Positions 1 through 64,000 of a DNA stretch of 64,000 nt are shown here, one piece after another. Position 1 is the stretch's first letter. Every line of letters starts with the position of its first letter. Made by a program: the position numbers and the translations under genes. The stretch comes from Kangiella profundi (lineage in GTDB: Bacteria > Pseudomonadota > Gammaproteobacteria > Enterobacterales > Kangiellaceae): positions 124,001 through 188,000 of the forward strand of contig NZ_CP025120.1 in the NCBI RefSeq assembly GCF_002838765.1. Direction: 5' to 3'. The notes beneath the pieces were generated by a model. The model was not told where the DNA came from and searched no databases. It was given only the letters and a program-made list of their open reading frames with translations.

Positions 1-738
1 GAGTTTACCAAAGTCGGCGTCGTATTGACCTCGCTCGGCCGGGATCATCGGACCTAAAGAGCCGGTAATCAACAAGTTGCCTTCACTGACTGGATAACCG
101 GTTTTTAGGCTACGATTAATCAGCCAGGCCAGTGCCTGCCATTGATCACCCATGGCATCGGTGGCTTTGCCTTCAATTACCGTCTGACCATTTCGTGTAA
201 GTAGCGTAGTAATTTGATTAATATCGACGGAGTTTACATCGACCGGTTTACCTACCAGAACGCTATTAGATGCTACATTATTAACGATCAAGCCATGTCC
301 TGAAATGCTGGATGGATCTTCAAATCGAAGGTCGGGTAATTCGATCACCGGTACCACGCTTTTGATCATGGCGGGTAGCTGTTCTGCAGTCACTAGCTGG
401 GTAATGTTTTGATTGAGAATAAAACCAATTTCCGTTTCCAGCATGAGGTTGGTGTAATTGCTGAGTAAATATGCGCTACGGTCAAAAGCAAGACCTTCCT
501 GGAACAAGGCTCCAGCCACTGGCTCGCTGACATTAAACTTCTTTTGCCCTGCTTCACTGGTTAGTCCTGCCTTGTAGCCTATGACAGGAAAGGCAACTCC
601 TTGAACTAATTGATATTGTAGCTGATAAGCTGATTCTAGGTCGTCAGCCGATGGATTCTTTTCTGGTGCATTCGTAGAGACGCATGCGACAACTAATGAC
701 GAGAAAACGAGGCTAATACCGAGCAATGCTTTTTTCAT
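1..738 (-). CDS. 2-keto-4-pentenoate hydratase-like lipoprotein (partial, 3' end off window)
   Basis: The frame is open for 246 codons from ATG at 738 to the window edge, so the C-terminus is missing. The N-terminus (MKKALLGISLVFSSLVVAC) is a lipoprotein signal with lipobox VVAC, Cys19 being the lipidation site. The mature part resembles the hydratase/decarboxylase (MhpD, FAH-like) fold: a substrate-site stretch reading FPVIGYKAGLTSE, an acidic LETEIGFIL segment where family members bind the divalent metal, and a later PVIELPD strand. Family members hydrate 2-hydroxypentadienoates in aromatic meta-cleavage, but they are cytoplasmic; a lipidated form would sit in the periplasm or outer membrane, so the substrate is unknown. 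It diverges from uvrD with 56 bp between start codons. The fold call is by recalled similarity. Confidence 0.75.
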   Translation of the reverse strand, partial: MKKALLGISLVFSSLVVACVSTNAPEKNPSADDLESAYQLQYQLVQGVAFPVIGYKAGLTSEAGQKKFNVSEPVAGALFQEGLAFDRSAYLLSNYTNLMLETEIGFILNQNITQLVTAEQLPAMIKSVVPVIELPDLRFEDPSSISGHGLIVNNVASNSVLVGKPVDVNSVDINQITTLLTRNGQTVIEGKATDAMGDQWQALAWLINRSLKTGYPVSEGNLLITGSLGPMIPAERGQYDADFGKL

Positions 739-794
739 AGTGGCTTTTTCCCTACAATAGGCCGATTATTTTCAATAGAAGCAAGCATACCCTA

Positions 795-2975
795 ATGGAT
801 GCCAGTAGCATAATACAACCCCTGAATGACGCCCAGAAAGAAGCGGTCACCGCGCCCAATAAAGCCTTGTTGGTGCTGGCCGGTGCCGGTTCGGGTAAAA
901 CTCGCGTCTTGGTTCACCGAATCGCCTGGCTGGTACAGGTGGAGCGCGTTTCTGCTCATTCTATATTGGCTGTGACTTTTACCAATAAAGCGGCCAAGGA
1001 AATGCTGGGTCGTGTTGAGGATATGCTGGCCATGCCTGCACGAGGTATGTGGATTGGAACTTTCCACAGTATTGCCCATCGCCTGTTGCGAGCTCATTAT
1101 CGCGATGCAGGATTGCCCGAAGGCTTCCAGATTCTCGATGCACAGGATCAGCTAAGGGTTATCAAGCGGGTCATGAAAGAGCTCAATCTGGATGATAACG
1201 AATGGCCACCCAAGCAGGCACAATGGTTTATCAATGCCAAGAAAGACGATGGTCTGCGTCCCGGTGATATTCATCATCACGGTGACTTCTTTGTCAGTAC
1301 TATGGTCAAAGTTTATTACGCCTACGAGGAAGCCTGCAAAAGAGGCGGCCTGGTCGATTTCAATGAGCTGCTGCTGCGAGCCTATGAATTGTGGGCCAAT
1401 AATCCACATCTACTAAAACACTACCAGGATCGTTTTCAGCATATTCTGGTGGACGAGTTTCAAGATACCAACGCCATTCAGTACGCCTGGATTCGCCTGT
1501 TATGCAATGACAACAACCGGATTACCATTGTAGGGGATGATGACCAGTCGATTTATGGTTGGCGTGGCGCGCGCATCGAAAACATTCAGCAGTTTGAAAA
1601 AGATTTCCCGGACTGCAAGGTGTCTCGCCTTGAGCAGAACTATCGCTCCACCTCGACCATTCTAAAAGCAGCCAACGCGGTGATTGCCAACAACCAGGAT
1701 CGCATGGGTAAGAGTTTATGGACTGAGGGCAACGAGGGCGAACCGATTATTCTGTATTCGGCGTTTAACGAGCAGGAAGAAGCTCGTTTTATTGCTGCCA
1801 GGATTGAAGACTGGGTGCAGCAGGGCAACAGTTACGACGATATAGCCATTCTGTACCGCAGTAATGCTCAGTCACGGATTCTGGAAGACGCGATGCTACA
1901 AAAAGGCATTCCTTACCGAATCTATGGCGGTTTACGCTTCTTCGAGCGTGCTGAAATTAAAGATACGCTGGCTTATATGCGCTTAATGGCCAATCGCGAT
2001 GATGACACTTCCTTTGAACGGGTAGTGAATCAGCCGGCGCGAGGCTTGGGCGAGAAATCGGTTGATATGATTCGAATGCAGGCCCGTCAGGATGAAACCT
2101 CATTGTGGCAGGCGGCCAGTAAAATGGTGGTGGAACAGCTGTTACCACCTCGCGCCAAGAATGCTTTGGCCGGATTCCTGCATCTGGTCAATGAACTGGA
2201 AACCAGCACCGCAGAGCTGGATTTGTGGGAACAGACCGATATTGTGATTGAGCATTCTGGCTTGCTGGAAATGTACAGTAAGGAAAAAGGCGAGAAAGGA
2301 CAGGCGCGTAAAGAGAACTTGCAGGAACTGGTTAACGCGACCCGTGAGTTTGACCCGGATGAAGCGATTCCTGATGAAACACCAGACATGACGCCACTAC
2401 AGGCCTTTATCGCGCACGCGACTCTGGAGGCCGGTGAAACTCAGGCTGACGAATATCAGGAGTCTGTGCAGATGATGACGTTGCACTCGGCAAAAGGTCT
2501 TGAGTTCCCGCTGGTGTTTATTGCCGGTGTCGAAGAGAAGCTGTTCCCTCATCAGATGTCGCTGGATGAACCCGGTGGTCTGGAAGAAGAGCGTCGCCTG
2601 GCCTATGTGGGGATCACCCGTGCAATGAAACAGCTGTATCTGACCTTCGCAGAAAAGCGTCGCATTTTTGGTCGCGAAACCTATCCGCAACAATCGCGTT
2701 TTATCCGCGAAATCCCTGACGAACTGCTAACCGAAGTGCGACTAAATACTCAGGTGCAGCGTCCTGTGTTTAACCGCTCACCTAAATCACCGATCCAGCG
2801 CAAAGGCCCCGAAGGGTTTTATCTGGGGCAACTGGTTAAGCATCCGAAATTCGGTAAAGGGATCATTATCAACTATGAGGGCGATGGACCTCAGGCCTCC
2901 GTTCAGATCAATTTTGAGAAGGAAGGACTGAAAAAATTAATGCTGGCTTACGCTAAGCTTGAACCAGTAACATAA
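795..2975 (+). CDS. uvrD: DNA helicase II UvrD (superfamily 1 3'-5' helicase)
   Basis: The 726-aa product is close to E. coli UvrD (720 aa). It unwinds DNA 3'-5' in nucleotide excision repair (removing the incised oligonucleotide with UvrBC) and in methyl-directed mismatch repair, and strips RecA filaments. Visible motifs in order: Q-motif LNDAQ (about residues 10-14), Walker A AGAGSGKT (29-36), TFTNKAA (motif Ia), VDEFQDTN (Walker B, near 219-226), GDDDQSIYGWRGA (motif III region, near 250), QNYRS (motif IV), TLHSAKGLEFP (motif V, near 561) and VGITRA (motif VI, near 604). The C-terminal 70 residues (GQLVKHPKFGKGIIINYEG) match the Tudor-like UvrD tail that contacts RNA polymerase. The ATG at 795 agrees with family N-termini. 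It is monocistronic. Confidence 0.97.
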   Translation: MDASSIIQPLNDAQKEAVTAPNKALLVLAGAGSGKTRVLVHRIAWLVQVERVSAHSILAVTFTNKAAKEMLGRVEDMLAMPARGMWIGTFHSIAHRLLRAHYRDAGLPEGFQILDAQDQLRVIKRVMKELNLDDNEWPPKQAQWFINAKKDDGLRPGDIHHHGDFFVSTMVKVYYAYEEACKRGGLVDFNELLLRAYELWANNPHLLKHYQDRFQHILVDEFQDTNAIQYAWIRLLCNDNNRITIVGDDDQSIYGWRGARIENIQQFEKDFPDCKVSRLEQNYRSTSTILKAANAVIANNQDRMGKSLWTEGNEGEPIILYSAFNEQEEARFIAARIEDWVQQGNSYDDIAILYRSNAQSRILEDAMLQKGIPYRIYGGLRFFERAEIKDTLAYMRLMANRDDDTSFERVVNQPARGLGEKSVDMIRMQARQDETSLWQAASKMVVEQLLPPRAKNALAGFLHLVNELETSTAELDLWEQTDIVIEHSGLLEMYSKEKGEKGQARKENLQELVNATREFDPDEAIPDETPDMTPLQAFIAHATLEAGETQADEYQESVQMMTLHSAKGLEFPLVFIAGVEEKLFPHQMSLDEPGGLEEERRLAYVGITRAMKQLYLTFAEKRRIFGRETYPQQSRFIREIPDELLTEVRLNTQVQRPVFNRSPKSPIQRKGPEGFYLGQLVKHPKFGKGIIINYEGDGPQASVQINFEKEGLKKLMLAYAKLEPVT

Positions 2976-3057
2976 GTTTTTGATTAATATAAATTTAATA
3001 AATAAAAACGGTATGCCACGCAATATAGGTATTACTGGATCTAATACAAAACTACCC

Positions 3058-3086
3058 TTGTAATCAATTTTTCTAACTGGTATAAC
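3058..3086 (+). promoter_or_regulatory. predicted sigma70 promoter of first subtilase
   Basis: TTGTAA (3058-3063), 17-nt spacer, TATAAC (3081-3086). The expected start near 3093 falls at the base of the terminator-like hairpin at 3094. Predicted by eye and supported only by the equivalent arrangement before the four other proteases. Confidence 0.45.
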
Positions 3087-3093
3087 CAGACCC

Positions 3094-3150
3094 AGCCCTA
3101 ATCTCTTAAGACGGAACTCGTGAGTTAGTCTTCGGAGTTAGGGCTTTTTT
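3094..3150 (+). terminator. intrinsic terminator between uvrD and first subtilase, or leader attenuator
   Basis: The AGCCCTAA arm (3094-3101) pairs with TTAGGGCT, with an inner AACTC/GAGTT hairpin, followed by a run of six T. It can terminate uvrD read-through. Because the best promoter for the following protease lies just upstream (3058-3086), the same structure would also be the first thing transcribed in that mRNA, 34 nt before the start codon. Confidence 0.8.
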
Positions 3151-3170
3151 ATTAACTAAAAAATATAGCT

Positions 3171-3180
3171 AAGGGGTAGT
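3171..3180 (+). promoter_or_regulatory. shared extended ribosome-binding element (copy 1)
   Basis: AAGGGGTAGT, 3 nt before the ATG at 3184. The same element, AAGGGGTAGGT or a one-base variant, precedes all five protease genes and fixes their starts. Confidence 0.6.
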
Positions 3181-3183
3181 TAA

Positions 3184-5484
3184 ATGTCTTTTAAATTAAA
3201 GATAGCTTGCGCCGCAACACTATTGGCAATGGGCGTCACCGCTCATGGAGCTAATGGTCTCGGTAATCAGGCAAATAAAGCGCCAACCACAGCAAAAGGT
3301 AAAGAGCGCGTAATCATTAAATTTAAACCAGGGCATGGAAGCAATGTTAAATCCGCAGCGGCAAGAGCTGGCGGTGAACTTAAAGTAGACTTAAAAAAGC
3401 ATGATGCTTTTGCCATTGAGGTCCCTACTCAGGCATTGAAAGGTTTACGCAATAATCCAAATGTTGAATACATCGAGCCCGATCTGACTCGTAAGTTGCT
3501 ATCAACCAATCTTGATACTACTGAGGTTGAGCCATGGGGTCTGGCGCGAGTTGAAGCTGATTTAGTTTCTGATGCCAATGCTGGTAACCGTACCGTGTGT
3601 ATCATCGACTCAGGTTATGACATTAACCATTCTGATTTAAGTTCGAATAGCGTTTCTGGTACCAATGATTCAGGAACCGGTAACTGGTATCAGCCAGGTG
3701 GTTCACATGGTACTCACGTGGCGGGAACTATTGCCGCAGTGGCTAACGGCTCTGGTGTTGAAGGGGTATTACCCAATGCGAATGTTAATTTGCACATCAT
3801 CAAAGTCTTCAATGAGTCTGGTTGGGGTTACTCATCAGATTTGGTTAGTGCAGTAGACGACTGCGTTGCAGCCGGTTCGAATATCATCAGTATGAGTTTA
3901 GGTGGCAGCGGTTCCTCAACGACTGAGGGCAATGCCTTCTCTAACTACTACAGCAATGGCGTATTAAGCATCGCTGCAGCAGGTAACGGTGGTGACACTT
4001 CATACTCATACCCTGCGTCTTATGATGATGTCGTATCAATTGCGGCAGTTGACTCTGGTAATCAGCATGCCAACTTCTCACAACGAAATGATCAGGTTGA
4101 GCTAGCCGGCCCAGGTGAAGCAATCCTTTCAAGTGTTGCAATTGGTGACGGTTACTTAGGCCAGCTTGTTGTAGGTGGTGTGGATTATTTCGACAATGGC
4201 GTGGTTCCACAGAACTTCTATAACAGTAGCCTACAGTTTGATAATGGTGCCAACGTAGGCTCTGCTTCTGGGACATTAGGTGTTTGTTCAACCTCTGGTA
4301 CCAGTTACAGTTGTCCTAGCATGGTGGGCAAAGTATGTTTGGTTCAACGTGGTGAAAACCAGGCTGATAACACCAGCTCAACAGAAAACAACTATCCAGA
4401 ATATCGTGCGGTAAATGCCTGTATGGATGCCGGTGCTTCAGGCGTAGTAGTTTACAGTAATGCTGCTCGTCCTGGCTTACAGCACCCATTCCTGATCGAT
4501 TTCGACAGTAAGATTGGTACCACACCAGTTGTTTCGGTTGACCGTGCAACAGGTTTGGAGCTTGCTAATCGCGCTGGTCAAAGCGTGACTATGTCGAAAG
4601 ACGGTGGTCAGGATTGGGAATATTACAATGGTACGTCAATGGCAACGCCACACGTCAGTGCGGTAGCTGCATTGGCCTGGAGCTTCCATCCGAGTTGTAC
4701 CGCAGCAGAAATTCGCAGTGCGCTACAAGCAACTGCCGTGGATCTGGATGTATCAGGTGTTGATAACAAAACAGGTTACGGTCTGGTGAAAGCTCAGGCT
4801 GCTGTAGACTATTTGAATGCTAGCAGTTGTGGCGGCGGTACAGAACCACCACCAAGTGGTAATGAATTGAGCAAGGGCGTAGCACTAACCAACCTAAGCG
4901 GTGCTCAGGGTTCTGAAACCTTCTACACATTTGAAGTTCCAGCAGGAGCTGCTGATCTGACTTTTGATATCAGCGGCGGTTCAGGCGATGCTGATTTGTA
5001 TGTCAGATATGGCGCGGACCCAACAACCTCAAGCTATGACTGTCGTCCTTACAAAGGTGGCAACACGGAAAATTGTAGTTTCACTTCACCACAGGCCGGA
5101 ACATGGCATGTCATGATTCGTGGCTATCAGGCATATTCAGGTATGAGCCTGGTCGCAGACTATGTTGATGGTGGTTCTACTCCAATCAATGACACCTTAA
5201 GCGAGTCAAACCTATCAGGTGCGCAAGGCAGCAAGCAGTACTTCACGCTTGACGTTCCAGCCGGGCGTTCAGTGGTTGATATCGTGATGTCAGGTGGTTC
5301 TGGCGATGCAGACTTATATGTTAAGTTCGGTTCTGAACCAACAACTTCAAGCTATGACTGTCGTCCATATAAGTACGGTAATAATGAGTCGTGTTCACTC
5401 ACAGCTCAGGAAGGTACTTATTACATCATGCTTAGTGGCTACAGCAGCTATTCAGGTGTTAGTCTGGAAGGAAGTTCAAACTAG
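3184..5484 (+). CDS. secreted S8 subtilisin-like protease with I9 propeptide, PA insert and two PPC domains
   Basis: The 766-aa pre-pro-enzyme has a Sec signal peptide (residues 1 to about 23). An inhibitor-I9-like propeptide follows (about 40-105, RVIIKFK to VEYIEPD). The S8 catalytic domain has Asp142 (IIDSG), His175 (HGTHVAGT) and Ser485 (GTSMATP), with AAGN supplying the oxyanion Asn. About 200 residues between His and Ser include a protease-associated (PA) insert (near 330-460: VCLVQRG ... AGASGVVVYSN). Two C-terminal PPC beta-sandwich domains (about 555-650 and 663-762) share the phrase SGGSGDADLYV and are normally removed during maturation. Expected to be an extracellular endoprotease that degrades protein for nutrition; the substrate is not readable. 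Its signal peptide starts MSFK like the next two proteases. It lies in its own transcription unit. Confidence 0.93.
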   Translation: MSFKLKIACAATLLAMGVTAHGANGLGNQANKAPTTAKGKERVIIKFKPGHGSNVKSAAARAGGELKVDLKKHDAFAIEVPTQALKGLRNNPNVEYIEPDLTRKLLSTNLDTTEVEPWGLARVEADLVSDANAGNRTVCIIDSGYDINHSDLSSNSVSGTNDSGTGNWYQPGGSHGTHVAGTIAAVANGSGVEGVLPNANVNLHIIKVFNESGWGYSSDLVSAVDDCVAAGSNIISMSLGGSGSSTTEGNAFSNYYSNGVLSIAAAGNGGDTSYSYPASYDDVVSIAAVDSGNQHANFSQRNDQVELAGPGEAILSSVAIGDGYLGQLVVGGVDYFDNGVVPQNFYNSSLQFDNGANVGSASGTLGVCSTSGTSYSCPSMVGKVCLVQRGENQADNTSSTENNYPEYRAVNACMDAGASGVVVYSNAARPGLQHPFLIDFDSKIGTTPVVSVDRATGLELANRAGQSVTMSKDGGQDWEYYNGTSMATPHVSAVAALAWSFHPSCTAAEIRSALQATAVDLDVSGVDNKTGYGLVKAQAAVDYLNASSCGGGTEPPPSGNELSKGVALTNLSGAQGSETFYTFEVPAGAADLTFDISGGSGDADLYVRYGADPTTSSYDCRPYKGGNTENCSFTSPQAGTWHVMIRGYQAYSGMSLVADYVDGGSTPINDTLSESNLSGAQGSKQYFTLDVPAGRSVVDIVMSGGSGDADLYVKFGSEPTTSSYDCRPYKYGNNESCSLTAQEGTYYIMLSGYSSYSGVSLEGSSN

Positions 5485-5501
5485 ACTCTATAGTCAAAAA
5501 G

Positions 5502-5529
5502 AAAAAGGTCGCTTAGGCGGCCTTTTTTT
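5502..5529 (+). terminator. intrinsic terminator of first subtilase
   Basis: AAAAAGGTCGC / GGCGGCCTTTTTTT hairpin with a T-run, 17 nt after the stop codon. Confidence 0.85.
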
Positions 5530-5719
5530 ATAGGCAAACAAATCAGATAAAAAACAATCACCAACAATAACGGTTTGTGATAAATCTATTTAGACCTAAA
5601 AAAACTAATCTTATAGTTATAGTTAATTAAATAGCTCTTATTAATTAATGCCGATATTTTTTACACTTTTGTCGATACTAACTGATACATTCCTGATAGG
5701 TTTCTTTACATTGATGATA

Positions 5720-5750
5720 AATTTAGCTAATTAATGGGATTAGCTAAATT
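5720..5750. repeat. perfect 12-bp inverted repeat just upstream of -35
   Basis: AATTTAGCTAAT (5720-5731) and ATTAGCTAAATT (5739-5750), 7-nt spacer, ending 5 bp before the TTGACG box. The position suits an activator or repressor operator. The third protease keeps only a degenerate right arm. Confidence 0.55.
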
Positions 5751-5755
5751 ATTCC

Positions 5756-5785
5756 TTGACGACTTTTTAATCGCTTTGCTTAAAT
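5756..5785 (+). promoter_or_regulatory. predicted sigma70 promoter of second subtilase
   Basis: TTGACG (5756-5761), 18-nt spacer, TTAAAT (5780-5785). The block from the -35 to just past the -10 is nearly identical to 8177-8206 before the third protease although the surrounding DNA has diverged, which supports function. Confidence 0.65.
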
Positions 5786-5795
5786 CGGACCCACC

Positions 5796-5855
5796 TCATT
5801 TGCGGTAACTGGTCTTTTTAGATCGGAAGCTTAAGCAAATGATTGAGTAATCATT
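5796..5855 (+). promoter_or_regulatory. 5' leader with two mutually exclusive hairpins
   Basis: TCATTTGC (5796-5803) pairs with GCAAATGA (5835-5842). An alternative hairpin, AATGATT (5838-5844) with AATCATT (5849-5855), uses part of the same right arm. The first stem begins about 3 nt after the predicted transcription start. No T-run follows, so it looks more like a stability or switching element than a terminator. Confidence 0.45.
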
Positions 5856-5895
5856 ATTTAGATAGATTAATTAATGATTGAAAGAATTATCCAGA

Positions 5896-5906
5896 AAGGG
5901 GTAGGT
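5896..5906 (+). promoter_or_regulatory. shared extended ribosome-binding element (copy 2)
   Basis: AAGGGGTAGGT directly before the ATG at 5907. It decides this start over the in-frame upstream ATG at 5874. Confidence 0.65.
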
Positions 5907-7982
5907 ATGTCTTTTAAAGTGAAGATGGCTTGCGCGGCCACATTATTAGCGCTAGGTTCAGCTGCACACGCTGAGCGTGTAATCGTTTCTTATGACAGCA
6001 ATGGCCAAGGCCTTAAGAAAGGTCATCAAGTAAAAGTAGAAGGAAAAGGCTGGTTTGCCGTTGAGCTTGATGAGAATGGTAAAAGTGCCATCCGCGGTAA
6101 GAAAGGCTTCAAATCAATGGAAGCTGACTACAAGCGTTTCCCAATGGCTATCTATAATGATGATGCAGGTGATCCTGCAAGCCAACAATTGACGCCATAT
6201 GCAATCTATCAGTCACAGGCTGATCAGCTAACATTGCAACCTGGACAAAAAGTGTGTGTTATCGATTCAGGTATCGCAGGCGGCCAAGGCGAAACTGGCG
6301 GCAAGAACTTTGACTTTGATTGGTCAGTAATCACTGGTGACAGCGATTCGGGTACTGGCGACTGGTTCACTGACGGTGGCCCACACGGTACTCACGTAGC
6401 TGGTACGGTTGGTGCAGCTGATAATGGCTTTGGTGTTGTAGGTATGGCGCCTGGCGTTCCAATGCACATCATCAAGGTATTCAATGCTTCTGGTTGGGGC
6501 TACTCATCTGACTTAGCTTACGCTGCAGAAAAATGTACTCAGGCTGGCGCGAACATCATCACCATGTCGCTAGGTGGTGGCGGTGCAAACTCAGTAGAAG
6601 AGAATGCATTCAACACTTTCACTAACAATGGTGGATTAGTTCTAGCAGCAGCTGGTAACGACGGCAACAACGTTCGTTCTTACCCAGCGGGCTATAAATC
6701 AGTCATGATGATTGGTGCTAACGATGCTAACAACAACATCGCGAGCTTCTCTCAGTTCCCATCAAACACTAAAACATCAGGTCGTGGCGGTAATCAAACC
6801 ACAGAAACTGATGATGGTTTTGGTGTAGAAATTACGGCTGGTGGTGTTGATACGCTATCGACTTACCCATCGGGCGGCGCAACCATTGCCAGCTTAACGG
6901 TTGACGGTGTTGGTGTTCCTACAGCAGCAACTGACAATACAGGTTCAGTATCAGGTTCAACCTACTTCATGGGTACAGCTGAAGCGACTGATTCAGGTGC
7001 GAACGGTAAAATTTGTGTCATCGACCGTGGCAACATTTCTTTCGCTGACAAGATCAACAACTGTGGCAACTCAGGCGGTATCGGTGCGGTTGTAATCAAC
7101 AACGTAGCTGGCGAAGGTGTTATCTACATGGATATTACGGGTGTTACCACCAATATCCCAGCTGTAGGTACAGCCTATGAAGATCGATCTGCAATCGTTG
7201 GCGCAACTAATGCGAGCATCAATTCAGGTGCAAGTGATTACGGTTATATGAGCGGTACTTCAATGGCAACTCCAGGTGCGGCCGGTGTAGCAGCTCTAGT
7301 ATGGTCAAACTTCCCAAGCTGTACTGGTACTGAAATCCGTGAAGCGTTGAAAGCAACTGCGGAAGATCAGGGCGCACCAGGTCGTGATGACTACTTCGGT
7401 TACGGTATCGTTAAAGCGAAGAACGCTTATGATTACTTACTAGCTAACGGTTGTGCTGGTGGTGATACTGATCCAACTGATAACGCACCAGTAGCTAGTT
7501 TTGATTATTCTTGTACAGAACTAAGCTGTAGCTTTACGGATGGTAGTTCGGACGACAATGGCATTGCCACTTACAGCTGGAACTTCGGTGACGGTAATTC
7601 AAGTACAGCTGTTAATCCTAGTCATACCTTTGCTGCTGATGGTACTTACACTGTGACATTAACAGTAACCGATTCAGCAGGTCAGTCTGATAGCACTTCT
7701 CAAACTGTGACTGTTGCTGCAGGTGGTGATACAGGCGGCGATACCATCGACTTGAGCGCGAATGGTTATAAAGTAAAAGGCCGTCATAATATTGACCTGG
7801 CTTGGAGCGGCGCTACTTCAAATGACGTTGATGTCTATCGTAATGGTTCATTGATTGCTACAACAGCAAACGATGGTGCATTCACAGATTCAACTAACAA
7901 TCGTGGTGGTGCTGTTTATAACTACCAACTTTGTGAAGCTGGTACTTCAACTTGTTCTTCAGAAGTAACCGTTGTCTTCTAA
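5907..7982 (+). CDS. secreted S8 subtilisin-like protease with PA insert, PKD and C-terminal beta domain
   Basis: 691 aa. The ATG at 5907 is chosen because the signal peptide MSFKVKMACAATLLALG then aligns with the first and third proteases and the shared ribosome-binding element sits directly upstream. A short I9-like pro-region follows (RVIVSYDSNGQG ... FPMAIYND). Catalytic residues: Asp120 (VIDSG), His160 (HGTHVAGT), Ser452 (GTSMATP). A PA-type insert (about 355-410, GKICVIDRG ... IGAVVINN) lies between His and Ser. Downstream are a PKD domain (about 525-605, WNFGDGNSS, GTYTVTLTVTD) and a fibronectin-like module with a Cys pair (about 615-691). The protease part is nearly identical to the next gene; the PKD domain is present only here. 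It should be an exported endoprotease whose PKD/beta modules bind substrate or surface. Confidence 0.93.
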   Translation: MSFKVKMACAATLLALGSAAHAERVIVSYDSNGQGLKKGHQVKVEGKGWFAVELDENGKSAIRGKKGFKSMEADYKRFPMAIYNDDAGDPASQQLTPYAIYQSQADQLTLQPGQKVCVIDSGIAGGQGETGGKNFDFDWSVITGDSDSGTGDWFTDGGPHGTHVAGTVGAADNGFGVVGMAPGVPMHIIKVFNASGWGYSSDLAYAAEKCTQAGANIITMSLGGGGANSVEENAFNTFTNNGGLVLAAAGNDGNNVRSYPAGYKSVMMIGANDANNNIASFSQFPSNTKTSGRGGNQTTETDDGFGVEITAGGVDTLSTYPSGGATIASLTVDGVGVPTAATDNTGSVSGSTYFMGTAEATDSGANGKICVIDRGNISFADKINNCGNSGGIGAVVINNVAGEGVIYMDITGVTTNIPAVGTAYEDRSAIVGATNASINSGASDYGYMSGTSMATPGAAGVAALVWSNFPSCTGTEIREALKATAEDQGAPGRDDYFGYGIVKAKNAYDYLLANGCAGGDTDPTDNAPVASFDYSCTELSCSFTDGSSDDNGIATYSWNFGDGNSSTAVNPSHTFAADGTYTVTLTVTDSAGQSDSTSQTVTVAAGGDTGGDTIDLSANGYKVKGRHNIDLAWSGATSNDVDVYRNGSLIATTANDGAFTDSTNNRGGAVYNYQLCEAGTSTCSSEVTVVF

Positions 7983-8005
7983 TAAAGTTTTGTAAAGAAA
8001 TGAAT

Positions 8006-8031
8006 AAGCGGACTTCGGTCCGCTTTTTTTT
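8006..8031 (+). terminator. intrinsic terminator of second subtilase
   Basis: AAGCGGAC-TTCG-GTCCGCTT with a long T-run, 23 nt after the stop; UUCG tetraloop. Confidence 0.92.
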
Positions 8032-8050
8032 GCGTATTCGCCTTGTATGC

Positions 8051-8068
8051 TAATGCATATCTGCATTA
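8051..8068. promoter_or_regulatory. operator-like palindrome TAATGCA-N4-TGCATTA
   Basis: TAATGCA (8051-8057), TATC, TGCATTA (8062-8068): perfect 7-bp arms, about 108 bp upstream of the -35. The same palindrome with a different 4-bp core lies upstream of the fourth protease at 10271-10288. Confidence 0.5.
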
Positions 8069-8176
8069 ATAGTGCAAAATACAGGCAGGTTCATGATACA
8101 AACTGATACACAGGTGTAAGAAAGTGTTACATTTCGCATAAAACAAACTTATTTATACAATTAGTAAAATTATTGC

Positions 8177-8206
8177 TTGACGACTTTTTGATCACTTTGC
8201 TTTAAT
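8177..8206 (+). promoter_or_regulatory. predicted sigma70 promoter of third subtilase
   Basis: TTGACG (8177-8182), 18-nt spacer, TTTAAT (8201-8206). Conserved with 5756-5785. Confidence 0.65.
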
Positions 8207-8213
8207 CGTTATC

Positions 8214-8272
8214 GCCTCATTTGCTATGGATGGATATTTGAGATTTGCATCTATAGCAAATGGGGCTTTTTT
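8214..8272 (+). terminator. leader intrinsic terminator (candidate attenuator) before third subtilase
   Basis: A 14-bp stem (8214-8227 with 8253-8266, one G-U pair) is followed by six T. It starts at the predicted transcription start and ends 105 nt before the ATG at 8378, well past the previous gene's own terminator. ATTTGC occurs twice (8219-8224 and 8243-8248) and either copy can pair with GCAAAT (8256-8261), giving an alternative fold that would break the terminator. Confidence 0.6.
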
Positions 8273-8363
8273 GTGTCCACAAGAATTCCAAGACAAGTTC
8301 TTCGAAATATTCTGAAAGATATCAAAAGAAATAATATTTTTTCCAAGACATAATTTAACCAAC

Positions 8364-8374
8364 GAGGGGTAGGT
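8364..8374 (+). promoter_or_regulatory. shared extended ribosome-binding element (copy 3)
   Basis: GAGGGGTAGGT, 3 nt before the ATG at 8378. Confidence 0.6.
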
Positions 8375-8377
8375 TTA

Positions 8378-10204
8378 ATGTCATTTAAAGTAAAGATGGC
8401 TTGCGCAGCCACATTATTAGCGCTAGGTTCAGCTGCACACGCTGAGCGCGTTATTGTTTCATACGATAGTAACGGTCAAGGCCTTAAGAAAGGCCATCAA
8501 GTAAAAGTAGAAGGTAATGGCTGGTTCGCCGTTGAGCTTGATGAGAATGGCAAAAGTGCTATTCGTGGCCAAAAAGGCTTCAAGTCAATGGAAAAAGATT
8601 TCCAACGTTTCCCAATGGCTATCTATAACGATGATGCTGGCGACCCAAGCGCGCAACAGCTAACTCCATATGCTGTTTATCAATCACAAGCTGACCAACT
8701 AGTACTTCAGTCTGGCCAGAAAGTATGTGTGATCGACTCAGGTATCGCAGGCGGCCAAGGTGAAACTGGCGGCAAAAATAACGACTTCAACTGGTCAGTA
8801 ATCACTGGTGACAGCGATTCAGGTACTGGCGACTGGTTCACTGACGGTGGTCCGCACGGTACTCACGTAGCGGGTACAGTTGGTGCTGCTGATAACGGTA
8901 TCGGTGTTGTGGGTATGGCTCCTGGCGTTCCAATGCACATCATCAAAGTATTCAACGCTGCTGGCTGGGGCTATTCATCTGACCTAGCATACGCTGCAGA
9001 AAAATGTACTCAAGCTGGTGCGAACATCATCACCATGTCACTAGGTGGCGGCGGTGCAAACTCTGTTGAAGAGAATGCATTCAACACTTTCACTAACAAT
9101 GGTGGCCTGGTTCTAGCTGCGGCTGGTAACGACGGAAATAACGTTCGTTCATACCCAGCGGGTTACAAATCAGTGATGATGGTTGGTGCTAACGATGCTA
9201 ACAACAACATCGCAAGCTTCTCTCAATTCCCATCAAACACTAAAACTTCAGGTCGTGGTAAACAAGCTACTACTGAAACTCATGACGGTTATGGCGTTGA
9301 AGTAACTGCAGGTGGTGTTGATACTCTTTCAACTTACCCAGCTGGCGGTGCTGTGATTGCTAGCCTTACAGTAGATGGCGTTGGCGTACCAACGGCAGCA
9401 ACTGACAACACCGGTTCAGTATCTGGTGCGACTTACTTCATGGGTACAGCTGAAGTGGTTGATTCAGGCGCTAACGGTAAAATCTGTGTGATTGACCGTG
9501 GTAACATTTCTTTCGCTGACAAAATCAACAACTGTGGCAACTCAGGCGGTATCGGTGCGGTTGTAATCAACAACGTTGCTGGCGAAGGCGTTATCTACAT
9601 GGACATTACTGGTGTAACTACTAGTATTCCTGCAGTTGGCACGGCATTTGAAGATCGTGCAGCTATCGTTGGTGCAGCGAATGCCAGCATCAATTCAGGT
9701 GCAAGCGATTACGGTTACATGAGCGGTACCTCAATGGCGACTCCAGCAGTAGCGGGTGTTGCAGCTCTAGTTTGGTCTAATCACCCAACCTGTACTGGTA
9801 CTGAAATCCGTGAAGCCTTAAAAGCAACTGCGGAAGATCAGGGCGCAGCAGGTCGTGATGACTACTTCGGTTACGGAATCGTTAAAGCCAAAGCAGCGAG
9901 TGATTACATCACTGCAAACGGTTGTCAAGGCGGCGGTACTGAACCACCACCACCACCATCAGGCGGTGATCTACAAGCTTCAGGTTCTCGTGCTAAAGGC
10001 GGTAGCCAGTTGGATCTAGTATGGAGCGGTTTCTCAGGCTCTAACGTTGACATCACTATTACTTCAGGTGGCTCTACGGTCCTACAAGATACACAAGTGA
10101 ATGACGGTGCAGTTTCTTATTCTGGCGCAAGCAAGAATACGACTTACACTGTGACAATTTGTGAGTCTGGCACAACAACCTGTGCAGCATCATTCCAATT
10201 ATAA
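8378..10204 (+). CDS. secreted S8 subtilisin-like protease with PA insert, paralogue of preceding gene
   Basis: 608 aa. The signal peptide is identical to that of the preceding gene and the S8/PA part is nearly identical over its length. Catalytic Asp120, His160 and Ser452 fall at the same residue numbers, so the two are a recent tandem duplication. They differ after about residue 515: here a Pro-rich linker (EPPPPPPSGG) leads straight into an 80-residue beta domain ending in a Cys pair (TVTICESGTTTC), with no PKD module. Expected role: exported endoprotease. Promoter and leader start sequences are also conserved with the preceding gene, so the duplication included the promoter, after which the leader structure diverged. 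Confidence 0.93.
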   Translation: MSFKVKMACAATLLALGSAAHAERVIVSYDSNGQGLKKGHQVKVEGNGWFAVELDENGKSAIRGQKGFKSMEKDFQRFPMAIYNDDAGDPSAQQLTPYAVYQSQADQLVLQSGQKVCVIDSGIAGGQGETGGKNNDFNWSVITGDSDSGTGDWFTDGGPHGTHVAGTVGAADNGIGVVGMAPGVPMHIIKVFNAAGWGYSSDLAYAAEKCTQAGANIITMSLGGGGANSVEENAFNTFTNNGGLVLAAAGNDGNNVRSYPAGYKSVMMVGANDANNNIASFSQFPSNTKTSGRGKQATTETHDGYGVEVTAGGVDTLSTYPAGGAVIASLTVDGVGVPTAATDNTGSVSGATYFMGTAEVVDSGANGKICVIDRGNISFADKINNCGNSGGIGAVVINNVAGEGVIYMDITGVTTSIPAVGTAFEDRAAIVGAANASINSGASDYGYMSGTSMATPAVAGVAALVWSNHPTCTGTEIREALKATAEDQGAAGRDDYFGYGIVKAKAASDYITANGCQGGGTEPPPPPSGGDLQASGSRAKGGSQLDLVWSGFSGSNVDITITSGGSTVLQDTQVNDGAVSYSGASKNTTYTVTICESGTTTCAASFQL

Positions 10205-10225
10205 TAACGATATTTGGTAAGTTTG

Positions 10226-10250
10226 AGCCCCGCTTCGGTGGGGCTTTTTT
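10226..10250 (+). terminator. intrinsic terminator of third subtilase
   Basis: AGCCCCGC-TTCG-GTGGGGCT followed by a T-run. Confidence 0.92.
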
Positions 10251-10270
10251 ATGCACGGATGAAAAGAAAT

Positions 10271-10288
10271 TAATGCAAATATGCATTA
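10271..10288. promoter_or_regulatory. operator-like palindrome TAATGCA-N4-TGCATTA (second copy)
   Basis: TAATGCA (10271-10277), AATA, TGCATTA (10282-10288), 45 bp upstream of the -35 of the fourth protease. It matches 8051-8068 in both arms. Confidence 0.5.
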
Positions 10289-10333
10289 GAAAAACTTATT
10301 GGTATGACCTCTACACAAAATGTGAAAATTTGT

Positions 10334-10362
10334 TTGATTGTATCTATATATGTTGATATAAG
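10334..10362 (+). promoter_or_regulatory. predicted sigma70 promoter of fourth subtilase
   Basis: TTGATT (10334-10339), 17-nt spacer, TATAAG (10357-10362). Confidence 0.5.
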
Positions 10363-10366
10363 TACT

Positions 10367-10401
10367 TGGCTTTCATTAGAAAAAATAATATATGAAAGCC
10401 A
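10367..10401 (+). promoter_or_regulatory. hairpin at predicted 5' end of fourth subtilase mRNA
   Basis: TGGCTTTCAT (10367-10376) and ATGAAAGCCA (10392-10401) form a perfect 10-bp stem starting at about +1. No T-run. Confidence 0.5.
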
Positions 10402-10430
10402 GTAGATTTAACTTAATTAATATACACACT

Positions 10431-10441
10431 AAGGGGTAGGT
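10431..10441 (+). promoter_or_regulatory. shared extended ribosome-binding element (copy 4)
   Basis: AAGGGGTAGGT, 2 nt before the ATG at 10444. Confidence 0.65.
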
Positions 10442-10443
10442 AT

Positions 10444-11577
10444 ATGAAAAAAACGCTAATCGCTAGCGCTGTTGGTATGGCCGTAGTGTCATTCTCAGCT
10501 TCAGCAACACAACCCACCTATTCATCAAATGATGAATTGAATGTTCAAAATCGTTGTATCGTCAGCTTCCATAACAACATTGACGCTTCCCAGGTAAAAG
10601 GGCTGGCAAAAGGCTTAGCGCAACGAGCAAATGCTTCTGTTCGTCACGTTTATCAGAACTCAATCAAAGGCTTTACCGTGAATGCACCATGTCACGCAGC
10701 AGAAAAAGCCTTTGGCGGTGATATGAATGTTAAAAGTATGAGCCCAGATGGTGTGGTTAGCGTTAGCTTTAAAGGCAAGCCAGGTGGTGGCGGTGGTGGC
10801 GGTAGCCAGACTACGCCATGGAGTGTCACGCGTGTTGGTGGTCCTGTCAGTGGTGCTGGTTATACGGCGTGGGTCATTGATACCGGTATTGATGTAGACC
10901 ACACTGACTTGAGCGTTGATGCCAACCGTGGCTTCTCCGTTTTTACATCAGGTCGTGATGCGGGTGTTGACGATGGTAACGGTCACGGTACACACGTAGC
11001 CGGTACTATTGCAGCGCTAAACAACTCGCAGGACGTGGTTGGCATTGCTGCTGGTGCTACTGTAGTTCCGGTCAAAGTATTGGATTCGCGTGGTTCAGGT
11101 TCTTATTCGGGTGTTATTGCTGGTGTTGATTATGTTGCAGCAAATGCTTCTTCAGGCGATTGTGCCAATATGAGCCTCGGTGGCCCAGTAAGCCAGGAGT
11201 TAGACGATGCGGTTAAAGCTGCAGCGCAAAATTCAGGTGCTTACTTTGTCTTGGCTGCGGGTAACGACGGTGATCATGCAAACAACCATTCTCCAGCACG
11301 CGCTAACGGAAATCGTGTTTATACCATTTCGGCAACTGACTCAAATGACAATATGCCGTACTGGTCAAACTATGGTAATCCACCAGTAGACTATGCTGCT
11401 CCTGGCGTAAGTATTCTTTCTCTTCGTGCTGGTGGTGGTACTACGACTATGTCTGGTACTTCAATGGCATCTCCAGCAGCCTGTGCTGTGATCATGCTTA
11501 AAAACGGTAACCCATCAACTGATGGAACCGCCGGTAATGATCCAGACGGCAATCCAGATCCAATTATCCATCTATAG
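10444..11577 (+). CDS. secreted S8 subtilisin-like protease, small form
   Basis: 377 aa. Sec signal peptide (residues 1 to about 21, ending SASA). A cysteine-containing I9-like pro-region follows (VQNRCIVSFHNN ... VKSMSPDGVVSVSF), then a Gly-rich linker (about 113-122) and a compact S8 domain with Asp146 (VIDTG), His181 (HGTHVAGT), AAGND and Ser340 (GTSMASP). Several cysteines (NAPCHAA, SGDCANMS, SPAACAV) may form disulfides after export. It ends soon after the catalytic Ser helix with a short Asp/Asn/Pro-rich tail and has no accessory domain. Nearly identical to the next gene. Expected to act extracellularly as an endoprotease. Confidence 0.93.
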   Translation: MKKTLIASAVGMAVVSFSASATQPTYSSNDELNVQNRCIVSFHNNIDASQVKGLAKGLAQRANASVRHVYQNSIKGFTVNAPCHAAEKAFGGDMNVKSMSPDGVVSVSFKGKPGGGGGGGSQTTPWSVTRVGGPVSGAGYTAWVIDTGIDVDHTDLSVDANRGFSVFTSGRDAGVDDGNGHGTHVAGTIAALNNSQDVVGIAAGATVVPVKVLDSRGSGSYSGVIAGVDYVAANASSGDCANMSLGGPVSQELDDAVKAAAQNSGAYFVLAAGNDGDHANNHSPARANGNRVYTISATDSNDNMPYWSNYGNPPVDYAAPGVSILSLRAGGGTTTMSGTSMASPAACAVIMLKNGNPSTDGTAGNDPDGNPDPIIHL

Positions 11578-11605
11578 ATAAGTTTGGATACTTTGGGGTA
11601 GAAAC

Positions 11606-11632
11606 AGGCGCTCAACATGAGCGCCTTTTTTT
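11606..11632 (+). terminator. intrinsic terminator of fourth subtilase
   Basis: AGGCGCTC-AACA-TGAGCGCCT followed by T7. Confidence 0.92.
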
Positions 11633-11789
11633 ATGAATAAAGAAAATAGTGCACTAATCAGGGCTGCTAAGCTTTGCTAACTAATGATACAAAACGCTAC
11701 AAATGAAGTGGTTTTTGTAAAGCATGTCGACACATTTAGCATTATTTTTAATTATTGGTTTGTCCAGTTCACAAGAATAAAAATAATGA

Positions 11790-11818
11790 TTGCGCAAGGA
11801 AAACTTGATTGCTATAAA
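11790..11818 (+). promoter_or_regulatory. predicted sigma70 promoter of fifth subtilase
   Basis: TTGCGC (11790-11795), 17-nt spacer, TATAAA (11813-11818). Confidence 0.5.
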
Positions 11819-11826
11819 AATGCAAT

Positions 11827-11853
11827 CTGTTCACTCGAACATAAAATGAACAG
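11827..11853 (+). promoter_or_regulatory. hairpin at predicted 5' end of fifth subtilase mRNA
   Basis: CTGTTCA (11827-11833) and TGAACAG (11847-11853), starting at about +2. No T-run. Confidence 0.45.
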
Positions 11854-11889
11854 TACGTAAAAATAGAAATAGAGCAATTCACAAATCCT

Positions 11890-11900
11890 AAGGGGTAGGT
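11890..11900 (+). promoter_or_regulatory. shared extended ribosome-binding element (copy 5)
   Basis: AAGGGGTAGGT, 2 nt before the ATG at 11903. Confidence 0.65.
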
Positions 11901-11902
11901 AT

Positions 11903-13039
11903 ATGAAAAAATCTCTAGTCGCAAGCGCCGTTGGATTAGCGGTACTTTCCACTTCCGCAATGGCCGTTGAACCAACCTTCTCATCAAACGATGAACTGAA
12001 TGTTCAAAACCGTTGTATCGTAACTTTCCACGACAATCTTGACGCTTCACAAGTAAAAGGTCTTGCCAAAGGTTTAGCCCAACGCGCTAACGCATCCGTA
12101 CGCCACGTCTATAAAAACTCAATAAAAGGCTTTACGGTGAATGCGCCATGCCATGCGGCAGAAAAAGCTTTCGGCGGTGACATGAACGTTAAAAGCATGA
12201 GTCCAGACGGTGTTGTCAGTGTTAGCTTTAAAGGCAAGCCAGGCGGCGGCGGTGGTGGTGGCGGTGGCCAAACCACACCTTGGAGCGTAACTCGGGTTGG
12301 TGGTCCAGTCAGTGGCGCAGGTTATACAGCCTGGGTCATTGATACCGGTATTGACGTTGACCACACTGACTTGAACGTTGATGCAAGCCGCGGTTTTACA
12401 GCATTTACTAAAGGTAGAGATGCTTCTGTAGATGATGGTAACGGTCATGGCACACACGTTGCCGGTACTATCGCAGCACTAAACAACTCGCAGGATGTTG
12501 TCGGCGTTGCAGCTGGTGCTACAGTAGTACCGATTAAAGTATTGGATTCGCGTGGTTCAGGTTCATACTCAGGCGTTATCGCCGGTATCGACTATGTTGC
12601 GGCAAATGCAAATTCTGGTGACTGTGTAAACATGAGTTTAGGTGGTCCTGCTAGTTCTGATGTTGATAATGCAGTAGAAGCAGCAGCGCAAAGCTCAGGT
12701 GCATACTTTGTGGTTGCAGCAGGTAATGATGGTAGTCATGCCAGCAATTACTCGCCAGCACGCGCCAGTGGTAACCGTGTTTATACCATTTCAGCAACTG
12801 ACTCAAATGACAACATGCCTTACTGGTCAAACTATGGTAACCCACCAGTAGACTATGCAGCACCGGGTGTTAGCATCCTGTCTCTAAGAAATGGTGGCGG
12901 TACTACGACCATGTCAGGTACTTCAATGGCATCTCCAGCAGCTTGTGCTGTGATCATGCTGAAAAACGGTAATCCATCAACCGATGGTACAGCCGGAAAT
13001 GATCCAGACGGCAATCCAGATCCGATTATTCATCTGTAA
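11903..13039 (+). CDS. secreted S8 subtilisin-like protease, small form, paralogue of preceding gene
   Basis: 378 aa, collinear with the preceding gene except for a longer Gly run in the propeptide-catalytic linker. Catalytic Asp147, His182 and Ser341. Signal peptide MKKSLVASAVGLAVLSTSAMA. Substitutions cluster at surface-type positions of the catalytic domain (for example NVDASRGFTAFTKGRDAS), while the pro-region and C-terminal tail are unchanged. That is the pattern of a recent tandem duplicate with possible change in specificity. It has its own promoter and terminator. Confidence 0.93.
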   Translation: MKKSLVASAVGLAVLSTSAMAVEPTFSSNDELNVQNRCIVTFHDNLDASQVKGLAKGLAQRANASVRHVYKNSIKGFTVNAPCHAAEKAFGGDMNVKSMSPDGVVSVSFKGKPGGGGGGGGGQTTPWSVTRVGGPVSGAGYTAWVIDTGIDVDHTDLNVDASRGFTAFTKGRDASVDDGNGHGTHVAGTIAALNNSQDVVGVAAGATVVPIKVLDSRGSGSYSGVIAGIDYVAANANSGDCVNMSLGGPASSDVDNAVEAAAQSSGAYFVVAAGNDGSHASNYSPARASGNRVYTISATDSNDNMPYWSNYGNPPVDYAAPGVSILSLRNGGGTTTMSGTSMASPAACAVIMLKNGNPSTDGTAGNDPDGNPDPIIHL

Positions 13040-13094
13040 GGATTGTTGTTTAGAACTAATAATAAATAACGGATAGACGAGCTAAGGCTCAATT

Positions 13095-13119
13095 AAGCGC
13101 TCCTTGGAGCGCTTTTTTT
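13095..13119 (+). terminator. intrinsic terminator of fifth subtilase
   Basis: AAGCGCTCC-TT-GGAGCGCTT with a T-run. It lies between convergent genes. Confidence 0.9.
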
Positions 13120-13136
13120 ATGGACGGTAGTAAAGA

Positions 13137-13868
13137 TTATTGCTGTGGTTTTTGCTGATTTTGTGGTGCAGTGCCATACATATCCTGAGCACGTTGATAG
13201 AGCACCCAACTGGTGAAAATATATTTATCGCCGGATATAGGTTTTTGACCACGGTGGGTATGAGTAAAGCCGGCAGGGAAGATGACTAATGAACCTTGCT
13301 CAGGCTTGCTCTTAACCTGTTGATAGAAGAACTCAGTTTCGCCACCTTCTTCTACATCATTTAAATAGAACATCCAGACCAGACTACGATGCAAGCTATC
13401 CTGATGAGGATCGGTTGGATGCGGATAATGCTCAGAATGCCAATGAAAATATCCGCCTTGCCCCTTTTCGTATTTTTGCATGTTTACAGGGCCTAGACGA
13501 TAAACTGTCTTGATAAATTCTCCCAGCGATGCGTCGTCCATCTTTTCGACATCGACATAGCTCAAGTTTTCCATTTCGCCTTCTTTGTTCTGATATTGAA
13601 GCGAAATGGCGCCAGCCAGTAGGAAAGGATATTGTCGAACGTAGTGAATCAAGCCGCGCAGTACAACATTCTGTAGGTGGAGCATTTCTTCCTGCCACTC
13701 ATCCGGAAAGCTGGTGCAGGTGATATCAATACTATTCTTTTTTATTTTATCGACACCGGCACCTGTTTGGCCTTGATGCTTATGCTCACTCTTTTCGAAT
13801 TTTTCAATACAACGCTGGCAGAATTCAGGATCTAAAGCCTGTTTGTAGATATTTATAAAACTGGACAT
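13137..13868 (-). CDS. 2OG-Fe(II) oxygenase (prolyl 4-hydroxylase-like)
   Basis: 243-aa predicted cytoplasmic protein. The C-terminal half carries the double-stranded beta-helix signature of Fe(II)/2-oxoglutarate dioxygenases: HWHSEH (His144-x-Glu146 as the first two iron ligands, Glu in place of the usual Asp), FYLND..EGGETEF, SLVIFPAGFTHTHRG (distal His203 or His205) and GDKYIFTSW (Lys215 as likely 2-oxoglutarate anchor). Such enzymes hydroxylate proteins or small molecules; the substrate cannot be told. It is convergent with the last protease and divergent from the TRAP binding-protein gene, with no sign of co-transcription. Confidence 0.82.
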   Translation of the reverse strand: MSSFINIYKQALDPEFCQRCIEKFEKSEHKHQGQTGAGVDKIKKNSIDITCTSFPDEWQEEMLHLQNVVLRGLIHYVRQYPFLLAGAISLQYQNKEGEMENLSYVDVEKMDDASLGEFIKTVYRLGPVNMQKYEKGQGGYFHWHSEHYPHPTDPHQDSLHRSLVWMFYLNDVEEGGETEFFYQQVKSKPEQGSLVIFPAGFTHTHRGQKPISGDKYIFTSWVLYQRAQDMYGTAPQNQQKPQQ

Positions 13869-13999
13869 ACCAATATAACCCCATTTATTAATTTGATGCT
13901 GGTCTTTTATTAATCAAAGTTGCCATAGCCTATTATACTGGGTACATTGTTGCCAGTCCTTTTATGTAATCATGTCGACACAAAAACATAACGGTATAA

Positions 14000-15106
14000 A
14001 TGATGAAAAGAAGAAAGTTTATTGGAGCTTTAGGTGCTGGTGCAGCAGTGGCGGGATTGGCTGCCTGCGGGGGAGCGCCGACAGAATGCAAAGACGGTCA
14101 GGTAGCAGTTAAGAAAGGTGAAAAAATTAAATGGACCATGGTTACTACATGGCCGAAGAATTTTGCCGGGCTGGGCGAAGGCGCGGAGTATTTGGCTAAA
14201 TTGATCGGTCAGCTAAGCGGCGGTCGGATGGAAGTCAAAGTTTATGGTGCTGGTGAACTGGTGCCGGCACTACAGGTTTTCGAAGCAGTTGCAACTGGCG
14301 CTGCCCAGATGGGTCATGGTGCTGCCTATTACTGGTCAGGGAAACTCTCGATGTCCCCATTTTTTGCCGCGGTTCCATTTGGACTAAATGCACAGGAAAT
14401 GAATGGCTGGCTATTGCATGGCGGTGGCATTGAATTATGGCGAGAGTTATACGCACCTTTCAATTTGATCCCAGAACCAGCAGGCAATACAGGTGTACAG
14501 ATGGCGGGCTGGTTCAACAAAGAAATCAACTCAATGAGTGATATTAAAGGGCTCAAAATGCGGATCCCGGGTCTTGGCGGTGAGGTCTGGAAGCGAGCAG
14601 GTGGTATTCCGGTATTGATGCCGGGAAGCGAAGTTTTTACCTCGCTTGAGACTGGCGCAATTGATGCAGCAGAATGGGTTGGTCCATACAATGATTTGGC
14701 TTTTGGCTTATTCAAGGCAGCTAAATACTACTATTACCCAGGCTGGCAGGAACCGGGTTCAACGTTGGAAGCACTGATCAATAAAGAAGCCTTTGAAGCA
14801 CTGCCGCAGGACTTGCAGGATGTGGTTCGTCACGCCTGCCGTGTGACTAACGCAGATATGTTGGCGCATTTCACCTCAGAAAATAATAAGGCACTGCAAA
14901 CCTTAGTCAACAAACATGGCGTGCAACTGAAAGAGCTACCAAAGGATGTACTTAATGAGCTGCAAACGATTTCGGAAGCAATGATAGAAGAGCAGGCCAA
15001 GACCGAACTTGATCAAAGAATTCTCAAATCGTTTAAAGAATTCCGCGATCAGGCCAAGAGCTGGCACGAGGTTTCAGAAGTCAGTTATTACCGCGGTCGA
15101 AAATAA
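14000..15106 (+). CDS. dctP: TRAP transporter solute-binding lipoprotein, TakP-like (2-oxo acid type)
   Basis: 368 aa. The N-terminus MMKRRKFIGALGAGAAVAG combines a twin-arginine signal (RRKFIG) with a lipobox (GLAAC), so it is probably exported folded by Tat and lipidated. The mature protein closely follows the DctP family member TakP, which binds 2-oxo acids with a cation: YGAGELVPALQVFEAV, VPFGLNAQEMNGW, GNTGVQMAGWF, the conserved GLKMRIPG Arg strand, GAIDAAEWVGPYND and YYYYPGWQEPG. The likely ligand is therefore a 2-oxo or hydroxy monocarboxylate. ATGs at 14000 and 14003 are both possible. Its permease genes dctQ-dctM lie beyond murI in the opposite orientation. Confidence 0.9.
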   Translation: MMKRRKFIGALGAGAAVAGLAACGGAPTECKDGQVAVKKGEKIKWTMVTTWPKNFAGLGEGAEYLAKLIGQLSGGRMEVKVYGAGELVPALQVFEAVATGAAQMGHGAAYYWSGKLSMSPFFAAVPFGLNAQEMNGWLLHGGGIELWRELYAPFNLIPEPAGNTGVQMAGWFNKEINSMSDIKGLKMRIPGLGGEVWKRAGGIPVLMPGSEVFTSLETGAIDAAEWVGPYNDLAFGLFKAAKYYYYPGWQEPGSTLEALINKEAFEALPQDLQDVVRHACRVTNADMLAHFTSENNKALQTLVNKHGVQLKELPKDVLNELQTISEAMIEEQAKTELDQRILKSFKEFRDQAKSWHEVSEVSYYRGRK

Positions 15107-15112
15107 CACAAT

Positions 15113-15144
15113 AAAATAAGGCGCTATTGGGCGCCTTATTTTTT
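15113..15144. terminator. bidirectional terminator between dctP and murI
   Basis: AAAATAAGGCGC / GCGCCTTATTTTTT hairpin. The murI stop codon (15136-15138) lies within the right arm. Confidence 0.85.
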
Positions 15145-15954
15145 GCAATTATCGGGTAGCTCCGCAACGGAAATATTCTCTAAAAGAAGCTGTGAGAATA
15201 TGGTTGATGCTCGCTCAGCATCTCCGCTGGTGAAGTATCGAACATACTCCTGATCTTTAAAGTTCAGTAAGTCATGTTCTGCCAGAACTCGGGTTAACTG
15301 TAGCGAAACGGCATCGGCTGTGTGAATGATTTGTAGTTCCTGATTTCCTGCTACCTGTTGTGAGGAAATTTTGCGCATCAGTGGAGCAAGAAATGGGTAA
15401 TGGGTACAACCCAGAACAAGAACGTCAATATGCTCATCAATCATTGGCTGCAGGTATTTCTCAACCAATTGGAAAGCTTCAACGCTGTTTAGGTCACCAC
15501 TCTCAACTAGTTCAACAAATCCCTCGCAGCTGGACTCAAATACTTTTTTATCTTTGGCGTATTCAATTAACAGCTTCTGATAGCGGTCGCTTTTAAGTGT
15601 GTTGTCAGTGGCAAAGACTCCAATCTTACCTGAGCGTGTCGCCAGTGCAGCTGGCTTTATCGCAGGCTCCATGGCAATGATCGGAATATCAAATTCCTTT
15701 CGCAGCCACTCTGCCATAACCGCTGTTGCCGTATTACAAGCAATGACCATTGCTTTGGCACCTTGCTCAACAAAGAAGCGGGCAATGTGAGTACAGCGTT
15801 TATGCAGTATCTCCTTAGGTAATCGACCATAAGGTGCATAGGCTGAGTCGGCCACATACAATAAGTTTTCATTGGGCAGGTGATCGCGAATGGCTTTGAG
15901 AATTGTTAGCCCACCCACGCCTGAATCAAATACGCCGATTGGTGCCTTACTCAT
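15136..15954 (-). CDS. murI: glutamate racemase MurI
   Basis: 272 aa from ATG 15954. The longer frame to 16023 would overlap dctM, whereas 15954 gives the canonical N-terminus MSKAPIGVFDSGVGG and has an AGAAGGGG ribosome-binding site. The enzyme converts L- to D-glutamate for peptidoglycan in the cytoplasm. Catalytic cysteines sit in VIACNTATA and VLGCTHYPFL; GVFDSGVGGL and YAPYG are also typical. It starts 16 nt after the dctM stop codon, so it is probably co-transcribed with dctQ-dctM, an unusual partnership. Confidence 0.96.
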   Translation of the reverse strand: MSKAPIGVFDSGVGGLTILKAIRDHLPNENLLYVADSAYAPYGRLPKEILHKRCTHIARFFVEQGAKAMVIACNTATAVMAEWLRKEFDIPIIAMEPAIKPAALATRSGKIGVFATDNTLKSDRYQKLLIEYAKDKKVFESSCEGFVELVESGDLNSVEAFQLVEKYLQPMIDEHIDVLVLGCTHYPFLAPLMRKISSQQVAGNQELQIIHTADAVSLQLTRVLAEHDLLNFKDQEYVRYFTSGDAERASTIFSQLLLENISVAELPDNCKK

Positions 15955-15970
15955 CGGAATAAGCCCCTTC

Positions 15971-17359
15971 TCATCCACTGACGTAGGCTGGTAGCCATGT
16001 AGCCAGTGATGGCCATGCAGCAATCATAATCAGCACCACTATTTGGATGACGATGAATGGTATTACGCCACGGTAAATCTGCGAAGTACGAATGGTACGT
16101 GGCGCGACACCGCGCAGATAGAACAGAGCGAAACCAAAAGGCGGTGTCAGGAATGAGGTTTGCAGATTGATGGCAATCAATATACCCAACCAGATTGGAT
16201 CGGCACCCATCATTAACAGCACCGGCCCGACAATTGGCACAACCACAAACGTGATCTCAATGAAATCAAGGATAAAGCCCAGTAGGAACATCACCAGCAT
16301 AATGATCAGTAATGCGGTAAATAGTCCACCCGGAAGATCGGCAAAGAACTGGTGAATCAAATCGTCGCCACCGTACATACGGAATACTAGCGAGAAGATA
16401 GAGGCACCAATAAGAATCAGGAATACCATGCTGGTGGTCTTAACTGTTGAACGCATAACATCTTTAAGACGTGCAAAAGTTAATTGGCGACGAATGATAG
16501 CCAGCACAATTGCACCCAGCGCACCGATAGCTGCGGCTTCTGTTGGAGTGGCGAAGCCATACAGAATGGAACCCAGTACCGCCACAATGAGAATCAGGGG
16601 CAGTGATAAATTGATTAAGGCTTTCCAGATCACGCTGCGCATATCGACCGAATCGTCGAACTCAATGGCCGGAGCGGCATTAGGCTTGCGCCAGGCAACA
16701 AATGCAACGTACAGCATGTAACCAACCACCAGAATCATGCCCGGAATAATGGCGCCCATAAACAAGTCACCAATTGAAGCCACTTGCTCAGTTTGAAGGC
16801 CCATACTTTTGGCTTGTGTCATGGCGTTAGCCAGAACGTCACCTAGCAGAACAAGAACAATAGAGGGTGGAATAATCTGGCCGAGAGTACCTGAGGCGCA
16901 GATAACACCGGTTGCCAGTTCTGGCTGATAACCGCGTTTAAGCATCGCTGGCAAAGACAGCAAGCCCATGGTCACAACCGTTGCACCAACAATACCGGTA
17001 CTGGCTGCCAATAACATTCCGACAATCGTTACTGCAAAGCCCATGCCACCACGTAATTTGCCGAACAGAGTAGCCATCGAGTCGAGAAGATCTTCGGCAA
17101 TCTTGGTTCGCTCCAGCATTAAACCCATAAAGATAAACAGCGGCACTGCGATCAGCGTGCTGCGCTCCATGATTTTATAGAGTCGACCAGGAAGGAAATT
17201 AAGCTGGATCGGATCCAGCATGCCAGTGCTGGCACCAATCGCTACGAAGATAAGAGAGACCCCTGCCAAAGATAGAGCAACCGGATAACCCCACAGTAGC
17301 ACCAGACACACTGACAAGAACAACAGCAATGGCATTAAGGTGAAAATTGAATCAGCCAT
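15971..17359 (-). CDS. dctM: TRAP transporter large permease subunit DctM
   Basis: 462 aa with about 12 hydrophobic segments. This is the inner-membrane Na+-coupled transport subunit. Family signatures include FMGLMLERT, ASTGIVGATVVTMGLLSLP, ASGTLGQIIPPSIVLVLLGD, FATPTEAAAIGALGA and TSFLTPPFGFALFYLRGV. It overlaps the end of dctQ by 8 nt with its SD (AGGAGATG) inside dctQ, indicating translational coupling. With DctQ and the TakP-like binding protein it forms a tripartite ATP-independent importer for organic (probably 2-oxo) acids. Confidence 0.96.
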   Translation of the reverse strand: MADSIFTLMPLLLFLSVCLVLLWGYPVALSLAGVSLIFVAIGASTGMLDPIQLNFLPGRLYKIMERSTLIAVPLFIFMGLMLERTKIAEDLLDSMATLFGKLRGGMGFAVTIVGMLLAASTGIVGATVVTMGLLSLPAMLKRGYQPELATGVICASGTLGQIIPPSIVLVLLGDVLANAMTQAKSMGLQTEQVASIGDLFMGAIIPGMILVVGYMLYVAFVAWRKPNAAPAIEFDDSVDMRSVIWKALINLSLPLILIVAVLGSILYGFATPTEAAAIGALGAIVLAIIRRQLTFARLKDVMRSTVKTTSMVFLILIGASIFSLVFRMYGGDDLIHQFFADLPGGLFTALLIIMLVMFLLGFILDFIEITFVVVPIVGPVLLMMGADPIWLGILIAINLQTSFLTPPFGFALFYLRGVAPRTIRTSQIYRGVIPFIVIQIVVLIMIAAWPSLATWLPAYVSG

Positions 17360-17942
17360 GCTTCATCTCCTGATCACCCGTTACCTGTGGAACCGCTTCA
17401 GTGTCCTCATCGGTTCCATGTGGTAATGCTTTCCAACCTAACAGGTAGGCCATGTTGTGCAGGAATTGGGCCGTCCCCTGGATAACCAGAGTAATGGGAA
17501 GAGCCAACAATAAAGTCTTGAGCATATAAAGGTAGGGCAGACCGCCAGGCTGACTTGAGCCCTCTTTGATCTTCCAGTTGAAAATGACGTAATCGAGGCT
17601 ATAGATAATCAGGAACACACACACCGGCAACAACAGAATCAGAAATCCAGCCATATCAACCAGTGCCTTGGTGCGGTGCGAAAAACGGTGATAGAACACA
17701 TCCACACGAACATGGTCATGGTGTTTTAAGGTATAGGCAGCGCCAAGCATAAAGACGATAGCGTGCATATAGGTGACGGATTCTTGTAGCGGAATTGCAC
17801 TAAAACCGAAAACATTGCGCAGCAGCAACACAGCAACCACGACCAGCACCATAAACAGGGTCAGCCAGCTGATCAGCTTGCCTGTCCATTCAGTAAAACT
17901 TTCGAGGATATGTATTAGCGCAAGAATAGGGCGTTTGACCAT
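17352..17942 (-). CDS. dctQ: TRAP transporter small permease subunit DctQ
   Basis: 196 aa, four predicted membrane segments, with the DctQ signatures LLLRNVFGFSAIPLQESVTYMHAIVFMLGAAYTL and HDHVRVDVFYHRFS. The hydrophilic C-terminus is acidic. It is the first gene of dctQ-dctM(-murI). DctQ pairs with DctM in the inner membrane and helps dock the binding protein. Confidence 0.94.
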   Translation of the reverse strand: MVKRPILALIHILESFTEWTGKLISWLTLFMVLVVVAVLLLRNVFGFSAIPLQESVTYMHAIVFMLGAAYTLKHHDHVRVDVFYHRFSHRTKALVDMAGFLILLLPVCVFLIIYSLDYVIFNWKIKEGSSQPGGLPYLYMLKTLLLALPITLVIQGTAQFLHNMAYLLGWKALPHGTDEDTEAVPQVTGDQEMKHG

Positions 17943-17998
17943 AATCCTGACTCTTAAATTTACGTTTATTAAGCACTAAATGAAAATTTAGGCACGGC

Positions 17999-18007
17999 TT
18001 ATCCACA
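17999..18007 (+). promoter_or_regulatory. DnaA box TTATCCACA
   Basis: Exact match to the high-affinity consensus. Confidence 0.6.
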
Positions 18008-18171
18008 GGTTTGAATAAATATTAACAAACCTGCATGTTCATAAGGTTCTTTTAATTGGCTTTGTAAGCGCCTGAAAATACTGAGAAAATCGACGAAGGA
18101 TAGATTCCCCAAAACCTATATAGGTGATTTATTATATGTTTCTCAGTTTCCCCAAAAAGTTTTCACCAAAG

Positions 18172-18180
18172 TTATCCACA
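18172..18180 (+). promoter_or_regulatory. DnaA box TTATCCACA (left half of inverted pair)
   Basis: Exact consensus match. It forms an inverted pair with 18194-18202, separated by 13 bp. Confidence 0.65.
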
Positions 18181-18193
18181 GAAATGTCCATGC

Positions 18194-18202
18194 TGTGGAT
18201 AA
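18194..18202 (-). promoter_or_regulatory. DnaA box TTATCCACA (right half of inverted pair)
   Basis: TGTGGATAA on the plus strand, an exact consensus match in inverted orientation. Confidence 0.65.
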
Positions 18203-18482
18203 AAAATAAGCAAAACTCGAGCTGTTTAAGATACTCCAAAACAGCCCAAAGATCCAATAGCTGAGAATGTAAAAACTTACAAATTTTCCAGGCCAGTTAC
18301 ACTTATTAAATATCTCTAGTAAATTGCGTGGAATAAAATGAGTTTGCCAGCGTTACACTCATAAGCCATGACTGAAATTAACACCTGGTCAGGCGGGAAA
18401 CACGCATGATGGGCGTGGAGTGATATCAGAAAATCTGGTCATTGATATAAAAAATCAAAGGACAATACAAAAGGGTAATCTT

Positions 18483-20138
18483 ATGAATTTAGCAATAAAC
18501 AGCGCCTTATTGAGCCTGGTAATGGTCGCAAGTCCATTAGCGATAGCTGATGTGGATAAAAAGGCAGCGGAACAACTAAGCGAACAAAGCTCACAACAAC
18601 TCAGCCAATACTTTGAAACTCTGGCGGATAATGGTCGCTTTATCGGTACCGCAGCCATCTATCTTGATACGCAGCCACTCTATCAAATAACCATTCAGCC
18701 GAGTAATAAAGCCGACAATGGGTGGTCATTGAGTGCAAACCAGGAATTAAAATATAAAATTGGCTCAATCAGCAAGACCTATGCATCCGCCATCATTTTT
18801 CAGCTGATAGAAGAAGGCAAACTGACGCTCGACACCAAGCTTGCAAAGTTCTATCCGAAAGTTAAAAACGCAGACAAGATCACCATCAAGCATCTACTCA
18901 ACCACCAATCCGGAATATTCAACTACACCAACGAGCCAGGCTTTAGTGACTATGTCTTTAAACCAAAGGATAAAGATTTTCTAGTTAGCAAAATTGAAAG
19001 TTTCGACTCAGTGTTCGAGCCGGGAGAGAAAGCTGAATACAGTAATAGTGGTTACTTACTCTTAGGATTCATCGCAGAAGATATCGAAAACAAGCCCTAC
19101 GCTGAAATTGTCAAAGAACGTATCAGCAAGCCCTACAACCTGAATGACACCTATTATGGTGACGACATCAAAGAGCGTAACGGCGAAGTACACTCCTACG
19201 AATACAAAGGGCGTTGGGGCAAGATGGCGCAGTGGGATATGTCTATCCCCGGAGCTGCCGGAGCGCTGGTCTCGAATGCCGACGAACTCAATAAGTTCAT
19301 TAACCTATTATTCGATGGCAAAATCATCAAAAAGGAAAGCCTCAAAACCATGACCACCATGGACATGAAATATGGGCTTGGCATCTTCGAAACCAGTTAT
19401 GGCGAGGACGACAATAAACTTGAGGGCTATTGGCACAATGGCGGCATAGAAGGCTTTAGAACCCATCTGGCCTATTACCCAGAAAAGGATCTCAGTATAG
19501 TGCTGCTCTCCAATGGCCTTCGTTATGACATGCGTGAAATCTACGAAGCCATGTTGGACGCCTATTCTGGTAAACCCATTGAAGAACCCACCTTCCCAGA
19601 GCCGCTGAAACTGACCGAAGAACAACTGAAACCGTTAGCAGGTAACTACAGCAGTGAAACTTTCCCGCTGGATATTAACGTCAGCATCAAAGACGGCCAG
19701 CTCTATGCTCAGGCAACTGGACAGGGTGCATTCCCACTAGACGCCTATCCGGATGACAAGTTTGAATACATACAAGCAGGTATTGAAATGCGTTTTGACC
19801 GCGATACTGAACAGTTTGTCCTGATGCAGGGAGGACAAGGTTATGCCTTTACCAAAGAAGGAGCGACTAAAAAGAAAGGTTACCAAGTCCCGCAAACTGT
19901 GCTTGAACAATATACCGGAGTTTATGGTTCGGAAGGCTTCCCGCTTGATCTGGAAATCAAAGTCAAAGATGGCAGCCTCTATGGACAGGCCACCGGCCAA
20001 TCCGAATTCCCGCTAACTGCTGAAAGCGAAACCCGCTTCCGCTTCAAGCTGGCAGGTATCGTCATTAACTTCGAAGCTGACAAAAGCCAACTCACCATCA
20101 CCCAGCACGGTAAAGATACGGTGCTTACGAAAAAATAG
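18483..20138 (+). CDS. secreted serine hydrolase, class C beta-lactamase/PBP4* family, with duplicated C-terminal domain
   Basis: 551 aa from ATG 18483, chosen because it gives a clean signal peptide (MNLAINSALLSLVMVASPLA) behind an AAAAGGG site; a GTG at 18420 opens the frame earlier but adds a hydrophilic leader. The beta-lactamase-fold domain (about 30-360) has SISK (SxxK nucleophile motif), YSNSG (YxN motif) and HNGG (third motif). Two C-terminal beta modules of about 80 residues (about 380-460 and 475-551) repeat the phrases FPLD, KDGQLYAQATGQ / KDGSLYGQATGQ and FPL: an internal duplication. Family members are periplasmic or secreted esterases, D-aminopeptidases or peptidoglycan hydrolases; true beta-lactamase activity is not implied. 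It probably has its own promoter. Confidence 0.88.
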   Translation: MNLAINSALLSLVMVASPLAIADVDKKAAEQLSEQSSQQLSQYFETLADNGRFIGTAAIYLDTQPLYQITIQPSNKADNGWSLSANQELKYKIGSISKTYASAIIFQLIEEGKLTLDTKLAKFYPKVKNADKITIKHLLNHQSGIFNYTNEPGFSDYVFKPKDKDFLVSKIESFDSVFEPGEKAEYSNSGYLLLGFIAEDIENKPYAEIVKERISKPYNLNDTYYGDDIKERNGEVHSYEYKGRWGKMAQWDMSIPGAAGALVSNADELNKFINLLFDGKIIKKESLKTMTTMDMKYGLGIFETSYGEDDNKLEGYWHNGGIEGFRTHLAYYPEKDLSIVLLSNGLRYDMREIYEAMLDAYSGKPIEEPTFPEPLKLTEEQLKPLAGNYSSETFPLDINVSIKDGQLYAQATGQGAFPLDAYPDDKFEYIQAGIEMRFDRDTEQFVLMQGGQGYAFTKEGATKKKGYQVPQTVLEQYTGVYGSEGFPLDLEIKVKDGSLYGQATGQSEFPLTAESETRFRFKLAGIVINFEADKSQLTITQHGKDTVLTKK

Positions 20139-20161
20139 CAGGCACTATCTATTTGTATCGA

Positions 20162-20188
20162 TAGGGGCGGGCCAATGTGCCCGCCCTA
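20162..20188 (+). terminator. terminator-like hairpin after serine hydrolase
   Basis: TAGGGGCGGGC / GCCCGCCCTA, strong stem with one bulge. Only a weak T-rich tail follows (ATTATTGTTT). Confidence 0.6.
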
Positions 20189-20189
20189 A

Positions 20190-20282
20190 TTATTGTTTCG
20201 TACTTGTGGAAGAGCGTGACCAAAGGAATACGATTAGGAAGAACATAATATAAGAAAAGGCAATCAACCAGAGAAATGTCAT
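20190..20282 (-). CDS. possible 30-aa single-span membrane peptide
   Basis: An ATG at 20282 opens a 30-codon frame: MTFLWLIAFSYIMFFL, further hydrophobic residues, then WSRSSTSTKQ. That is one hydrophobic span followed by a basic, Ser/Thr-rich tail, the usual shape of small bacterial membrane proteins. No Shine-Dalgarno site is visible and the start lies inside a palindromic repeat, so chance is a real alternative. Confidence 0.22.
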   Translation of the reverse strand: MTFLWLIAFSYIMFFLIVFLWSRSSTSTKQ

Positions 20283-20430
20283 TCTGAATTTAATTCAGAA
20301 TCTGCTCTTAAGTCTGTTATGCATGCTTGTAAACAAGAAGCAATACTAATAGAGTCTAACAATATTAAAGGCGTTAAAATTTTTGGTGCAGTACGTAGGA
20401 CTTCCCTAGGACAGGCTCTGCGTAATGACA
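20278..20430. repeat. intergenic palindromic repeat element (REP/MITE-like)
   Basis: It opens with GTCATTCTGAATT followed by AATTCAGAATCT, a near-perfect palindrome of the GTCATTCTGAA...TTCAGAATCT type common in intergenic repeats. It closes near GCGTAATGAC, which inverts the opening GTCATT. The interior reads as a 70-codon open frame on the plus strand (20238-20447) without an acceptable start, as such elements often do. Only one copy is in this window. Confidence 0.4.
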
Positions 20431-20461
20431 ACTCTCAAAGATATTAATAAGTGAAAATATA

Positions 20462-21031
20462 ATGATAAAAGTAGCAGTGATATTTCACTCCGTAACCGGT
20501 ACAACAAAACAATTAGCCGAAGCAGTCACTGCGGGTGCTTCGTCTGTACCGGGCAATGAAACAATGAGTTTTGAAATAGTAGGCTCGGATATAGTTGAAG
20601 GTCGATACAGGAACAGTGAAATATTGGAAGTCCTAAATGATGTTGATGCCATGATTTTTGGAACTCCAACCTATATGGGTTGTGTCTCGGCTCAGTTTAA
20701 GGCTTTTGCGGATGCAACTGGAGAGTTGTGGGCTGAAAAACGATGGGCAGATAAATTTGCAGCAGGCTTTACCATCGGTTCAAACTTAAGTGGCGATCAG
20801 CTTAATACTATCCAGTACTTGCAAATCTTTGCTAATCAACATGGGATGTTATGGGCCAGTCTTGATATCCCCGGTAACTTCGACTCGGAAAATAGAAATA
20901 GGCTGGGCGCGCAGTCTGGGCTGATTGCCCATTCGAAAGATGGTGAGCTGCACGAAACAGATTTGATTACAGCTCACTACCTCGGACAGAGAATCGCGAA
21001 GGTTGCTAGAAAGTTTGCATCAGAAAAATAG
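20462..21031 (+). CDS. flavodoxin-like protein / NAD(P)H:quinone oxidoreductase family (WrbA-like)
   Basis: 189 aa, one flavodoxin-fold domain. The FMN phosphate loop HSVTGTTKQLA is at residues 9-19, GTPTYMGCVSAQFKAF is the usual flavin-adjacent stretch (about 67-82), and AAGFTIGSNLSGDQ follows. It is probably an FMN-binding quinone reductase or electron carrier in the cytoplasm; WrbA itself is about 198 aa. It stands alone, with 113 bp to the next gene. Confidence 0.78.
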   Translation: MIKVAVIFHSVTGTTKQLAEAVTAGASSVPGNETMSFEIVGSDIVEGRYRNSEILEVLNDVDAMIFGTPTYMGCVSAQFKAFADATGELWAEKRWADKFAAGFTIGSNLSGDQLNTIQYLQIFANQHGMLWASLDIPGNFDSENRNRLGAQSGLIAHSKDGELHETDLITAHYLGQRIAKVARKFASEK

Positions 21032-21144
21032 GTATCATTAGATGTAGCAGATCGGCAGGCCAATGGCTGAAAAAAGTGATTACTTAAAAATGAAGTGACC
21101 ATTAGTTGGTATATGCTTCATAGAACACAAATACAAGGGATAAA

Positions 21145-21477
21145 ATGGAAGGAACAATTAAATTAATACTAGTCACAGCCTTAGGAGTAATTTCCGCTGG
21201 AATCTATTTTTATCTATTGCTTGTTAAAAAGTCAGCTTTAGTCCAACCACCATCATTGATTGTAGTGGTTGGTTTGATTTTTATAGCGGTGATAGGTGGG
21301 CTGATTAGATACTCACAAATTAATGATCAGCCCATGACTGGTCAGCATATATTTGAAATAGTTCATTTTGCATTACTACTGCCAAGCATCGCTATAGGAG
21401 TGGCTATACTTAGATCTTTTGGGACTTATCTTGGTAGATATCAAAAGTCTAAATTAGAAAAAAACGATGATGAGTGA
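21145..21477 (+). CDS. small membrane protein, unknown function
   Basis: 110 aa with three hydrophobic segments (about residues 5-25, 38-58 and 72-92) and a charged C-terminus (RYQKSKLEKNDDE). An ATACAAGGG sequence precedes the ATG at suitable spacing. No family was recognised. It is convergent with the DUF3224 gene, with 3 bp between stop codons. Confidence 0.6.
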   Translation: MEGTIKLILVTALGVISAGIYFYLLLVKKSALVQPPSLIVVVGLIFIAVIGGLIRYSQINDQPMTGQHIFEIVHFALLLPSIAIGVAILRSFGTYLGRYQKSKLEKNDDE

Positions 21478-21480
21478 GTA

Positions 21481-21873
21481 TCAAGGCAACTGATAATCAA
21501 ATTCGTAAAAGTGTTTACCATCTTCAATATAAATATTCATCTGACCAGAAAGGCCAGCTAACTCGCCGACGCCAGAGTCAGGTATCACTTCAAGCGTTAA
21601 TTTCTCAGCACCTAATTCCATAACACCATAATGCTGTAAAACAAAGCTGCCCTGCTTTCCTTCGAGCGAGCCCACTACCTGTTCAATTGCGACATACCCG
21701 GCAGAGCCTTTGATTGGGGTCATGATACTGAGCATTTCGCCATTACTGGTGGCCTCTAATGGGCCGGAGAACTCTTTTTCAATCGACATGCGCCGAAAGG
21801 TCATGCTGTCAGTGCCATTAATGTTTGATTCTAAAGGGTTTAGCGTTACTGTAAAACTTCCGTTGATTTGCAT
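21481..21873 (-). CDS. DUF3224 family protein
   Basis: 130 aa from ATG 21873, preferred over the frame's first start at 21936 because DUF3224 proteins begin just before the first strand (here MQINGSFTVTLNP) and an AGAGG site lies upstream. The conserved core is clear: KEFSGPLEATSNGEML, GSAGYVAIEQVVGSLEGKQG, SFVLQHYG, DSGVGELAGLSG and DGKHFYEFDYQLP. It is a soluble beta-barrel of unknown role (distantly like allene oxide cyclase fold proteins). Confidence 0.85.
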   Translation of the reverse strand: MQINGSFTVTLNPLESNINGTDSMTFRRMSIEKEFSGPLEATSNGEMLSIMTPIKGSAGYVAIEQVVGSLEGKQGSFVLQHYGVMELGAEKLTLEVIPDSGVGELAGLSGQMNIYIEDGKHFYEFDYQLP

Positions 21874-22058
21874 AGTAACCTCTGGCTCATCTGAATTATC
21901 AACAATGTAGTACAAGCCAGTAAGGACATCAAGCAAGAAAGTTTAGCATCAAATTGTATCTTTCAGATATATTTCACATTTTTCTAGTTTAGATGGCGGC
22001 TACAAGCTGTTAGACTTGCACGCTTTGTAAAACCCCATAACAGAGCGTTATCGAGTGC

Positions 22059-23456
22059 ATGGAGCTGAACGCGTCTAATTTACAGGCCCCCCAGCAAGGA
22101 TTGCTTAGTACCCGTCTAGAGCAACAGCCTGTTGCTGTGCCTGATTTACAGCAGTTTGAAGATTTGATTACCCGATTGGTAGTGGAGATCGACGAGTGTC
22201 TGAATAAGGTGGTTAATACCATTCTGCATCATCCGAAGTTTCAGAAACTCGAGGCGGACTGGCGGGCGGTAAGTTATCTTTGCCATGAAAAGACGCGCTA
22301 TAGTAACAAGCGAAAGATTAAAATAAAGCTGTTGGATGTGAGTTTTCATGCGCTGGCCAAAGATCTGGGTAAAGTGCTGGACTATGAGCAGAGCGAAATC
22401 TACAAAAAGGTCTATGAGGGGGAGTATGACAGGCCTGGTGGTGAGCCATTTTCCCTGTTGATCGGTAGCTACAAGATTCAGCTGCAACGCAGGCCGGGCA
22501 TTATCAGTGATATCGAAGTGCTGAAATTGATGGGCAAGATAGCCGTAGCATCATTTGCCCCTTTTATTTGCAATACCAAGGCCGAGTTCTTCGGCATTGA
22601 CAGCTTTACTGGTCTACACCCAAATCTGAAATTAAAGGATTTGTTTCGGCAGAGTGAATATCGCGAATGGAACAGCTTGCGAAACGAAGCGGAAAGCCGT
22701 TATCTGGGATGCGTCATTCCTGAGATATTAATCCGAAAGCGTTACCAGAAAAGTCTCTACAACAATCAATTGTTATTTGAAGAAACCATTGAGCATGAGC
22801 GTGAAAGACTGTGGGCTAATGGCTGTTTTGCCTTTGCAGCGGTGACCATGCGCGCTTTTGCGGAATATGGGTGGTACGTAACAATTCGTGGTATGAAGCG
22901 CGATCAGGTGGGTGGTGGCTTGGTAGATGGGCTGCCCTATGAAGAAAACTCCGATCTGGTGATAAAGATTCCGCCAGTCAGCGCCTGGATTCAGGAGCGC
23001 CAGGCCAGAGCTCTGGAAGCCAGTGGTTTTATTCCGATAACTATTATAAAGCATACCCCCTATCTGTTATTCCAGAGCAACTACTCAATCTTTGAAGTGA
23101 AAGAGCAGGAGAGCACTTCGAACAAGCTGGCGGGAATGCTGCAATATATCTTATGTGTTTCAAGATTCGCGCATTACATCAAAGTTATAAGCAGACAAAA
23201 GATTGGCAAGTTCTTAAGCGAGGAGGAGTGTGAGCAATATTTGGAGCGTTGGTTGCGACAATATGTTTCCGCCAGTCAGAGCACCTCGATGGAACTTAAA
23301 GCCAAGTATCCGTTACGAGCAGCACAGATTAAGGTTGCAGCCAAACATAACAGTCCAGGAAGCTTTGAGTGTCAGATGATGATTGAGCCGCACTATCAGC
23401 TCGATGGCATCGAAAGCAAAATCACCTTTACCACAGAAATTAAAAATAGCGAGTAG
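22059..23456 (+). CDS. tssC: type VI secretion contractile sheath large subunit TssC
   Basis: 465 aa. TssC/VipB signatures: DWRAVSYLCHEK (usual WRGLHYLV), KIKIKLLDVSFHALAKDL, IYKKVYEGEYDRPGGEPFSLLIG, APFICNTKAEFFGIDSFTGL, SRYLGCVIPEILIRKRY, the FAFAAVTMRAFAEYGW core and a C-terminal PHYQLDGIESKITFTTEI. TssC normally assembles with TssB into the cytoplasmic sheath that contracts around the Hcp tube. The N-terminus is shorter than in typical family members of about 490 aa. Unusually, no tssB precedes it: the upstream 120 bp is non-coding and the next gene points away. It heads the tssC-E-F-G-H operon. Confidence 0.9.
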   Translation: MELNASNLQAPQQGLLSTRLEQQPVAVPDLQQFEDLITRLVVEIDECLNKVVNTILHHPKFQKLEADWRAVSYLCHEKTRYSNKRKIKIKLLDVSFHALAKDLGKVLDYEQSEIYKKVYEGEYDRPGGEPFSLLIGSYKIQLQRRPGIISDIEVLKLMGKIAVASFAPFICNTKAEFFGIDSFTGLHPNLKLKDLFRQSEYREWNSLRNEAESRYLGCVIPEILIRKRYQKSLYNNQLLFEETIEHERERLWANGCFAFAAVTMRAFAEYGWYVTIRGMKRDQVGGGLVDGLPYEENSDLVIKIPPVSAWIQERQARALEASGFIPITIIKHTPYLLFQSNYSIFEVKEQESTSNKLAGMLQYILCVSRFAHYIKVISRQKIGKFLSEEECEQYLERWLRQYVSASQSTSMELKAKYPLRAAQIKVAAKHNSPGSFECQMMIEPHYQLDGIESKITFTTEIKNSE

Positions 23457-23459
23457 AAC

Positions 23460-23888
23460 ATGGAAAGTTTGTGGGAAAGATTAATCGGAAAAGAGATCAG
23501 CAGTGAGCAGGATTGGTTAGCAAAGTCGATCTGTGAAGACCTGAAAAGAATGTTGAATACACGAAAGAGTCTGCTTTTGTCAGATGAACAATTTCCAAAC
23601 GTTAAAAAGTCAATTCTTAACTATGGCATTAATGACTTCAGCTTTGGCAGTGTGGGGACCGAAGAGGAAAGAAAGGAGCTGGCAAATCAGATCCATCAGG
23701 TCATCAGAGAATATGAGCCGCGCATAGAAAATATGATTATCGAAATACTCGAAAACAAAAGTAAAGAAGACCGAGTCTTACGTCTGGATATTAAGGCGGA
23801 ATTAAAAACTAAAGAGCAGATAAATATCAGAACCAATATTGATGTTATGGAAAACGCTAGCGAAATAAAGGAGCTCTATCATGAGTGA
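23460..23888 (+). CDS. tssE: type VI secretion baseplate protein TssE (gp25-like)
   Basis: 142 aa. It shows the TssE pattern: SICEDLKRMLNTRKS, SILNYGINDFSF, IHQVIREYEPRIENMII and a final strand LRLDIKAELK. TssE is the phage T4 gp25 homologue in the wedge of the baseplate and starts sheath polymerisation. It begins 3 nt after the tssC stop and overlaps tssF by 8 nt. Confidence 0.9.
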   Translation: MESLWERLIGKEISSEQDWLAKSICEDLKRMLNTRKSLLLSDEQFPNVKKSILNYGINDFSFGSVGTEEERKELANQIHQVIREYEPRIENMIIEILENKSKEDRVLRLDIKAELKTKEQINIRTNIDVMENASEIKELYHE

Positions 23889-25653
23889 CAGATTGCTGAG
23901 CTACTTTGAGCGTGAACTAGAATCTATCAAACAGGAAGCGGTGGAATTTGCCAGGGCAAACCCAGGCCTGGCACCAAATCTTGGAATCAATGAAAAAGGC
24001 ATCGACGATCCGAACGTTAATCGATTGATTGAATCGGTAGCTTTCTTAAATGCAAAGATCAGTAAGAAGCTGGATGATGGTGTTGATGAGCTGGCTGAGT
24101 CGATCTTGGGGACGCTATATCCAGATGTGGAAGCGCCATTTCCGGCAACTGCGACCATGAAGTTTAATTTAGACGGCAGTCTTACTACCGCGACTCAAAT
24201 CAATAAAGGCGAATTAATTAGCATAGCCGGTGATAAAGGTGAGGAGTGGACTTTTACCACTGCTGCCAGCGCAGAGCTGGCGCCAATAGATATTGCAAAT
24301 GCAACCTATAGCGGGCTGCCTTTTGAAAAACCAGAGTACAGTGATAGTGATAAGATTAAAGCAAAGTTGACTATTGATTTTGCAGTGCAAAAAGAAGTGG
24401 CTAAAGATGAATTTATAGTGATAAATGAAATTAATCTAAAGCTGAATGATGAGCCGAGAATCAATAGTCTGTTATATCAAGCGTTAGCAAAAGATGCAGT
24501 TTGCATTGAGTGTGATTATGGCGATAAAAGAAAACTGTTAGGGAAAGAGACAATCAAAAAAGGTGGCTTTGATTCCGATTTGAGTTTGTTGCCTAAAAGT
24601 TATCAGCAGCTGGACTCCATGCAACTGGCCCGCGAAGTATTAAATTCGAAACAGAGCTTCGAGCATTTACTACTGGATCACCTGGAAATTGAATTAAAGG
24701 CAAGCGAGAAACTGGTCGTAAATTTTTATTTGCTGACCGACAATCCAGAGCTTGAGCAAGCTATAAATCATGAAAGTTTCGCCTATGGCTGTCTGCCGGT
24801 GGTTAATTTATTCCAGAAGGCTGCAGAGCCCTATAAGTTAAAGGGCAATGAGACGCGTGAAGTTGAGGTGCGCGGTAGTAAAGGGGAAGCGCTTGAAGTC
24901 TATAAAGTCGACAGAGTGGATTATTTACAGGGAAAGTCCGAGCGGAAAACTGTTGCCGCCGCATATCAACCGGGGGATAAGCAGGAAGGTGCATTGAGAT
25001 GGTCTGCTAAGCGGATTCATAAATCTGCACAGCAGGGAAGTTACAGCAAAACAGTGCTCAGTATTTTGGGTGATGAGGAGCAGGATGATTACATCATTTG
25101 CCCTATGGTTTGGGTAAAGAACCATAAGGATATTAGCCGGGTGATCAATCGAGCCCAACAATTGGAGATACAGTTTCATGAAGCGCATTCAGAATTGAAG
25201 TCTATTGAGTTGATTGAAACAGTGCGTGCCGAAAAAAGTGTAGAGCACAATGGACAGGCGCGATGGACACTGTTGAAGAAAACCGGCATTGGCCACATCA
25301 CAACCAATGGTGTCCCAGCATTACAAGAAATTCTGCAGCAAGCAAATATATACAAAGATAATCAAATCAATTTAATGATTGAAGCGATTACAGAGTGCAA
25401 CACAGAACGAATCGTTAAACGAGCTTTTGATAAGAAACATTCCGGTTTTATTAATGGACAAAAAGTGAAGATACAAATATCAACAGAGCCATTTGGCAAC
25501 TTTAGTCTCTATCTGTTTGGCCTGGTAATAAGTCGTCTATTAACGGAGCTAACGGCAATAAATAGTTTTACCGAGTTGAAGATTGTGACTAGCGGACAGC
25601 AAAGGCAAGAGCTCAACTACCCGGCACGAATGGGGCAGATACAGTTTATATAA
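23881..25653 (+). CDS. tssF: type VI secretion baseplate protein TssF
   Basis: 590 aa, normal family length. The N-terminus LLSYFERELESIKQEAVEFARANPGLAPNLG with DPNVNRLIESVAFLNAKISKKLDDG and LGTLYPDVEAPFPATATM is diagnostic. The C-terminal part is more divergent but ends with the expected LVISRLLTELTAINSFTEL strand. It forms the gp6-like wedge with TssG, in TssE-(TssF)2-TssG stoichiometry. The AAGGAG ribosome-binding site lies inside tssE. Confidence 0.93.
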   Translation: MSDRLLSYFERELESIKQEAVEFARANPGLAPNLGINEKGIDDPNVNRLIESVAFLNAKISKKLDDGVDELAESILGTLYPDVEAPFPATATMKFNLDGSLTTATQINKGELISIAGDKGEEWTFTTAASAELAPIDIANATYSGLPFEKPEYSDSDKIKAKLTIDFAVQKEVAKDEFIVINEINLKLNDEPRINSLLYQALAKDAVCIECDYGDKRKLLGKETIKKGGFDSDLSLLPKSYQQLDSMQLAREVLNSKQSFEHLLLDHLEIELKASEKLVVNFYLLTDNPELEQAINHESFAYGCLPVVNLFQKAAEPYKLKGNETREVEVRGSKGEALEVYKVDRVDYLQGKSERKTVAAAYQPGDKQEGALRWSAKRIHKSAQQGSYSKTVLSILGDEEQDDYIICPMVWVKNHKDISRVINRAQQLEIQFHEAHSELKSIELIETVRAEKSVEHNGQARWTLLKKTGIGHITTNGVPALQEILQQANIYKDNQINLMIEAITECNTERIVKRAFDKKHSGFINGQKVKIQISTEPFGNFSLYLFGLVISRLLTELTAINSFTELKIVTSGQQRQELNYPARMGQIQFI

Positions 25654-25663
25654 AGGGGCGAGA

Positions 25664-26458
25664 ATGATTAGACAAAGTGATGTGCTTGATTTGCACCGTG
25701 CATTATCGGAACAGGTACATCTCGGTTTAAATTTACTTGATGCCTATAGCCCGCTACCGGAGATCTTTAGTCAGGACATACTGCAAAGCATTAAGGATCA
25801 GGGGACAGGAGCAGATGCTTTTCTGCTGATGCTGACCAGGCGATTGAATCAACTTTTAGCAAAGGGCAAAAAGCGTAGTCAGCTAGCAACTGAATTAAAG
25901 CACACGGTTAATGAGCTGGACGTCACAAGTAGCTTGTACCAGACCAGAATGGTATCAGCTAATAATGACAAAACTGCTACCTATTATTGTGGCCTGATGC
26001 CAACCACCGTTAATACAGCTGCTGCACTTAAAACAGTTATTGAGCATTGGTTGGTGGATTACATCAAGAAAGTTGAGATTCAAGAGTTCGTCGGTAGTTG
26101 GTTGGCCATACCTGATGAGCAGAAAAGTCGACTAGGTAAAGCTGGTAGCTTTAACCGACTGGGATTGGATGTAATGCTGGGTGAAAAGCAATGGAACTAT
26201 GAGCAGAAGCTTGTCATTCGGATGTATGTTAAAGACCAGCTGGAGCAGCACAAGTGGCAGGAAATGAAACAACAGGCGGCGGTTATTAAGCAGATGGTTC
26301 ATAGCTATCTGGACTCTGCAATTGAATATCAAGTAGTAGCAGTGATTAATCCTCAACTCGGTACAGCAATACAATTGAATTCGGCAAATGGTGGCTCAAA
26401 GTTAGGCACTGATAGCTGGCTTGGCAATTTGAATGAAACAACTCAAGTAGTTTTATAA
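25664..26458 (+). CDS. tssG: type VI secretion baseplate protein TssG (short form)
   Basis: 264 aa, clearly shorter than the usual 300-350. The C-terminal half fits TssG (VEIQEFVGSWLAIPDEQKSRLG, then LGLDVMLGEKQWNYEQKLVIRM and LGTDSWLG). The N-terminal half, where TssG normally has an FFQAVRLLE segment and a longer helical part, is reduced and hard to align. Identity rests on the C-terminal motifs and on its place between tssF and clpV. RBS AAGGGGCGAGA. Confidence 0.82.
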   Translation: MIRQSDVLDLHRALSEQVHLGLNLLDAYSPLPEIFSQDILQSIKDQGTGADAFLLMLTRRLNQLLAKGKKRSQLATELKHTVNELDVTSSLYQTRMVSANNDKTATYYCGLMPTTVNTAAALKTVIEHWLVDYIKKVEIQEFVGSWLAIPDEQKSRLGKAGSFNRLGLDVMLGEKQWNYEQKLVIRMYVKDQLEQHKWQEMKQQAAVIKQMVHSYLDSAIEYQVVAVINPQLGTAIQLNSANGGSKLGTDSWLGNLNETTQVVL

Positions 26459-26471
26459 AAAGGAAACGACA

Positions 26472-29129
26472 ATGGCAAATACAGAAATACGGAATTTAAT
26501 CGAGAAGTTAAATGATGAATGTAAATCTTCGCTGGAAAAGGCGGTGGCAACCTGTTTTAGCAAGACCCATTATTATGTGGAAATACAGCACTGGTTAATT
26601 GAGCTGTTAAAGAGTGAAACCAATGATGTGCATGAGATTTTAAAATATTTTGCAGTCAACAGCGATCTGTTAGAGCAAGACATTTTACAAGCGGAGCAGC
26701 AGTTTAAAACCGGCAATGGCCATGCTCCGGCATTGTCTGAATACCTGATGAAGATGATACAGAAGGCCTGGGTTTCTGCTTCGATCAATCAGCAAAGTAC
26801 TAGCGTTCGTTCAGGACATCTATTTTTAGTGCTGTGCAATGATGACAGCCTGGCGTTCCTGATGTCGGGTATGAGCAAGGAGCTGAGTAAGATTGATTGT
26901 GCAGAACTGGAGGCTGACTTTACCAGCATAGTATCCGGCAGTAGTGAGAATATTAGTAGTCAGACACAGGAAACAGCAGCGAAAAAAGCCGGCAGTCAAA
27001 AAGCACTTGAGCAATATACGATTGACTTGACTCAGCAGGCGCAGGCTGGAGAGCTTGATCCGGTTTTAGGCCGAGAAAATGAGGTCAGACAGATGATCGA
27101 TATTCTAACCAGACGTCGCCAGAATAATCCGATCCTGACGGGTGAGGCAGGGGTCGGTAAAACGGCTGTGGTAGAAGGTCTGGCACAAAAAATTATAAGC
27201 AAAGAAGTCCCAGAGGTTTTGCATAACGTATCGATCCGAGTGTTGGACATGGGTTTGTTACAGGCGGGTGCGGGCGTTAAAGGTGAGTTTGAGAATCGTC
27301 TGAAGCAGGTAATTGCTGATGTTAAGTCATCCATCAAGCCTGTAATCCTGTTTATTGATGAAGCGCATACCATGATTGGAGCCGGTGGAGCAGAAGGCCA
27401 GAATGATGCAGCAAACCTGTTGAAACCTGCGCTAGCCAGAGGTGAGTTAAGAGTCATAGCTGCCACCACCTGGGCCGAATATAAAAAATTTTTTGAGAAA
27501 GATGCCGCACTTTCTAGACGCTTTCAGGTAGTCAAAGTAGAAGAGCCCGATGTAAATACAGCGATAGATATTATGCGTGGCGTTTCTGAAGTGATGGCAA
27601 AACATCATAAGGTGCATATTCTTGATGAAGCCTTGACCAGTAGTGTTCTGTTGTCCCAGCGTTATATTCCTTCAAGACAGTTGCCTGATAAATCAGTGAG
27701 CCTACTTGATACTGCATGTGCCCGAGTAAATCTGAGCCAGAATGCCAAGCCTGCATTGATCGAAGCAAGTGAGAAATCCATAGAAAGCTGGCAAAAAGAA
27801 TTAGCCATCTGTGAAATGGAGGCAACTCATGAGGAGCGAATAGCAGAACTCAAGGCATTGATTGAGCAAGAGCAAAAGACACTACAAGGTTTAAACGAGA
27901 AGTGGCAGGCAGAGCTTGCAATAGTCAAAAAGATTCATGCTTATCACGAGCAGGAAGATAAAAAGCCAGAGCAGCTGGAAAAATTAAGAGCTGAACTTGT
28001 GTTTGTGCAACAAGGAAGCCCTATGGTCTTTGAAACGGTCAATGAGGCAGTTATTGCGGCCATCGTTTCGGACTGGACCGGAATTCCAGTGGGCAAAATG
28101 AAAAAGCAGAATATCAATCAGGTACTGGAACTGGAAGAGCAGCTGACTGAGCGTGTACGTGGACAGGATCTGGCCCTTAAATCGATTGCGCAAAGTATGC
28201 GTGTTTCAGCTGCAAAGTTGATGGATCCAAACAAGCCACGCGGCGTGTTCATACTCGCTGGCCCAAGTGGTGTAGGTAAAACAGAAACTGCTTTAGCCCT
28301 GGCTGAGACCCTTTATGGTAGCGAGAGAAACGTGATAACCATCAATATGTCTGAATTTAAAGAAGAGCATAAGGTATCACTATTAATGGGATCGCCTCCG
28401 GGTTATATCGGTTACGGTGAAGGCGGTATCCTGACCGAGGCAGTAAGACGTAATCCCTATTCAGTGATACTGTTGGATGAGATGGAAAAGGCTCATCCGG
28501 GCGTGCAGGAAGTTTTCTTCCAGGTCTTTGATAAAGGCATGATGAAAGATGGTGAAGGCCGAGATATCGACTTTAAAAACAGCGTAATCCTGATGACGAC
28601 CAATGCCGGCACCGAAACCATGATGGATTATTCGCGCTTAGAGGCTGATGATGAAGAAGAAATTGTCGAGACGTCACCTGAGCAGGAATATGAAGAACTG
28701 ACTCAGGTTCTGCATCAGGATTTACTGCGCTACTTCAAGCCCGCCTTCCTGGGGCGCACCACTTTGCTGGCGTATAAAGCTCTGGAGCAGGATATCCTGC
28801 GAGATATCACCAAGATTCAGCTAGCAAGAGTGAGTGAACGGGTCAAGGATTCCTACAAGGTGAGCTGCACATTTGCTGATGAGCTGATTGAGAACATCGT
28901 CGAACGCTGTACAGAAACGGATTCAGGCGCTCGTAATATCCAGAAAATTATTCAGCAAAATATCCTGCCACAAATTTCGAATTATTTCCTCACTCGTCTT
29001 TTACAGGAGGATGAGTTGAAGGATGTTGTCGTACTGCTGAAAGATGGAGAGCTGGAGATAAGTACGGAGTCATATTTACCAGTACAGGAAGCCAATCAGC
29101 AGCAATCGGCGGAATTGGCTGCACAATAA
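26472..29129 (+). CDS. clpV: type VI secretion AAA+ ATPase ClpV (TssH)
   Basis: 885 aa, two AAA+ modules. Clp-N domain (about 10-150). Module 1 has Walker A GEAGVGKTA (about 223) and Walker B LFIDEAHTMIGAGG (about 292). A coiled-coil middle domain spans about 410-520. Module 2 has Walker A AGPSGVGKTETA (about 595), the pore loop GSPPGYIGYGEGG and Walker B LLDEMEKAHP. The C-terminal D2 small domain includes SGARNIQKII. ClpV disassembles contracted TssB/TssC sheaths by recognising an N-terminal TssC helix, which makes the short TssC N-terminus and absent tssB notable. RBS AAGGAAACGAC. Confidence 0.95.
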   Translation: MANTEIRNLIEKLNDECKSSLEKAVATCFSKTHYYVEIQHWLIELLKSETNDVHEILKYFAVNSDLLEQDILQAEQQFKTGNGHAPALSEYLMKMIQKAWVSASINQQSTSVRSGHLFLVLCNDDSLAFLMSGMSKELSKIDCAELEADFTSIVSGSSENISSQTQETAAKKAGSQKALEQYTIDLTQQAQAGELDPVLGRENEVRQMIDILTRRRQNNPILTGEAGVGKTAVVEGLAQKIISKEVPEVLHNVSIRVLDMGLLQAGAGVKGEFENRLKQVIADVKSSIKPVILFIDEAHTMIGAGGAEGQNDAANLLKPALARGELRVIAATTWAEYKKFFEKDAALSRRFQVVKVEEPDVNTAIDIMRGVSEVMAKHHKVHILDEALTSSVLLSQRYIPSRQLPDKSVSLLDTACARVNLSQNAKPALIEASEKSIESWQKELAICEMEATHEERIAELKALIEQEQKTLQGLNEKWQAELAIVKKIHAYHEQEDKKPEQLEKLRAELVFVQQGSPMVFETVNEAVIAAIVSDWTGIPVGKMKKQNINQVLELEEQLTERVRGQDLALKSIAQSMRVSAAKLMDPNKPRGVFILAGPSGVGKTETALALAETLYGSERNVITINMSEFKEEHKVSLLMGSPPGYIGYGEGGILTEAVRRNPYSVILLDEMEKAHPGVQEVFFQVFDKGMMKDGEGRDIDFKNSVILMTTNAGTETMMDYSRLEADDEEEIVETSPEQEYEELTQVLHQDLLRYFKPAFLGRTTLLAYKALEQDILRDITKIQLARVSERVKDSYKVSCTFADELIENIVERCTETDSGARNIQKIIQQNILPQISNYFLTRLLQEDELKDVVVLLKDGELEISTESYLPVQEANQQQSAELAAQ

Positions 29130-29134
29130 TATGA

Positions 29135-29190
29135 CCTACTTCAAAAAACACTGCGATCAGTAAAAAAAGAGTTGAAAAATTTGAAGTAGG
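29135..29190 (+). promoter_or_regulatory. 11-bp inverted repeat and possible hcp promoter between clpV and hcp
   Basis: CCTACTTCAAA (29135-29145) and TTTGAAGTAGG (29180-29190) form a long-loop hairpin without a T-run. A TTGAAA ... TAGTAT pair with 16-nt spacing overlaps the right arm and could drive hcp separately. Hcp is usually made in excess over the rest. Confidence 0.4.
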
Positions 29191-29280
29191 CGATAGTATC
29201 TCGGATGTATCTGATATATCAGGTCGCAAATGATGCTTTTTTAAGCGGAATATAGTCAAAACAAAAAAGGAGTAATATTC

Positions 29281-29754
29281 ATGTCAATTTTCATGAATTA
29301 TGACAACATCAAGGGTGAAGCTACTGCAAAAGGACACGAAGATTGGATTGATGTCCTATCAATCGATTGGGGTGTTCAGCGTGGTATTACTGCTCGAGTA
29401 GGCACCAGCAAGGATCGTGAAGCTACTTCAGCGGACGTTAGCGAGTTACGTGTAACTAAATACATGGACAACACAACGCCATACTTATTTAAAGAGGCTT
29501 GCGTTGGTAAAGGTAAGAAAGTTGAGTTACACCTTACTAAAACAGGCGATACTCTAGAAAGCTACATGGAGTATATATTGAGCGACTGCATGATTAGTGG
29601 CTATCGTGTGAATTCTGATGGCGAGCGTCCAGTTGAAGAGATTACACTGAGCTTCACTAAGCTTGAACAGAAATACACGCCTTACGACGATGACCATAAA
29701 GCTAGTAGCCCAATTAGCAATGGTTATGATGTTGCTAAAGCTTCTATGATGTAA
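29281..29754 (+). CDS. hcp: type VI secretion tube protein Hcp (TssD)
   Basis: 157 aa. Hcp1-type sequence: IFMNYDNIKGEAT, GHEDWIDVLSIDWGV, LRVTKYMDNTTPYLFKEACVGK, LHLTKTG, MEYILSDCMISGY and VEEITLSFTKLEQKYTPY. Hexameric rings stack to form the inner tube, which is ejected into the target and can chaperone effectors. RBS AAAGGAG. It is followed by its own terminator, so it is likely expressed more strongly than its neighbours. Confidence 0.96.
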   Translation: MSIFMNYDNIKGEATAKGHEDWIDVLSIDWGVQRGITARVGTSKDREATSADVSELRVTKYMDNTTPYLFKEACVGKGKKVELHLTKTGDTLESYMEYILSDCMISGYRVNSDGERPVEEITLSFTKLEQKYTPYDDDHKASSPISNGYDVAKASMM

Positions 29755-29759
29755 AACAG

Positions 29760-29793
29760 ATACGGCACAGCATTTGCTGTGTCGTATTTTTTC
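29760..29793 (+). terminator. intrinsic terminator after hcp
   Basis: ATACGGCACAGCA-TTT-GCTGTGTCGTAT followed by T6. Any downstream vgrG transcription must read through or use its own promoter. Confidence 0.9.
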
Positions 29794-29825
29794 CCAGTAC
29801 CATTTAATGTATACAAGGATCGTTA

Positions 29826-31919
29826 ATGGGTCTCTTCGAAAAATTCTCACAAACCAACCGATTAATCCGCATTGACACTGAGCTTGGAAGTGACAAATTG
29901 CTGTTGACCAAGGTAGAAGGTCATGAAGCATTATCCAGACCATATCAGTTTTCTCTTACCTGTCTGTCGCAGTTGTCAGCCATAGAGCCGAATAAGTTGA
30001 TGGGTAAAGTAATCGACTTTAGCTTTGAATTGAATGACGGAGGGGAGCGAGCCTTTAATGGTATCGTTTGTGAGTTAAGGCATCGGGGTAAGATCTCGGA
30101 CACCCTGTATCAATATGAATTAAAAGTAGTGCCGCAACTGTGGCTATTATCGCAGCGTACAAACATCAGGATCTACCAGCACAAAACCATCCCACAGATA
30201 GTGGAACAACTACTGTCTGAGCATCAGGTGGTGTTCGAGTCTAAATTAACTGCCAGCTATCCGGTACATGAATATTCTGTGCAATATCAGGAAACCGATC
30301 TGGACTTTGTGCAACGATTACTGGCCGAAGCCGGGATTTTTTATTACTTCAAACAACAAACTAATCAGCATCAGCTGATCTTGCTGGACGATAAGAATCA
30401 ATATGATAGTGAAGGCAACGGTCTGCTAAGCCAGAGCTATGGCACCCTTGAGTCAGAACATTTCAGCGAATGGCAAACCAGTAGCCAGCTGCTGCCCATC
30501 AAATACAGTAGTAATGGCTATGACTTTAAGCATCCTGCCAGCTCATTAAGATCAGACCGCGAGCATTCTGAGAATGAAGTTCTAGATGCTAACAATATGG
30601 AAGTCTACCGCTATCCGGGTGACTATCAGAACAAATGTGATGGACAAGCCGAAACAGCAAAACGACTTGAGGCCATTCAGAAGCATCAACTGCAAGTCTA
30701 TGCCGAAAGTAATATTCGAGATCTGAAAGTCGGTCATGTTTACTCCATAGTGAAACATGAAAACATCAACGAAGTAGGAAACAGCTATCTGGTCACCGAG
30801 CTGGAATACTATGCTGAAGATGATAGTTATAAGAATTCGAGCGAATCTAAGCAGGAAATTAAAAATAAAGCACAGCTGATACCTGCAGAGGTACAATTCA
30901 GACCGGATGTAAATAACCAGAAACCTTCGGTCAAAGGCCTGCAAAGCGCGGTCGTAACTGGACCAGAAGGCGAAGAGATTTATACCGACCAATATGGGCG
31001 CGTTAGAATCCAATTCCACTGGGATCGAGAAGGGAAAAAAGATGAAAATAGCTCGTGCTGGGTGAGAGTATCGCACCAGTGGGCTGGCGCAGGATTTGGA
31101 GGCATCAATATCCCGCGCATTGGACAGGAAGTTCTGGTTGAATTTGAAGATGGTGATCCGGATAAGCCAATAATTACTGGTCGAGTGTACAACGCGCGTA
31201 ACATGCCACCTTACCAGCTACCTAATAACAAGACTCAAAGTGGTTGGGTGTCACGTAGTACGCCAGACGGCACAAAAGACACAGCTAATGAAATCCGCTT
31301 TGAAGATCGCAAGGGAGCAGAGCATCTGTTGATTCATGCAGAGCGCAACCAGAGTATTGAGGTGGAAAATGAAGAGTTCCATTGGGTAGGTAAAAATAGA
31401 AGAAAAACCATCGATAATGATGAAACAGTAGAAGTCAAAAATGACCGCAAAGAAAAAGTTGGTAATGATGAAGAAGTAGAAATTGGCAATAACCAGACCC
31501 TGCAGATTGCCAATAATAGTGTGCTTAAGGTTGGCAAGAACCGAACCGTTGAAATTGAAAAAGATTCTATCAATACGGTCAACAATCATCAGAAAGATTA
31601 TGTCTATGCTAACCACTCGCAAGAGGTTGGTGGCCATTATAAACACAAAGTTGCTGGTAAATATACACTGGAAGCAGTGGAAAAAATCTTTACTAGAACT
31701 AACAAATTCCTATTAGAAGTTTCGGATACATTAGAAATCGCGGGGCCGGGCGGAAGCATTATAATTGATAGCAGTGGCATTACCATAGAAGGTAAAGAAA
31801 TTAACATTAAAGGGTCTGCTATCAATCTTGGCTCAGGTTCAGCAAGCCAGATCGAAGCCTTAAAGGGTGCGGCCAATGAAGGTTTACCATTCTGTGAAGA
31901 GTGTGAAAGCAATAGCTAA
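29826..31919 (+). CDS. vgrG: type VI secretion spike protein VgrG (TssI)
   Basis: 697 aa. Gp27-like N-terminal part (about 1-370: YQFSLTCLS, ETDLDFVQRLLAEAGIFYYF). Gp5 OB-fold (about 375-470: DQYGRVRIQFHWDREGKKDENSSCWVRVSHQWAGAGFGG, then PRIGQEVLVEFEDGDPDKPIITGRVYN). Gp5 C-terminal beta-helix (about 510-620), rich in Asn/Val/Glu periodic repeats. The final 40 residues include IIIDSSGITIEG and end in a Cys-containing tail, CEECESNS. No catalytic extension is evident, so it is probably a structural spike that accepts the PAAR protein and carries the linked effector. Confidence 0.95.
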   Translation: MGLFEKFSQTNRLIRIDTELGSDKLLLTKVEGHEALSRPYQFSLTCLSQLSAIEPNKLMGKVIDFSFELNDGGERAFNGIVCELRHRGKISDTLYQYELKVVPQLWLLSQRTNIRIYQHKTIPQIVEQLLSEHQVVFESKLTASYPVHEYSVQYQETDLDFVQRLLAEAGIFYYFKQQTNQHQLILLDDKNQYDSEGNGLLSQSYGTLESEHFSEWQTSSQLLPIKYSSNGYDFKHPASSLRSDREHSENEVLDANNMEVYRYPGDYQNKCDGQAETAKRLEAIQKHQLQVYAESNIRDLKVGHVYSIVKHENINEVGNSYLVTELEYYAEDDSYKNSSESKQEIKNKAQLIPAEVQFRPDVNNQKPSVKGLQSAVVTGPEGEEIYTDQYGRVRIQFHWDREGKKDENSSCWVRVSHQWAGAGFGGINIPRIGQEVLVEFEDGDPDKPIITGRVYNARNMPPYQLPNNKTQSGWVSRSTPDGTKDTANEIRFEDRKGAEHLLIHAERNQSIEVENEEFHWVGKNRRKTIDNDETVEVKNDRKEKVGNDEEVEIGNNQTLQIANNSVLKVGKNRTVEIEKDSINTVNNHQKDYVYANHSQEVGGHYKHKVAGKYTLEAVEKIFTRTNKFLLEVSDTLEIAGPGGSIIIDSSGITIEGKEINIKGSAINLGSGSASQIEALKGAANEGLPFCEECESNS

Positions 31920-31939
31920 TCGAAAAGCAAGGATTGGCG

Positions 31940-32467
31940 ATGTTGAGCAAGCAGATAGTATGCAAACATTCATTGAGTAGAGCAGGCCTGAAAGAGCAGT
32001 TAGAAAAAGCCAGCCTTGGGATAAAAAACTACGCTATTATTGATGCGGCAAAGAATGAAACCCTATTTTCATATATCAAAGGTCGAAAAGATAGCTACAC
32101 AAGTCTGTTTGTAAAGGACAGTCGTCAGGAACTGAAAACAGTCGCGCCTTACTTGCTAGAACTAGAAGCCGAAGATGCTAACTGGATTATCGATGACATA
32201 ATTGATAAAGACCTTGGCTTTGTAATTGGAAGTGAAACTTGCCATCAGGATTGGGTAAATAAGCTTTCAGAGTGGATATATCAGAAAGACGAGAAAGGAA
32301 AAGTCAGTCTTTTCAGACATTATGATCCAGTTGTATTGAGGCAGCTTATTGAGAATGAAGGCTCAGGAAGTGATAGCATAGTCACAGAAATCTATCCCGA
32401 TAGTGTTATCGTCATGAAAGCCTCAAATGAAAAATACACGAAGTGGACAATCGGAAGTAAAGAATGA
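31940..32467 (+). CDS. DUF4123 domain protein, T6SS effector adaptor/chaperone
   Basis: 175 aa from ATG 31940 (an AAGGA site 7 nt upstream; the in-frame TTG at 31934 is less likely). It fits DUF4123 adaptors (Tap/TEC type): NYAIIDAAKNETLF near the N-terminus, APYLLELE (about 70), then a HQDWVNKLSEWIY segment and RHYDPVVLRQLI (about 130). Such proteins load a specific effector onto VgrG/PAAR in the producing cell and are not themselves secreted. Its 4-nt overlap with the PAAR gene argues for coupled translation. Confidence 0.8.
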   Translation: MLSKQIVCKHSLSRAGLKEQLEKASLGIKNYAIIDAAKNETLFSYIKGRKDSYTSLFVKDSRQELKTVAPYLLELEAEDANWIIDDIIDKDLGFVIGSETCHQDWVNKLSEWIYQKDEKGKVSLFRHYDPVVLRQLIENEGSGSDSIVTEIYPDSVIVMKASNEKYTKWTIGSKE

Positions 32468-32745
32468 AATCGATAGCGTTAAATGGACATACCCACACCT
32501 GCAAAGGAACAAAAAATAGCATTCATAAGAATGGCCCAATTCAGGCCGCGCAAACACTGGTCAAAGTTAATGGGATGCCGGTGGCCGTGGTTGGAGACAA
32601 GATAACCTGTGATGACACCATAGATACCATAGTAACTGGATCGGCAATAGTAAAAATTAATGGAAAGCCAGTGGCAAGAATTGGCGATAAAACTGCCATA
32701 GGCGGCTTTATCGATAAAGGTGAATCATTGGTCAAAGTAGAATAG
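32464..32745 (+). CDS. PAAR-domain spike tip protein
   Basis: 93 aa. It shows the triple-strand PAAR pattern with VKVNGMPVAVVGDKITCDD and IVKINGKPVARIGDKTAIGG, and His/Cys residues at the N-terminus (HTHTCKG) that could bind the zinc at the cone tip. PAAR proteins cap VgrG and sharpen the spike. It carries no extension, so the effector must attach non-covalently through the adaptor. Confidence 0.85.
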   Translation: MKSIALNGHTHTCKGTKNSIHKNGPIQAAQTLVKVNGMPVAVVGDKITCDDTIDTIVTGSAIVKINGKPVARIGDKTAIGGFIDKGESLVKVE

Positions 32746-32754
32746 TGGTCAGCC

Positions 32755-33153
32755 ATGGAAGACAATAAACTGTCGAAAGTCAAAAAGCTTTTTGTTGATA
32801 ACTATTATCGAAAGTTTCTCGAATCACAAAAGAACAGAATCCAATCTAATTATCCAGACTTCTGGAAGCAATTAACTGACCAGGAAGTACTGGAGTGGAT
32901 AGACTCTGTGGTAATCGATGCAAAAAAGCTACATTTCGGCAATGAATTTTTAATCGAAGGCTATTTAGATATTGTCTGTAAAATCGGCAAAGATTTTATT
33001 ACTAACCCTGCTGTTGAAGACAATATTGTAAAATTTATTAGTGATAGTAACTTTTCACCTTACGTCAGAGTCAGAGACACTAACCGATATATTGATAGAA
33101 ACTCTCCTAAGTTAACCTACCCTGTACCAAGCGATTATAAAGGGAATAAATGA
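32755..33153 (+). CDS. unknown T6SS-linked protein sharing a domain with the next gene
   Basis: 132 aa, soluble, no signal peptide. The stretch YPDFWKQLTDQEVLEWIDS (about 34-52) with KIGKDFITNPAVEDNIVKFI aligns with YPGYWSNLSEQEKDIWLDY and GAGFMVDDEADYELRKIM in the following lipoprotein, so both carry one small helical domain of unknown function. It overlaps the next gene by 4 nt (ATGATG). Candidate cytoplasmic partner, co-chaperone or immunity factor for the Tle1-like effector; no family name can be given. Confidence 0.6.
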   Translation: MEDNKLSKVKKLFVDNYYRKFLESQKNRIQSNYPDFWKQLTDQEVLEWIDSVVIDAKKLHFGNEFLIEGYLDIVCKIGKDFITNPAVEDNIVKFISDSNFSPYVRVRDTNRYIDRNSPKLTYPVPSDYKGNK

Positions 33154-34277
33154 TGAAACTTGTATACACATTGCTATTAGCATTAGGAATACTTACGGCT
33201 TGTAATGCAGAGAATCCAAAAGAGATAGCTCATGGAAAACTTAATTATGACAATATAAGTTATCAAGAGTATGAGTATAAATTCATAAATAACTCTGAAA
33301 ACGAAAAAGTGATACAAAGAGTAAAGGATTACGTAGATTCAGATTACCCAGGGTACTGGAGTAACCTTAGTGAACAGGAAAAAGATATTTGGTTAGATTA
33401 TGCACTCTATACAGGAGCCAAATACGGCTACGGCTATGGGACAGATGTTTTAGGGTTTGTAAAGGTTGCAATGACAGCAGGCGCAGGGTTCATGGTTGAT
33501 GATGAGGCTGACTATGAGTTGCGCAAGATTATGCACAACAATAATCAAAGTGGGTTTAGAAAAATTGACCAGGCTATAGACTATTTAAATAAGAATAACG
33601 TCCCAGAACCTAAGCCCACCAAAATTGAAGTAAAAAAAGTAGTTTGGCTGAGCAAAATAGAAAACAAAAGAAAGCAAATAAAAAAGAAGCCAAGTATTAC
33701 CGTTTCATCCAACAATAGTTCAGAAGGAAGTATTGACATAGATGAAATAATATTAGATGGAAAGTTTAGAAGTGGCGCGACAGGAATTCATGAATGTGGA
33801 CGATCGGTTAATGGAGGGGGTAGAACCGCATCCTTATATTCACCACCGCCTGTTGATTCAGTATATGCCAAGTGGTACTCGTGGAATGAAAGAAAAAATA
33901 TTGAGGCAACTGTAAGGTTACCAGGAAAGGAAATCATGGAGCGCCTTTACTATTTTCCACCATGGTACGAGTCTGAATTTCATCAGAGACCGCATTCTTA
34001 CATAATAATAGATATTCGACCAAATAATAAAGTATGGGTTAAATTTGCTAGCAGCCTATACCCACAATCACAACAGGAAATAATGATAATTGGAGAGGCA
34101 CAGGGAAAGGCAACGAATGAAGTGGTAACAAAATTTCATCATTATAAAGAAGGCGAAGACTATCGACTGGACTGTTTCGAAAAAAGAAAGTCGAGAAAAG
34201 ATGAATGGGCTAAATGGGAGCCAACAGTATTATTTGATGATTGGTATCCAGGAGCACCTCAGAACAAGGAAGATTAG
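33150..34277 (+). CDS. lipoprotein next to Tle1-like effector, candidate immunity protein
   Basis: 375 aa. The N-terminus MMKLVYTLLLALGILTACNA is a lipoprotein signal with lipobox LTAC. Residues about 60-150 repeat the small domain of the preceding gene (YPGYWSNLSEQE...WLD). A basic linker follows (about 165-190). The C-terminal part (about 225-370: YAKWYSWNERKNIEATVRLPG, SYIIIDIRPNNKVWVKFAS) resembles DUF2931-type lipoproteins often found beside T6SS lipase genes; that match is from memory and moderate. Periplasmic lipoproteins are the usual immunity proteins against Tle phospholipases, so an immunity role is inferred from location and topology. Confidence 0.65.
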   Translation: MMKLVYTLLLALGILTACNAENPKEIAHGKLNYDNISYQEYEYKFINNSENEKVIQRVKDYVDSDYPGYWSNLSEQEKDIWLDYALYTGAKYGYGYGTDVLGFVKVAMTAGAGFMVDDEADYELRKIMHNNNQSGFRKIDQAIDYLNKNNVPEPKPTKIEVKKVVWLSKIENKRKQIKKKPSITVSSNNSSEGSIDIDEIILDGKFRSGATGIHECGRSVNGGGRTASLYSPPPVDSVYAKWYSWNERKNIEATVRLPGKEIMERLYYFPPWYESEFHQRPHSYIIIDIRPNNKVWVKFASSLYPQSQQEIMIIGEAQGKATNEVVTKFHHYKEGEDYRLDCFEKRKSRKDEWAKWEPTVLFDDWYPGAPQNKED

Positions 34278-34279
34278 CT

Positions 34280-35686
34280 ATGAGCAGTAGAAATAGCCCA
34301 AATGAATATCCTCAGCAGTGTCCTTGGACAATGCGAATAGGAGTGTTTTTTGATGGTACGGGAAATAATAAAGTAAATGATATACCTAGAGGGAAAGCAT
34401 CAAATATAGCAAAACTTTCAGAGAAGTATATTGATAGAAATATAGATGACAAAATGACAAGTTATGCGATGCATTACGAAAATGGAGTCGGAACCATAGA
34501 TGGAGTCGATGAAGATGACTATGAAAGTAGCGGCATGGCGCTAGGTAAAGGCGGTATAGAGCGTGTCCATAGTGCTTTAAAGGAAGTAGCAAATTTTTTC
34601 CATAAGAAACCCTGCGCAAAAGAATTTATCGTTGATGTGTTTGGCTTTAGCCGTGGTGCAGCGCAGGCTCGTCACTTTATTAATGAAATCCATGACCGTG
34701 CTGCGGGCCCAAACGTTAAAGTAGGCTTTGTAGGTTTATTTGATACTGTGGGATCTTTTGTAGATGGTTGGTTAGGTGCCGCTGGATTTAAGGAAGATAA
34801 AGCTGGTGATAATATCAATCGTGCAGAGTGGTATGTTGAGAGCGGAACACGCAAAAGAGTCGTTAATCCTTATTTGGGTATCACAGTCGAAGAACCTTAT
34901 TATAAAAAAATTATCCAGGACTTTAATTTCAATTTATCCGCTGCATCAGCTGATTATATAGAGCACTTCACTGCTAATGACGAAATCCGTGAAAACTTTC
35001 CTCTTAGTAGTGTTAAGCCTACAGGGGGAGGGTTTATTAATGAAAAGGGATTTATAGGAGTGCACTCTGATATTGGAGGTGGATATAGCAATGAAAGCGA
35101 AGACTCGGATATTAAAAATTATTTAACAAGAATCAGTAGAACACAAATGGTCAGTAGATATAGTTATCGTACAATTAAGTTAATAGAAGATGATGAGTTA
35201 GCCGTCATAAAAGAAAACTATATTAAGCAAGGTTACACCCTTTCAGAAAGAACCAAGGGCTATGATAAATGGTTGTATGGGACAAAAAAGGTTAGTAAAG
35301 AGTTGGCAAATGTATACCTACATTTAATGCATCTAAAAGCTGTTACTTGTGGAGTTCCTTTCGATAATTTGCCCGATGATGCAGAACACAAAATTCCTGA
35401 AGATCTAAGCGATTATGGCTTGGCAATATTACACAATCAGCCATTAAGTAATATCAACAAACAGCATATATATTCAAACTACGTTCATCAATCTGATATA
35501 GACCCAGAGGATCGGGTGGAAATGTACAAGTTGTTTTCATATTTTGAAGAAAAGGCTCATGCGCCAGAAGAAAGTGGCATTAGAACCGTATTCGATAACG
35601 AGCCTCATAAGGCGGTAGATCCTACAGCTAACGATAGGCAAGACGCTTACGGTGCTGAAATAAATACGGAAAATCTTTCTGTATAA
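34280..35686 (+). CDS. Tle1-like T6SS phospholipase effector (DUF2235)
   Basis: 468 aa from ATG 34280; the longer TTG frame at 34241 would run back into the lipoprotein gene. DUF2235 alpha/beta-hydrolase features: MRIGVFFDGTGNNK at the N-terminus, nucleophile Ser124 in GFSRG, candidate catalytic Asp155 in GLFDTVGSF, and candidate His262 in GVHSDIGGGY. This GFSRG-D-H arrangement matches Tle1-family phospholipase A effectors, which attack target-cell membranes. There is no signal peptide, as expected for a T6SS cargo. Shorter than many Tle1 proteins and without an obvious membrane-anchoring C-terminal domain. It follows adaptor, PAAR and candidate immunity genes. Confidence 0.85.
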   Translation: MSSRNSPNEYPQQCPWTMRIGVFFDGTGNNKVNDIPRGKASNIAKLSEKYIDRNIDDKMTSYAMHYENGVGTIDGVDEDDYESSGMALGKGGIERVHSALKEVANFFHKKPCAKEFIVDVFGFSRGAAQARHFINEIHDRAAGPNVKVGFVGLFDTVGSFVDGWLGAAGFKEDKAGDNINRAEWYVESGTRKRVVNPYLGITVEEPYYKKIIQDFNFNLSAASADYIEHFTANDEIRENFPLSSVKPTGGGFINEKGFIGVHSDIGGGYSNESEDSDIKNYLTRISRTQMVSRYSYRTIKLIEDDELAVIKENYIKQGYTLSERTKGYDKWLYGTKKVSKELANVYLHLMHLKAVTCGVPFDNLPDDAEHKIPEDLSDYGLAILHNQPLSNINKQHIYSNYVHQSDIDPEDRVEMYKLFSYFEEKAHAPEESGIRTVFDNEPHKAVDPTANDRQDAYGAEINTENLSV

Positions 35687-35697
35687 ATTAAAGTGTT

Positions 35698-35739
35698 AAA
35701 AACAGGCAAATAGATTTGGACTATTTGCCTATTATTTTA
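35698..35739. terminator. bidirectional terminator between effector gene and slipin gene
   Basis: AGGCAAATAG / CTATTTGCCT stem (35704-35713, 35721-35730) with A5 on the left and a T-rich tail on the right, so it can serve both converging transcripts. Confidence 0.8.
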
Positions 35740-35743
35740 CCAA

Positions 35744-36493
35744 TCAAGAATCTTTATTTCCCAAGAACTTCTTTAAAAGATCGATTGGTAGAGGGAAGAC
35801 GATGGTGTTGCTGTTTTCGCCTGCGATCTCAGTGAGGGTTTGAAGGTACCTAAGCTGTAGCGCTTCTTCTTTCTGTCCGAGCACCTGCGCGGCTTCAAAA
35901 AGCTTCTGCGAGGCTTCCATTTCACCTTGTGCATGAATCACCTTAGCGCGACGGCGACGTTCAGCTTCTGCCTGTTGGGCGATGGCTCGGATCATGCTTT
36001 CGTCGAGGTCGACGTGTTTAATTTCTACATTGGATACTTTAATTCCCCAGGCATCGGTCTGACTGTCGAGGATTTCTTGAATATCTTCATTGAGCTTTTC
36101 GCGTGAAGCGAGCATTTCGTCCAGCTCATGTTGACCCAGTACGGAACGAAGGGTGGTTTGAGCCAGTTGGCTGGTGGCATCAAAATAGTGCTCAACATTG
36201 ATGATGGCTTTTTGCGGATCTACCACACGGAAATAGACGACGGCATTAACTTTGACCGAGACGTTATCACGTGAAATCACATCCTGAGTAGGGACATCCA
36301 TGACGATTATACGGAGGTCAACGCGAACAATTTGTTGCACGAATGGAATCAAAATGATCAGGCCTGGGCCTTTGACTTTCCAGAAGCGTCCAAGCATAAA
36401 GATAACACCACGTTCATATTCGCGAAGAATCTTAAACATACTTGCTATTGTCAGTATGATCAGCGCCAGAATAACCGGATAAAAAATGTTCAT
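35744..36493 (-). CDS. slipin (SPFH/band 7 stomatin-like protein)
   Basis: 249 aa. One N-terminal membrane segment, then an SPFH domain ([60 protein letters not shown]) and a C-terminal helical/coiled-coil part ([25 protein letters not shown]). Slipins form membrane oligomers and are partnered with NfeD proteases; the nfeD gene lies 20 bp upstream on the same strand, the classical pairing. Proposed roles: membrane microdomain scaffold and quality control. Confidence 0.93.
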
Positions 36494-36513
36494 AATAAAT
36501 CCTTCTATTGAGC

Positions 36514-37944
36514 TTAAAGTTTGGGTTTGGCATCCGTGATTGGGATGACGTCTAAATCTAAATCATTAACGGCAACTACCTTGACCTGTTGTCCTGCTTT
36601 TAAGGGTTGCGAGCTTCGAGCCTTCCAGATTTCTCCATGAATTTTAATCCAGCCTTTGTCTTCAAAATCGTGTTCGACCACGCCAATTTCCGACAACATT
36701 TCATCGGTACCGGTGACCACGGGTCTATTCCTGGCGCGAATGGCGAGACTGAGTACGAAACTCAGCAATATAACGCTAACGATAGTCACGAATATAAGGA
36801 TAGGCATGGCTATGGCCATACCGGTTTCTGGTTCATTAAAGAGCAGGAAGGAGCCGAGGATAAAGGCGATGATGCCGCCGACACCGAGTATGCCAAAGCT
36901 GGGCGCAAAAGCTTCAACTACTAGCAGGGCAATGCCCAAAACAAGTAGTCCGGCGGCGACATAATTGACGGGCATAATTTGTAATGCATAGAAAGCGAGC
37001 AGTAAACAGATTGCACCGATGACTCCGGGAATAAAAGTACCGGGATTATAGCCTTCGAAAATGAGACCATAGATGCCAATAATCAGCAGAATATAGGCAA
37101 TATTTGGATCGCTAATAATGCTGAGGAGCTTAGTTTTCCAGTCAATTTCTATAACCTCAATGGTCATGCCTTTGGTATCAATTTGTGCTTGTCGATTTGG
37201 TAGGCGAACAGATTTGCCGTCAATCATTGTAAGTAGCTGTTGTGGGTTTTCAGCGATGAGGTCAATCACGCCAATTTCCAATGCTTCACTTGAGGACAGA
37301 CTCTCACCTTCACGAACAGCATTTCGCACCCAGTCAATATTACGGCCATGGTAATCAGCAAGACTTCTGAGATAGGCTTCGGCATCATTAATGACCTTCT
37401 TTTCCATGGCTGATTTATTGGATGTGCTTGATGGGGTAGGTGATTTTTTCGCCTGATCTTTTGATGTATCTGATCCTTCTTGGTTGTTATCAGACGGCTT
37501 AGATTGTTCTGGCTGTTGAGACTCGTCCGGTAAGGGCATACCGCCGATTGATACAGGCGTTGCTGCCCCAAGATTGGTTGCTGGCGCCATTGCCGAAACA
37601 TGGCTGGCATACAGAATATAGGTTCCTGCACTGGCAGCACGCGAACCAGGAGGGTAAACATAAGTAGCAACAGGAATAGGTGAGGACAATATGACGCGGA
37701 TGATGTCACGCATGGCCAGATCGAGTCCGCCAGGCGTATTCATTTTGATGATAATGAGCTGATAATCCTGCTCAGCGGCTTCTTCAATATTCTGTACCAG
37801 GAAATGGGCAATGGCAGGATTGACTGAACCATCAAGCGTCAACTGCATGGCGCGCTTGGATGAGTTTGTTTCGGCAGAATGAACCTGCTGCGCAGAAAAG
37901 CACAGGAGAAGAAAATACAGAGCAATGTATATAGCCTGTTTCAT
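36514..37944 (-). CDS. nfeD: NfeD-family membrane serine protease (ClpP-class)
   Basis: 476 aa. Signal/membrane segment at the N-terminus, then a ClpP-like domain with [17 protein letters not shown] and the nucleophile-bearing [18 protein letters not shown]. The Lys of [15 protein letters not shown] is the partner in the Ser-Lys dyad. A low-complexity Gln/Ser/Asp/Lys-rich insert (about 145-180) sits inside the protease domain. About four membrane helices and a C-terminal OB-fold NfeD domain ([23 protein letters not shown]) follow. Relatives cleave hydrophobic stretches of stomatin, its operon partner here. The leader DNA upstream has a CTTCCT/AGGAAG hairpin (37967-37983). Confidence 0.93.
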
Positions 37945-38123
37945 ACCAAATCCTTCTAGCTTGAGCTTCCTTGATCAGGAAGCAGGATTCATGGCTTCAT
38001 GCCATAGTGAATAATGTAGCGCGAATAGCACTTGAATACAAAAATAGTATAAGAAATGTACAGCAAGAAAGCGTGAAGGTGTAATTCAAAAGAGACTATT
38101 AATTATTAAAATATTGTAGGCAC

Positions 38124-38153
38124 AAAAAAGCCCGACTATTTCTAGTCAGGCTT
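38124..38153 (-). terminator. intrinsic terminator of tRNA-Phe
   Basis: Minus-strand hairpin AAGCCTGACTA / TAGTCGGGCTT followed by a T-run, immediately downstream of the tRNA. Confidence 0.9.
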
Positions 38154-38162
38154 TCTGAATAA

Positions 38163-38238
38163 TGGTGGCCCGGGGCAGAATTGAACTGCCGACACAAGGA
38201 TTTTCAATCCTCCGCTCTACCAACTGAGCTACCAGGCC
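38163..38238 (-). tRNA. tRNA-Phe (GAA)
   Basis: 76 nt on the minus strand. GGCCTGG pairs with CCGGGCC (one U-G), the discriminator is A and CCA is encoded. The D-arm contains AGCTCAGTTGGTAGAGC. The anticodon loop TTGAAAA gives anticodon GAA, and the T-arm has GTTCAATTC. Monocistronic, followed by its own terminator. Confidence 0.98.
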
Positions 38239-38329
38239 GCAGGACGCGTATTAAACCGATTGAGAGGCTTTAAGTCAAGCCCCTTTCTTAAAATTATTGG
38301 CAATTTTATGGGCTTAGCTTTACGGGCCT

Positions 38330-38605
38330 TTATTTGTCTTCTTCTGGGACGTAGCCTTCGGGCTTTTCGTAGTCGCCACCAAACAGATACATTTCCATTT
38401 GTTCGGCCAAATAGGACTGCGCTTGAGGGTCCATCAAGCTGAGTCTTTTTTCATTAATCAGCATGGTTTGATGGTTTAACCATTGGGTCCATGCTTCTTG
38501 CGAAATTTCGTTGTATATTTTTTCGCCAAGTTCACCCGGGTAAGGTTTGAAGGACAGGCCTTCGGCTTCTTTTTGCAGTTTTTTGCAGAATACGGTGCGT
38601 GACAT
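38330..38605 (-). CDS. yggX: probable Fe(2+)-trafficking protein YggX
   Basis: 91 aa from ATG 38605, which gives the family N-terminus [17 protein letters not shown] behind a GGAG site; the frame extends 4 codons further. Conserved Cys7, then [35 protein letters not shown] and a C-terminal [15 protein letters not shown]. It protects iron-sulfur clusters from oxidation and is usually encoded behind mutY, as here (50-bp gap), where MutY itself carries a 4Fe-4S cluster. Confidence 0.96.
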
Positions 38606-38655
38606 TTCTATCTCCACTTGTCATCGGTTGAGTGGTTTGCCTTTGGTATCGAAAC

Positions 38656-39711
38656 TCAGGAGTGCTCAAGGAGTTTCATTAAAAGTTTGCTGACCGGAGT
38701 GGGCAAGCCAATCTCGCTCAGCTGGTTTAGGCTAAACCAGTCTGCTTGTGCGGGCTCCATGATACTCGTATGGGAATTTTTTTCCACTAATGCTTTATCG
38801 GCTTTTGAAGTGACTAAAAGAGGCTGAACCTGCAAATCGTAATGGCTGAATTTATGAACAAAAGGCTCAAGGGTTTGTAAATCGCCGCTGGTAGTTTCAC
38901 TCTGCACCACTTCCGGTAGAGTCCAGAGCCCGCCCCAGATGCCACTGGGTGGTCTTTTATGTAGCAGGACTTTATCTTGATGAATACTAATAAGCCAATA
39001 CACTGACTTGCTGGGGCGAGCCTTCTTTGGCTTCTTACCGGGATACTGCTCAATGCTGTCGTTGCTATAGGCAAGGCAGTGTTTGGAAAGCGGGCAGATA
39101 GTGCAGTCTGGTTTAGTGCGAGTGCAAACAACCGCTCCGAGATCCATCATGGCCTGGTTGTAGGCAGCAGTTTCCTGTTGTGGCGTGTTTGCTTCGGCTC
39201 TTTTCCACAATGCTTTTAATACCTTGCCGTTGCCTGGCCAGCCTTCAATGGCATAGCAGCGGGCCAGCACGCGTTTAACGTTGCCATCAAGAATGGCGGT
39301 GGGCAGTCCGAAAGCAAAAGAGGCGATTGCTCCTGCTGTCGAGCGGCCAATGCCCGGCAGGGTTTCGATAGTCTCAGGGTCTTGCGGAAAGACTCCGGAA
39401 TATTCAGACTCTACGATTTGGGCGGCTTTGTGCAGATTACGCGCGCGGCTGTAATAGCCCAGCCCACTCCAGTGTTGCATCACCTGATCATCCGTAGCTT
39501 GCGCAAGATCTGTTACCGTTGGGAAGCTTTGAATGAAACGCTCAAAATAGGGAATGACGGTTGTGACCTGGGTTTGCTGGAGCATGATTTCCGACAACCA
39601 GATCTTGTAGGGATCTTTCGTGTTTTGCCAGGGCAGGTGCTTGCGGCCATGAGCATGGTAGTACTCTATGACCTTTGCAGCAAAGTCTGTGGGTGACCAG
39701 GGTTTTGTCAT
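38656..39711 (-). CDS. mutY: A/G-specific adenine glycosylase MutY
   Basis: 351 aa from ATG 39711 (E. coli 350); the frame opens earlier at 39768 but that would overlap the upstream transporter gene. It removes adenine mispaired with 8-oxoguanine. Visible: RKHLPWQ, EIMLQQTQV, the helix-hairpin-helix LPGIGRSTAGAIASFAFG, catalytic Asp in ILDGNVKRVL, the 4Fe-4S loop C-x6-C-x2-C-x5-C (CTRTKPDCTICPLSKHC) and a C-terminal NUDIX-like 8-oxoG recognition domain (KVLLHKRPPSGIWGGLW). It starts 11 nt after the transporter stop. No strong SD is seen. Confidence 0.96.
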   Translation of the reverse strand: MTKPWSPTDFAAKVIEYYHAHGRKHLPWQNTKDPYKIWLSEIMLQQTQVTTVIPYFERFIQSFPTVTDLAQATDDQVMQHWSGLGYYSRARNLHKAAQIVESEYSGVFPQDPETIETLPGIGRSTAGAIASFAFGLPTAILDGNVKRVLARCYAIEGWPGNGKVLKALWKRAEANTPQQETAAYNQAMMDLGAVVCTRTKPDCTICPLSKHCLAYSNDSIEQYPGKKPKKARPSKSVYWLISIHQDKVLLHKRPPSGIWGGLWTLPEVVQSETTSGDLQTLEPFVHKFSHYDLQVQPLLVTSKADKALVEKNSHTSIMEPAQADWFSLNQLSEIGLPTPVSKLLMKLLEHS

Positions 39712-39722
39712 GTGAATAGTCG

Positions 39723-41552
39723 TTAGAACTGATAAAGGATCGGCAGCACGAAGGAAAGGGTTATCCACATAAGGATAACTAGCGGTACACCGACCTTGAT
39801 GAAATCTGAAAACTTGTAACCGCCAGCACTCATTACCAGCAGGTTGGTTTTGTAGGCCATTGGCGTAGCGAAGCTCATGTTGGCACCGAACAGAACCGCG
39901 ATAACAAATGGCTCTGCTGGCAGGTTCAGCTGATTCGCGATGCTGACCGCAATGGGCGTACCGATAACTGCGGCGGCGTTGTTGGAGACCACATTGGTGA
40001 GAAGGGCAAGTAACAGCATCAATCCACTGAGCAAAACTGCCGGTGGTGCGCCATAGAGTGACGCTACGAATGCCTGGGCCAGATATTCAGCGGCACCTGT
40101 TTCAATCATGGCTATACCAAGGGCCAAACTTGAAGCGACGATTAGAATGACCTGCGCACTGAGGGCATGCATGGCTTCACGCCAGGTCATGCAATGAACA
40201 AGGATCATCAACATGGCACCGCCAAGTGCACTGATGGCAATCGGTAAAGCGCCAACAGCAGCCAATAATACAACCAGGCCCATGATGAAAAGCGCTCTTG
40301 GAGCTCTATGAGATTTCGGTAGATCGGTGGTGGCGTCAAGGATCAAGATCTCGCCACTTTTCTTGAACTCGGCAATATCCTTCTGACCACCTTGCACCAA
40401 CAGCACATCGCCGACGTGTAAGGTAACGGTACCCAATCCTTTGTTGTGCATGTCCACAACACTGTCGCCACGGTGCAGTGCAATTGCGACCAGGCCATAC
40501 TGATCAATAAACTCCACATCCTTGAGAGTGCGCCCTGCCAGAGGAGAGCCGGGAGTGACAACAATTTCAGAAAGTTGCTGGTTTTCGGCGGTTAAGGGGT
40601 GGTCTTCACTGATCTGCTTACCGCGGCGATACAGTTTGGCCCCTAGAACTTGTTCATATTCTTTAAGGTGTTCCGGAGTGTCGATAACGCGTAGACGGTC
40701 GCCAGCCTTAACTTTAGCATCGGGCATAGGAACGATAGAAATTTCATCGCCCCGCTGAATGCGAACTACCTTCATCTGACCATCGGTTTTATTAATCACT
40801 TCAGAGAGAGTTTTACCATCCGCAAAAGAATTTTTTTCGATATGAAGTTGCGCGGTAAATACGCGAGGTGAGGTGTTCTTCATGACCGCTTGGCGTTCGG
40901 GCAGAATGCGTGGAGCAATCAGCCACAGGTAGATGATGGCGACGATTGCCGCAATACTGGCGGGCACCAGAAAGTCGAACATACCAAAGTCAGGAAGGCC
41001 TAAATCGGAAGCAACAGAAACAACCAGCAGGTTGGTTGAAGTACCAATGGTGGTTGCCATACCGCCAATGATGGTGGCAAAGCCCATCGGCATCAACAGT
41101 GCTGAGGGACTGGTTTTGGTTCGAATGGCAACACTCACCAAGATTGGCAATAGCAACACTACGATCGGTGTGTTGTTGACGAAGGCACTAAGTGCGCCAG
41201 CTATCAGTAATGTCAGTAATAAGGAGAATAGCGGGGCGGATTTCCATATTGAGCCCAGAAATCGTCCAATCGGCTCCAAGGCGCCCGTCCGAACCAGACC
41301 CTGGCCACAAATCATCAGGGCACAGACCGCAACCAGAGCTTCGTGACCGAAGCCACTGAAGAACTGCATTGGCTCAAGGCGGCCATTGAAGTTATGAAAC
41401 GGAGCGAAGCTAAAGCCAATGGTCAGGGCTAGCAATACGATTACGCAGGAAGTTTCGAGCGGAATATCATCACGACGAAACAGGTACAACGCAAAAGCCG
41501 TCAGTAACAGCACAAAAAGAGCGTGATTGTTGGGCAAATCAGGAAACGGCAT
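39723..41552 (-). CDS. SLC13/DASS-family transporter with two TrkA-C (RCK_C) domains
   Basis: 609 aa. Two sets of membrane helices flank a cytoplasmic part (about 210-400) made of two TrkA-C-type domains (TLSEVINKTDGQMKVVRIQRG; TLKDVEFIDQYGLVAIALHRGDSV). Substrate-site signatures occur once in each half: FVNNTPIVVLLLPI with IGTSTNLLV, and NVVSNNAAAVIGTPIA with MSFATPMAYKTN. Members carry sulfate or di/tricarboxylates, coupled to sodium; the ligand cannot be chosen here. It lies directly upstream of mutY. Confidence 0.9.
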   Translation of the reverse strand: MPFPDLPNNHALFVLLLTAFALYLFRRDDIPLETSCVIVLLALTIGFSFAPFHNFNGRLEPMQFFSGFGHEALVAVCALMICGQGLVRTGALEPIGRFLGSIWKSAPLFSLLLTLLIAGALSAFVNNTPIVVLLLPILVSVAIRTKTSPSALLMPMGFATIIGGMATTIGTSTNLLVVSVASDLGLPDFGMFDFLVPASIAAIVAIIYLWLIAPRILPERQAVMKNTSPRVFTAQLHIEKNSFADGKTLSEVINKTDGQMKVVRIQRGDEISIVPMPDAKVKAGDRLRVIDTPEHLKEYEQVLGAKLYRRGKQISEDHPLTAENQQLSEIVVTPGSPLAGRTLKDVEFIDQYGLVAIALHRGDSVVDMHNKGLGTVTLHVGDVLLVQGGQKDIAEFKKSGEILILDATTDLPKSHRAPRALFIMGLVVLLAAVGALPIAISALGGAMLMILVHCMTWREAMHALSAQVILIVASSLALGIAMIETGAAEYLAQAFVASLYGAPPAVLLSGLMLLLALLTNVVSNNAAAVIGTPIAVSIANQLNLPAEPFVIAVLFGANMSFATPMAYKTNLLVMSAGGYKFSDFIKVGVPLVILMWITLSFVLPILYQF

Positions 41553-41724
41553 TCCTTAGTTCCACTCCTACTCTATGTCATTGTTTTTATGCCGGGTCGA
41601 ACTGCTCACCTTACTGATTTAGGGGTATTTTCGCAATCCTTTTTGTCAGGCCAAAGCTAATGATGCAAAACTGAACAAAGAGTGTGCTAAAATCGCGCCA
41701 ATTACGGCAAGTCGAGATAAATCA

Positions 41725-42426
41725 GTGAGTTCCGAAGAGACTAAAGGCGAAAAAAGAATCCGCAAAATCCGCAGCTATGTGTTGCGCGAAGGCCGCTTAA
41801 CCAAAGGTCAACAGCGTGCATTGGAAGAACATTTTCCAAACATGGGGCTTGAGTATCAGGAGCAGCCTTATGACTTTGAAGCTATTTTTGGCCGCAAGGC
41901 GCCGGTGGTTCTGGAGATTGGTTTCGGCATGGGTAAGTCACTTGCCGAGCAGGCCTCAATCGAACGTGATAAAGATTTTATCGGAATCGAAGTACACAAA
42001 CCTGGTGTCGGCGCCTGCCTGGTGCTAGCTGAAGAATATGATTTAACCAATCTGCGTGTCATCAACCATGATGCAGTGGAAATCATCGATAAATGTATTC
42101 CAGATAACAGCCTTGACCGCATTCAGATCTTCTTTCCCGACCCCTGGCATAAAAAGAAACATCACAAACGTCGAATCGTGCAAACCGAGTTTTGCCAAAA
42201 ATTGCATAAGAAACTGGTTAAAGGTGGCATCCTGCACCTAGCGACTGATTGGGAAAATTACGCCGAGTACATGCTCGAAGTATTAAACCCGATGGAAGAA
42301 TTTAAAAATCTGTCAGAGACGGGTGATTATGTGCCAAAGCCTGATTCGCGTCCGTTGACTAAGTTTGAAGCGCGGGGGCAGAGGTTAGGGCATGGGGTTT
42401 GGGATCTAATGTTTTCAGCCAAATAA
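41725..42426 (+). CDS. trmB: tRNA (guanine-N7)-methyltransferase TrmB
   Basis: 233 aa from a GTG start at 41725. It methylates G46 of the tRNA variable loop using SAM. Family features: [34 protein letters not shown] (SAM loop), [37 protein letters not shown] (catalytic/tRNA-binding region) and [23 protein letters not shown] at the C-terminus. The first in-frame ATG is too far inside, supporting GTG. It is divergent from the SLC13 gene. Confidence 0.96.
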
Positions 42427-42444
42427 TTGTCCATTTTGCCGATA

Positions 42445-42618
42445 ACTTTGTTATTTCATGAGTTCAAAATCGTCATTACCCAGTGTGGTAACTCCTCCTT
42501 TCACTCATGAAATGCCGCGTTCTCGGCAAAATATCCAAATTATTTGAATGGGTTTGCGATTGGGCGACTCGAAGCTTGCAAGCCTTGAACTTCTAGCGAA
42601 TCTCTCGGCTGAAAATAG
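42445..42618. repeat. tandem repeat copy 1 (174 bp, 180-bp period)
   Basis: Matches 42625-42798 base for base at an offset of 180 with seven substitutions and no gaps. It contains the inverted repeat ATTTCATGAG / CTCATGAAAT and an inner TTACC/GGTAA hairpin. The outer arm TCGGCAAAAT pairs with ATTTTGCCGA just left of this copy. Confidence 0.9.
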
Positions 42619-42624
42619 AGCAAC

Positions 42625-42798
42625 ACTTTGTTATTTCATGAGTTCAAAATCGTCATTACCCAGTGTGGTAACTCCTCTTTTCACTCATGAAATGCCGCGT
42701 TCTCGGCAAAATATCCAGATTATTTGAATAGGTTTGCGACTTGGCGACTCGAAGCTTGCAAGCCTTGAACTTCTCGCGAATCTCTTGGCTGAAAATAG
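42625..42798. repeat. tandem repeat copy 2 (174 bp, 180-bp period)
   Basis: Second copy of 42445-42618. It keeps the inner palindrome; the outer left arm is not duplicated. Confidence 0.9.
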
Positions 42799-42821
42799 GC
42801 CGAACCGATATTCATTCTTTC

Positions 42822-43829
42822 TTATGGTTGCCTTGCGATGATGGTTTGGACGTCATCTGTGGTAAGAATTAACGCTCCGAAGCCGTCGATATCATAACGA
42901 TTGACTTTAACTAATAAATCCAGGAATTTACGTTCCTGCATCATTATGGCTTGTGGACATGCTTTTAATGTTCCAACTGGTGGCGTAAGAGTCAGGTTTT
43001 CGCCAGTGATTTCATAACTTGAGCTATAATTATTGCAGGATGATATTCCAAAGATCTTACCTTCTCGATTGAAATTAATGGTTACCTTTGAACTATCAAT
43101 AATGCCTTCGCTTGCAATATCCTCAACGACCCATTCAAACCCCACCAGAAGATCTAATGGATCACCGCCACAGCCTGGCAATGTCTCGCCATCAAGATTA
43201 AGCGTGACGAAGGCAGGAAAAGGGCGTCCTGTCATACTGTCGTAGCAAAGCTTTTTGTGTACCTCAAGTGTCACGCTGTGAGTGTTGTCTCCAGTATGAA
43301 ACTGGTAGCCCCCCATAATATGCTTAACTTCAGGTGTGGGAAAAGAAATGGTGTTTTTGCCATAGTCGGTGGTCAGTTTAAGTTTCTCTGCTGACATATT
43401 TAACATCCAGCCTGGCTCATTACCTCTGGCGGTAAATGGCAGCTCGATAGTGTTACGACTATTTGTTGCCTGCTGAACAGTCACTTTTTCGCAGTTGCTG
43501 TATCTTTGCCCATTAAACTCTAAACTGGCGCTGTCACCTTTCTGCCAGAAAGTCACTGTCTCATTTTGGCTGATATACTTGCTACCTGATGCACTTTCGG
43601 TTTGGCTAAGGTGGTAGCTTTTATCCTCAATAGTGAGGGTTAGTTTGTCTGCTACCAAGTCACTCTTTACCAGCAGATGAGAACAAATATAGTTAGATGA
43701 TTTTTTGTCGGTGGTCACACGAATGCTGTTCTGATCAACAGCCTGCTCAGTGGTGTTGGTTGGGGAGTCGCAGCCTGCAATTGAAAATAAACAGAGCAGA
43801 CTAATAGCTGTAATTTTATTGAAATCCAT
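42822..43829 (-). CDS. lipoprotein with MliC-like, COG3650-like and META domains
   Basis: 335 aa. Lipoprotein signal ending SIAGC. Residues about 45-115 match MliC/PliC C-type lysozyme inhibitors (YICSHLLVKSDL, SASGSKYISQNETVTFWQKGDSASLEF, final Cys). A middle part (about 130-210) has the ARGNEPGWML and GRPFPAFVTLNLDG phrases of COG3650-type envelope proteins. The C-terminus (about 225-330) is a META/HslJ domain (FGISSCNNYSSSYEITGENLTL, ACPQAIMMQERKFLDLL). It should be a periplasmic or outer-membrane lipoprotein combining lysozyme inhibition with an envelope-stress module. Monocistronic. Confidence 0.8.
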   Translation of the reverse strand: MDFNKITAISLLCLFSIAGCDSPTNTTEQAVDQNSIRVTTDKKSSNYICSHLLVKSDLVADKLTLTIEDKSYHLSQTESASGSKYISQNETVTFWQKGDSASLEFNGQRYSNCEKVTVQQATNSRNTIELPFTARGNEPGWMLNMSAEKLKLTTDYGKNTISFPTPEVKHIMGGYQFHTGDNTHSVTLEVHKKLCYDSMTGRPFPAFVTLNLDGETLPGCGGDPLDLLVGFEWVVEDIASEGIIDSSKVTINFNREGKIFGISSCNNYSSSYEITGENLTLTPPVGTLKACPQAIMMQERKFLDLLVKVNRYDIDGFGALILTTDDVQTIIARQP

Positions 43830-43878
43830 TACAAATATCCTTGTTGTATATTTTTTACTATATGGTGGCTTATAAGTT

Positions 43879-45111
43879 TTAGTCCAGCGATTTTATATTA
43901 ATTTGATTCTCCTGTGGGGTATTAGTTTGTGAAGAAATGTCCATTTCATCAATAAAACGCTGCAATAACTCGTTGAGAAACAGGCTGCCTTTTTCAGTTG
44001 GGGCAATGGTGTTCATGCTATCTAACAAAAGACCGTCTTTGATTGCCTGATTTAACATAGGCTGGATGGAGTTTAGGGGAAGTCCTGTTCTCTGCTCAAA
44101 AAAGGAGCTTGGGACTCCTTCCAGCAGACGCAAAGCGTTGAGCATGAATTCAAAAGGAAGTTCATGGGACGAAATAGCATTGCATGTACGAATTTCTGCT
44201 ACTGATTTTTGCAAATAATCTTTGGGGTGACGACTTTTGGTGGTGCGTTCAATCTGGTTGAGATCAAGTCGCGTAATTTTGCCGTGCGCACCGGCGCCTA
44301 TGCCTAGATAATCACCGAACTGCCAATAGTTCAAGTTATGTTGCGAACGGAATTCTGGCGAGCGGGCATAGGCGGATATTTCGTATTGATGATAGCCATG
44401 CAGCTTAAGTAGAGACTGTCCTTGCTCCTGAATGGTCCACAGGGTTTCATCAACCGGCAGGCTTGGTGGCTGCTGATAAAATAAAGTATTAGGTTCTATA
44501 GTCAGTTGATACCAGGATATATGCTGGGGTTTGAGATCAATGGCAGTTTGCAGATCGGCCAGTGCCTGCTCAGTAGTCTGGTCAGGCAGTCCATGCATCA
44601 AATCAAGGTTGAAGGAACGAAAGCCGGCCTGATGGGCAAATTCTGCTGCTGCAATTGCCTGTTCAGGATTATGCACTCGACCCAATCGTTCCAGGTGCTT
44701 GGCATTGAAGCTTTGTACGCCTATCGAAAGTCGATTAATACCTGCCTGACGAAAACCGGCAAATCGCTCTGCTTCAAAAGTTCCAGGGTTGGCTTCCATG
44801 GTTATTTCAATATCACCTTCGAATGGTAGGCGAGCCCTCACCCCGCTAATCAGGCGATCCATTCCTTCTGCAGAAAATAGACTGGGTGTGCCGCCACCAA
44901 TAAAGATACTATGCAGTCTTCTTCCCCAGACAAAAGGTAGCTCCTGTTCTAAATCGAGCAGCAACTTGTCGATGTAGGCCTGTTCAGGAATTTCATCCAG
45001 TCCTCCCAGTTGTTTAATGCCATGCGAGTTAAAATCGCAATAGGGACATTTCTTAATACACCATGGGATATGGATATACAGGGATAAGGGAGGATTGGTC
45101 AGTAATGACAT
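43879..45111 (-). CDS. hemW: radical SAM protein HemW (heme chaperone, coproporphyrinogen oxidase-like)
   Basis: 410 aa. The radical SAM cluster motif WCIKKCPYC (CxxxCxxC) follows LYIHIPWC near residue 12. Then FIGGGTPSLF, EITMEANPGTFE, INRLSIGVQSFNAKHLERLGRVH, HGLPDQT and the HemW-type C-terminal domain. HemW lacks the fourth Cys of the true HemN signature and acts as a heme-trafficking protein. It lies 5 nt downstream of rdgB, the usual rdgB-hemW operon. The C-terminal 20 residues exceed E. coli YggW. Confidence 0.94.
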   Translation of the reverse strand: MSLLTNPPLSLYIHIPWCIKKCPYCDFNSHGIKQLGGLDEIPEQAYIDKLLLDLEQELPFVWGRRLHSIFIGGGTPSLFSAEGMDRLISGVRARLPFEGDIEITMEANPGTFEAERFAGFRQAGINRLSIGVQSFNAKHLERLGRVHNPEQAIAAAEFAHQAGFRSFNLDLMHGLPDQTTEQALADLQTAIDLKPQHISWYQLTIEPNTLFYQQPPSLPVDETLWTIQEQGQSLLKLHGYHQYEISAYARSPEFRSQHNLNYWQFGDYLGIGAGAHGKITRLDLNQIERTTKSRHPKDYLQKSVAEIRTCNAISSHELPFEFMLNALRLLEGVPSSFFEQRTGLPLNSIQPMLNQAIKDGLLLDSMNTIAPTEKGSLFLNELLQRFIDEMDISSQTNTPQENQINIKSLD

Positions 45112-45116
45112 GATGG

Positions 45117-45749
45117 TTATTGGTTCTTGGCAGTGCGCAGTGCGGACAATTGTTCCATCAGAATGCGTAGTGCTTTGCCACGATGGCTAATAGCCGCTTT
45201 TTGTTCAGGGCTCAGTAACGCTGCCGAGCATTGATGCTCAGGATTCCAGAACAATGGGTCATAACCAAAACCACCATCGCCTTCTTCAGCTTCTAGAATG
45301 CGGCCTTCCCAACTGCCCTGACAAATAATCGGGGTTGGGTCATCAGCATGTTCCATGAACACCAGAATGCATTGGTAACGTGCTTGACGTTGTGCTGTTG
45401 GTACGCCTTCAAGTTTATCAAGCAATAAATCATTATTGGCCTGGTCATCAGCGTTGCCCTGGTGCTCGGGATCATCAAGGGCAGCAAAACGTGCTGAATA
45501 GATACCCGGCCTACCTTTGAGGTAGTCCACCTCAATTCCAGAATCATCAGCAATGGCCGGTAAGCCAGTTACATTTGCTGCATGACGCGCTTTAATAATG
45601 GCATTTTCAACAAAGGTGGTGCCTGTTTCGGGCACTTCTGAAACATTGAGTTCAGTTTGCGGAATAATTTGATAGTCAAAGCTGGCGAGAAGCTCGCTGA
45701 GTTCTTTAACTTTTTTAGCATTACCGGATGCCAGTACAATTTTTTGCAT
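45117..45749 (-). CDS. rdgB: non-canonical purine NTP pyrophosphatase RdgB
   Basis: 210 aa. It hydrolyses dITP, dXTP and ITP to monophosphates and so keeps damaged purines out of DNA. Motifs: IVLASGNAKKVKEL (substrate loop), ETGTTFVENAIIKARHAA, ADDSGIEVDYLKGRPGIYSARFA, EGDGGFGYDPLFW and SHRGKAL. First gene of rdgB-hemW. Confidence 0.96.
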   Translation of the reverse strand: MQKIVLASGNAKKVKELSELLASFDYQIIPQTELNVSEVPETGTTFVENAIIKARHAANVTGLPAIADDSGIEVDYLKGRPGIYSARFAALDDPEHQGNADDQANNDLLLDKLEGVPTAQRQARYQCILVFMEHADDPTPIICQGSWEGRILEAEEGDGGFGYDPLFWNPEHQCSAALLSPEQKAAISHRGKALRILMEQLSALRTAKNQ

Positions 45750-45789
45750 GGAAAAATCTGATTGAGCGTGAGATAGGGGATTATAGCCT

Positions 45790-45843
45790 AAAAAGGCTGC
45801 GCCACTTAACTAAATGCAGATTGGATTTAAATAAGTGGCGCAG
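45790..45843 (-). terminator. intrinsic terminator of DUF4426 gene
   Basis: Perfect 12-bp stem CTGCGCCACTTA / TAAGTGGCGCAG (45832-45843 with 45797-45808) followed on the minus strand by CCTTTTTA. It separates this gene from rdgB. Confidence 0.8.
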
Positions 45844-45863
45844 GATATCTTGAGTAGTAGAAA

Positions 45864-46313
45864 TTACTCAGCAAAGAATTTCTGTTTGAAGCTGATGGTT
45901 TCTGGGCGCTCCATTCCGGGAACCTTAACTGTGAACTCAATGCTGGTATCTTCTTCAGGTCTAAACTGGAAGTCAGCAATATAGTAAATAGCCTTTTCTT
46001 CCTTAATTTCCTTGAATGCAAGATTTTTGAATTGCGACAGACTATTGGTTACCTTGCCCTGAATGTTGGCAGGAACGGCTGGTTGCTCAGTAGGCTCGCC
46101 AGCTTTGTGAACTGACACATTCAGAATGGCAGTTAAGCCGCTACGAGGTATTTTATAAGTGCTGGCAACATCGGGTTGCAAAAAGGAACTGTTGAATGCG
46201 TTGTAATAGATAATGTAATCACCGACTTTCTTTTCTGCAGCCGTGGCAGTATTAGCGAGCAGCAAAGCTGCGCCAACTAGTGACAACATAAGACTTTTAA
46301 TTGTGGTGTACAT
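45864..46313 (-). CDS. DUF4426 family exported protein
   Basis: 149 aa. Signal peptide to about residue 25 (ending ATAA). The mature part fits DUF4426: KVGDYIIYYNAFNSSFLQPDVASTYKI, LNVSVH and a C-terminal Ig-like strand set (EEDTSIEFTVKVPG). Strong GGAGG ribosome-binding site. Periplasmic, role unknown; it commonly lies near rdgB/yggT/proC in gammaproteobacteria, as here. Confidence 0.88.
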   Translation of the reverse strand: MYTTIKSLMLSLVGAALLLANTATAAEKKVGDYIIYYNAFNSSFLQPDVASTYKIPRSGLTAILNVSVHKAGEPTEQPAVPANIQGKVTNSLSQFKNLAFKEIKEEKAIYYIADFQFRPEEDTSIEFTVKVPGMERPETISFKQKFFAE

Positions 46314-46410
46314 ATGACCTCCAATATTCCCTGGATGATTAGGCTTTCAGTTCAGAAAGCCTGTCAAAATATTAGTGTAATACAATAACACGGACGAATC
46401 ATTGAAGAGT

Positions 46411-46439
46411 AGCCCGAATACTGCAGAAATGTCCGGGCT
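46411..46439 (-). terminator. possible terminator downstream of yggT
   Basis: AGCCCG/CGGGCT stem with a 17-nt loop. Only a weak T tail on the minus strand. Confidence 0.3.
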
Positions 46440-46461
46440 GGGTATGAAATATAAGATTTGA

Positions 46462-47049
46462 TTACTGGCTGAGTAAGCTGACGCCGAAGTTATAAAGAGC
46501 ACTTTGCAGGAAGAATAGTCCCAGCAAGACTATCATTGGTGACAGATCGATAGTGCCGCCTAACGGTGGAATAATCTTTTGAATCGGACGTAATATTGGA
46601 CGCGTAACCTGGGCTAGGAAAATGAGGCCTGGATTATAACGACCACCACTCATGAAGCTGGCGATCATCAAGCCAATAAATAGAATCAGCAGCAAATTAG
46701 AAATTACCATAAACAGGCCGGAAATAGGACCCAGTCCCACCAAAATAAGGAATAGCATCACTGGCGTTGTCAGCATTGAAGCGTCAGCCTGTGACAGGAA
46801 GTAGTACTTAAATACAAAAATTTTGCCGGTCAGCAGAGCTAATGCGAAAACAAAGCCTGCCAGATTAAATTTGCCGATATCCGGTAAAACGGAACGCAGG
46901 GGATTGATCACCGGTGCCGTAAATTTATGGATAAATTGCGCGATTGGATTAAAGAAATCAGCACTACCAAGTTGCAAAAGCACGCGCAACAGGAAGACCA
47001 TGGCAAATAAGTTGATGACGTACTCAATAATGGTAAATACAGGGTTCAT
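46462..47049 (-). CDS. yggT: YggT family membrane protein
   Basis: 195 aa with two tandem YggT units. Each has a membrane helix followed by a proline-rich amphipathic segment (FIHKFTAPVINPLRSVLPDIG and FLAQVTRPILRPIQKIIPPLGG), then further helices. YggT proteins are linked to membrane/osmotic functions and often follow proC, as here (22-nt gap). Confidence 0.92.
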   Translation of the reverse strand: MNPVFTIIEYVINLFAMVFLLRVLLQLGSADFFNPIAQFIHKFTAPVINPLRSVLPDIGKFNLAGFVFALALLTGKIFVFKYYFLSQADASMLTTPVMLFLILVGLGPISGLFMVISNLLLILFIGLMIASFMSGGRYNPGLIFLAQVTRPILRPIQKIIPPLGGTIDLSPMIVLLGLFFLQSALYNFGVSLLSQ

Positions 47050-47071
47050 GCGTCAGGGATCTCGGTTAGGG

Positions 47072-47929
47072 TCAATTATTATCAGGTTTGCTGGCAATTT
47101 CAGCCAGTTCTTTACCGCGTACCACTGAGGCATTGATGGCCTTGGCTATCAGCTTGGGAAGTCCGCCGTCATTGAGCACATCGAGTGCTGCGGCAGTGGT
47201 ACCGCCCGGAGAAGTAACATTGCGGCGTAATTGACTGATTTCAAGTTCTGCGTTGTCCTGGACCATGCGAGCCGCGCCAAGCGCCGTCTGGGCCGCCAGT
47301 TGTCGAGCGGTAGATTCAGGAAGACCCTGTTCAATTGCTGCGGCAACCACCGACTCCATATACAGAAAGTAGTGGGCAGGACCGCTGCCAGACACTGCAG
47401 TGACCAGATCCATCTGGGATTCATCATCAACCCAGACACTTAAGCCCACTGCGTCAAAAATCGCCGTTGCGGCAGCTTTCTGCTGATCGCTGGTATGTTG
47501 ATTGGCGAAAAGTCCTGTCGCGCCTGCGCCAATCAAAGAAGGTGTGTTTGGCATCGAGCGAATGACGGGTAATGATTTGCCCAGTAATTCTTCAATTGTC
47601 TGACAGGCAACGCCCGCGGCTACGGAGATAACACAGCAATTTAGATTCAAGGACTGTAAAGGCTTACAGGCCAGGCCCATTTTCTGAGGCTTTACTGAAA
47701 GTAATAAGTAGTCAACATTCTCAGCAACATAGGTATTGTCATTGCTGGTATTCAGATCGGGATAGCGTTCTAACAAAGCATCAAGCTTGCCCTGACTGGG
47801 GTTGCTGACATAAATTTGTTTTGCGGGCAGGCCAGATTGAATCAGTCCTCCCAGAATACTGGCGGCCATATTGCCGGCACCAATAAAACCAATTTTTGCG
47901 TTTGCTATTGCTTGAATTGCGTCAGACAT
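47072..47929 (-). CDS. proC: pyrroline-5-carboxylate reductase ProC
   Basis: 285 aa. Last step of proline synthesis, NADPH-dependent. Rossmann loop IGFIGAGNMAASILGGL near residue 12, SVKPQKM, RSMPNTPSLIGAGATGL, TAVSGSGPAHYFLYMES, and the C-terminal VTSPGGTTAAALDVL substrate loop. SD AAAGG. It probably heads proC-yggT. Confidence 0.97.
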   Translation of the reverse strand: MSDAIQAIANAKIGFIGAGNMAASILGGLIQSGLPAKQIYVSNPSQGKLDALLERYPDLNTSNDNTYVAENVDYLLLSVKPQKMGLACKPLQSLNLNCCVISVAAGVACQTIEELLGKSLPVIRSMPNTPSLIGAGATGLFANQHTSDQQKAAATAIFDAVGLSVWVDDESQMDLVTAVSGSGPAHYFLYMESVVAAAIEQGLPESTARQLAAQTALGAARMVQDNAELEISQLRRNVTSPGGTTAAALDVLNDGGLPKLIAKAINASVVRGKELAEIASKPDNN

Positions 47930-48057
47930 GAGTACCTTTATGTGTTAAGTCAATGTGGGCTCAGACCAAGAGTATTGATAAATGGCCCGACCAAAAGAGC
48001 GCATAGCATAACAAAGCCAGGCCTGACTGGCTATTTTACAGGCCTTTAGCAAGGAGT

Positions 48058-48741
48058 TTAGTCGCGTGCCCCAAATATTGCGGTTCCAAGCCTAATCATG
48101 GTGCTTCCAGCTAGAATGGCCTGTTCAAAGTCGCCTGACATGCCCATCGAAAGAGTGTCTATTTGCGGGTACAAATTTTGTAATTCCTGATATAGCTGAT
48201 GGATTTGCTCAAACTGTTGGAGCTGAGCTTGTGGTTCGGTCTGTTTGGGCGGAATGGCCATCAGCCCGCGCAAGCGAAGCTTTGGTAGCTGCATGATGGC
48301 TGCTGCCAGTTGTTTACAGGATTCAGCATCAACCCCAGCTTTCTGCTCTTCGCCAAAAAGGTTTACCTGAATCAGGACATTGAGCGGAGCCTGATTCTCA
48401 GAGCGGTGCTCATTGAGTTTATTCGCAACCTTGAGTCGATCAACGCTCTGTACCCAGTCGAAATGTTGCGCAATGTCTTTGCACTTTCGACTCTGGATGG
48501 CTCCGATCATATGCCAATTTATGTCAAGATCTGACAGCGCGGAGATTTTATCGACAGCTTCCTGTACCTGATTCTCACCAAAATCGCGTTGTCCTGCAGC
48601 GAATGCCTCTTTGATGCTTTCGGCTGAATGTCTTTTACTAACAGCGATTAATTGCACATTGTGTTTAAAAATCCGTCGCTTAGCGCAGGTTTTTACGATT
48701 TGTAGTTGCAGATCTGCAAGATGAGAGGCTATCCTAGACAT
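48058..48741 (-). CDS. yggS: PLP homeostasis protein YggS/PROSC
   Basis: 227 aa from ATG 48741; a TTG five codons upstream (48756) is possible. PLP-binding Lys in LIAVSKRHSAESI, FGENQVQEAVDKI, NWHMIGAIQSRKCKDI, RLRGLMAIPP, LSMGMSGDFEQAILAGSTMIRLGTAIFG. Single TIM-barrel protein that buffers pyridoxal phosphate. It is divergent from pilT with only 38 bp between the start codons. Confidence 0.95.
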   Translation of the reverse strand: MSRIASHLADLQLQIVKTCAKRRIFKHNVQLIAVSKRHSAESIKEAFAAGQRDFGENQVQEAVDKISALSDLDINWHMIGAIQSRKCKDIAQHFDWVQSVDRLKVANKLNEHRSENQAPLNVLIQVNLFGEEQKAGVDAESCKQLAAAIMQLPKLRLRGLMAIPPKQTEPQAQLQQFEQIHQLYQELQNLYPQIDTLSMGMSGDFEQAILAGSTMIRLGTAIFGARD

Positions 48742-48779
48742 ATTATTAAAACGCAATTATCAGGTGTGGGGTCTAACAT

Positions 48780-49814
48780 ATGGATATTACAGAGCTTTTA
48801 GCTTTCAGTGTAAAGAATAATGCATCGGATTTGCATATTTCAGCGGGTATGCCGCCGCTTATTCGTGTTGATGGTGATATTCGACGCATCAATGTACCAC
48901 CATTGGAAGACAAGGAAGTACACTCGTTAATCTACGATATCATGAACGACAAGCAGCGAAAGGATTATGAAGAATTCCTTGAGGCTGACTTCTCCTTCGA
49001 ACTTAAAGATTTAGCCCGTTTCCGTGTCAATGCTTTCGTGCAAAACCGTGGGCGAGCCGCAGTATTTCGTACCATTCCTTCTCGTGTATTGACGCTTGAA
49101 GAGTTAAATGCACCAAAAATTTTCCAGGATATTTCATTAGAACCACGTGGTCTGGTACTGGTTACAGGGCCAACCGGTTCAGGTAAATCAACCACTCTGG
49201 CGGGCATGATCGATTATGTGAATGAAAATAAACATGATCACATTCTAACCATTGAGGATCCGATCGAGTTCGTTCACGAAAGTAAAAAGTGTCTGGTCAA
49301 CCAGCGTGAAGTGCACCGTGATACACACAGCTTTGCTAATGCACTGCGTTCAGCGCTTCGTGAAGACCCTGATATTATTCTGGTTGGTGAGATGCGTGAC
49401 CTTGAAACCATTCGCTTAGCACTGACAGCGGCAGAAACCGGTCACCTGGTATTTGGTACGCTGCATACAACCTCTGCGGCAAAAACCATTGACCGTGTAA
49501 TTGACGTATTCCCAGCTGGTGAGAAAGCAATGGTTCGTTCAATGTTGTCGGAGTCGCTGCAAGCTGTTATCGCACAGACACTGTTGAAGAAGAATGGTGG
49601 TGGTCGTGTTGCAGCCCATGAAATTCTGGTGGGTACGCCAGCTATTCGTAACCTCATTCGTGAAGATAAAGTCGCACAGATGTATTCGGCAATGCAAACC
49701 GGTTTATCACTGGGTATGCAGACGCTTGATCACAGCTTAAAGCAGTTGGTCAGTAAAGGTGTTGTGTCACGTACAGATGCTCGAATGAAAGCCAAGAACA
49801 AAGAAGAGTTCTAG
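48780..49814 (+). CDS. pilT: type IV pilus retraction ATPase PilT
   Basis: 344 aa. It powers pilus depolymerisation and twitching. Walker A GPTGSGKSTT (about 132-141), Asp-box TIEDPIEFVHE, Walker B DIILVGEMRDLETI, His-box HLVFGTLHTTSA, and the AIRNLIREDK C-terminal motif typical of PilT. RBS GGGG in the 38-bp intergenic gap. First gene of pilT-pilU. Confidence 0.97.
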   Translation: MDITELLAFSVKNNASDLHISAGMPPLIRVDGDIRRINVPPLEDKEVHSLIYDIMNDKQRKDYEEFLEADFSFELKDLARFRVNAFVQNRGRAAVFRTIPSRVLTLEELNAPKIFQDISLEPRGLVLVTGPTGSGKSTTLAGMIDYVNENKHDHILTIEDPIEFVHESKKCLVNQREVHRDTHSFANALRSALREDPDIILVGEMRDLETIRLALTAAETGHLVFGTLHTTSAAKTIDRVIDVFPAGEKAMVRSMLSESLQAVIAQTLLKKNGGGRVAAHEILVGTPAIRNLIREDKVAQMYSAMQTGLSLGMQTLDHSLKQLVSKGVVSRTDARMKAKNKEEF

Positions 49815-49823
49815 GAGTCGCCA

Positions 49824-50963
49824 ATGGATATTAATCCACTTTTAAAAGCCTTGATGGAACACAAGGGCTCGGACTTATTTATTACAGTACATCGTCCGCC
49901 CTGTATTAAAATCAACGGGCAAATTCGCCCAGTTACTAAAAGCATGCTGACGCCGGCGCAGGTCGAAGCCTTGATTCATTCTTCGATGACCGAAAAGCAA
50001 ATGAAGGAATTTGAAGAGAAGAAGGAGTGCCAATATGCGATCAGTGTCGAAAATATTGGTCGTTTCCGTGCCAGTGCATTTTATCAGCGTAACCAGCCAG
50101 GTTTAGTTGTTCGTCGAATTGAAACTAAAATTCCAACTACTGAAGATTTGAAAATCCCTAACATCCTCAATGAATTGGCGATGAAAAAGCGTGGAATTAT
50201 TATTTTCGTGGGTGCAACCGGTACAGGTAAATCAACCTCACTGGCAGCCATGATCGGTTATCGAAATCATAATTCTGCGGGTCACATTATCAGTATCGAG
50301 GATCCAATTGAGTATGTGCACCGTCATGACAAGTGCATCATTACCCAGCGTGAAGTTGGGATTGATACGGAGTCATTTGAAACTGCCCTGAAGAATACCT
50401 TGCGTCAGGCGCCTGATGTGATTCTGATTGGTGAGGTGCGCAGTAAAGAGACGATGTCGAATGCGATTACTTTCGCTGAGACGGGTCACTTGTGTTTATG
50501 TACCTTGCACGCTAACAACGCGAACCAGGCAATTGACCGTATTCTGCACTTCTTCCCAAAAGAAGAGCACTCAAGGGTTTTGATGGATTTGTCGTTGAAT
50601 ACTCGGGCCATTATCGCGCAACAGCTGGTGCCAACCAGAGATGGTAAAGGCCGTCGTGCAGCCATTGAAATTCTTATCAATACTCCATTGATTTCGGATC
50701 ATATCCGTAAAGGTGAGGTTCATCTGTTGAAAGAGTTGATGGCTCGTTCCAGAGAGCTTGGCATGCAGACTTTTGACCAGGCACTATTCGATCTTTATGT
50801 CGAGGGCGAAATCAGCTATGAAGATGCTCTGTTATACGCAGATTCAGCAAATGATCTACGTCTTAAAATCAAGCTGCATGAAAAAGATGCTGACTCACTT
50901 ACCGATAGTACTGATGGCTTGCAGGTCGAGATGGATGATGACCGAAGCAATCGCATGTTCTAA
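49824..50963 (+). CDS. pilU: type IV pilus PilT-like accessory retraction ATPase PilU
   Basis: 379 aa. Walker A GATGTGKSTS, SIEDPIEYVHRHDKCIITQREVG, Walker B DVILIGEVRSKETM, HLCLCTLHANNANQAIDRI, then a C-terminal acidic tail (DSTDGLQVEMDDD) seen in PilU but not PilT. It supports PilT-driven retraction under load. It starts 9 nt after pilT. Confidence 0.96.
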   Translation: MDINPLLKALMEHKGSDLFITVHRPPCIKINGQIRPVTKSMLTPAQVEALIHSSMTEKQMKEFEEKKECQYAISVENIGRFRASAFYQRNQPGLVVRRIETKIPTTEDLKIPNILNELAMKKRGIIIFVGATGTGKSTSLAAMIGYRNHNSAGHIISIEDPIEYVHRHDKCIITQREVGIDTESFETALKNTLRQAPDVILIGEVRSKETMSNAITFAETGHLCLCTLHANNANQAIDRILHFFPKEEHSRVLMDLSLNTRAIIAQQLVPTRDGKGRRAAIEILINTPLISDHIRKGEVHLLKELMARSRELGMQTFDQALFDLYVEGEISYEDALLYADSANDLRLKIKLHEKDADSLTDSTDGLQVEMDDDRSNRMF

Positions 50964-50991
50964 GCATCAGTATTTCTCAGCTTAAAAAATT

Positions 50992-51017
50992 AAGGCCAGC
51001 GTTATGCTGGCCTTTTT
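50992..51017 (+). terminator. intrinsic terminator of pilT-pilU
   Basis: AAGGCCAGC-GTTAT-GCTGGCCTT followed by T3. A clear GC-rich stem. Confidence 0.88.
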
Positions 51018-51052
51018 GCACTTAGAATATCTCTAGAGCTTATCTTAAGAGA

Positions 51053-53314
51053 CTATCTTGAAGTTATTCTCTGCGGATGGTCATGAGAGCTCCACCTGTC
51101 GACAAATTCAAATAACTCATCGACCGATAAAGGCTTGCTAAACAAATAGCCCTGAATTTGATAACAACCATGCAGCTTAAGCAAGTTGAGTTGCTCTACA
51201 GTCTCGACACCTTCAGCAACCACCTTTAGGTCGAACTCTTTGCCGATATCAATAATAGCCTTGCTTAATGCCAGATCAGACTGACTGGCTGGCAGTGATT
51301 TTATGAAGGTACGATCGATTTTGATGGTATCAATAGGCAGATATTTTAAATAGGTTAATGATGAGTAACCGGTTCCAAAGTCATCTATCGCTATTGAAAT
51401 ACCGTGATTACGCATGGCTTCCAGTGGGTTGTCCCCATCAGAAAATAACTCAAGTGAAATATGCTCTGTAATTTCTATTTGCAGAATGTTGGCAGGAATA
51501 TTGTAACTTTTCATCAGTTGAAAAAACTGCTTGATGAATACTGGGTCATGCAAATTCAAACTGGACAGATTGATAGCGAAGCGTGGCGCTGGTAGTCGCG
51601 ATTTAAGCCATGAATTAATGTAACTGAACAGAGAATGCAATAACCAGATTGATAGCCTGCGAATCAGATGATGTTTCTCAGCCAAGGGGATAAAAATCTG
51701 TGGCGAAATTGATTTTTGCAACGCCTTGGAGTACCAGCGAGAGAACACTTCAACCCCGGTGATTTCGTTGGTGGAGCAATCAATTTGTGGCTGGAAAGCT
51801 AAAGTAAGCTCGTCATTATGTAGGGCATTGTGGAAAGCTTGAATCAACTCGGATTCTGTTGCCAGTTGTCTGAGGACGTTATTGTGGTATTGAGTGTAAT
51901 GTGAGCTTGAGTTCTGCAAAGTAGACAGCGCCATATTGGCTTTATTAATAATATCAAAAACACTGGCATCTTCTGGATATCTGGCACTGGCAATATTAAT
52001 AGCCGTCAAAATGGTGTGCTGTTCCTGATTCTCATCTTCGATGTGGAAAGGAGCGTTAAGTGCTGACTCAAGGTGCTGTAATCGGCGTTCGATAAAGGTG
52101 TTGTTTGGAGTGTTTATAAAAGGAATAAAAAGTGCAATCTGGTCATGTGAAACAGAGCCAACGATGTAATCCCGCACAAAGCTATTCTTTATTCGTTTAA
52201 GAGTCTTTCGCTGAATGTCTAGTACCATTGTTTCAGAGTAGCTGGATAGCAGTGAGGAGATATCCTTAAAGTGAACTAAGATACATAGCCCATGCTTGAG
52301 ATTTGAGCGAGTCAGCTTGTGCATCTGATCGATAAAGGTGTTCTTATTCGGCAAGTTAGTGTGGTAGTCAGTCTGCATTTTGCGCAGGATTGGCTTATAC
52401 ACTCTTCTGGCAAATATCTTTTGCAATAGAATGGTGGTCAAAGCGATTGCCATAAAAAGTAGCAATATGCTGGTCAGGTTTTGATAGACCGGTGCTAGCA
52501 ATACATTCTTTTCAACTTCAGCGGTAAGCCACCAGTTAGTATGTTCCAATGGGTAAAATACGACAATTGAATTGTCACCGGTAAACTCTGTAATTGAAGT
52601 GGCACTTAAGGATTTCTTTAGCTGGTCGCGTGACAGGCTTGAAGAGAAGAACTCCAGCGTTGTGTCTTCGGTGCTGGGGTCAACTGGCCTAAGAACTGCA
52701 TCGCCATTACTCTTGATTAGATTGAATTGACCGTTGTAGCTAACGGGAGTGGAGAGAATCTTCCGGTGGATATCATTGAAACTGACATCACCCGTAACAA
52801 CACCATAAAACTGATTACCTTTAATAATCGGGGCAGTAAAAGCGAGATAAGTTGTCGTGTAATCATCAACACCGAGGTAGGGCTCTGAAATTGTGGGTTC
52901 CATGGCCTGTTTGCCGCTTCGATACCAGGGGCGCAAGCGAGGGTCATAACCGTCGGGGATGGGCCAGGGGTTTGAAATATAGAAACCATTTTCAAGCCCA
53001 TAGCCTAAGTACTGTAATAATCCAGTTTCGGCAATGCGTTCAAAGTATACCTGGGGAATTGATTCGCGCTGGTCGGGAGCTTTATTCGCAATTTCGCTAG
53101 CTAGTCCAGTAACAAGACCTAATCTTGAGGACATCCATTCATCGAGGGTGTTGCCCGTTAGTTCTGATTGATGAGTGAGTTGCTGAAGTGCATTTTCTAT
53201 GAGTTGTTCGCGTTGAGCAATGTAGGTAAATGCGGCAAATATGACAAAGTTAATCCACAGGAGGGCAAGAAAGCTCCATAATAGCTTTTGATCATTTGAT
53301 AGTTTGCGCAGCAT
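51053..53314 (-). CDS. membrane c-di-GMP phosphodiesterase: dCache sensor, degenerate GGDEF, EAL
   Basis: 753 aa from ATG 53314 (SD AAGGAAG); 22 further upstream codons are open but less likely. One membrane helix (about 10-32), a periplasmic dCache domain (about 40-280, DPRLRPWYRSG, GVVTGDVSF), a second helix (about 290-310), a GGDEF-like domain whose signature is replaced by SVSHDQIA, and an EAL domain. In the EAL domain the name motif reads EVF, but the metal/catalytic set (Glu of EVF, NLSS, EITEH, DDFGTGYSS, KIDRTFI, AEGVET, QGYLFSKP) is kept. So cyclase activity is probably lost and phosphodiesterase activity kept. It lies next to the pilus motors, convergent with pilU. Confidence 0.92.
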   Translation of the reverse strand: MLRKLSNDQKLLWSFLALLWINFVIFAAFTYIAQREQLIENALQQLTHQSELTGNTLDEWMSSRLGLVTGLASEIANKAPDQRESIPQVYFERIAETGLLQYLGYGLENGFYISNPWPIPDGYDPRLRPWYRSGKQAMEPTISEPYLGVDDYTTTYLAFTAPIIKGNQFYGVVTGDVSFNDIHRKILSTPVSYNGQFNLIKSNGDAVLRPVDPSTEDTTLEFFSSSLSRDQLKKSLSATSITEFTGDNSIVVFYPLEHTNWWLTAEVEKNVLLAPVYQNLTSILLLFMAIALTTILLQKIFARRVYKPILRKMQTDYHTNLPNKNTFIDQMHKLTRSNLKHGLCILVHFKDISSLLSSYSETMVLDIQRKTLKRIKNSFVRDYIVGSVSHDQIALFIPFINTPNNTFIERRLQHLESALNAPFHIEDENQEQHTILTAINIASARYPEDASVFDIINKANMALSTLQNSSSHYTQYHNNVLRQLATESELIQAFHNALHNDELTLAFQPQIDCSTNEITGVEVFSRWYSKALQKSISPQIFIPLAEKHHLIRRLSIWLLHSLFSYINSWLKSRLPAPRFAINLSSLNLHDPVFIKQFFQLMKSYNIPANILQIEITEHISLELFSDGDNPLEAMRNHGISIAIDDFGTGYSSLTYLKYLPIDTIKIDRTFIKSLPASQSDLALSKAIIDIGKEFDLKVVAEGVETVEQLNLLKLHGCYQIQGYLFSKPLSVDELFEFVDRWSSHDHPQRITSR

Positions 53315-53428
53315 TTCTTCCTTGGCTATCTCCTTGATAATAAAACCAAAGCTGTTACCCAACGGTGCTTTGGTCAGCAAGCCTGTTCTGATTATAAGCA
53401 GGTTTCCGGCGAATTGACAAATATCAAA

Positions 53429-53866
53429 TCAGAAGCTGTGGTGTTGTTCGAAGAATCCTTTGAGGATCAGCTCAGCTGCATAAGCATCAATAGGATTTTG
53501 CTTGAGTTTTTTATAGCCACCCATTTCAAATAGGTAATCCTTAACCTCTGCTGAGCTAAGACGTTCATCATGCAGATATGTCGGTAGGCCAAATCGGCCA
53601 TGCAATCGGTCGGCAAATTTACGGGCTTTTTGAGTTAGCAGCTGTTCACTGGTGTCCATATTAAGAGGTAGTCCAACGACGAATGCTTCAACCCGCCATT
53701 CCTTAATCAGCTTTTCAACCTGTGACCAGTCCGGTTGATCATTGGTCACGTTGAGGACTGTCAGTGCCTGACTGGATAATTGAGAGCGTATCCCGGTTGC
53801 AACCCCCAGTCTTTTCTCTCCAAAATCAAAACACAAATAGCGTTGAGCCTCGGTCAGTTCAGTCAT
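53429..53866 (-). CDS. ruvX: Holliday junction resolvase-like RuvX (YqgF)
   Basis: 145 aa. RNase H-fold: CFDFGEKRLGVATG (first acidic residue), VVGLPLNMD, YLHDERLSSAEVKDYL and a final Asp in NPIDAYAAELILKGF. It takes part in 16S rRNA 5'-end maturation. Its ATG overlaps the yqgE stop by one base (TGATG). Confidence 0.96.
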   Translation of the reverse strand: MTELTEAQRYLCFDFGEKRLGVATGIRSQLSSQALTVLNVTNDQPDWSQVEKLIKEWRVEAFVVGLPLNMDTSEQLLTQKARKFADRLHGRFGLPTYLHDERLSSAEVKDYLFEMGGYKKLKQNPIDAYAAELILKGFFEQHHSF

Positions 53867-54426
53867 CAGGCATGACCGTCCTGTTCACTGATCTGAGTCC
53901 AGTCGATGCCAAGCAGTTGAGTAGCCTTGAGCCAGCGCTCTTCTGGTCGCGTTCTAAAGATAATGTCTTTATCAGCTGGCGCAAACAGCCATGAGTTTTC
54001 TTCAATTTCTTTTTCAAGCTGTCCCTGTTCCCAGCCAGCATAACCCAGGGCAATTACAACATCCTCAGGTCCCTGATGTTTGGCGATGGCCTTTAAAATA
54101 TCTTCGGAGGTAGATAATGCAATATCATCACTTATAGTCAATGAAGACTCCCAGTTACCAAGCGGGCTATGCAGAATAAACCCACGCTCTCTGTCGACGG
54201 GGCCGCCAGCCAGCAATACACGGTCATCCTCATTGCCGTTAGTTTCAATATTTAAATGCTTGAATAGCTCATCATAGGTCGCCTCCAGTGGCAGACTTAA
54301 AACAAGTCCGAGCGCACCCTGCTCGTTATGTTCACAAACATAGGTCACACTGCGCGAAAAGAAAGGGTCATGCAGACTAGGCATGGCGACAAGTAGATGA
54401 TTGGCTAGAGATTGGATTGCTTCCAT
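53866..54426 (-). CDS. yqgE: UPF0301/AlgH protein YqgE
   Basis: 186 aa from ATG 54426 (a TTG two codons upstream is possible). Signatures: LANHLLVAMPSLHDPFFSRSVTYVCEHNEQGALGLVLS, LLAGGPVDRERGFILHS and ALGYAGWEQGQLEKEI. Function poorly known (AlgH in Pseudomonas affects alginate regulation). It sits in the conserved gshB-tonB-yqgE-ruvX string. Confidence 0.96.
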   Translation of the reverse strand: MEAIQSLANHLLVAMPSLHDPFFSRSVTYVCEHNEQGALGLVLSLPLEATYDELFKHLNIETNGNEDDRVLLAGGPVDRERGFILHSPLGNWESSLTISDDIALSTSEDILKAIAKHQGPEDVVIALGYAGWEQGQLEKEIEENSWLFAPADKDIIFRTRPEERWLKATQLLGIDWTQISEQDGHA

Positions 54427-54473
54427 GTGCAAACTATCACAAAAATTTAGGATTAATTGATGATTCTATTGTA

Positions 54474-55397
54474 TCAATTTCTGGTATTTAAGCTATTGTC
54501 TGGTTTGAACTGCCAGGTTCGAACAATTTCAAGAATATCGGTGTTATGGCGAATAGATTCTGGAAGCGGTTCGAAAGGCGCTGACAGACGAACAATGTCC
54601 AGCGCTGCTTGATCCAGGATTTTCTCACCGGAACTTCTCAGTATCACCACATCAAGCAGACTGCCATCTTTATCAATGCTGACTTTTAGAGTCAGGCTGC
54701 CATAAATACCGAGTCTCTTGGCCTGCTCCGGATAGTGCAGATTACCAACTTGCTCAATCTTCTTGCGCCAAAGCTCCAAATATTCGGCGTCAGCCGGAGA
54801 CTCATAAATGGCTGCCGAAATCTGGCGCTTTTTGAGGCCTCGGGTTTGCAATTGATTGACCACATCTTGCTCAAGGTTGTATTGCTCAAGCTGTTCTGGT
54901 GGAGGGGTAATTTCTGTCGGCTTGTCAATTTGATCGGGAGTGTTCTGTTGATTGTCCTTGGTTTCAATAGGTTGCTCGACTGCCTGTTGCGACTGCTCAG
55001 TTGTTACCAGCTGCAATGCCTGCTGCGACTGATGTTGCTCAGGAATTAGCTCCAATGAGGGCATATCGGTTTGCCCTTCGATATTCTTGAAATTCTCAAG
55101 CTTTGTCGTGGCACGTTCAGCGGTTTCAGATTCACCCGCGCCCTGTTGGTTGGTCTGTCCAACAAAGTCAGCCTTTTCTGGTGCATCAATGCTTTCGCGT
55201 TGAGCAAGGGTAACATCCAATGCAATAGGGATCTGGCTGGGTTCTGACTCGGGCAGCACAAATCGTACACCGAGTAAAAGCAGCAGGTGAAAACAGATAG
55301 CAAGAAACAGGGTGAACTTGAGGCGATCACCATCTCTAACCGGAGACTGGTTGAGCTTAACTAATTCTTTATCGGCAGTCGGGTTCACCTGGCTCAT
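54474..55397 (-). CDS. TonB-family energy transducer
   Basis: 307 aa. A short cytoplasmic N-terminus, one membrane helix (about 29-49), a long Gln/Glu/Thr-rich periplasmic linker (about 55-200), and a C-terminal TonB domain (about 215-300: YPEQAKRLGIYGSLTLKVSIDKDGSLLDVVILRSSG, APFEPLPES, EIVRTWQFKPD). It transmits proton-motive energy to outer-membrane receptors. No ExbB/ExbD lie nearby; this gshB-linked TonB paralogue is typical of pseudomonad-type genomes. Confidence 0.93.
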   Translation of the reverse strand: MSQVNPTADKELVKLNQSPVRDGDRLKFTLFLAICFHLLLLLGVRFVLPESEPSQIPIALDVTLAQRESIDAPEKADFVGQTNQQGAGESETAERATTKLENFKNIEGQTDMPSLELIPEQHQSQQALQLVTTEQSQQAVEQPIETKDNQQNTPDQIDKPTEITPPPEQLEQYNLEQDVVNQLQTRGLKKRQISAAIYESPADAEYLELWRKKIEQVGNLHYPEQAKRLGIYGSLTLKVSIDKDGSLLDVVILRSSGEKILDQAALDIVRLSAPFEPLPESIRHNTDILEIVRTWQFKPDNSLNTRN

Positions 55398-55447
55398 AGG
55401 CTCTTATTCATCATACTCATTAAAATAGTAGAAAGGGTGGTACGTTA

Positions 55448-56398
55448 TTATTGTTCAATCTTCTGCTCAAGACCTTCAAACAGTCTGGCAGCGATATTAA
55501 TATTATACTCTTTATCCAATTCTCGCATACAAGTTGGGCTAGTAACGTTTATTTCGGTCACATAGTTTCCAATTACATCAAGGCCAACAAAATAAAGCCC
55601 GCGTTTTACCAGCTCGGGTGCGATGATTTCAGCCAGTGCTTGCTCCTGTTCGCTGATGGGCATAGGAACGCCGCTACCGCCCGCCGCCAGGTTGCCGCGG
55701 GTTTCTCCCTTCTGAGGAATTCGAGCCAGAACAAAAGGAATTACTTCGCCATTAACAATCAGGATACGCTTGTCACCGGCCGTGATTTCGGGAATAAATC
55801 GCTGTGCCATAGCCAGGTGTTTACCGCCACCAGTAAGAGTTTCAATGATTACCGAAGTATTTGGGTCGCCCTGTTGTATGCGGAAAATAGAGGCGCCGCC
55901 CATGCCATCCAGAGGCTTTAAGATGACGTCCTTCTGTTCGCTGACAAACCGTTTGAGATGCTGCGAGTTCGAAGTAACTAAAGTGGGTGGAGTATGCTCA
56001 GGGAACCAGGCGGTAAAAAGCTTCTCATTACAATCTCTAAGGCTTCGAGGATTATTAATCACCAGAGTGCCTTGCTGTTCGGCCAGCTCTAGCAGGTAAG
56101 TACTGTAAATATAATTCATGTCAAAAGGAGGGTCTTTACGCATAAAAACCGTATCAAAACGATGCAGAGCTGTTTGCTCAACGGTTTCCAGTTCAAACCA
56201 TTTGTCAGCACTGTTAAAGACCTTTAATGACTGACAATTAGCCCTGACTTCGCCCTGTTCCAGGTAAAGGTCCTGCTGCTGGCAGTAATATAATTGCCAG
56301 CCACGACGTTGAGCCTCAAGCAGCAGGCCGAAACTGGTATCTTTAACGATATTTACCTGGTCAATGGGATCCATGACCATTAATAGAGAATGTGGCAT
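55448..56398 (-). CDS. gshB: glutathione synthetase GshB
   Basis: 316 aa, ATP-grasp enzyme ligating gamma-glutamylcysteine and glycine. Motifs: MVMDPIDQVNIVKDTSF, FMRKDPPFDMNYIYSTYLLE, NNPRSLRDCNEKLF, LKPLDGMGGASIFRI, AQRFIPEITAGDKRILIVNGEV, RGNLAAGGSG and EINVTSPTCMRELDKEYNINIA. Normal length. It is divergent from pilG, the arrangement seen in Pseudomonas. Confidence 0.98.
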   Translation of the reverse strand: MPHSLLMVMDPIDQVNIVKDTSFGLLLEAQRRGWQLYYCQQQDLYLEQGEVRANCQSLKVFNSADKWFELETVEQTALHRFDTVFMRKDPPFDMNYIYSTYLLELAEQQGTLVINNPRSLRDCNEKLFTAWFPEHTPPTLVTSNSQHLKRFVSEQKDVILKPLDGMGGASIFRIQQGDPNTSVIIETLTGGGKHLAMAQRFIPEITAGDKRILIVNGEVIPFVLARIPQKGETRGNLAAGGSGVPMPISEQEQALAEIIAPELVKRGLYFVGLDVIGNYVTEINVTSPTCMRELDKEYNINIAARLFEGLEQKIEQ

Positions 56399-56637
56399 AA
56401 AAGAAAAAGCATGTGGTTTAATAATAAGTTATCATGAAGCATTAACCAGCAAAACCTTTATTCTTACAAGAAAAAGGTTGCATGGATTCAGCAACAGAAT
56501 TAGTCTGAAAATGTGAACTGTTTTGCGACTTCTTGACTTTTATGATAAAAGGTAAGTAGAAATCTAAAAAAAAGTTGAAGAAAAGGCGCTAACTCTTTAT
56601 TAAATAGTGAATTTTCGCTGTTCATAGGTAGCCATAC

Positions 56638-57036
56638 ATGAGTGATTTGTTCAAAGGTTTGAAAGTGATGGTGGTGGACGATAGTAAAACTATTCGCCGC
56701 ACCGCTGAGACACTTTTGAAAAAACAGGGATGTGATGTTGTAACCGGTGTCGATGGATATGATGCTCTATCCAAGATTGCCGACTATAAGCCAGATATCA
56801 TTTTTATTGATATTATGATGCCTCGTCTTGACGGGTATCAAACCTGTGCTCTTGTTAAAAGTAACCAGAATTTCAAAAACACCCCAATTATAATGCTGTC
56901 CAGTAAAGACGGGGTGTTTGATAAGGCCAAGGGGCGGGTCGTTGGTTCTGACAACTATCTGACCAAACCATTTAGCCGTGACGAATTATTAAACGCCATA
57001 TCCCAGCAGTTGCAAAACAAACCGGCTGTGGCTTGA
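56638..57036 (+). CDS. pilG: twitching motility response regulator PilG
   Basis: 132-aa stand-alone CheY-like receiver. Acidic pocket VVDDSK, phospho-acceptor Asp in IIFIDIMMPRLDGYQ, Lys in NYLTKPFSRDELL. In the Pil-Chp system PilG promotes pilus extension and cAMP signalling. First gene of pilG-H-I-J-K-chpA. Confidence 0.95.
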   Translation: MSDLFKGLKVMVVDDSKTIRRTAETLLKKQGCDVVTGVDGYDALSKIADYKPDIIFIDIMMPRLDGYQTCALVKSNQNFKNTPIIMLSSKDGVFDKAKGRVVGSDNYLTKPFSRDELLNAISQQLQNKPAVA

Positions 57037-57072
57037 TTAAGAATTAAAGATTTTAAAGAGAGGTAACTTATA

Positions 57073-57438
57073 ATGGCGCGTGTACTTATTGTTGATGATT
57101 CTCCAACAGAAGCACATATTCTAACCGGTATGCTTGAAAAAAATGGCCACCAGGTTATTACGGCTCCTGATGGCGAGTCTGGTATTGTATCTGCAAAAGC
57201 AAATCACCCTGACGTTATTTTAATGGATGTCGTGATGCCAGGCTTGAATGGTTTCCAGGCCACACGTCAACTGAAGAAAGATCCTTCTACATCGTCAATT
57301 CCAATCATCATCGTATCTACTAAGTCTCAGGCAACTGACCGTGTTTGGGGAATGCGTCAGGGCGCTAATGATTATATAACCAAGCCTGTTGATGAAGCCT
57401 CTTTATTAGAGTCTGTGAATAACGTTTTAGGATCATAA
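57073..57438 (+). CDS. pilH: twitching motility response regulator PilH
   Basis: 121-aa CheY-like receiver: IVDDSPTE, phospho-acceptor Asp in VILMDVVMPGLNGFQ, NDYITKPVDEASLL. PilH favours retraction/adaptation opposite to PilG. SD GAGAGG. Confidence 0.95.
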   Translation: MARVLIVDDSPTEAHILTGMLEKNGHQVITAPDGESGIVSAKANHPDVILMDVVMPGLNGFQATRQLKKDPSTSSIPIIIVSTKSQATDRVWGMRQGANDYITKPVDEASLLESVNNVLGS

Positions 57439-57444
57439 CCTCTT

Positions 57445-57993
57445 ATGTCTGGAACTGATGCGACCAATATTGTTGGCATTCTTGCTGACATAGCAGAACG
57501 TAGTCAGAAACATCGCGATTCGCTGCCGCAACATGATGTTAGTGGCGGCGCTTTCTATAGTGGGGTTGGTTTCCTGCTAAATGGCGTTAACTACCTTGCG
57601 CCATTAGATGAAATTTCTGAAATTATTCCTGTCCCCCAAACAACCAAGGTACCCGGTGCAAAGGGCTGGCTGAAAGGCGTTGCCAATTTACGTGGTGTCT
57701 TACTAGCGTTGGTTGATTTGCAGGAGTATCTAGGTCGTCCAAGTTCCAGAAATATTTTAAAACAACGAGTTCTAGTACTTGATCAGCATGGGTCCTATTT
57801 AGGACTGATTGTTGATGAAGTGCGTGGCCTGCACCATTTTGAAGAAGATGAGCAGGTTGAAGGCAGTCTGACTGCCGATGCAGTTATCGCTCCCTATATC
57901 GTAGGGGGCTTTGAAAGAAACGGGGAGTTATGGCGGGTTTTTGGGATGAAGGAGTTATCGGAAAGTCCGGAACTTCACCAGGTCGCTGTGTAA
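57445..57993 (+). CDS. pilI: CheW-like coupling protein PilI
   Basis: 182 aa, one CheW domain (LAPLDEISEIIPVPQTTKVPGAKGWLKGVANLRGVLLALVDLQEYLG; LGLIVDEVRGLHHFEEDE). It couples PilJ to the ChpA kinase. It starts 6 nt after pilH. Confidence 0.95.
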   Translation: MSGTDATNIVGILADIAERSQKHRDSLPQHDVSGGAFYSGVGFLLNGVNYLAPLDEISEIIPVPQTTKVPGAKGWLKGVANLRGVLLALVDLQEYLGRPSSRNILKQRVLVLDQHGSYLGLIVDEVRGLHHFEEDEQVEGSLTADAVIAPYIVGGFERNGELWRVFGMKELSESPELHQVAV

Positions 57994-58035
57994 ATTTTAC
58001 AACAATATGAAGTCAAGATGTCTCGGGAGCAACCT

Positions 58036-60378
58036 ATGAGTGAGACCAAAAAGAAGATGAAGAAAGCTAGCCGATCTGGGATCGGTATTTATGCTTTTTT
58101 ATTGATCGTTGTCTTGATCGCGCTGGCGGTTAATGCAGGTTATGGTTTCTTAGAAAGTCAGAACCGTATTCAGCGGACAGAGCTTGCGTCTGAAATGAAG
58201 GTATTGTCGCAGCAGATTGCAACAAACGCCTCAGAAGCAGCGCAGGGCACCCAGTCGGCGTTTGCCGAGTTGGATGCAGCGACCAAGCAATTCAGCGGTA
58301 ATTTACGTAAGTTGATCGATGGGGAAGGTGTAACCAACCTACCTCCAGCGCCAGCTAACGTGCGTAATAATGAATTGAAGGCTCTCGAAAGCCTGTGGCG
58401 TGAAGTTGAGCCGCAGACACAGTCAATCTTGGCGAACCAGGAAGTTGTAAATCGCATGTACACCAATGCGGATGAGTTGGCAGAACAAATTCCAACCATG
58501 CAACGTCAGTACGATAGTGTGATTGATATACTGCTTGATAACCGAGCAGATGGTGAAGAGGTTCACCAGGCGACTCGTCAGAAGTGGTTAGCAGAGCGTA
58601 TTTCATCTGGCATGCAGAAAGTATTGCGAGGTGGTGCCGAAGCTCAAATCGCGGCTGAGGACTTTGGTCAGGACGTTGATACGTTCGGCGTTTATCTGGA
58701 AGGCCAGTTAAACGGTGATGCTTTACTTGAGATTCGACGCGTAAATAATCCCGAGGCACGCGACGCACTTGAGTCAATCGTCAGTGAGTTCCAGAGCGTT
58801 AGTGAGAAAGTTGACTATATTGTTTTCAGTACGCCAAAGCTGTTTGAAGTACAAAATGCATCGGATTCCATTTATAACTCGGCCGATGCTTTATTGAGCA
58901 GTACGACTAATGTTGAAGCAGCGTTTGCCGCAATGACTACCAGTTTCACTGAACCAGGTAGTCCATATATTTCTGGTGCACTGTTTGTCCTTATCTTGTT
59001 GTTACTTGTTGGTATGTATGCTAACCAACGTAAAGCAGAGAAAGTTCGTTTACGTGAATCAGAAATCGCAGCCGAACGTGAGAAAGAAGAGAATGCTCGA
59101 AACCAAGAAGCGATTATTCGTCTTCTGGATGAGATTGACAGCTTGGCAGATGGTGACTTGACAGTAAAAGCGACCGTAACCGAGGACTTCACGGGTGCGA
59201 TTGCCGACTCATTTAACTTAACCATTGACCAGTTGCGTGGTGTGGTAGGCGCGATTAACGAAGCGGTTGACCAGGTATCGAAATCTGCTGAAGAAACTCA
59301 ACAGACATCGACTGCACTTGCAGAAGCTTCTCGTCAACAGGCGCAGGAAATTACTGGAGCCTCAGCAGCGATTAACGAAATGGCGGTATCTATTGAACAG
59401 GTATCGGCAAACGCTTCTGAGTCATCACAGGTTGCGGAAAAATCGGTGGAAATCGCTAAGAAAGGTGGTGAAGTTGTACGTAACACCATTCGAGGAATGG
59501 ACACGATTCGTGAGCAGATTCAAGAAACCTCAAAGCGTATTAAGCGTCTGGGTGAGTCGTCACAAGAAATTGGTAACATCGTATCGTTGATTAACGATAT
59601 TGCTGACCAGACAAACATTCTGGCATTGAACGCAGCGATTCAGGCGTCGGCGGCAGGTGAAGCCGGTCGTGGTTTCGCGGTAGTTGCGGATGAGGTTCAG
59701 CGATTGGCGGAACGCTCATCGAATGCGACAAAGCAGATTGAAGCACTGGTTAAAACCATTCAGACGGATACCAACGAGGCGGTAATCTCGATGGAGGATA
59801 CTACTTCTGAAGTTGTTCGCGGTGCTCGGTTAGCACAGGATGCGGGTGTGGCACTGGAGGAAATTGAAACGGTATCAACTAACCTGGCGGACTTGATTCA
59901 GAGTATTTCGAATGCAGCACGTCAACAGGCTGCATCTGCGGGTCACGTGTCGAATACGATGACGGTCATTCAGGAGATTACAACGCAAACTTCTGAAGGT
60001 ACCCAGGAAACCGCTCGCTCGATTGGTAAGTTGACTGAGTTGTCAGAAGACTTACGTCGCTCAGTATCTGGCTTTAAGTTAGATTCGACAAATGATGATT
60101 ACTTCCGCAGTGAAGAGGTATCAACTGTAGAAGACGATTCTGAAGAAAGCTTCGAAAATATGTTTGATGATGTCGAAGAATCAGAAGAGTCTACCAGCAA
60201 TGAGCTTGATGAATCGTTAGAGTCATTAAGTGATGAAACTAGTGAACTCGAAGATGCAAGCAATGATCTGCAGGAATCGAGCGATGAGCTCGAAGATTTC
60301 CTGAAAGAAGCTGGTGAGAGTCTCGAAGAATTAGACGAAGACATCTTTTTGGAAGAAGAGACTAAAAAGAAAGACTAA
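58036..60378 (+). CDS. pilJ: methyl-accepting chemotaxis protein PilJ with acidic C-terminal extension
   Basis: 780 aa from ATG 58036 (SD GGGAG; an ATG six codons earlier at 58018 is possible). Two membrane helices (about 15-38 and 315-332) bracket a periplasmic four-helix PilJ ligand-binding region. HAMP-type linker ([25 protein letters not shown]), then the signalling hairpin tip [35 protein letters not shown]. After the last conserved stretch (SVSGFKLDS, about 677) there is a tail of roughly 100 residues dominated by Glu, Asp and Ser, absent from the pseudomonad protein (682 aa). PilJ senses surface contact/pilin signals. Confidence 0.94.
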
Positions 60379-60392
60379 TCGCGGGCCACTAG

Positions 60393-61268
60393 TTGAAACA
60401 TAGCTCTTTAACTCATGTTCCAGATATGGAGACTGCCACTTTTGAAAGATGGCAGTCTCTAATTAGAAAGTATTCAGGAATCTGGATTCCTGCAAATAGA
60501 CAGCTCTTTTTAAAGACAAGTCTACTGAAACGTATCAGGGATCTGAACCTTAAAGACTATGATGAGTATTACCAGAAGTTACAGGATAAAAACTGGGCTT
60601 CACTAGAATGGTTTCAGTTAATTGATGCATTAACCATTCACGAAACGAGCTTCTTTAGACATAAAGAATCGTTTGATTTAGTGCAACATGTTTGTCAGCA
60701 GAAGATTATTCAATCAGCTAACTCGAATAGCGATTGTAACGTTCAAATCTGGAGTGTTGGCTGTTCAACCGGCGAAGAGCCTTACAGTCTGGCCATTGCT
60801 TTGGAAGAATTAAGTTTAAACTCGCTGACAGAAAAAGGACTGAGATTTTATTACGGGATTACTGGAATAGATATCAGTTATCCAGCGCTTAGTGCAGCAA
60901 GACGCGCGATATATAGCGATAGAAAGTTACACATGATGTCACCAGAAATACAGGCATCATATTTTAATCGTCATGATAGTAGACACTGGCGTGTCAAGGA
61001 ACATATTCGAAATCGAGTATTGTTCTTACAGGGAAATCTCAATGATATTGGGAATTCACCGAAACGAAATTATGACGTCATATTTTGTCAGAACGTATTA
61101 ATTTATTTTCGCCCTGAAGATCGAATCAATATCTTAGAAGGGCTGGTTGAACGATTAATTCCGGGCGGCGTATTGATATTAGGTCTGGGTGAAATTATTA
61201 ATTGGAAGCATCCAGAGTTAGTACGGATTGACGAGAAAAACTGTTTGGCATATCAGCGGCAGCTATAG
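60393..61268 (+). CDS. pilK: chemotaxis methyltransferase PilK (CheR family)
   Basis: 291 aa from a TTG at 60393; ATG 60426 is an alternative 11 codons in, and neither has a good SD. All-helical CheR N-domain (FERWQSLIRKYSGIWIPANRQLFLKTSLLKRIRDL, HETSFFRHKESF) then a SAM methyltransferase domain (VQIWSVGCSTGEEPYSLAI, GITGIDISYPALSAARRAIYS, YDVIFCQNVLIYF, PGGVLILGLGE). It should methylate glutamates of PilJ; no CheB homologue is in view. Confidence 0.93.
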   Translation: MKHSSLTHVPDMETATFERWQSLIRKYSGIWIPANRQLFLKTSLLKRIRDLNLKDYDEYYQKLQDKNWASLEWFQLIDALTIHETSFFRHKESFDLVQHVCQQKIIQSANSNSDCNVQIWSVGCSTGEEPYSLAIALEELSLNSLTEKGLRFYYGITGIDISYPALSAARRAIYSDRKLHMMSPEIQASYFNRHDSRHWRVKEHIRNRVLFLQGNLNDIGNSPKRNYDVIFCQNVLIYFRPEDRINILEGLVERLIPGGVLILGLGEIINWKHPELVRIDEKNCLAYQRQL

Positions 61269-61288
61269 CTACAAAAAATGGTGTAGGC

Positions 61289-64000
61289 ATGAAAGATAAT
61301 CAGACAAAAGTAGCTTTAAATTGGGTTAAAGACGAAATCGAAAGCACGCTTGAACAGGCACAAAATGCCATCAAAGCGTATGCAGAAGATGAAACTGACA
61401 AAACCCAAATACATTTCTGTGCTAATTGCATGCACCAGATCCGTGGCACCATGCAAATGCTTGAGTTTTCAGGAGCTGCATTACTTGCTGAAGAAATGGA
61501 AGCTCTTGCTGAAGCGATTGGCGAGAAAAATGTAGCCTCTAATGAAAAGGCATATGAAGTTTTTCTATCGGCTATTTTAAGATTCCGTAGTTATCTATCC
61601 CGTTATGCTGAAGGTAAATCAGACCTCCCCGTAATTTTATTACCAGCCATCAATGATATGCGTGCCTGCCGTAATGTCGATAGTTTGGGTGCTGGTAATT
61701 TAATTAGCATTCCCACTGAAGGTATTGAAGCACCAGCACCTAAACAGAAAGTAGATTTAAAGGGTGATATCTTAGCTGAAGTAAAATCTTTACGTTCGAA
61801 GTTTCAGCAGGGCTTATTAGGTGTCATTCGTGATGTAGATACTCAAAATAACCTTGAGCGTATGCATGAGGTGACACAAACTTTATGGGGCCTGGGTAAT
61901 CGTGTTCCCTATCAAAATTTATGGTGGGTAACCACAGTATTTTTAAAGAATATTGCACTACTTTCTAAAAAAGATAAGCCAGTAGTTAAAGGTTTGCTGG
62001 GTCAGGTTGATCGTCGGATTCGTGAATTAATAGAGAAAACGGCTAATGAAGAAGAAGCCAATAAGGTATTAATCAATATTCTATTCTACGTTGCTCAATT
62101 TGATACAGAAGATGAGCAAGTCAAAGAGGTTCAGGATAAGTTCCAGCTAAATCAACTTATGGATTCACTTGGCGATCTAGAAAGTGAATCTAGTGATTTA
62201 ACTGGACCTGACACAGAAAGTGTTCGTATTGCCCTTAACGTTATTAAAGAAGACTTAGGCGAAATAAAAGAGTCACTCGATCTTTACATCAGAACCAAAT
62301 CGCAGGAAAGAGAACCGTTAGAAGACATGGTTCCGGCAATGCAAAAGATTTCCGATACCATGTCGATGCTAGGTCTGACCCAGTCAAAGGACATGATCAG
62401 CAAACAGATGAAATCCATTGGCAATTTGCTTGATGGCTCTGAGGCAGATCGTGAGCAAGGCCTGGTTTATATCGCAGAAGGGATTTTATCGCTTGAGGAT
62501 TATATCGAGCGTGCATTAAAAATGGACAGCAAGCAACTTGCCAATGAAAGCCTGGGCCAAGGTGAAGGCGAGTCCTTGCAGATTATTAATGCACGATACC
62601 AACTAGTTCAGGAAAGTCGTGGCAACTTACATAAAGTTAAAGATGCTATTACCGACTATCTTGATGAAAGTCATAACATTAAAAGGTTAGAGCAAGTACC
62701 TGAGCTATTAAAAGAAGTTGAAGGTGCATTAACATTCGCACAATTGGATAACTTACTCGAAGTAATATCCAAAGCTAAAAACTTTGTAGTTAAATATCTA
62801 ATTAGTGAGAAAGTAGTACTCAGCGAAGCAGAAATTTCTACACTTGCTGATGCGATAAGTTCGGTTGACTATTATTTAGAAGGATTGATGTCTTCAGGCC
62901 TTCATGGATTGCCGGTTATATTACAACGAGCAATCGATAGTATTGGTGAGCTTGAAGCTCATTATGGAAGTCTTGATGAAGAGCTTTTACCAGTATTGGA
63001 TGATGCGCTGGAAATGCCAGAAATCGAAATGGTCGAAAGCGAATCATATGACGAGTCTGATGATAGCGATGAGTTGATAGATGATGAAGTGCGTGAAATC
63101 TTTATTGAAGAAGCCGATGAGGTTCTCGAAGAGATGCACAGTCTATTACCTGAGTGGAAACAGGATCAGACTAATAAAGAAGCTATCTCCACTATCCGCC
63201 GTAATTTCCACACCCTTAAAGGTAGTGGCCGTATGGTGGGTGCCACTGATATAGGTGAGCTAAGCTGGGCGATAGAAAATATGTTAAATCGCCTGATTGA
63301 CCATAGCATTGAATATACTCCTGCACTTTTCGTAACAACCGAAGAAGTTGCTAATACATTGCCAGAAATGGTTAAGCAGTTTGCATCAGGTCAAAAAACT
63401 AAATTCCCTAAAGAATTGGCAGACCGTGCAAATCGAATAAGTAAAGGCGAGATCATTACGGATATTCAGCCTCAACAGGAGCAGACTGAAGAAGAGGCAG
63501 ATCAGGCCGCTGAGCAAGAACTGTTTGATATCTTCAAGCAAGAGGCAGAAGGTCACGTAACCAGTCTTGAAATGTTCGCCAATCAGCGTCAACAAGGTAT
63601 TACTCAGAGTCAAATTAGCGACAATCTGTTGCGTTCACTGCACACTCTAAAGGGTGTTGCCCACATTGCTAACATACAGTCATTAACGAATGTTATTGTC
63701 CCTGTTGAAAGTTATTTCCAGGAGTTAAAAACTCGTGAGCTATTAGCCGAAGAGGCTGATATGGCTTTAATTGATCATACCAAGGATCTACTAAAACATA
63801 TCATCAGCACTCCTGAAGATGACCAGGTAATCTCTGCACATGAAGATGAAATTCTGCAACAACTTGCCCAGCAGCAGAAGCGTTTTGACGAATCTGGTGA
63901 GGCTGGACAGGATCAGGGTCGTGACCCAGAGTTAATCAAAGACATCTTTAATATTGCTTCAGACGTTTTAGTTGATATTGAAAGTACAAACTTACAGGAA
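61289..64000 (+). CDS. chpA: chemotaxis hybrid histidine kinase ChpA (partial, 3' end off window)
   Basis: The frame is open for exactly 904 codons from ATG 61289 to the window edge. N-terminal part of the giant Pil-Chp kinase. An N-terminal degenerate Hpt-like segment (CMHQIRGTMQMLEFSG, about residue 50) and a long FimV/ChpA-type helical region are followed by Hpt domains with intact phospho-His: NFHTLKGSGRMVGA (about 635) and SLHTLKGVAHIANI (about 780). Further Hpt, kinase, CheW and receiver domains are expected beyond the edge. It phosphorylates PilG and PilH. Confidence 0.93.
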   Translation, partial: MKDNQTKVALNWVKDEIESTLEQAQNAIKAYAEDETDKTQIHFCANCMHQIRGTMQMLEFSGAALLAEEMEALAEAIGEKNVASNEKAYEVFLSAILRFRSYLSRYAEGKSDLPVILLPAINDMRACRNVDSLGAGNLISIPTEGIEAPAPKQKVDLKGDILAEVKSLRSKFQQGLLGVIRDVDTQNNLERMHEVTQTLWGLGNRVPYQNLWWVTTVFLKNIALLSKKDKPVVKGLLGQVDRRIRELIEKTANEEEANKVLINILFYVAQFDTEDEQVKEVQDKFQLNQLMDSLGDLESESSDLTGPDTESVRIALNVIKEDLGEIKESLDLYIRTKSQEREPLEDMVPAMQKISDTMSMLGLTQSKDMISKQMKSIGNLLDGSEADREQGLVYIAEGILSLEDYIERALKMDSKQLANESLGQGEGESLQIINARYQLVQESRGNLHKVKDAITDYLDESHNIKRLEQVPELLKEVEGALTFAQLDNLLEVISKAKNFVVKYLISEKVVLSEAEISTLADAISSVDYYLEGLMSSGLHGLPVILQRAIDSIGELEAHYGSLDEELLPVLDDALEMPEIEMVESESYDESDDSDELIDDEVREIFIEEADEVLEEMHSLLPEWKQDQTNKEAISTIRRNFHTLKGSGRMVGATDIGELSWAIENMLNRLIDHSIEYTPALFVTTEEVANTLPEMVKQFASGQKTKFPKELADRANRISKGEIITDIQPQQEQTEEEADQAAEQELFDIFKQEAEGHVTSLEMFANQRQQGITQSQISDNLLRSLHTLKGVAHIANIQSLTNVIVPVESYFQELKTRELLAEEADMALIDHTKDLLKHIISTPEDDQVISAHEDEILQQLAQQQKRFDESGEAGQDQGRDPELIKDIFNIASDVLVDIESTNLQE

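Follow-up and report, generated by a model that had tools for sequence, protein, structure and literature searches.

The window analysed here, a 64,000-nucleotide stretch of the genome of the marine bacterium Kangiella profundi (GCF_002838765.1, NZ_CP025120.1), carries five tandem genes for secreted S8 proteases on its plus strand, on which the promoters and leader hairpins described below also lie. Gene 1 (3184..5484) encodes Peptidase_S8, PA and two PPC stretches, gene 2 (5907..7982) Peptidase_S8, PA and PKD, gene 3 (8378..10204) Peptidase_S8 and PA, and genes 4 (10444..11577) and 5 (11903..13039) Peptidase_S8. The start of gene 2 was placed at 5907, after AAGGGGTAGGT; the ORF caller had 5874.

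Promoters were predicted with a scoring script that is independent of the first-pass annotation and whose weights were our own choice. The predicted promoter of gene 1 lies at 3058..3086 (-35 TTGTAA, 3058-3063; -10 TATAAC, 3081-3086; spacer 17), and the same pair is found in the orthologues in L113 and L115. Those of genes 2 to 5 lie at 5756..5785 (TTGACG-18-TTAAAT), 8177..8206 (TTGACG-18-TTTAAT, by script and by conservation), 10334..10362 (TTGATT-17-TATAAG) and 11790..11818 (TTGCGC-17-TATAAA). None of these five pairs was listed by a simpler consensus scan, in which promoter-like sites were not in excess (14, versus 20.5 expected). The predicted promoters are supported by conservation of the -35 and -10 among aligned leaders: across 11 of them, TTGA and TG-N-TTTAAT vary little or not at all, and the spacer drifts. 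Further upstream, direct-repeat motif A was read as TGTATCAGTTAGTATC at 5674..5689 (minus strand; nine leaders have it at position -84 relative to the -35) and as TGTATCAGTTTGTATC at 8095..8110 (minus strand) before gene 3, and motif B as TATTGGTATGACCTCTA at 10297..10313 and TATTGGTTTGTCCAGTT at 11753..11769 (both plus strand), each 37 nt ahead of the -35, for genes 4 and 5 respectively. The motif scores are circular because the leaders scored are those in which the motifs had been picked out by eye, and several scores of motif B do not exceed the 95th percentile of the null; only the fixed distances of the two motifs are informative.

A hairpin follows each predicted promoter. The hairpins of gene 1 (3094..3150; stem 3094-3145, -24.5 kcal/mol) and gene 3 (8214..8272; 18-bp stem 8214-8266, -30.4 kcal/mol) both run into T6 and are complete intrinsic terminators; the hairpins of gene 2 (5796..5842, -17.6 kcal/mol), gene 4 (10367..10401, -11.8 kcal/mol) and gene 5 (11827..11853, -5.1 kcal/mol) have no U-tract, so that only genes 1 and 3 have a complete intrinsic terminator downstream of the promoter and ahead of the coding region. 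From the predicted -10 to the stem there are 7, 10, 7, 4 and 8 bases in genes 1 to 5, and the folding program's own stems extend outward to 0 and 2 bases from the -10 in genes 4 and 5. When each whole leader was dinucleotide-shuffled 60 times, the observed energy was matched by 0, 1, 0, 0 and about 21 shuffles; the hairpins of genes 1 to 4 are therefore stronger than those of shuffled leaders, but the weak gene-5 hairpin is not significant alone, and the group-5 leaders show no excess stability (z<=-2 in 0/8). The first-pass annotation is thereby partly confirmed: all five hairpins are present as it had written them, its two complete terminators are correct, and a stem stands 4-10 nt behind the predicted -10 in all five genes, but in gene 5 that stem does not rise above shuffled sequence.

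Ownership of the hairpins

A terminator scan restricted to loops of 3-8 nt listed neither leader terminator (genes 1 and 3). The S8 genes in the window each end in a 3' terminator of their own, which differs in type from the leader hairpins and has a loop of 3-4 nt and a short stem of 8-9 pairs, or one of 13 pairs after gene 1; since such terminators precede hairpins 2-5, the possibility that these hairpins terminate the previous gene was rejected. No other terminator was found by the loop-limited scan (3-8 nt) between uvrD and the gene-1 hairpin, so this hairpin may also serve uvrD. Rfam 15, run at the gathering score over the whole window, returned one tRNA only and no known riboswitch or leader family. 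A leader peptide in the gene-3 hairpin was considered by eye and discarded, as its ATG has no ribosome site and the peptide is not kept in L113; in L122 and L123 the hairpin ATG is absent. For a cis antiterminator, one alternative structure was scored, in which ATTTGC pairs with GCAAAT inside the gene-3 loop; it occurs in 5 leaders and falls far short of the terminator in stability (-4.5 to -5.1 versus -28.9 to -31.1 kcal/mol).

Leader hairpins across Kangiella

From a list of 56 S8 ORFs, the genus sample took in 49 leaders, belonging to 15 Kangiella genomes. The remaining seven, to each of which Pfam assigns Peptidase_S8, were scored apart, and had a near-start stem of <=-15 kcal/mol in 3/7 and of <=-8 kcal/mol in 5/7, with the terminator flag in 0/7. 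As three of these seven leaders were the strongest hairpins in a smaller control of 63 leaders, that control was set aside and rates were compared with 117 own-genome control leaders. The strongest hairpin anywhere in the leader began <=13 nt from the -10 in 41/49 S8 leaders versus 9.0 expected under uniform placement, a count in which gene 5 of L115 was forced onto the orthologous promoter. Without forcing, the count was 40/49, compared to 21/64 control leaders (Fisher p 2e-7), these 64 being what a length filter left of the 117. The controls themselves exceed the 12.2 expected under uniform placement, which shows a bias of the promoter choice in favour of sites preceding hairpins. A near-start hairpin of <=-15 kcal/mol was present in 26/49 S8 leaders versus 10/117 controls, and the terminator form in 20/49 versus 3/117; in four species the gene-3 terminator begins 25-26 nt behind the -10. 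Outside Kangiella such start hairpins are rare, with 3/77 S8 homologues at <=-15 kcal/mol; the 77 were taken from the 80 top-ranking loci out of 155, their start codons were assigned by rule, and four fragments of <300 codons were removed before the count. The position of the stem, whose loss in relatives would have told against the first-pass annotation, is thus kept inside the genus in 41/49 leaders. Since S8 leaders are related by descent, all of these leader counts are not independent.

Seven further S8 loci are present in this genome, of which five were scored (L143 and L154 were left out). No strong stem was found near the predicted starts of L146, L147 and L148. In L145, a hairpin of -17.1 kcal/mol that has a T-run stands 5 nt behind a predicted -10 of low score (6.8), and this hairpin may be the terminator of the previous gene; in L144 the script detected none, and by eye there is a hairpin after another possible -10.

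Conservation of structure and relatedness of the leaders

In the gene-1 hairpin, 7/8 outer pairs form in 9/9 aligned leaders. Two-sided changes were counted in 5/14 and 4/12 pairs, 86.9% of the cells were paired compared to 32.7-44.9% with partners slid, and a U-G wobble was kept in 10/10 distinct rows, as expected of an RNA and not of a DNA dyad. In the shuffle control the covariation score was reached by 43/500 alignments and the number of two-sided pairs by 332/500. The stems therefore stay paired while their sequence drifts, and the covariation is modest. A stem can also outlast its U-tract: in L114 the stem of the gene-2 leader still runs through 18 pairs without a break (-27.2 kcal/mol), and TTGTGA stands where T6 would be.

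It had been claimed that hairpin sequences differ between paralogue groups. This is only partly so: CATTTGC/GCAAATG recurs in genes 2 and 3, and a covariance model trained on gene-3 type leaders (R1) detects gene-1 leaders. Scoring the best 150 of ~750-2100 first-look candidates in each of 20 Kangiella genomes, R1 gave 28 matches at E<=0.1, all at S8 loci, and detected the gene-1 leaders of six other genomes; among the same candidates the window's own gene 1 and groups 4 and 5 were unmatched. Weaker matches precede an S8 gene in G004 (E 0.12) and, in G019, the second of the S8 genes of L120 (E 0.43), with others in G006 (E 0.81) and G003 (E 1). In 20 other genomes of the family, with the best 94 candidates scored, two weak matches were returned (E 0.017 and 0.023); neither these nor three Kangiella matches (E 0.2-0.9) lie directly before an S8 gene recognisable by eye. 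The shared motif and the R1 matches indicate that some of the leaders are related by descent.

Discussion

The conserved position of the stem, its concentration, among the leaders searched, in those of Kangiella S8 genes and its maintained pairing support a common regulatory logic for the five leaders, a design typical of Kangiella S8 proteases, and to this extent the interpretation of the first-pass annotation is partly supported. Its two options, attenuation of the protease mRNA and hindrance of RppH/RNase E by a 5' stem, are not mutually exclusive. Judged from sequence, attenuation would fit genes 1 and 3 only, and a hindering stem would fit all five by position. As only genes 1 and 3 carry terminators, what all five share is the stem at the predicted 5' terminus, and two lineages have termination in addition. 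We put a probability of about 0.5 on a dual reading, in which the 5' stem would shield the mRNA and would in genes 1 and 3 also act as a start-coupled attenuator.

Under the dual reading, a sigma-70 type promoter, probably regulated via the conserved upstream sites, would place the first transcribed base at the 5' arm of the stem-loop or a few nt ahead of it. The stem common to the five genes would conceal the mRNA 5' end from RppH and RNase E and could give a long-lived protease mRNA, much as leaders of the ompA or aprE type do with their 5' stems. For genes 1 and 3, stem and T6 together would stop much of transcription 57-59 nt after the start and release a short stable RNA, and protease mRNA would probably come only from polymerases that read through. 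Because the 5' arm would be transcribed first, no upstream RNA would be left for an antiterminator, and read-through would thus depend on a trans factor, on start-site choice or on a fixed leak.

That the leaders are pure attenuators, with termination the selected trait and former terminators decaying to bare stems in genes 2, 4 and 5, is possible if rather unlikely. The terminator form in 9/11 group-1 and 10/15 group-3 leaders, a terminator 25-26 nt behind the -10 in four further group-3 leaders, and the linking by R1 of gene-1, -2 and -3 type leaders (best 150 of ~750-2100 candidates per genome) would agree with this; however, stems without a U-tract are kept, some of unrelated sequence (groups 2 and 4; S8 leaders in L120, L121 and L127), and attenuation does not need a stem at +1. 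The start stem is the sole feature common to the five genes and mRNAs stabilised by 5' structure are known (described in PMC3997798), both of which speak for stabilising stems alone with leaky U-tracts of no regulatory role. We consider this unlikely, as at least 5 T stand right behind the stem in 9/9 aligned group-1 leaders (two of 11, with another hairpin form, omitted) and 14/14 aligned group-3 leaders (one of 15 omitted), although rows of this alignment were anchored on their T-run.

A more specific proposal is offered as doubtful. The first transcribed base would itself form the foot of the terminator stem, and a start shift of a few nt, or a factor on the just-initiated polymerase, would be enough to decide between a dead-end RNA of 57-59 nt and the protease message, so that an antiterminator RNA would not be required; the promoter-stem unit would have multiplied along with the genes, and where a copy lost the U-tract it would have become a plain 5' cap.

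Real promoters might instead lie downstream of hairpins that merely insulate the genes. For gene 3 of the window, with 111 nt from terminator to ATG, there is a weaker candidate (7.3 versus 8.7), but in thirteen terminator leaders only 34-49 nt separate the terminator stem from the ATG, so the -35 of any downstream promoter would fall inside the hairpin; together with the conserved upstream -35/-10 and the fixed distances of the upstream motifs from the -35, this makes misplacement improbable. That the inverted repeats are DNA operators, bound by protein at the start site, is highly improbable: L122-L125 carry short palindromes right behind the -10, which we take to resemble a CRP site, but the loops of up to 17 nt, the invariant U-G wobble, the U-tracts and stem sequences that differ between groups argue against it.

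In B. subtilis, the aprE gene encodes subtilisin. According to the account in PMC3997798, the mRNAs of E. coli ompA and papA and of B. subtilis aprE are stabilised by a stem-loop located at their 5' end or close to it, and RppH and RNase E depend on single-stranded 5' ends. The Kangiella leaders would resemble these through a stem-loop placed similarly with respect to the predicted start, and they differ in that a U-tract turns the stem of genes 1 and 3 into a terminator, and in that the design is family-wide within one genus. Rli51, the leader of the Listeria metalloprotease gene mpl, is described in PMC11394854 as a 121-nt RNA with three stem-loops and a predicted antiterminator. It shares with genes 1 and 3 premature termination in a protease 5' UTR, a short RNA and expression by read-through, features that are predicted here from the DNA; in contrast, the Kangiella leader is a single hairpin from about +1, with no antiterminator seen in the one alternative scored for gene 3. 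Premature-termination leaders of E. coli and Pseudomonas, as reported from 3'-end sequencing in PMC7815308 and PMC8297930, resemble the termination predicted for genes 1 and 3 in having 3' ends inside 5' UTRs. The literature search found no 3'-end sequencing data for Kangiella. In start-site switching of the pyrC type, formation of a 5'-end hairpin hinges on the exact start nucleotide and controls translation, whereas in Kangiella a start-dependent 5' hairpin could control termination.

According to PMC6000758, Kangiella makes its living from proteins broken down outside the cell and carries S8A peptidases clustered in tandem. No start-hairpin control of its proteases was found in the literature searched, one cited study of protease-gene transcription lying outside its scope. 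If the reading is true, a genus-wide and gene-family-specific start hairpin would be a new layer of control for Kangiella S8 mRNAs, and the leaders, as a natural series with and without a U-tract, would make mRNA protection and attenuation separable within one gene family.

Hairpins at the predicted starts of the S8 protease genes

In the window (C1:124001-188000 of the 2.65 Mb Kangiella genome), a UvrD-type helicase gene is followed by five head-to-tail open reading frames with Peptidase_S8 domains (genes 1-5). The first-pass annotation had placed a hairpin directly after the predicted promoter of each gene, and all five were found there on the forward strand: 3094-3150 (-24.5 kcal/mol), 5796-5842 (-17.6), 8214-8272 (-30.4), 10367-10401 (-11.8) and 11827-11853 (-5.1 kcal/mol), with 7, 10, 7, 4 and 8 bases, respectively, between the predicted -10 and the stem. 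Among the window's five, the hairpins of genes 1-4 passed shuffling and that of gene 5 failed it. The same five genes end in 3' terminators of another type, with a short stem and a loop of 3-4 nt, which the leader hairpins do not resemble.

Conservation of the leader hairpins within Kangiella

Seventeen same-genus regions were screened for S8 open reading frames by BLAST, giving 56 including the window's five. The leaders of 49 were analysed; they represent 15 genomes, the window's own and those of 14 of the 17 regions. Taken over the full length of each leader, the best hairpin began no more than 13 nt from the -10 in 41 of the 49, where uniform placement predicts 9.0; the position of the stem, which was checked in these relatives, is thus kept in the genus. 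When no promoter was forced, the best hairpin began within this distance in 40/49 S8 leaders compared to 21/64 control leaders from the same genome. These controls themselves exceed their uniform expectation of 12.2, which points to a mild bias in the choice of promoters and makes the controls, not uniformity, the fair yardstick. Near-start hairpins at or below -15 kcal/mol were present in 26/49 S8 leaders versus 10/117 controls, and terminator-shaped ones in 20/49 versus 3/117, the latter distributed over the groups of genes 1-5 as 9/11, 0/5, 10/15, 1/10 and 0/8. Shuffling placed 32 of the 49 leaders at 5% or better. As the rows are orthologues and paralogues, all p values are descriptive. 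Seven S8 genes outside the 49 (all Peptidase_S8 by Pfam) were scored apart; three had a near-start stem at or below -15 kcal/mol, and the stem sequence in their leaders is unlike that of the cluster.

In each of the two alignments, RNAalifold retained a single stem; 5/14 and 4/12 pairs, respectively, carried two-sided changes. In the gene-3 type, 86.9% of cells were paired versus 32.7-44.9% with the partner slid, and an outer U-G wobble was present in 10/10 distinct rows; the shuffle control was weaker, as 43/500 shuffles reached the covariation score and 332/500 had at least as many pairs changed on both sides.

Predicted promoters and upstream motifs

A simple consensus promoter scan of the window listed none of the five predicted S8 pairs. 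In an alignment of 11 gene-3 type leaders, little or no variation is seen in the -35 TTGA and the -10 (TG-N-TTTAAT), but the spacer varies. Motif B (AATTGGTNNNACCAATT-like) lies exactly 37 nt 5' of the -35 in 13 of 18 group-4/5 leaders and in one group-3 leader; its dyad, TTGGTNNNACC/TCC, stands at this distance before genes 4 and 5 of the window (10297-10313 and 11753-11769) and recurs in the genus, and its scores alone are often inside the null range. Motif B may resemble FadR/PdhR-type operators. Motif A (TTTGTAWCG-N4-GTAWCAA-like), a direct repeat, occurs at -84 in nine leaders; nine others have it at -45 or -55, two positions that differ by about one turn of the helix. In the window it lies upstream of genes 2, 3 and 5 (5674-5689, 8095-8110 and about 11684-11703). 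The strict pattern has just two matches in its own genome, upstream of genes 2 and 3, and motif A is a possible regulon site. Conservation of the -35 and -10, together with the fixed-distance motifs, supports the predicted promoters, and the two motifs suggest at least two putative upstream regulators. By eye, motif A is also seen 5' of L144, another S8 gene of the genome. Three further S8 genes (L146, L147 and L148) have upstream palindromes in common, like AGGGGNNNNCCCCT, and by eye their control appears to differ from that of the cluster.

Distribution in and beyond the genus

A covariance model was built from 11 gene-3 type leaders and used to score, in each genome, the 150 best candidates of a first look. 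Among these candidates from 20 Kangiella genomes there were at least 28 matches at E<=0.1, all at S8 loci: the 11 training leaders, 11 other S8 leaders (six gene-1, three gene-2 and two gene-3 type) and six matches antisense to these hairpins. Because scoring was confined to the best 150, and these yielded no match to groups 4 and 5 or to the gene-1 leader of the window, the search shows specificity more than completeness. The best candidates from 20 further genomes of the family gave two weak matches, neither directly 5' of a recognised S8 gene. Among 77 S8 homologues outside Kangiella (71 loci, from the best 80 of 155), three had a near-start hairpin at or below -15 kcal/mol and one had terminator shape. 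Elsewhere in this genome, five further S8 genes were scored and gave no clear case of the design; in L145 a weak predicted promoter is followed by a terminator-like hairpin, and L144 has a hairpin of this kind by eye.

The design is not wholly absent from non-protease leaders, as a dCache + EAL gene in the window has a similar architecture (53314-53420, reverse strand): a strong predicted promoter, TTGTCA-18-TATAAT, followed after 7 nt by a -20.8 kcal/mol hairpin with the core ACCAAAGC/GCTTTGGT and then TTTATT. A CTGACA-18-TATAAT pair also runs into a terminator in another region (L220:1114-1175), 5' of a gene that by eye looks like tryptophan 2,3-dioxygenase, and that terminator may equally belong to the gene ending at 1078.

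Terminators and the proposed function of the leaders

The hairpins at 3094 and 8214 had been called complete intrinsic terminators, and this was confirmed, placing a terminator in two of the five genes; of the five, genes 1 and 3 alone have the conserved U-tract. Thirteen terminator leaders leave 34-49 nt between the end of the stem and the ATG, and promoter candidates downstream of the stem score at best 5.4-7.0 there, versus 7.9-9.2 upstream; these genes therefore have little chance of being transcribed unless the polymerase passes through the terminator. Gene 3 of the window is a less tight case (111 nt from stem to ATG; 7.3 downstream versus 8.7 upstream). In the gene-3 leaders of L122-L125, the terminator begins 25-26 nt after the -10, with short palindromes (e.g., GTGATGTAGATCAC) between.

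A 5' stem-loop is reportedly important for the stability of the B. subtilis aprE leader mRNA. RppH and RNase E are described as depending on single-stranded 5' ends (PMC3997798), and all five genes share a stem that sits at the 5' end predicted for the mRNA. The main rivals are pure stabilisation, in which the stem would only shield the mRNA, and pure attenuation, in which it would only terminate transcription. As transcription is predicted to begin with the 5' arm of the terminator, a classical antiterminator would have no room to form ahead of it; in the gene-3 loop, a single alternative fold was scored and proved far weaker than the terminator. If the leaders are regulated, the control would be exerted from outside or by the choice of start site. 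We therefore prefer 5' stem protection combined with start-coupled attenuation in genes 1 and 3, at a probability of roughly one half.

Protease-gene transcription under metal ions has reportedly been studied, in work cited by the paper on the Kangiella S8A cluster. The tandem cluster itself is already published (PMC6000758), in a main text from which 'promoter' and 'transcriptom' are absent, and the literature searched held nothing on attenuators or transcription start sites of Kangiella. The nearest analogue found is Rli51/mpl of Listeria (PMC11394854). The leader design is real, conserved in the genus and of a known general kind; the start-coupled terminator in two of the five genes is unusual, and the function proposed for the design is putative.
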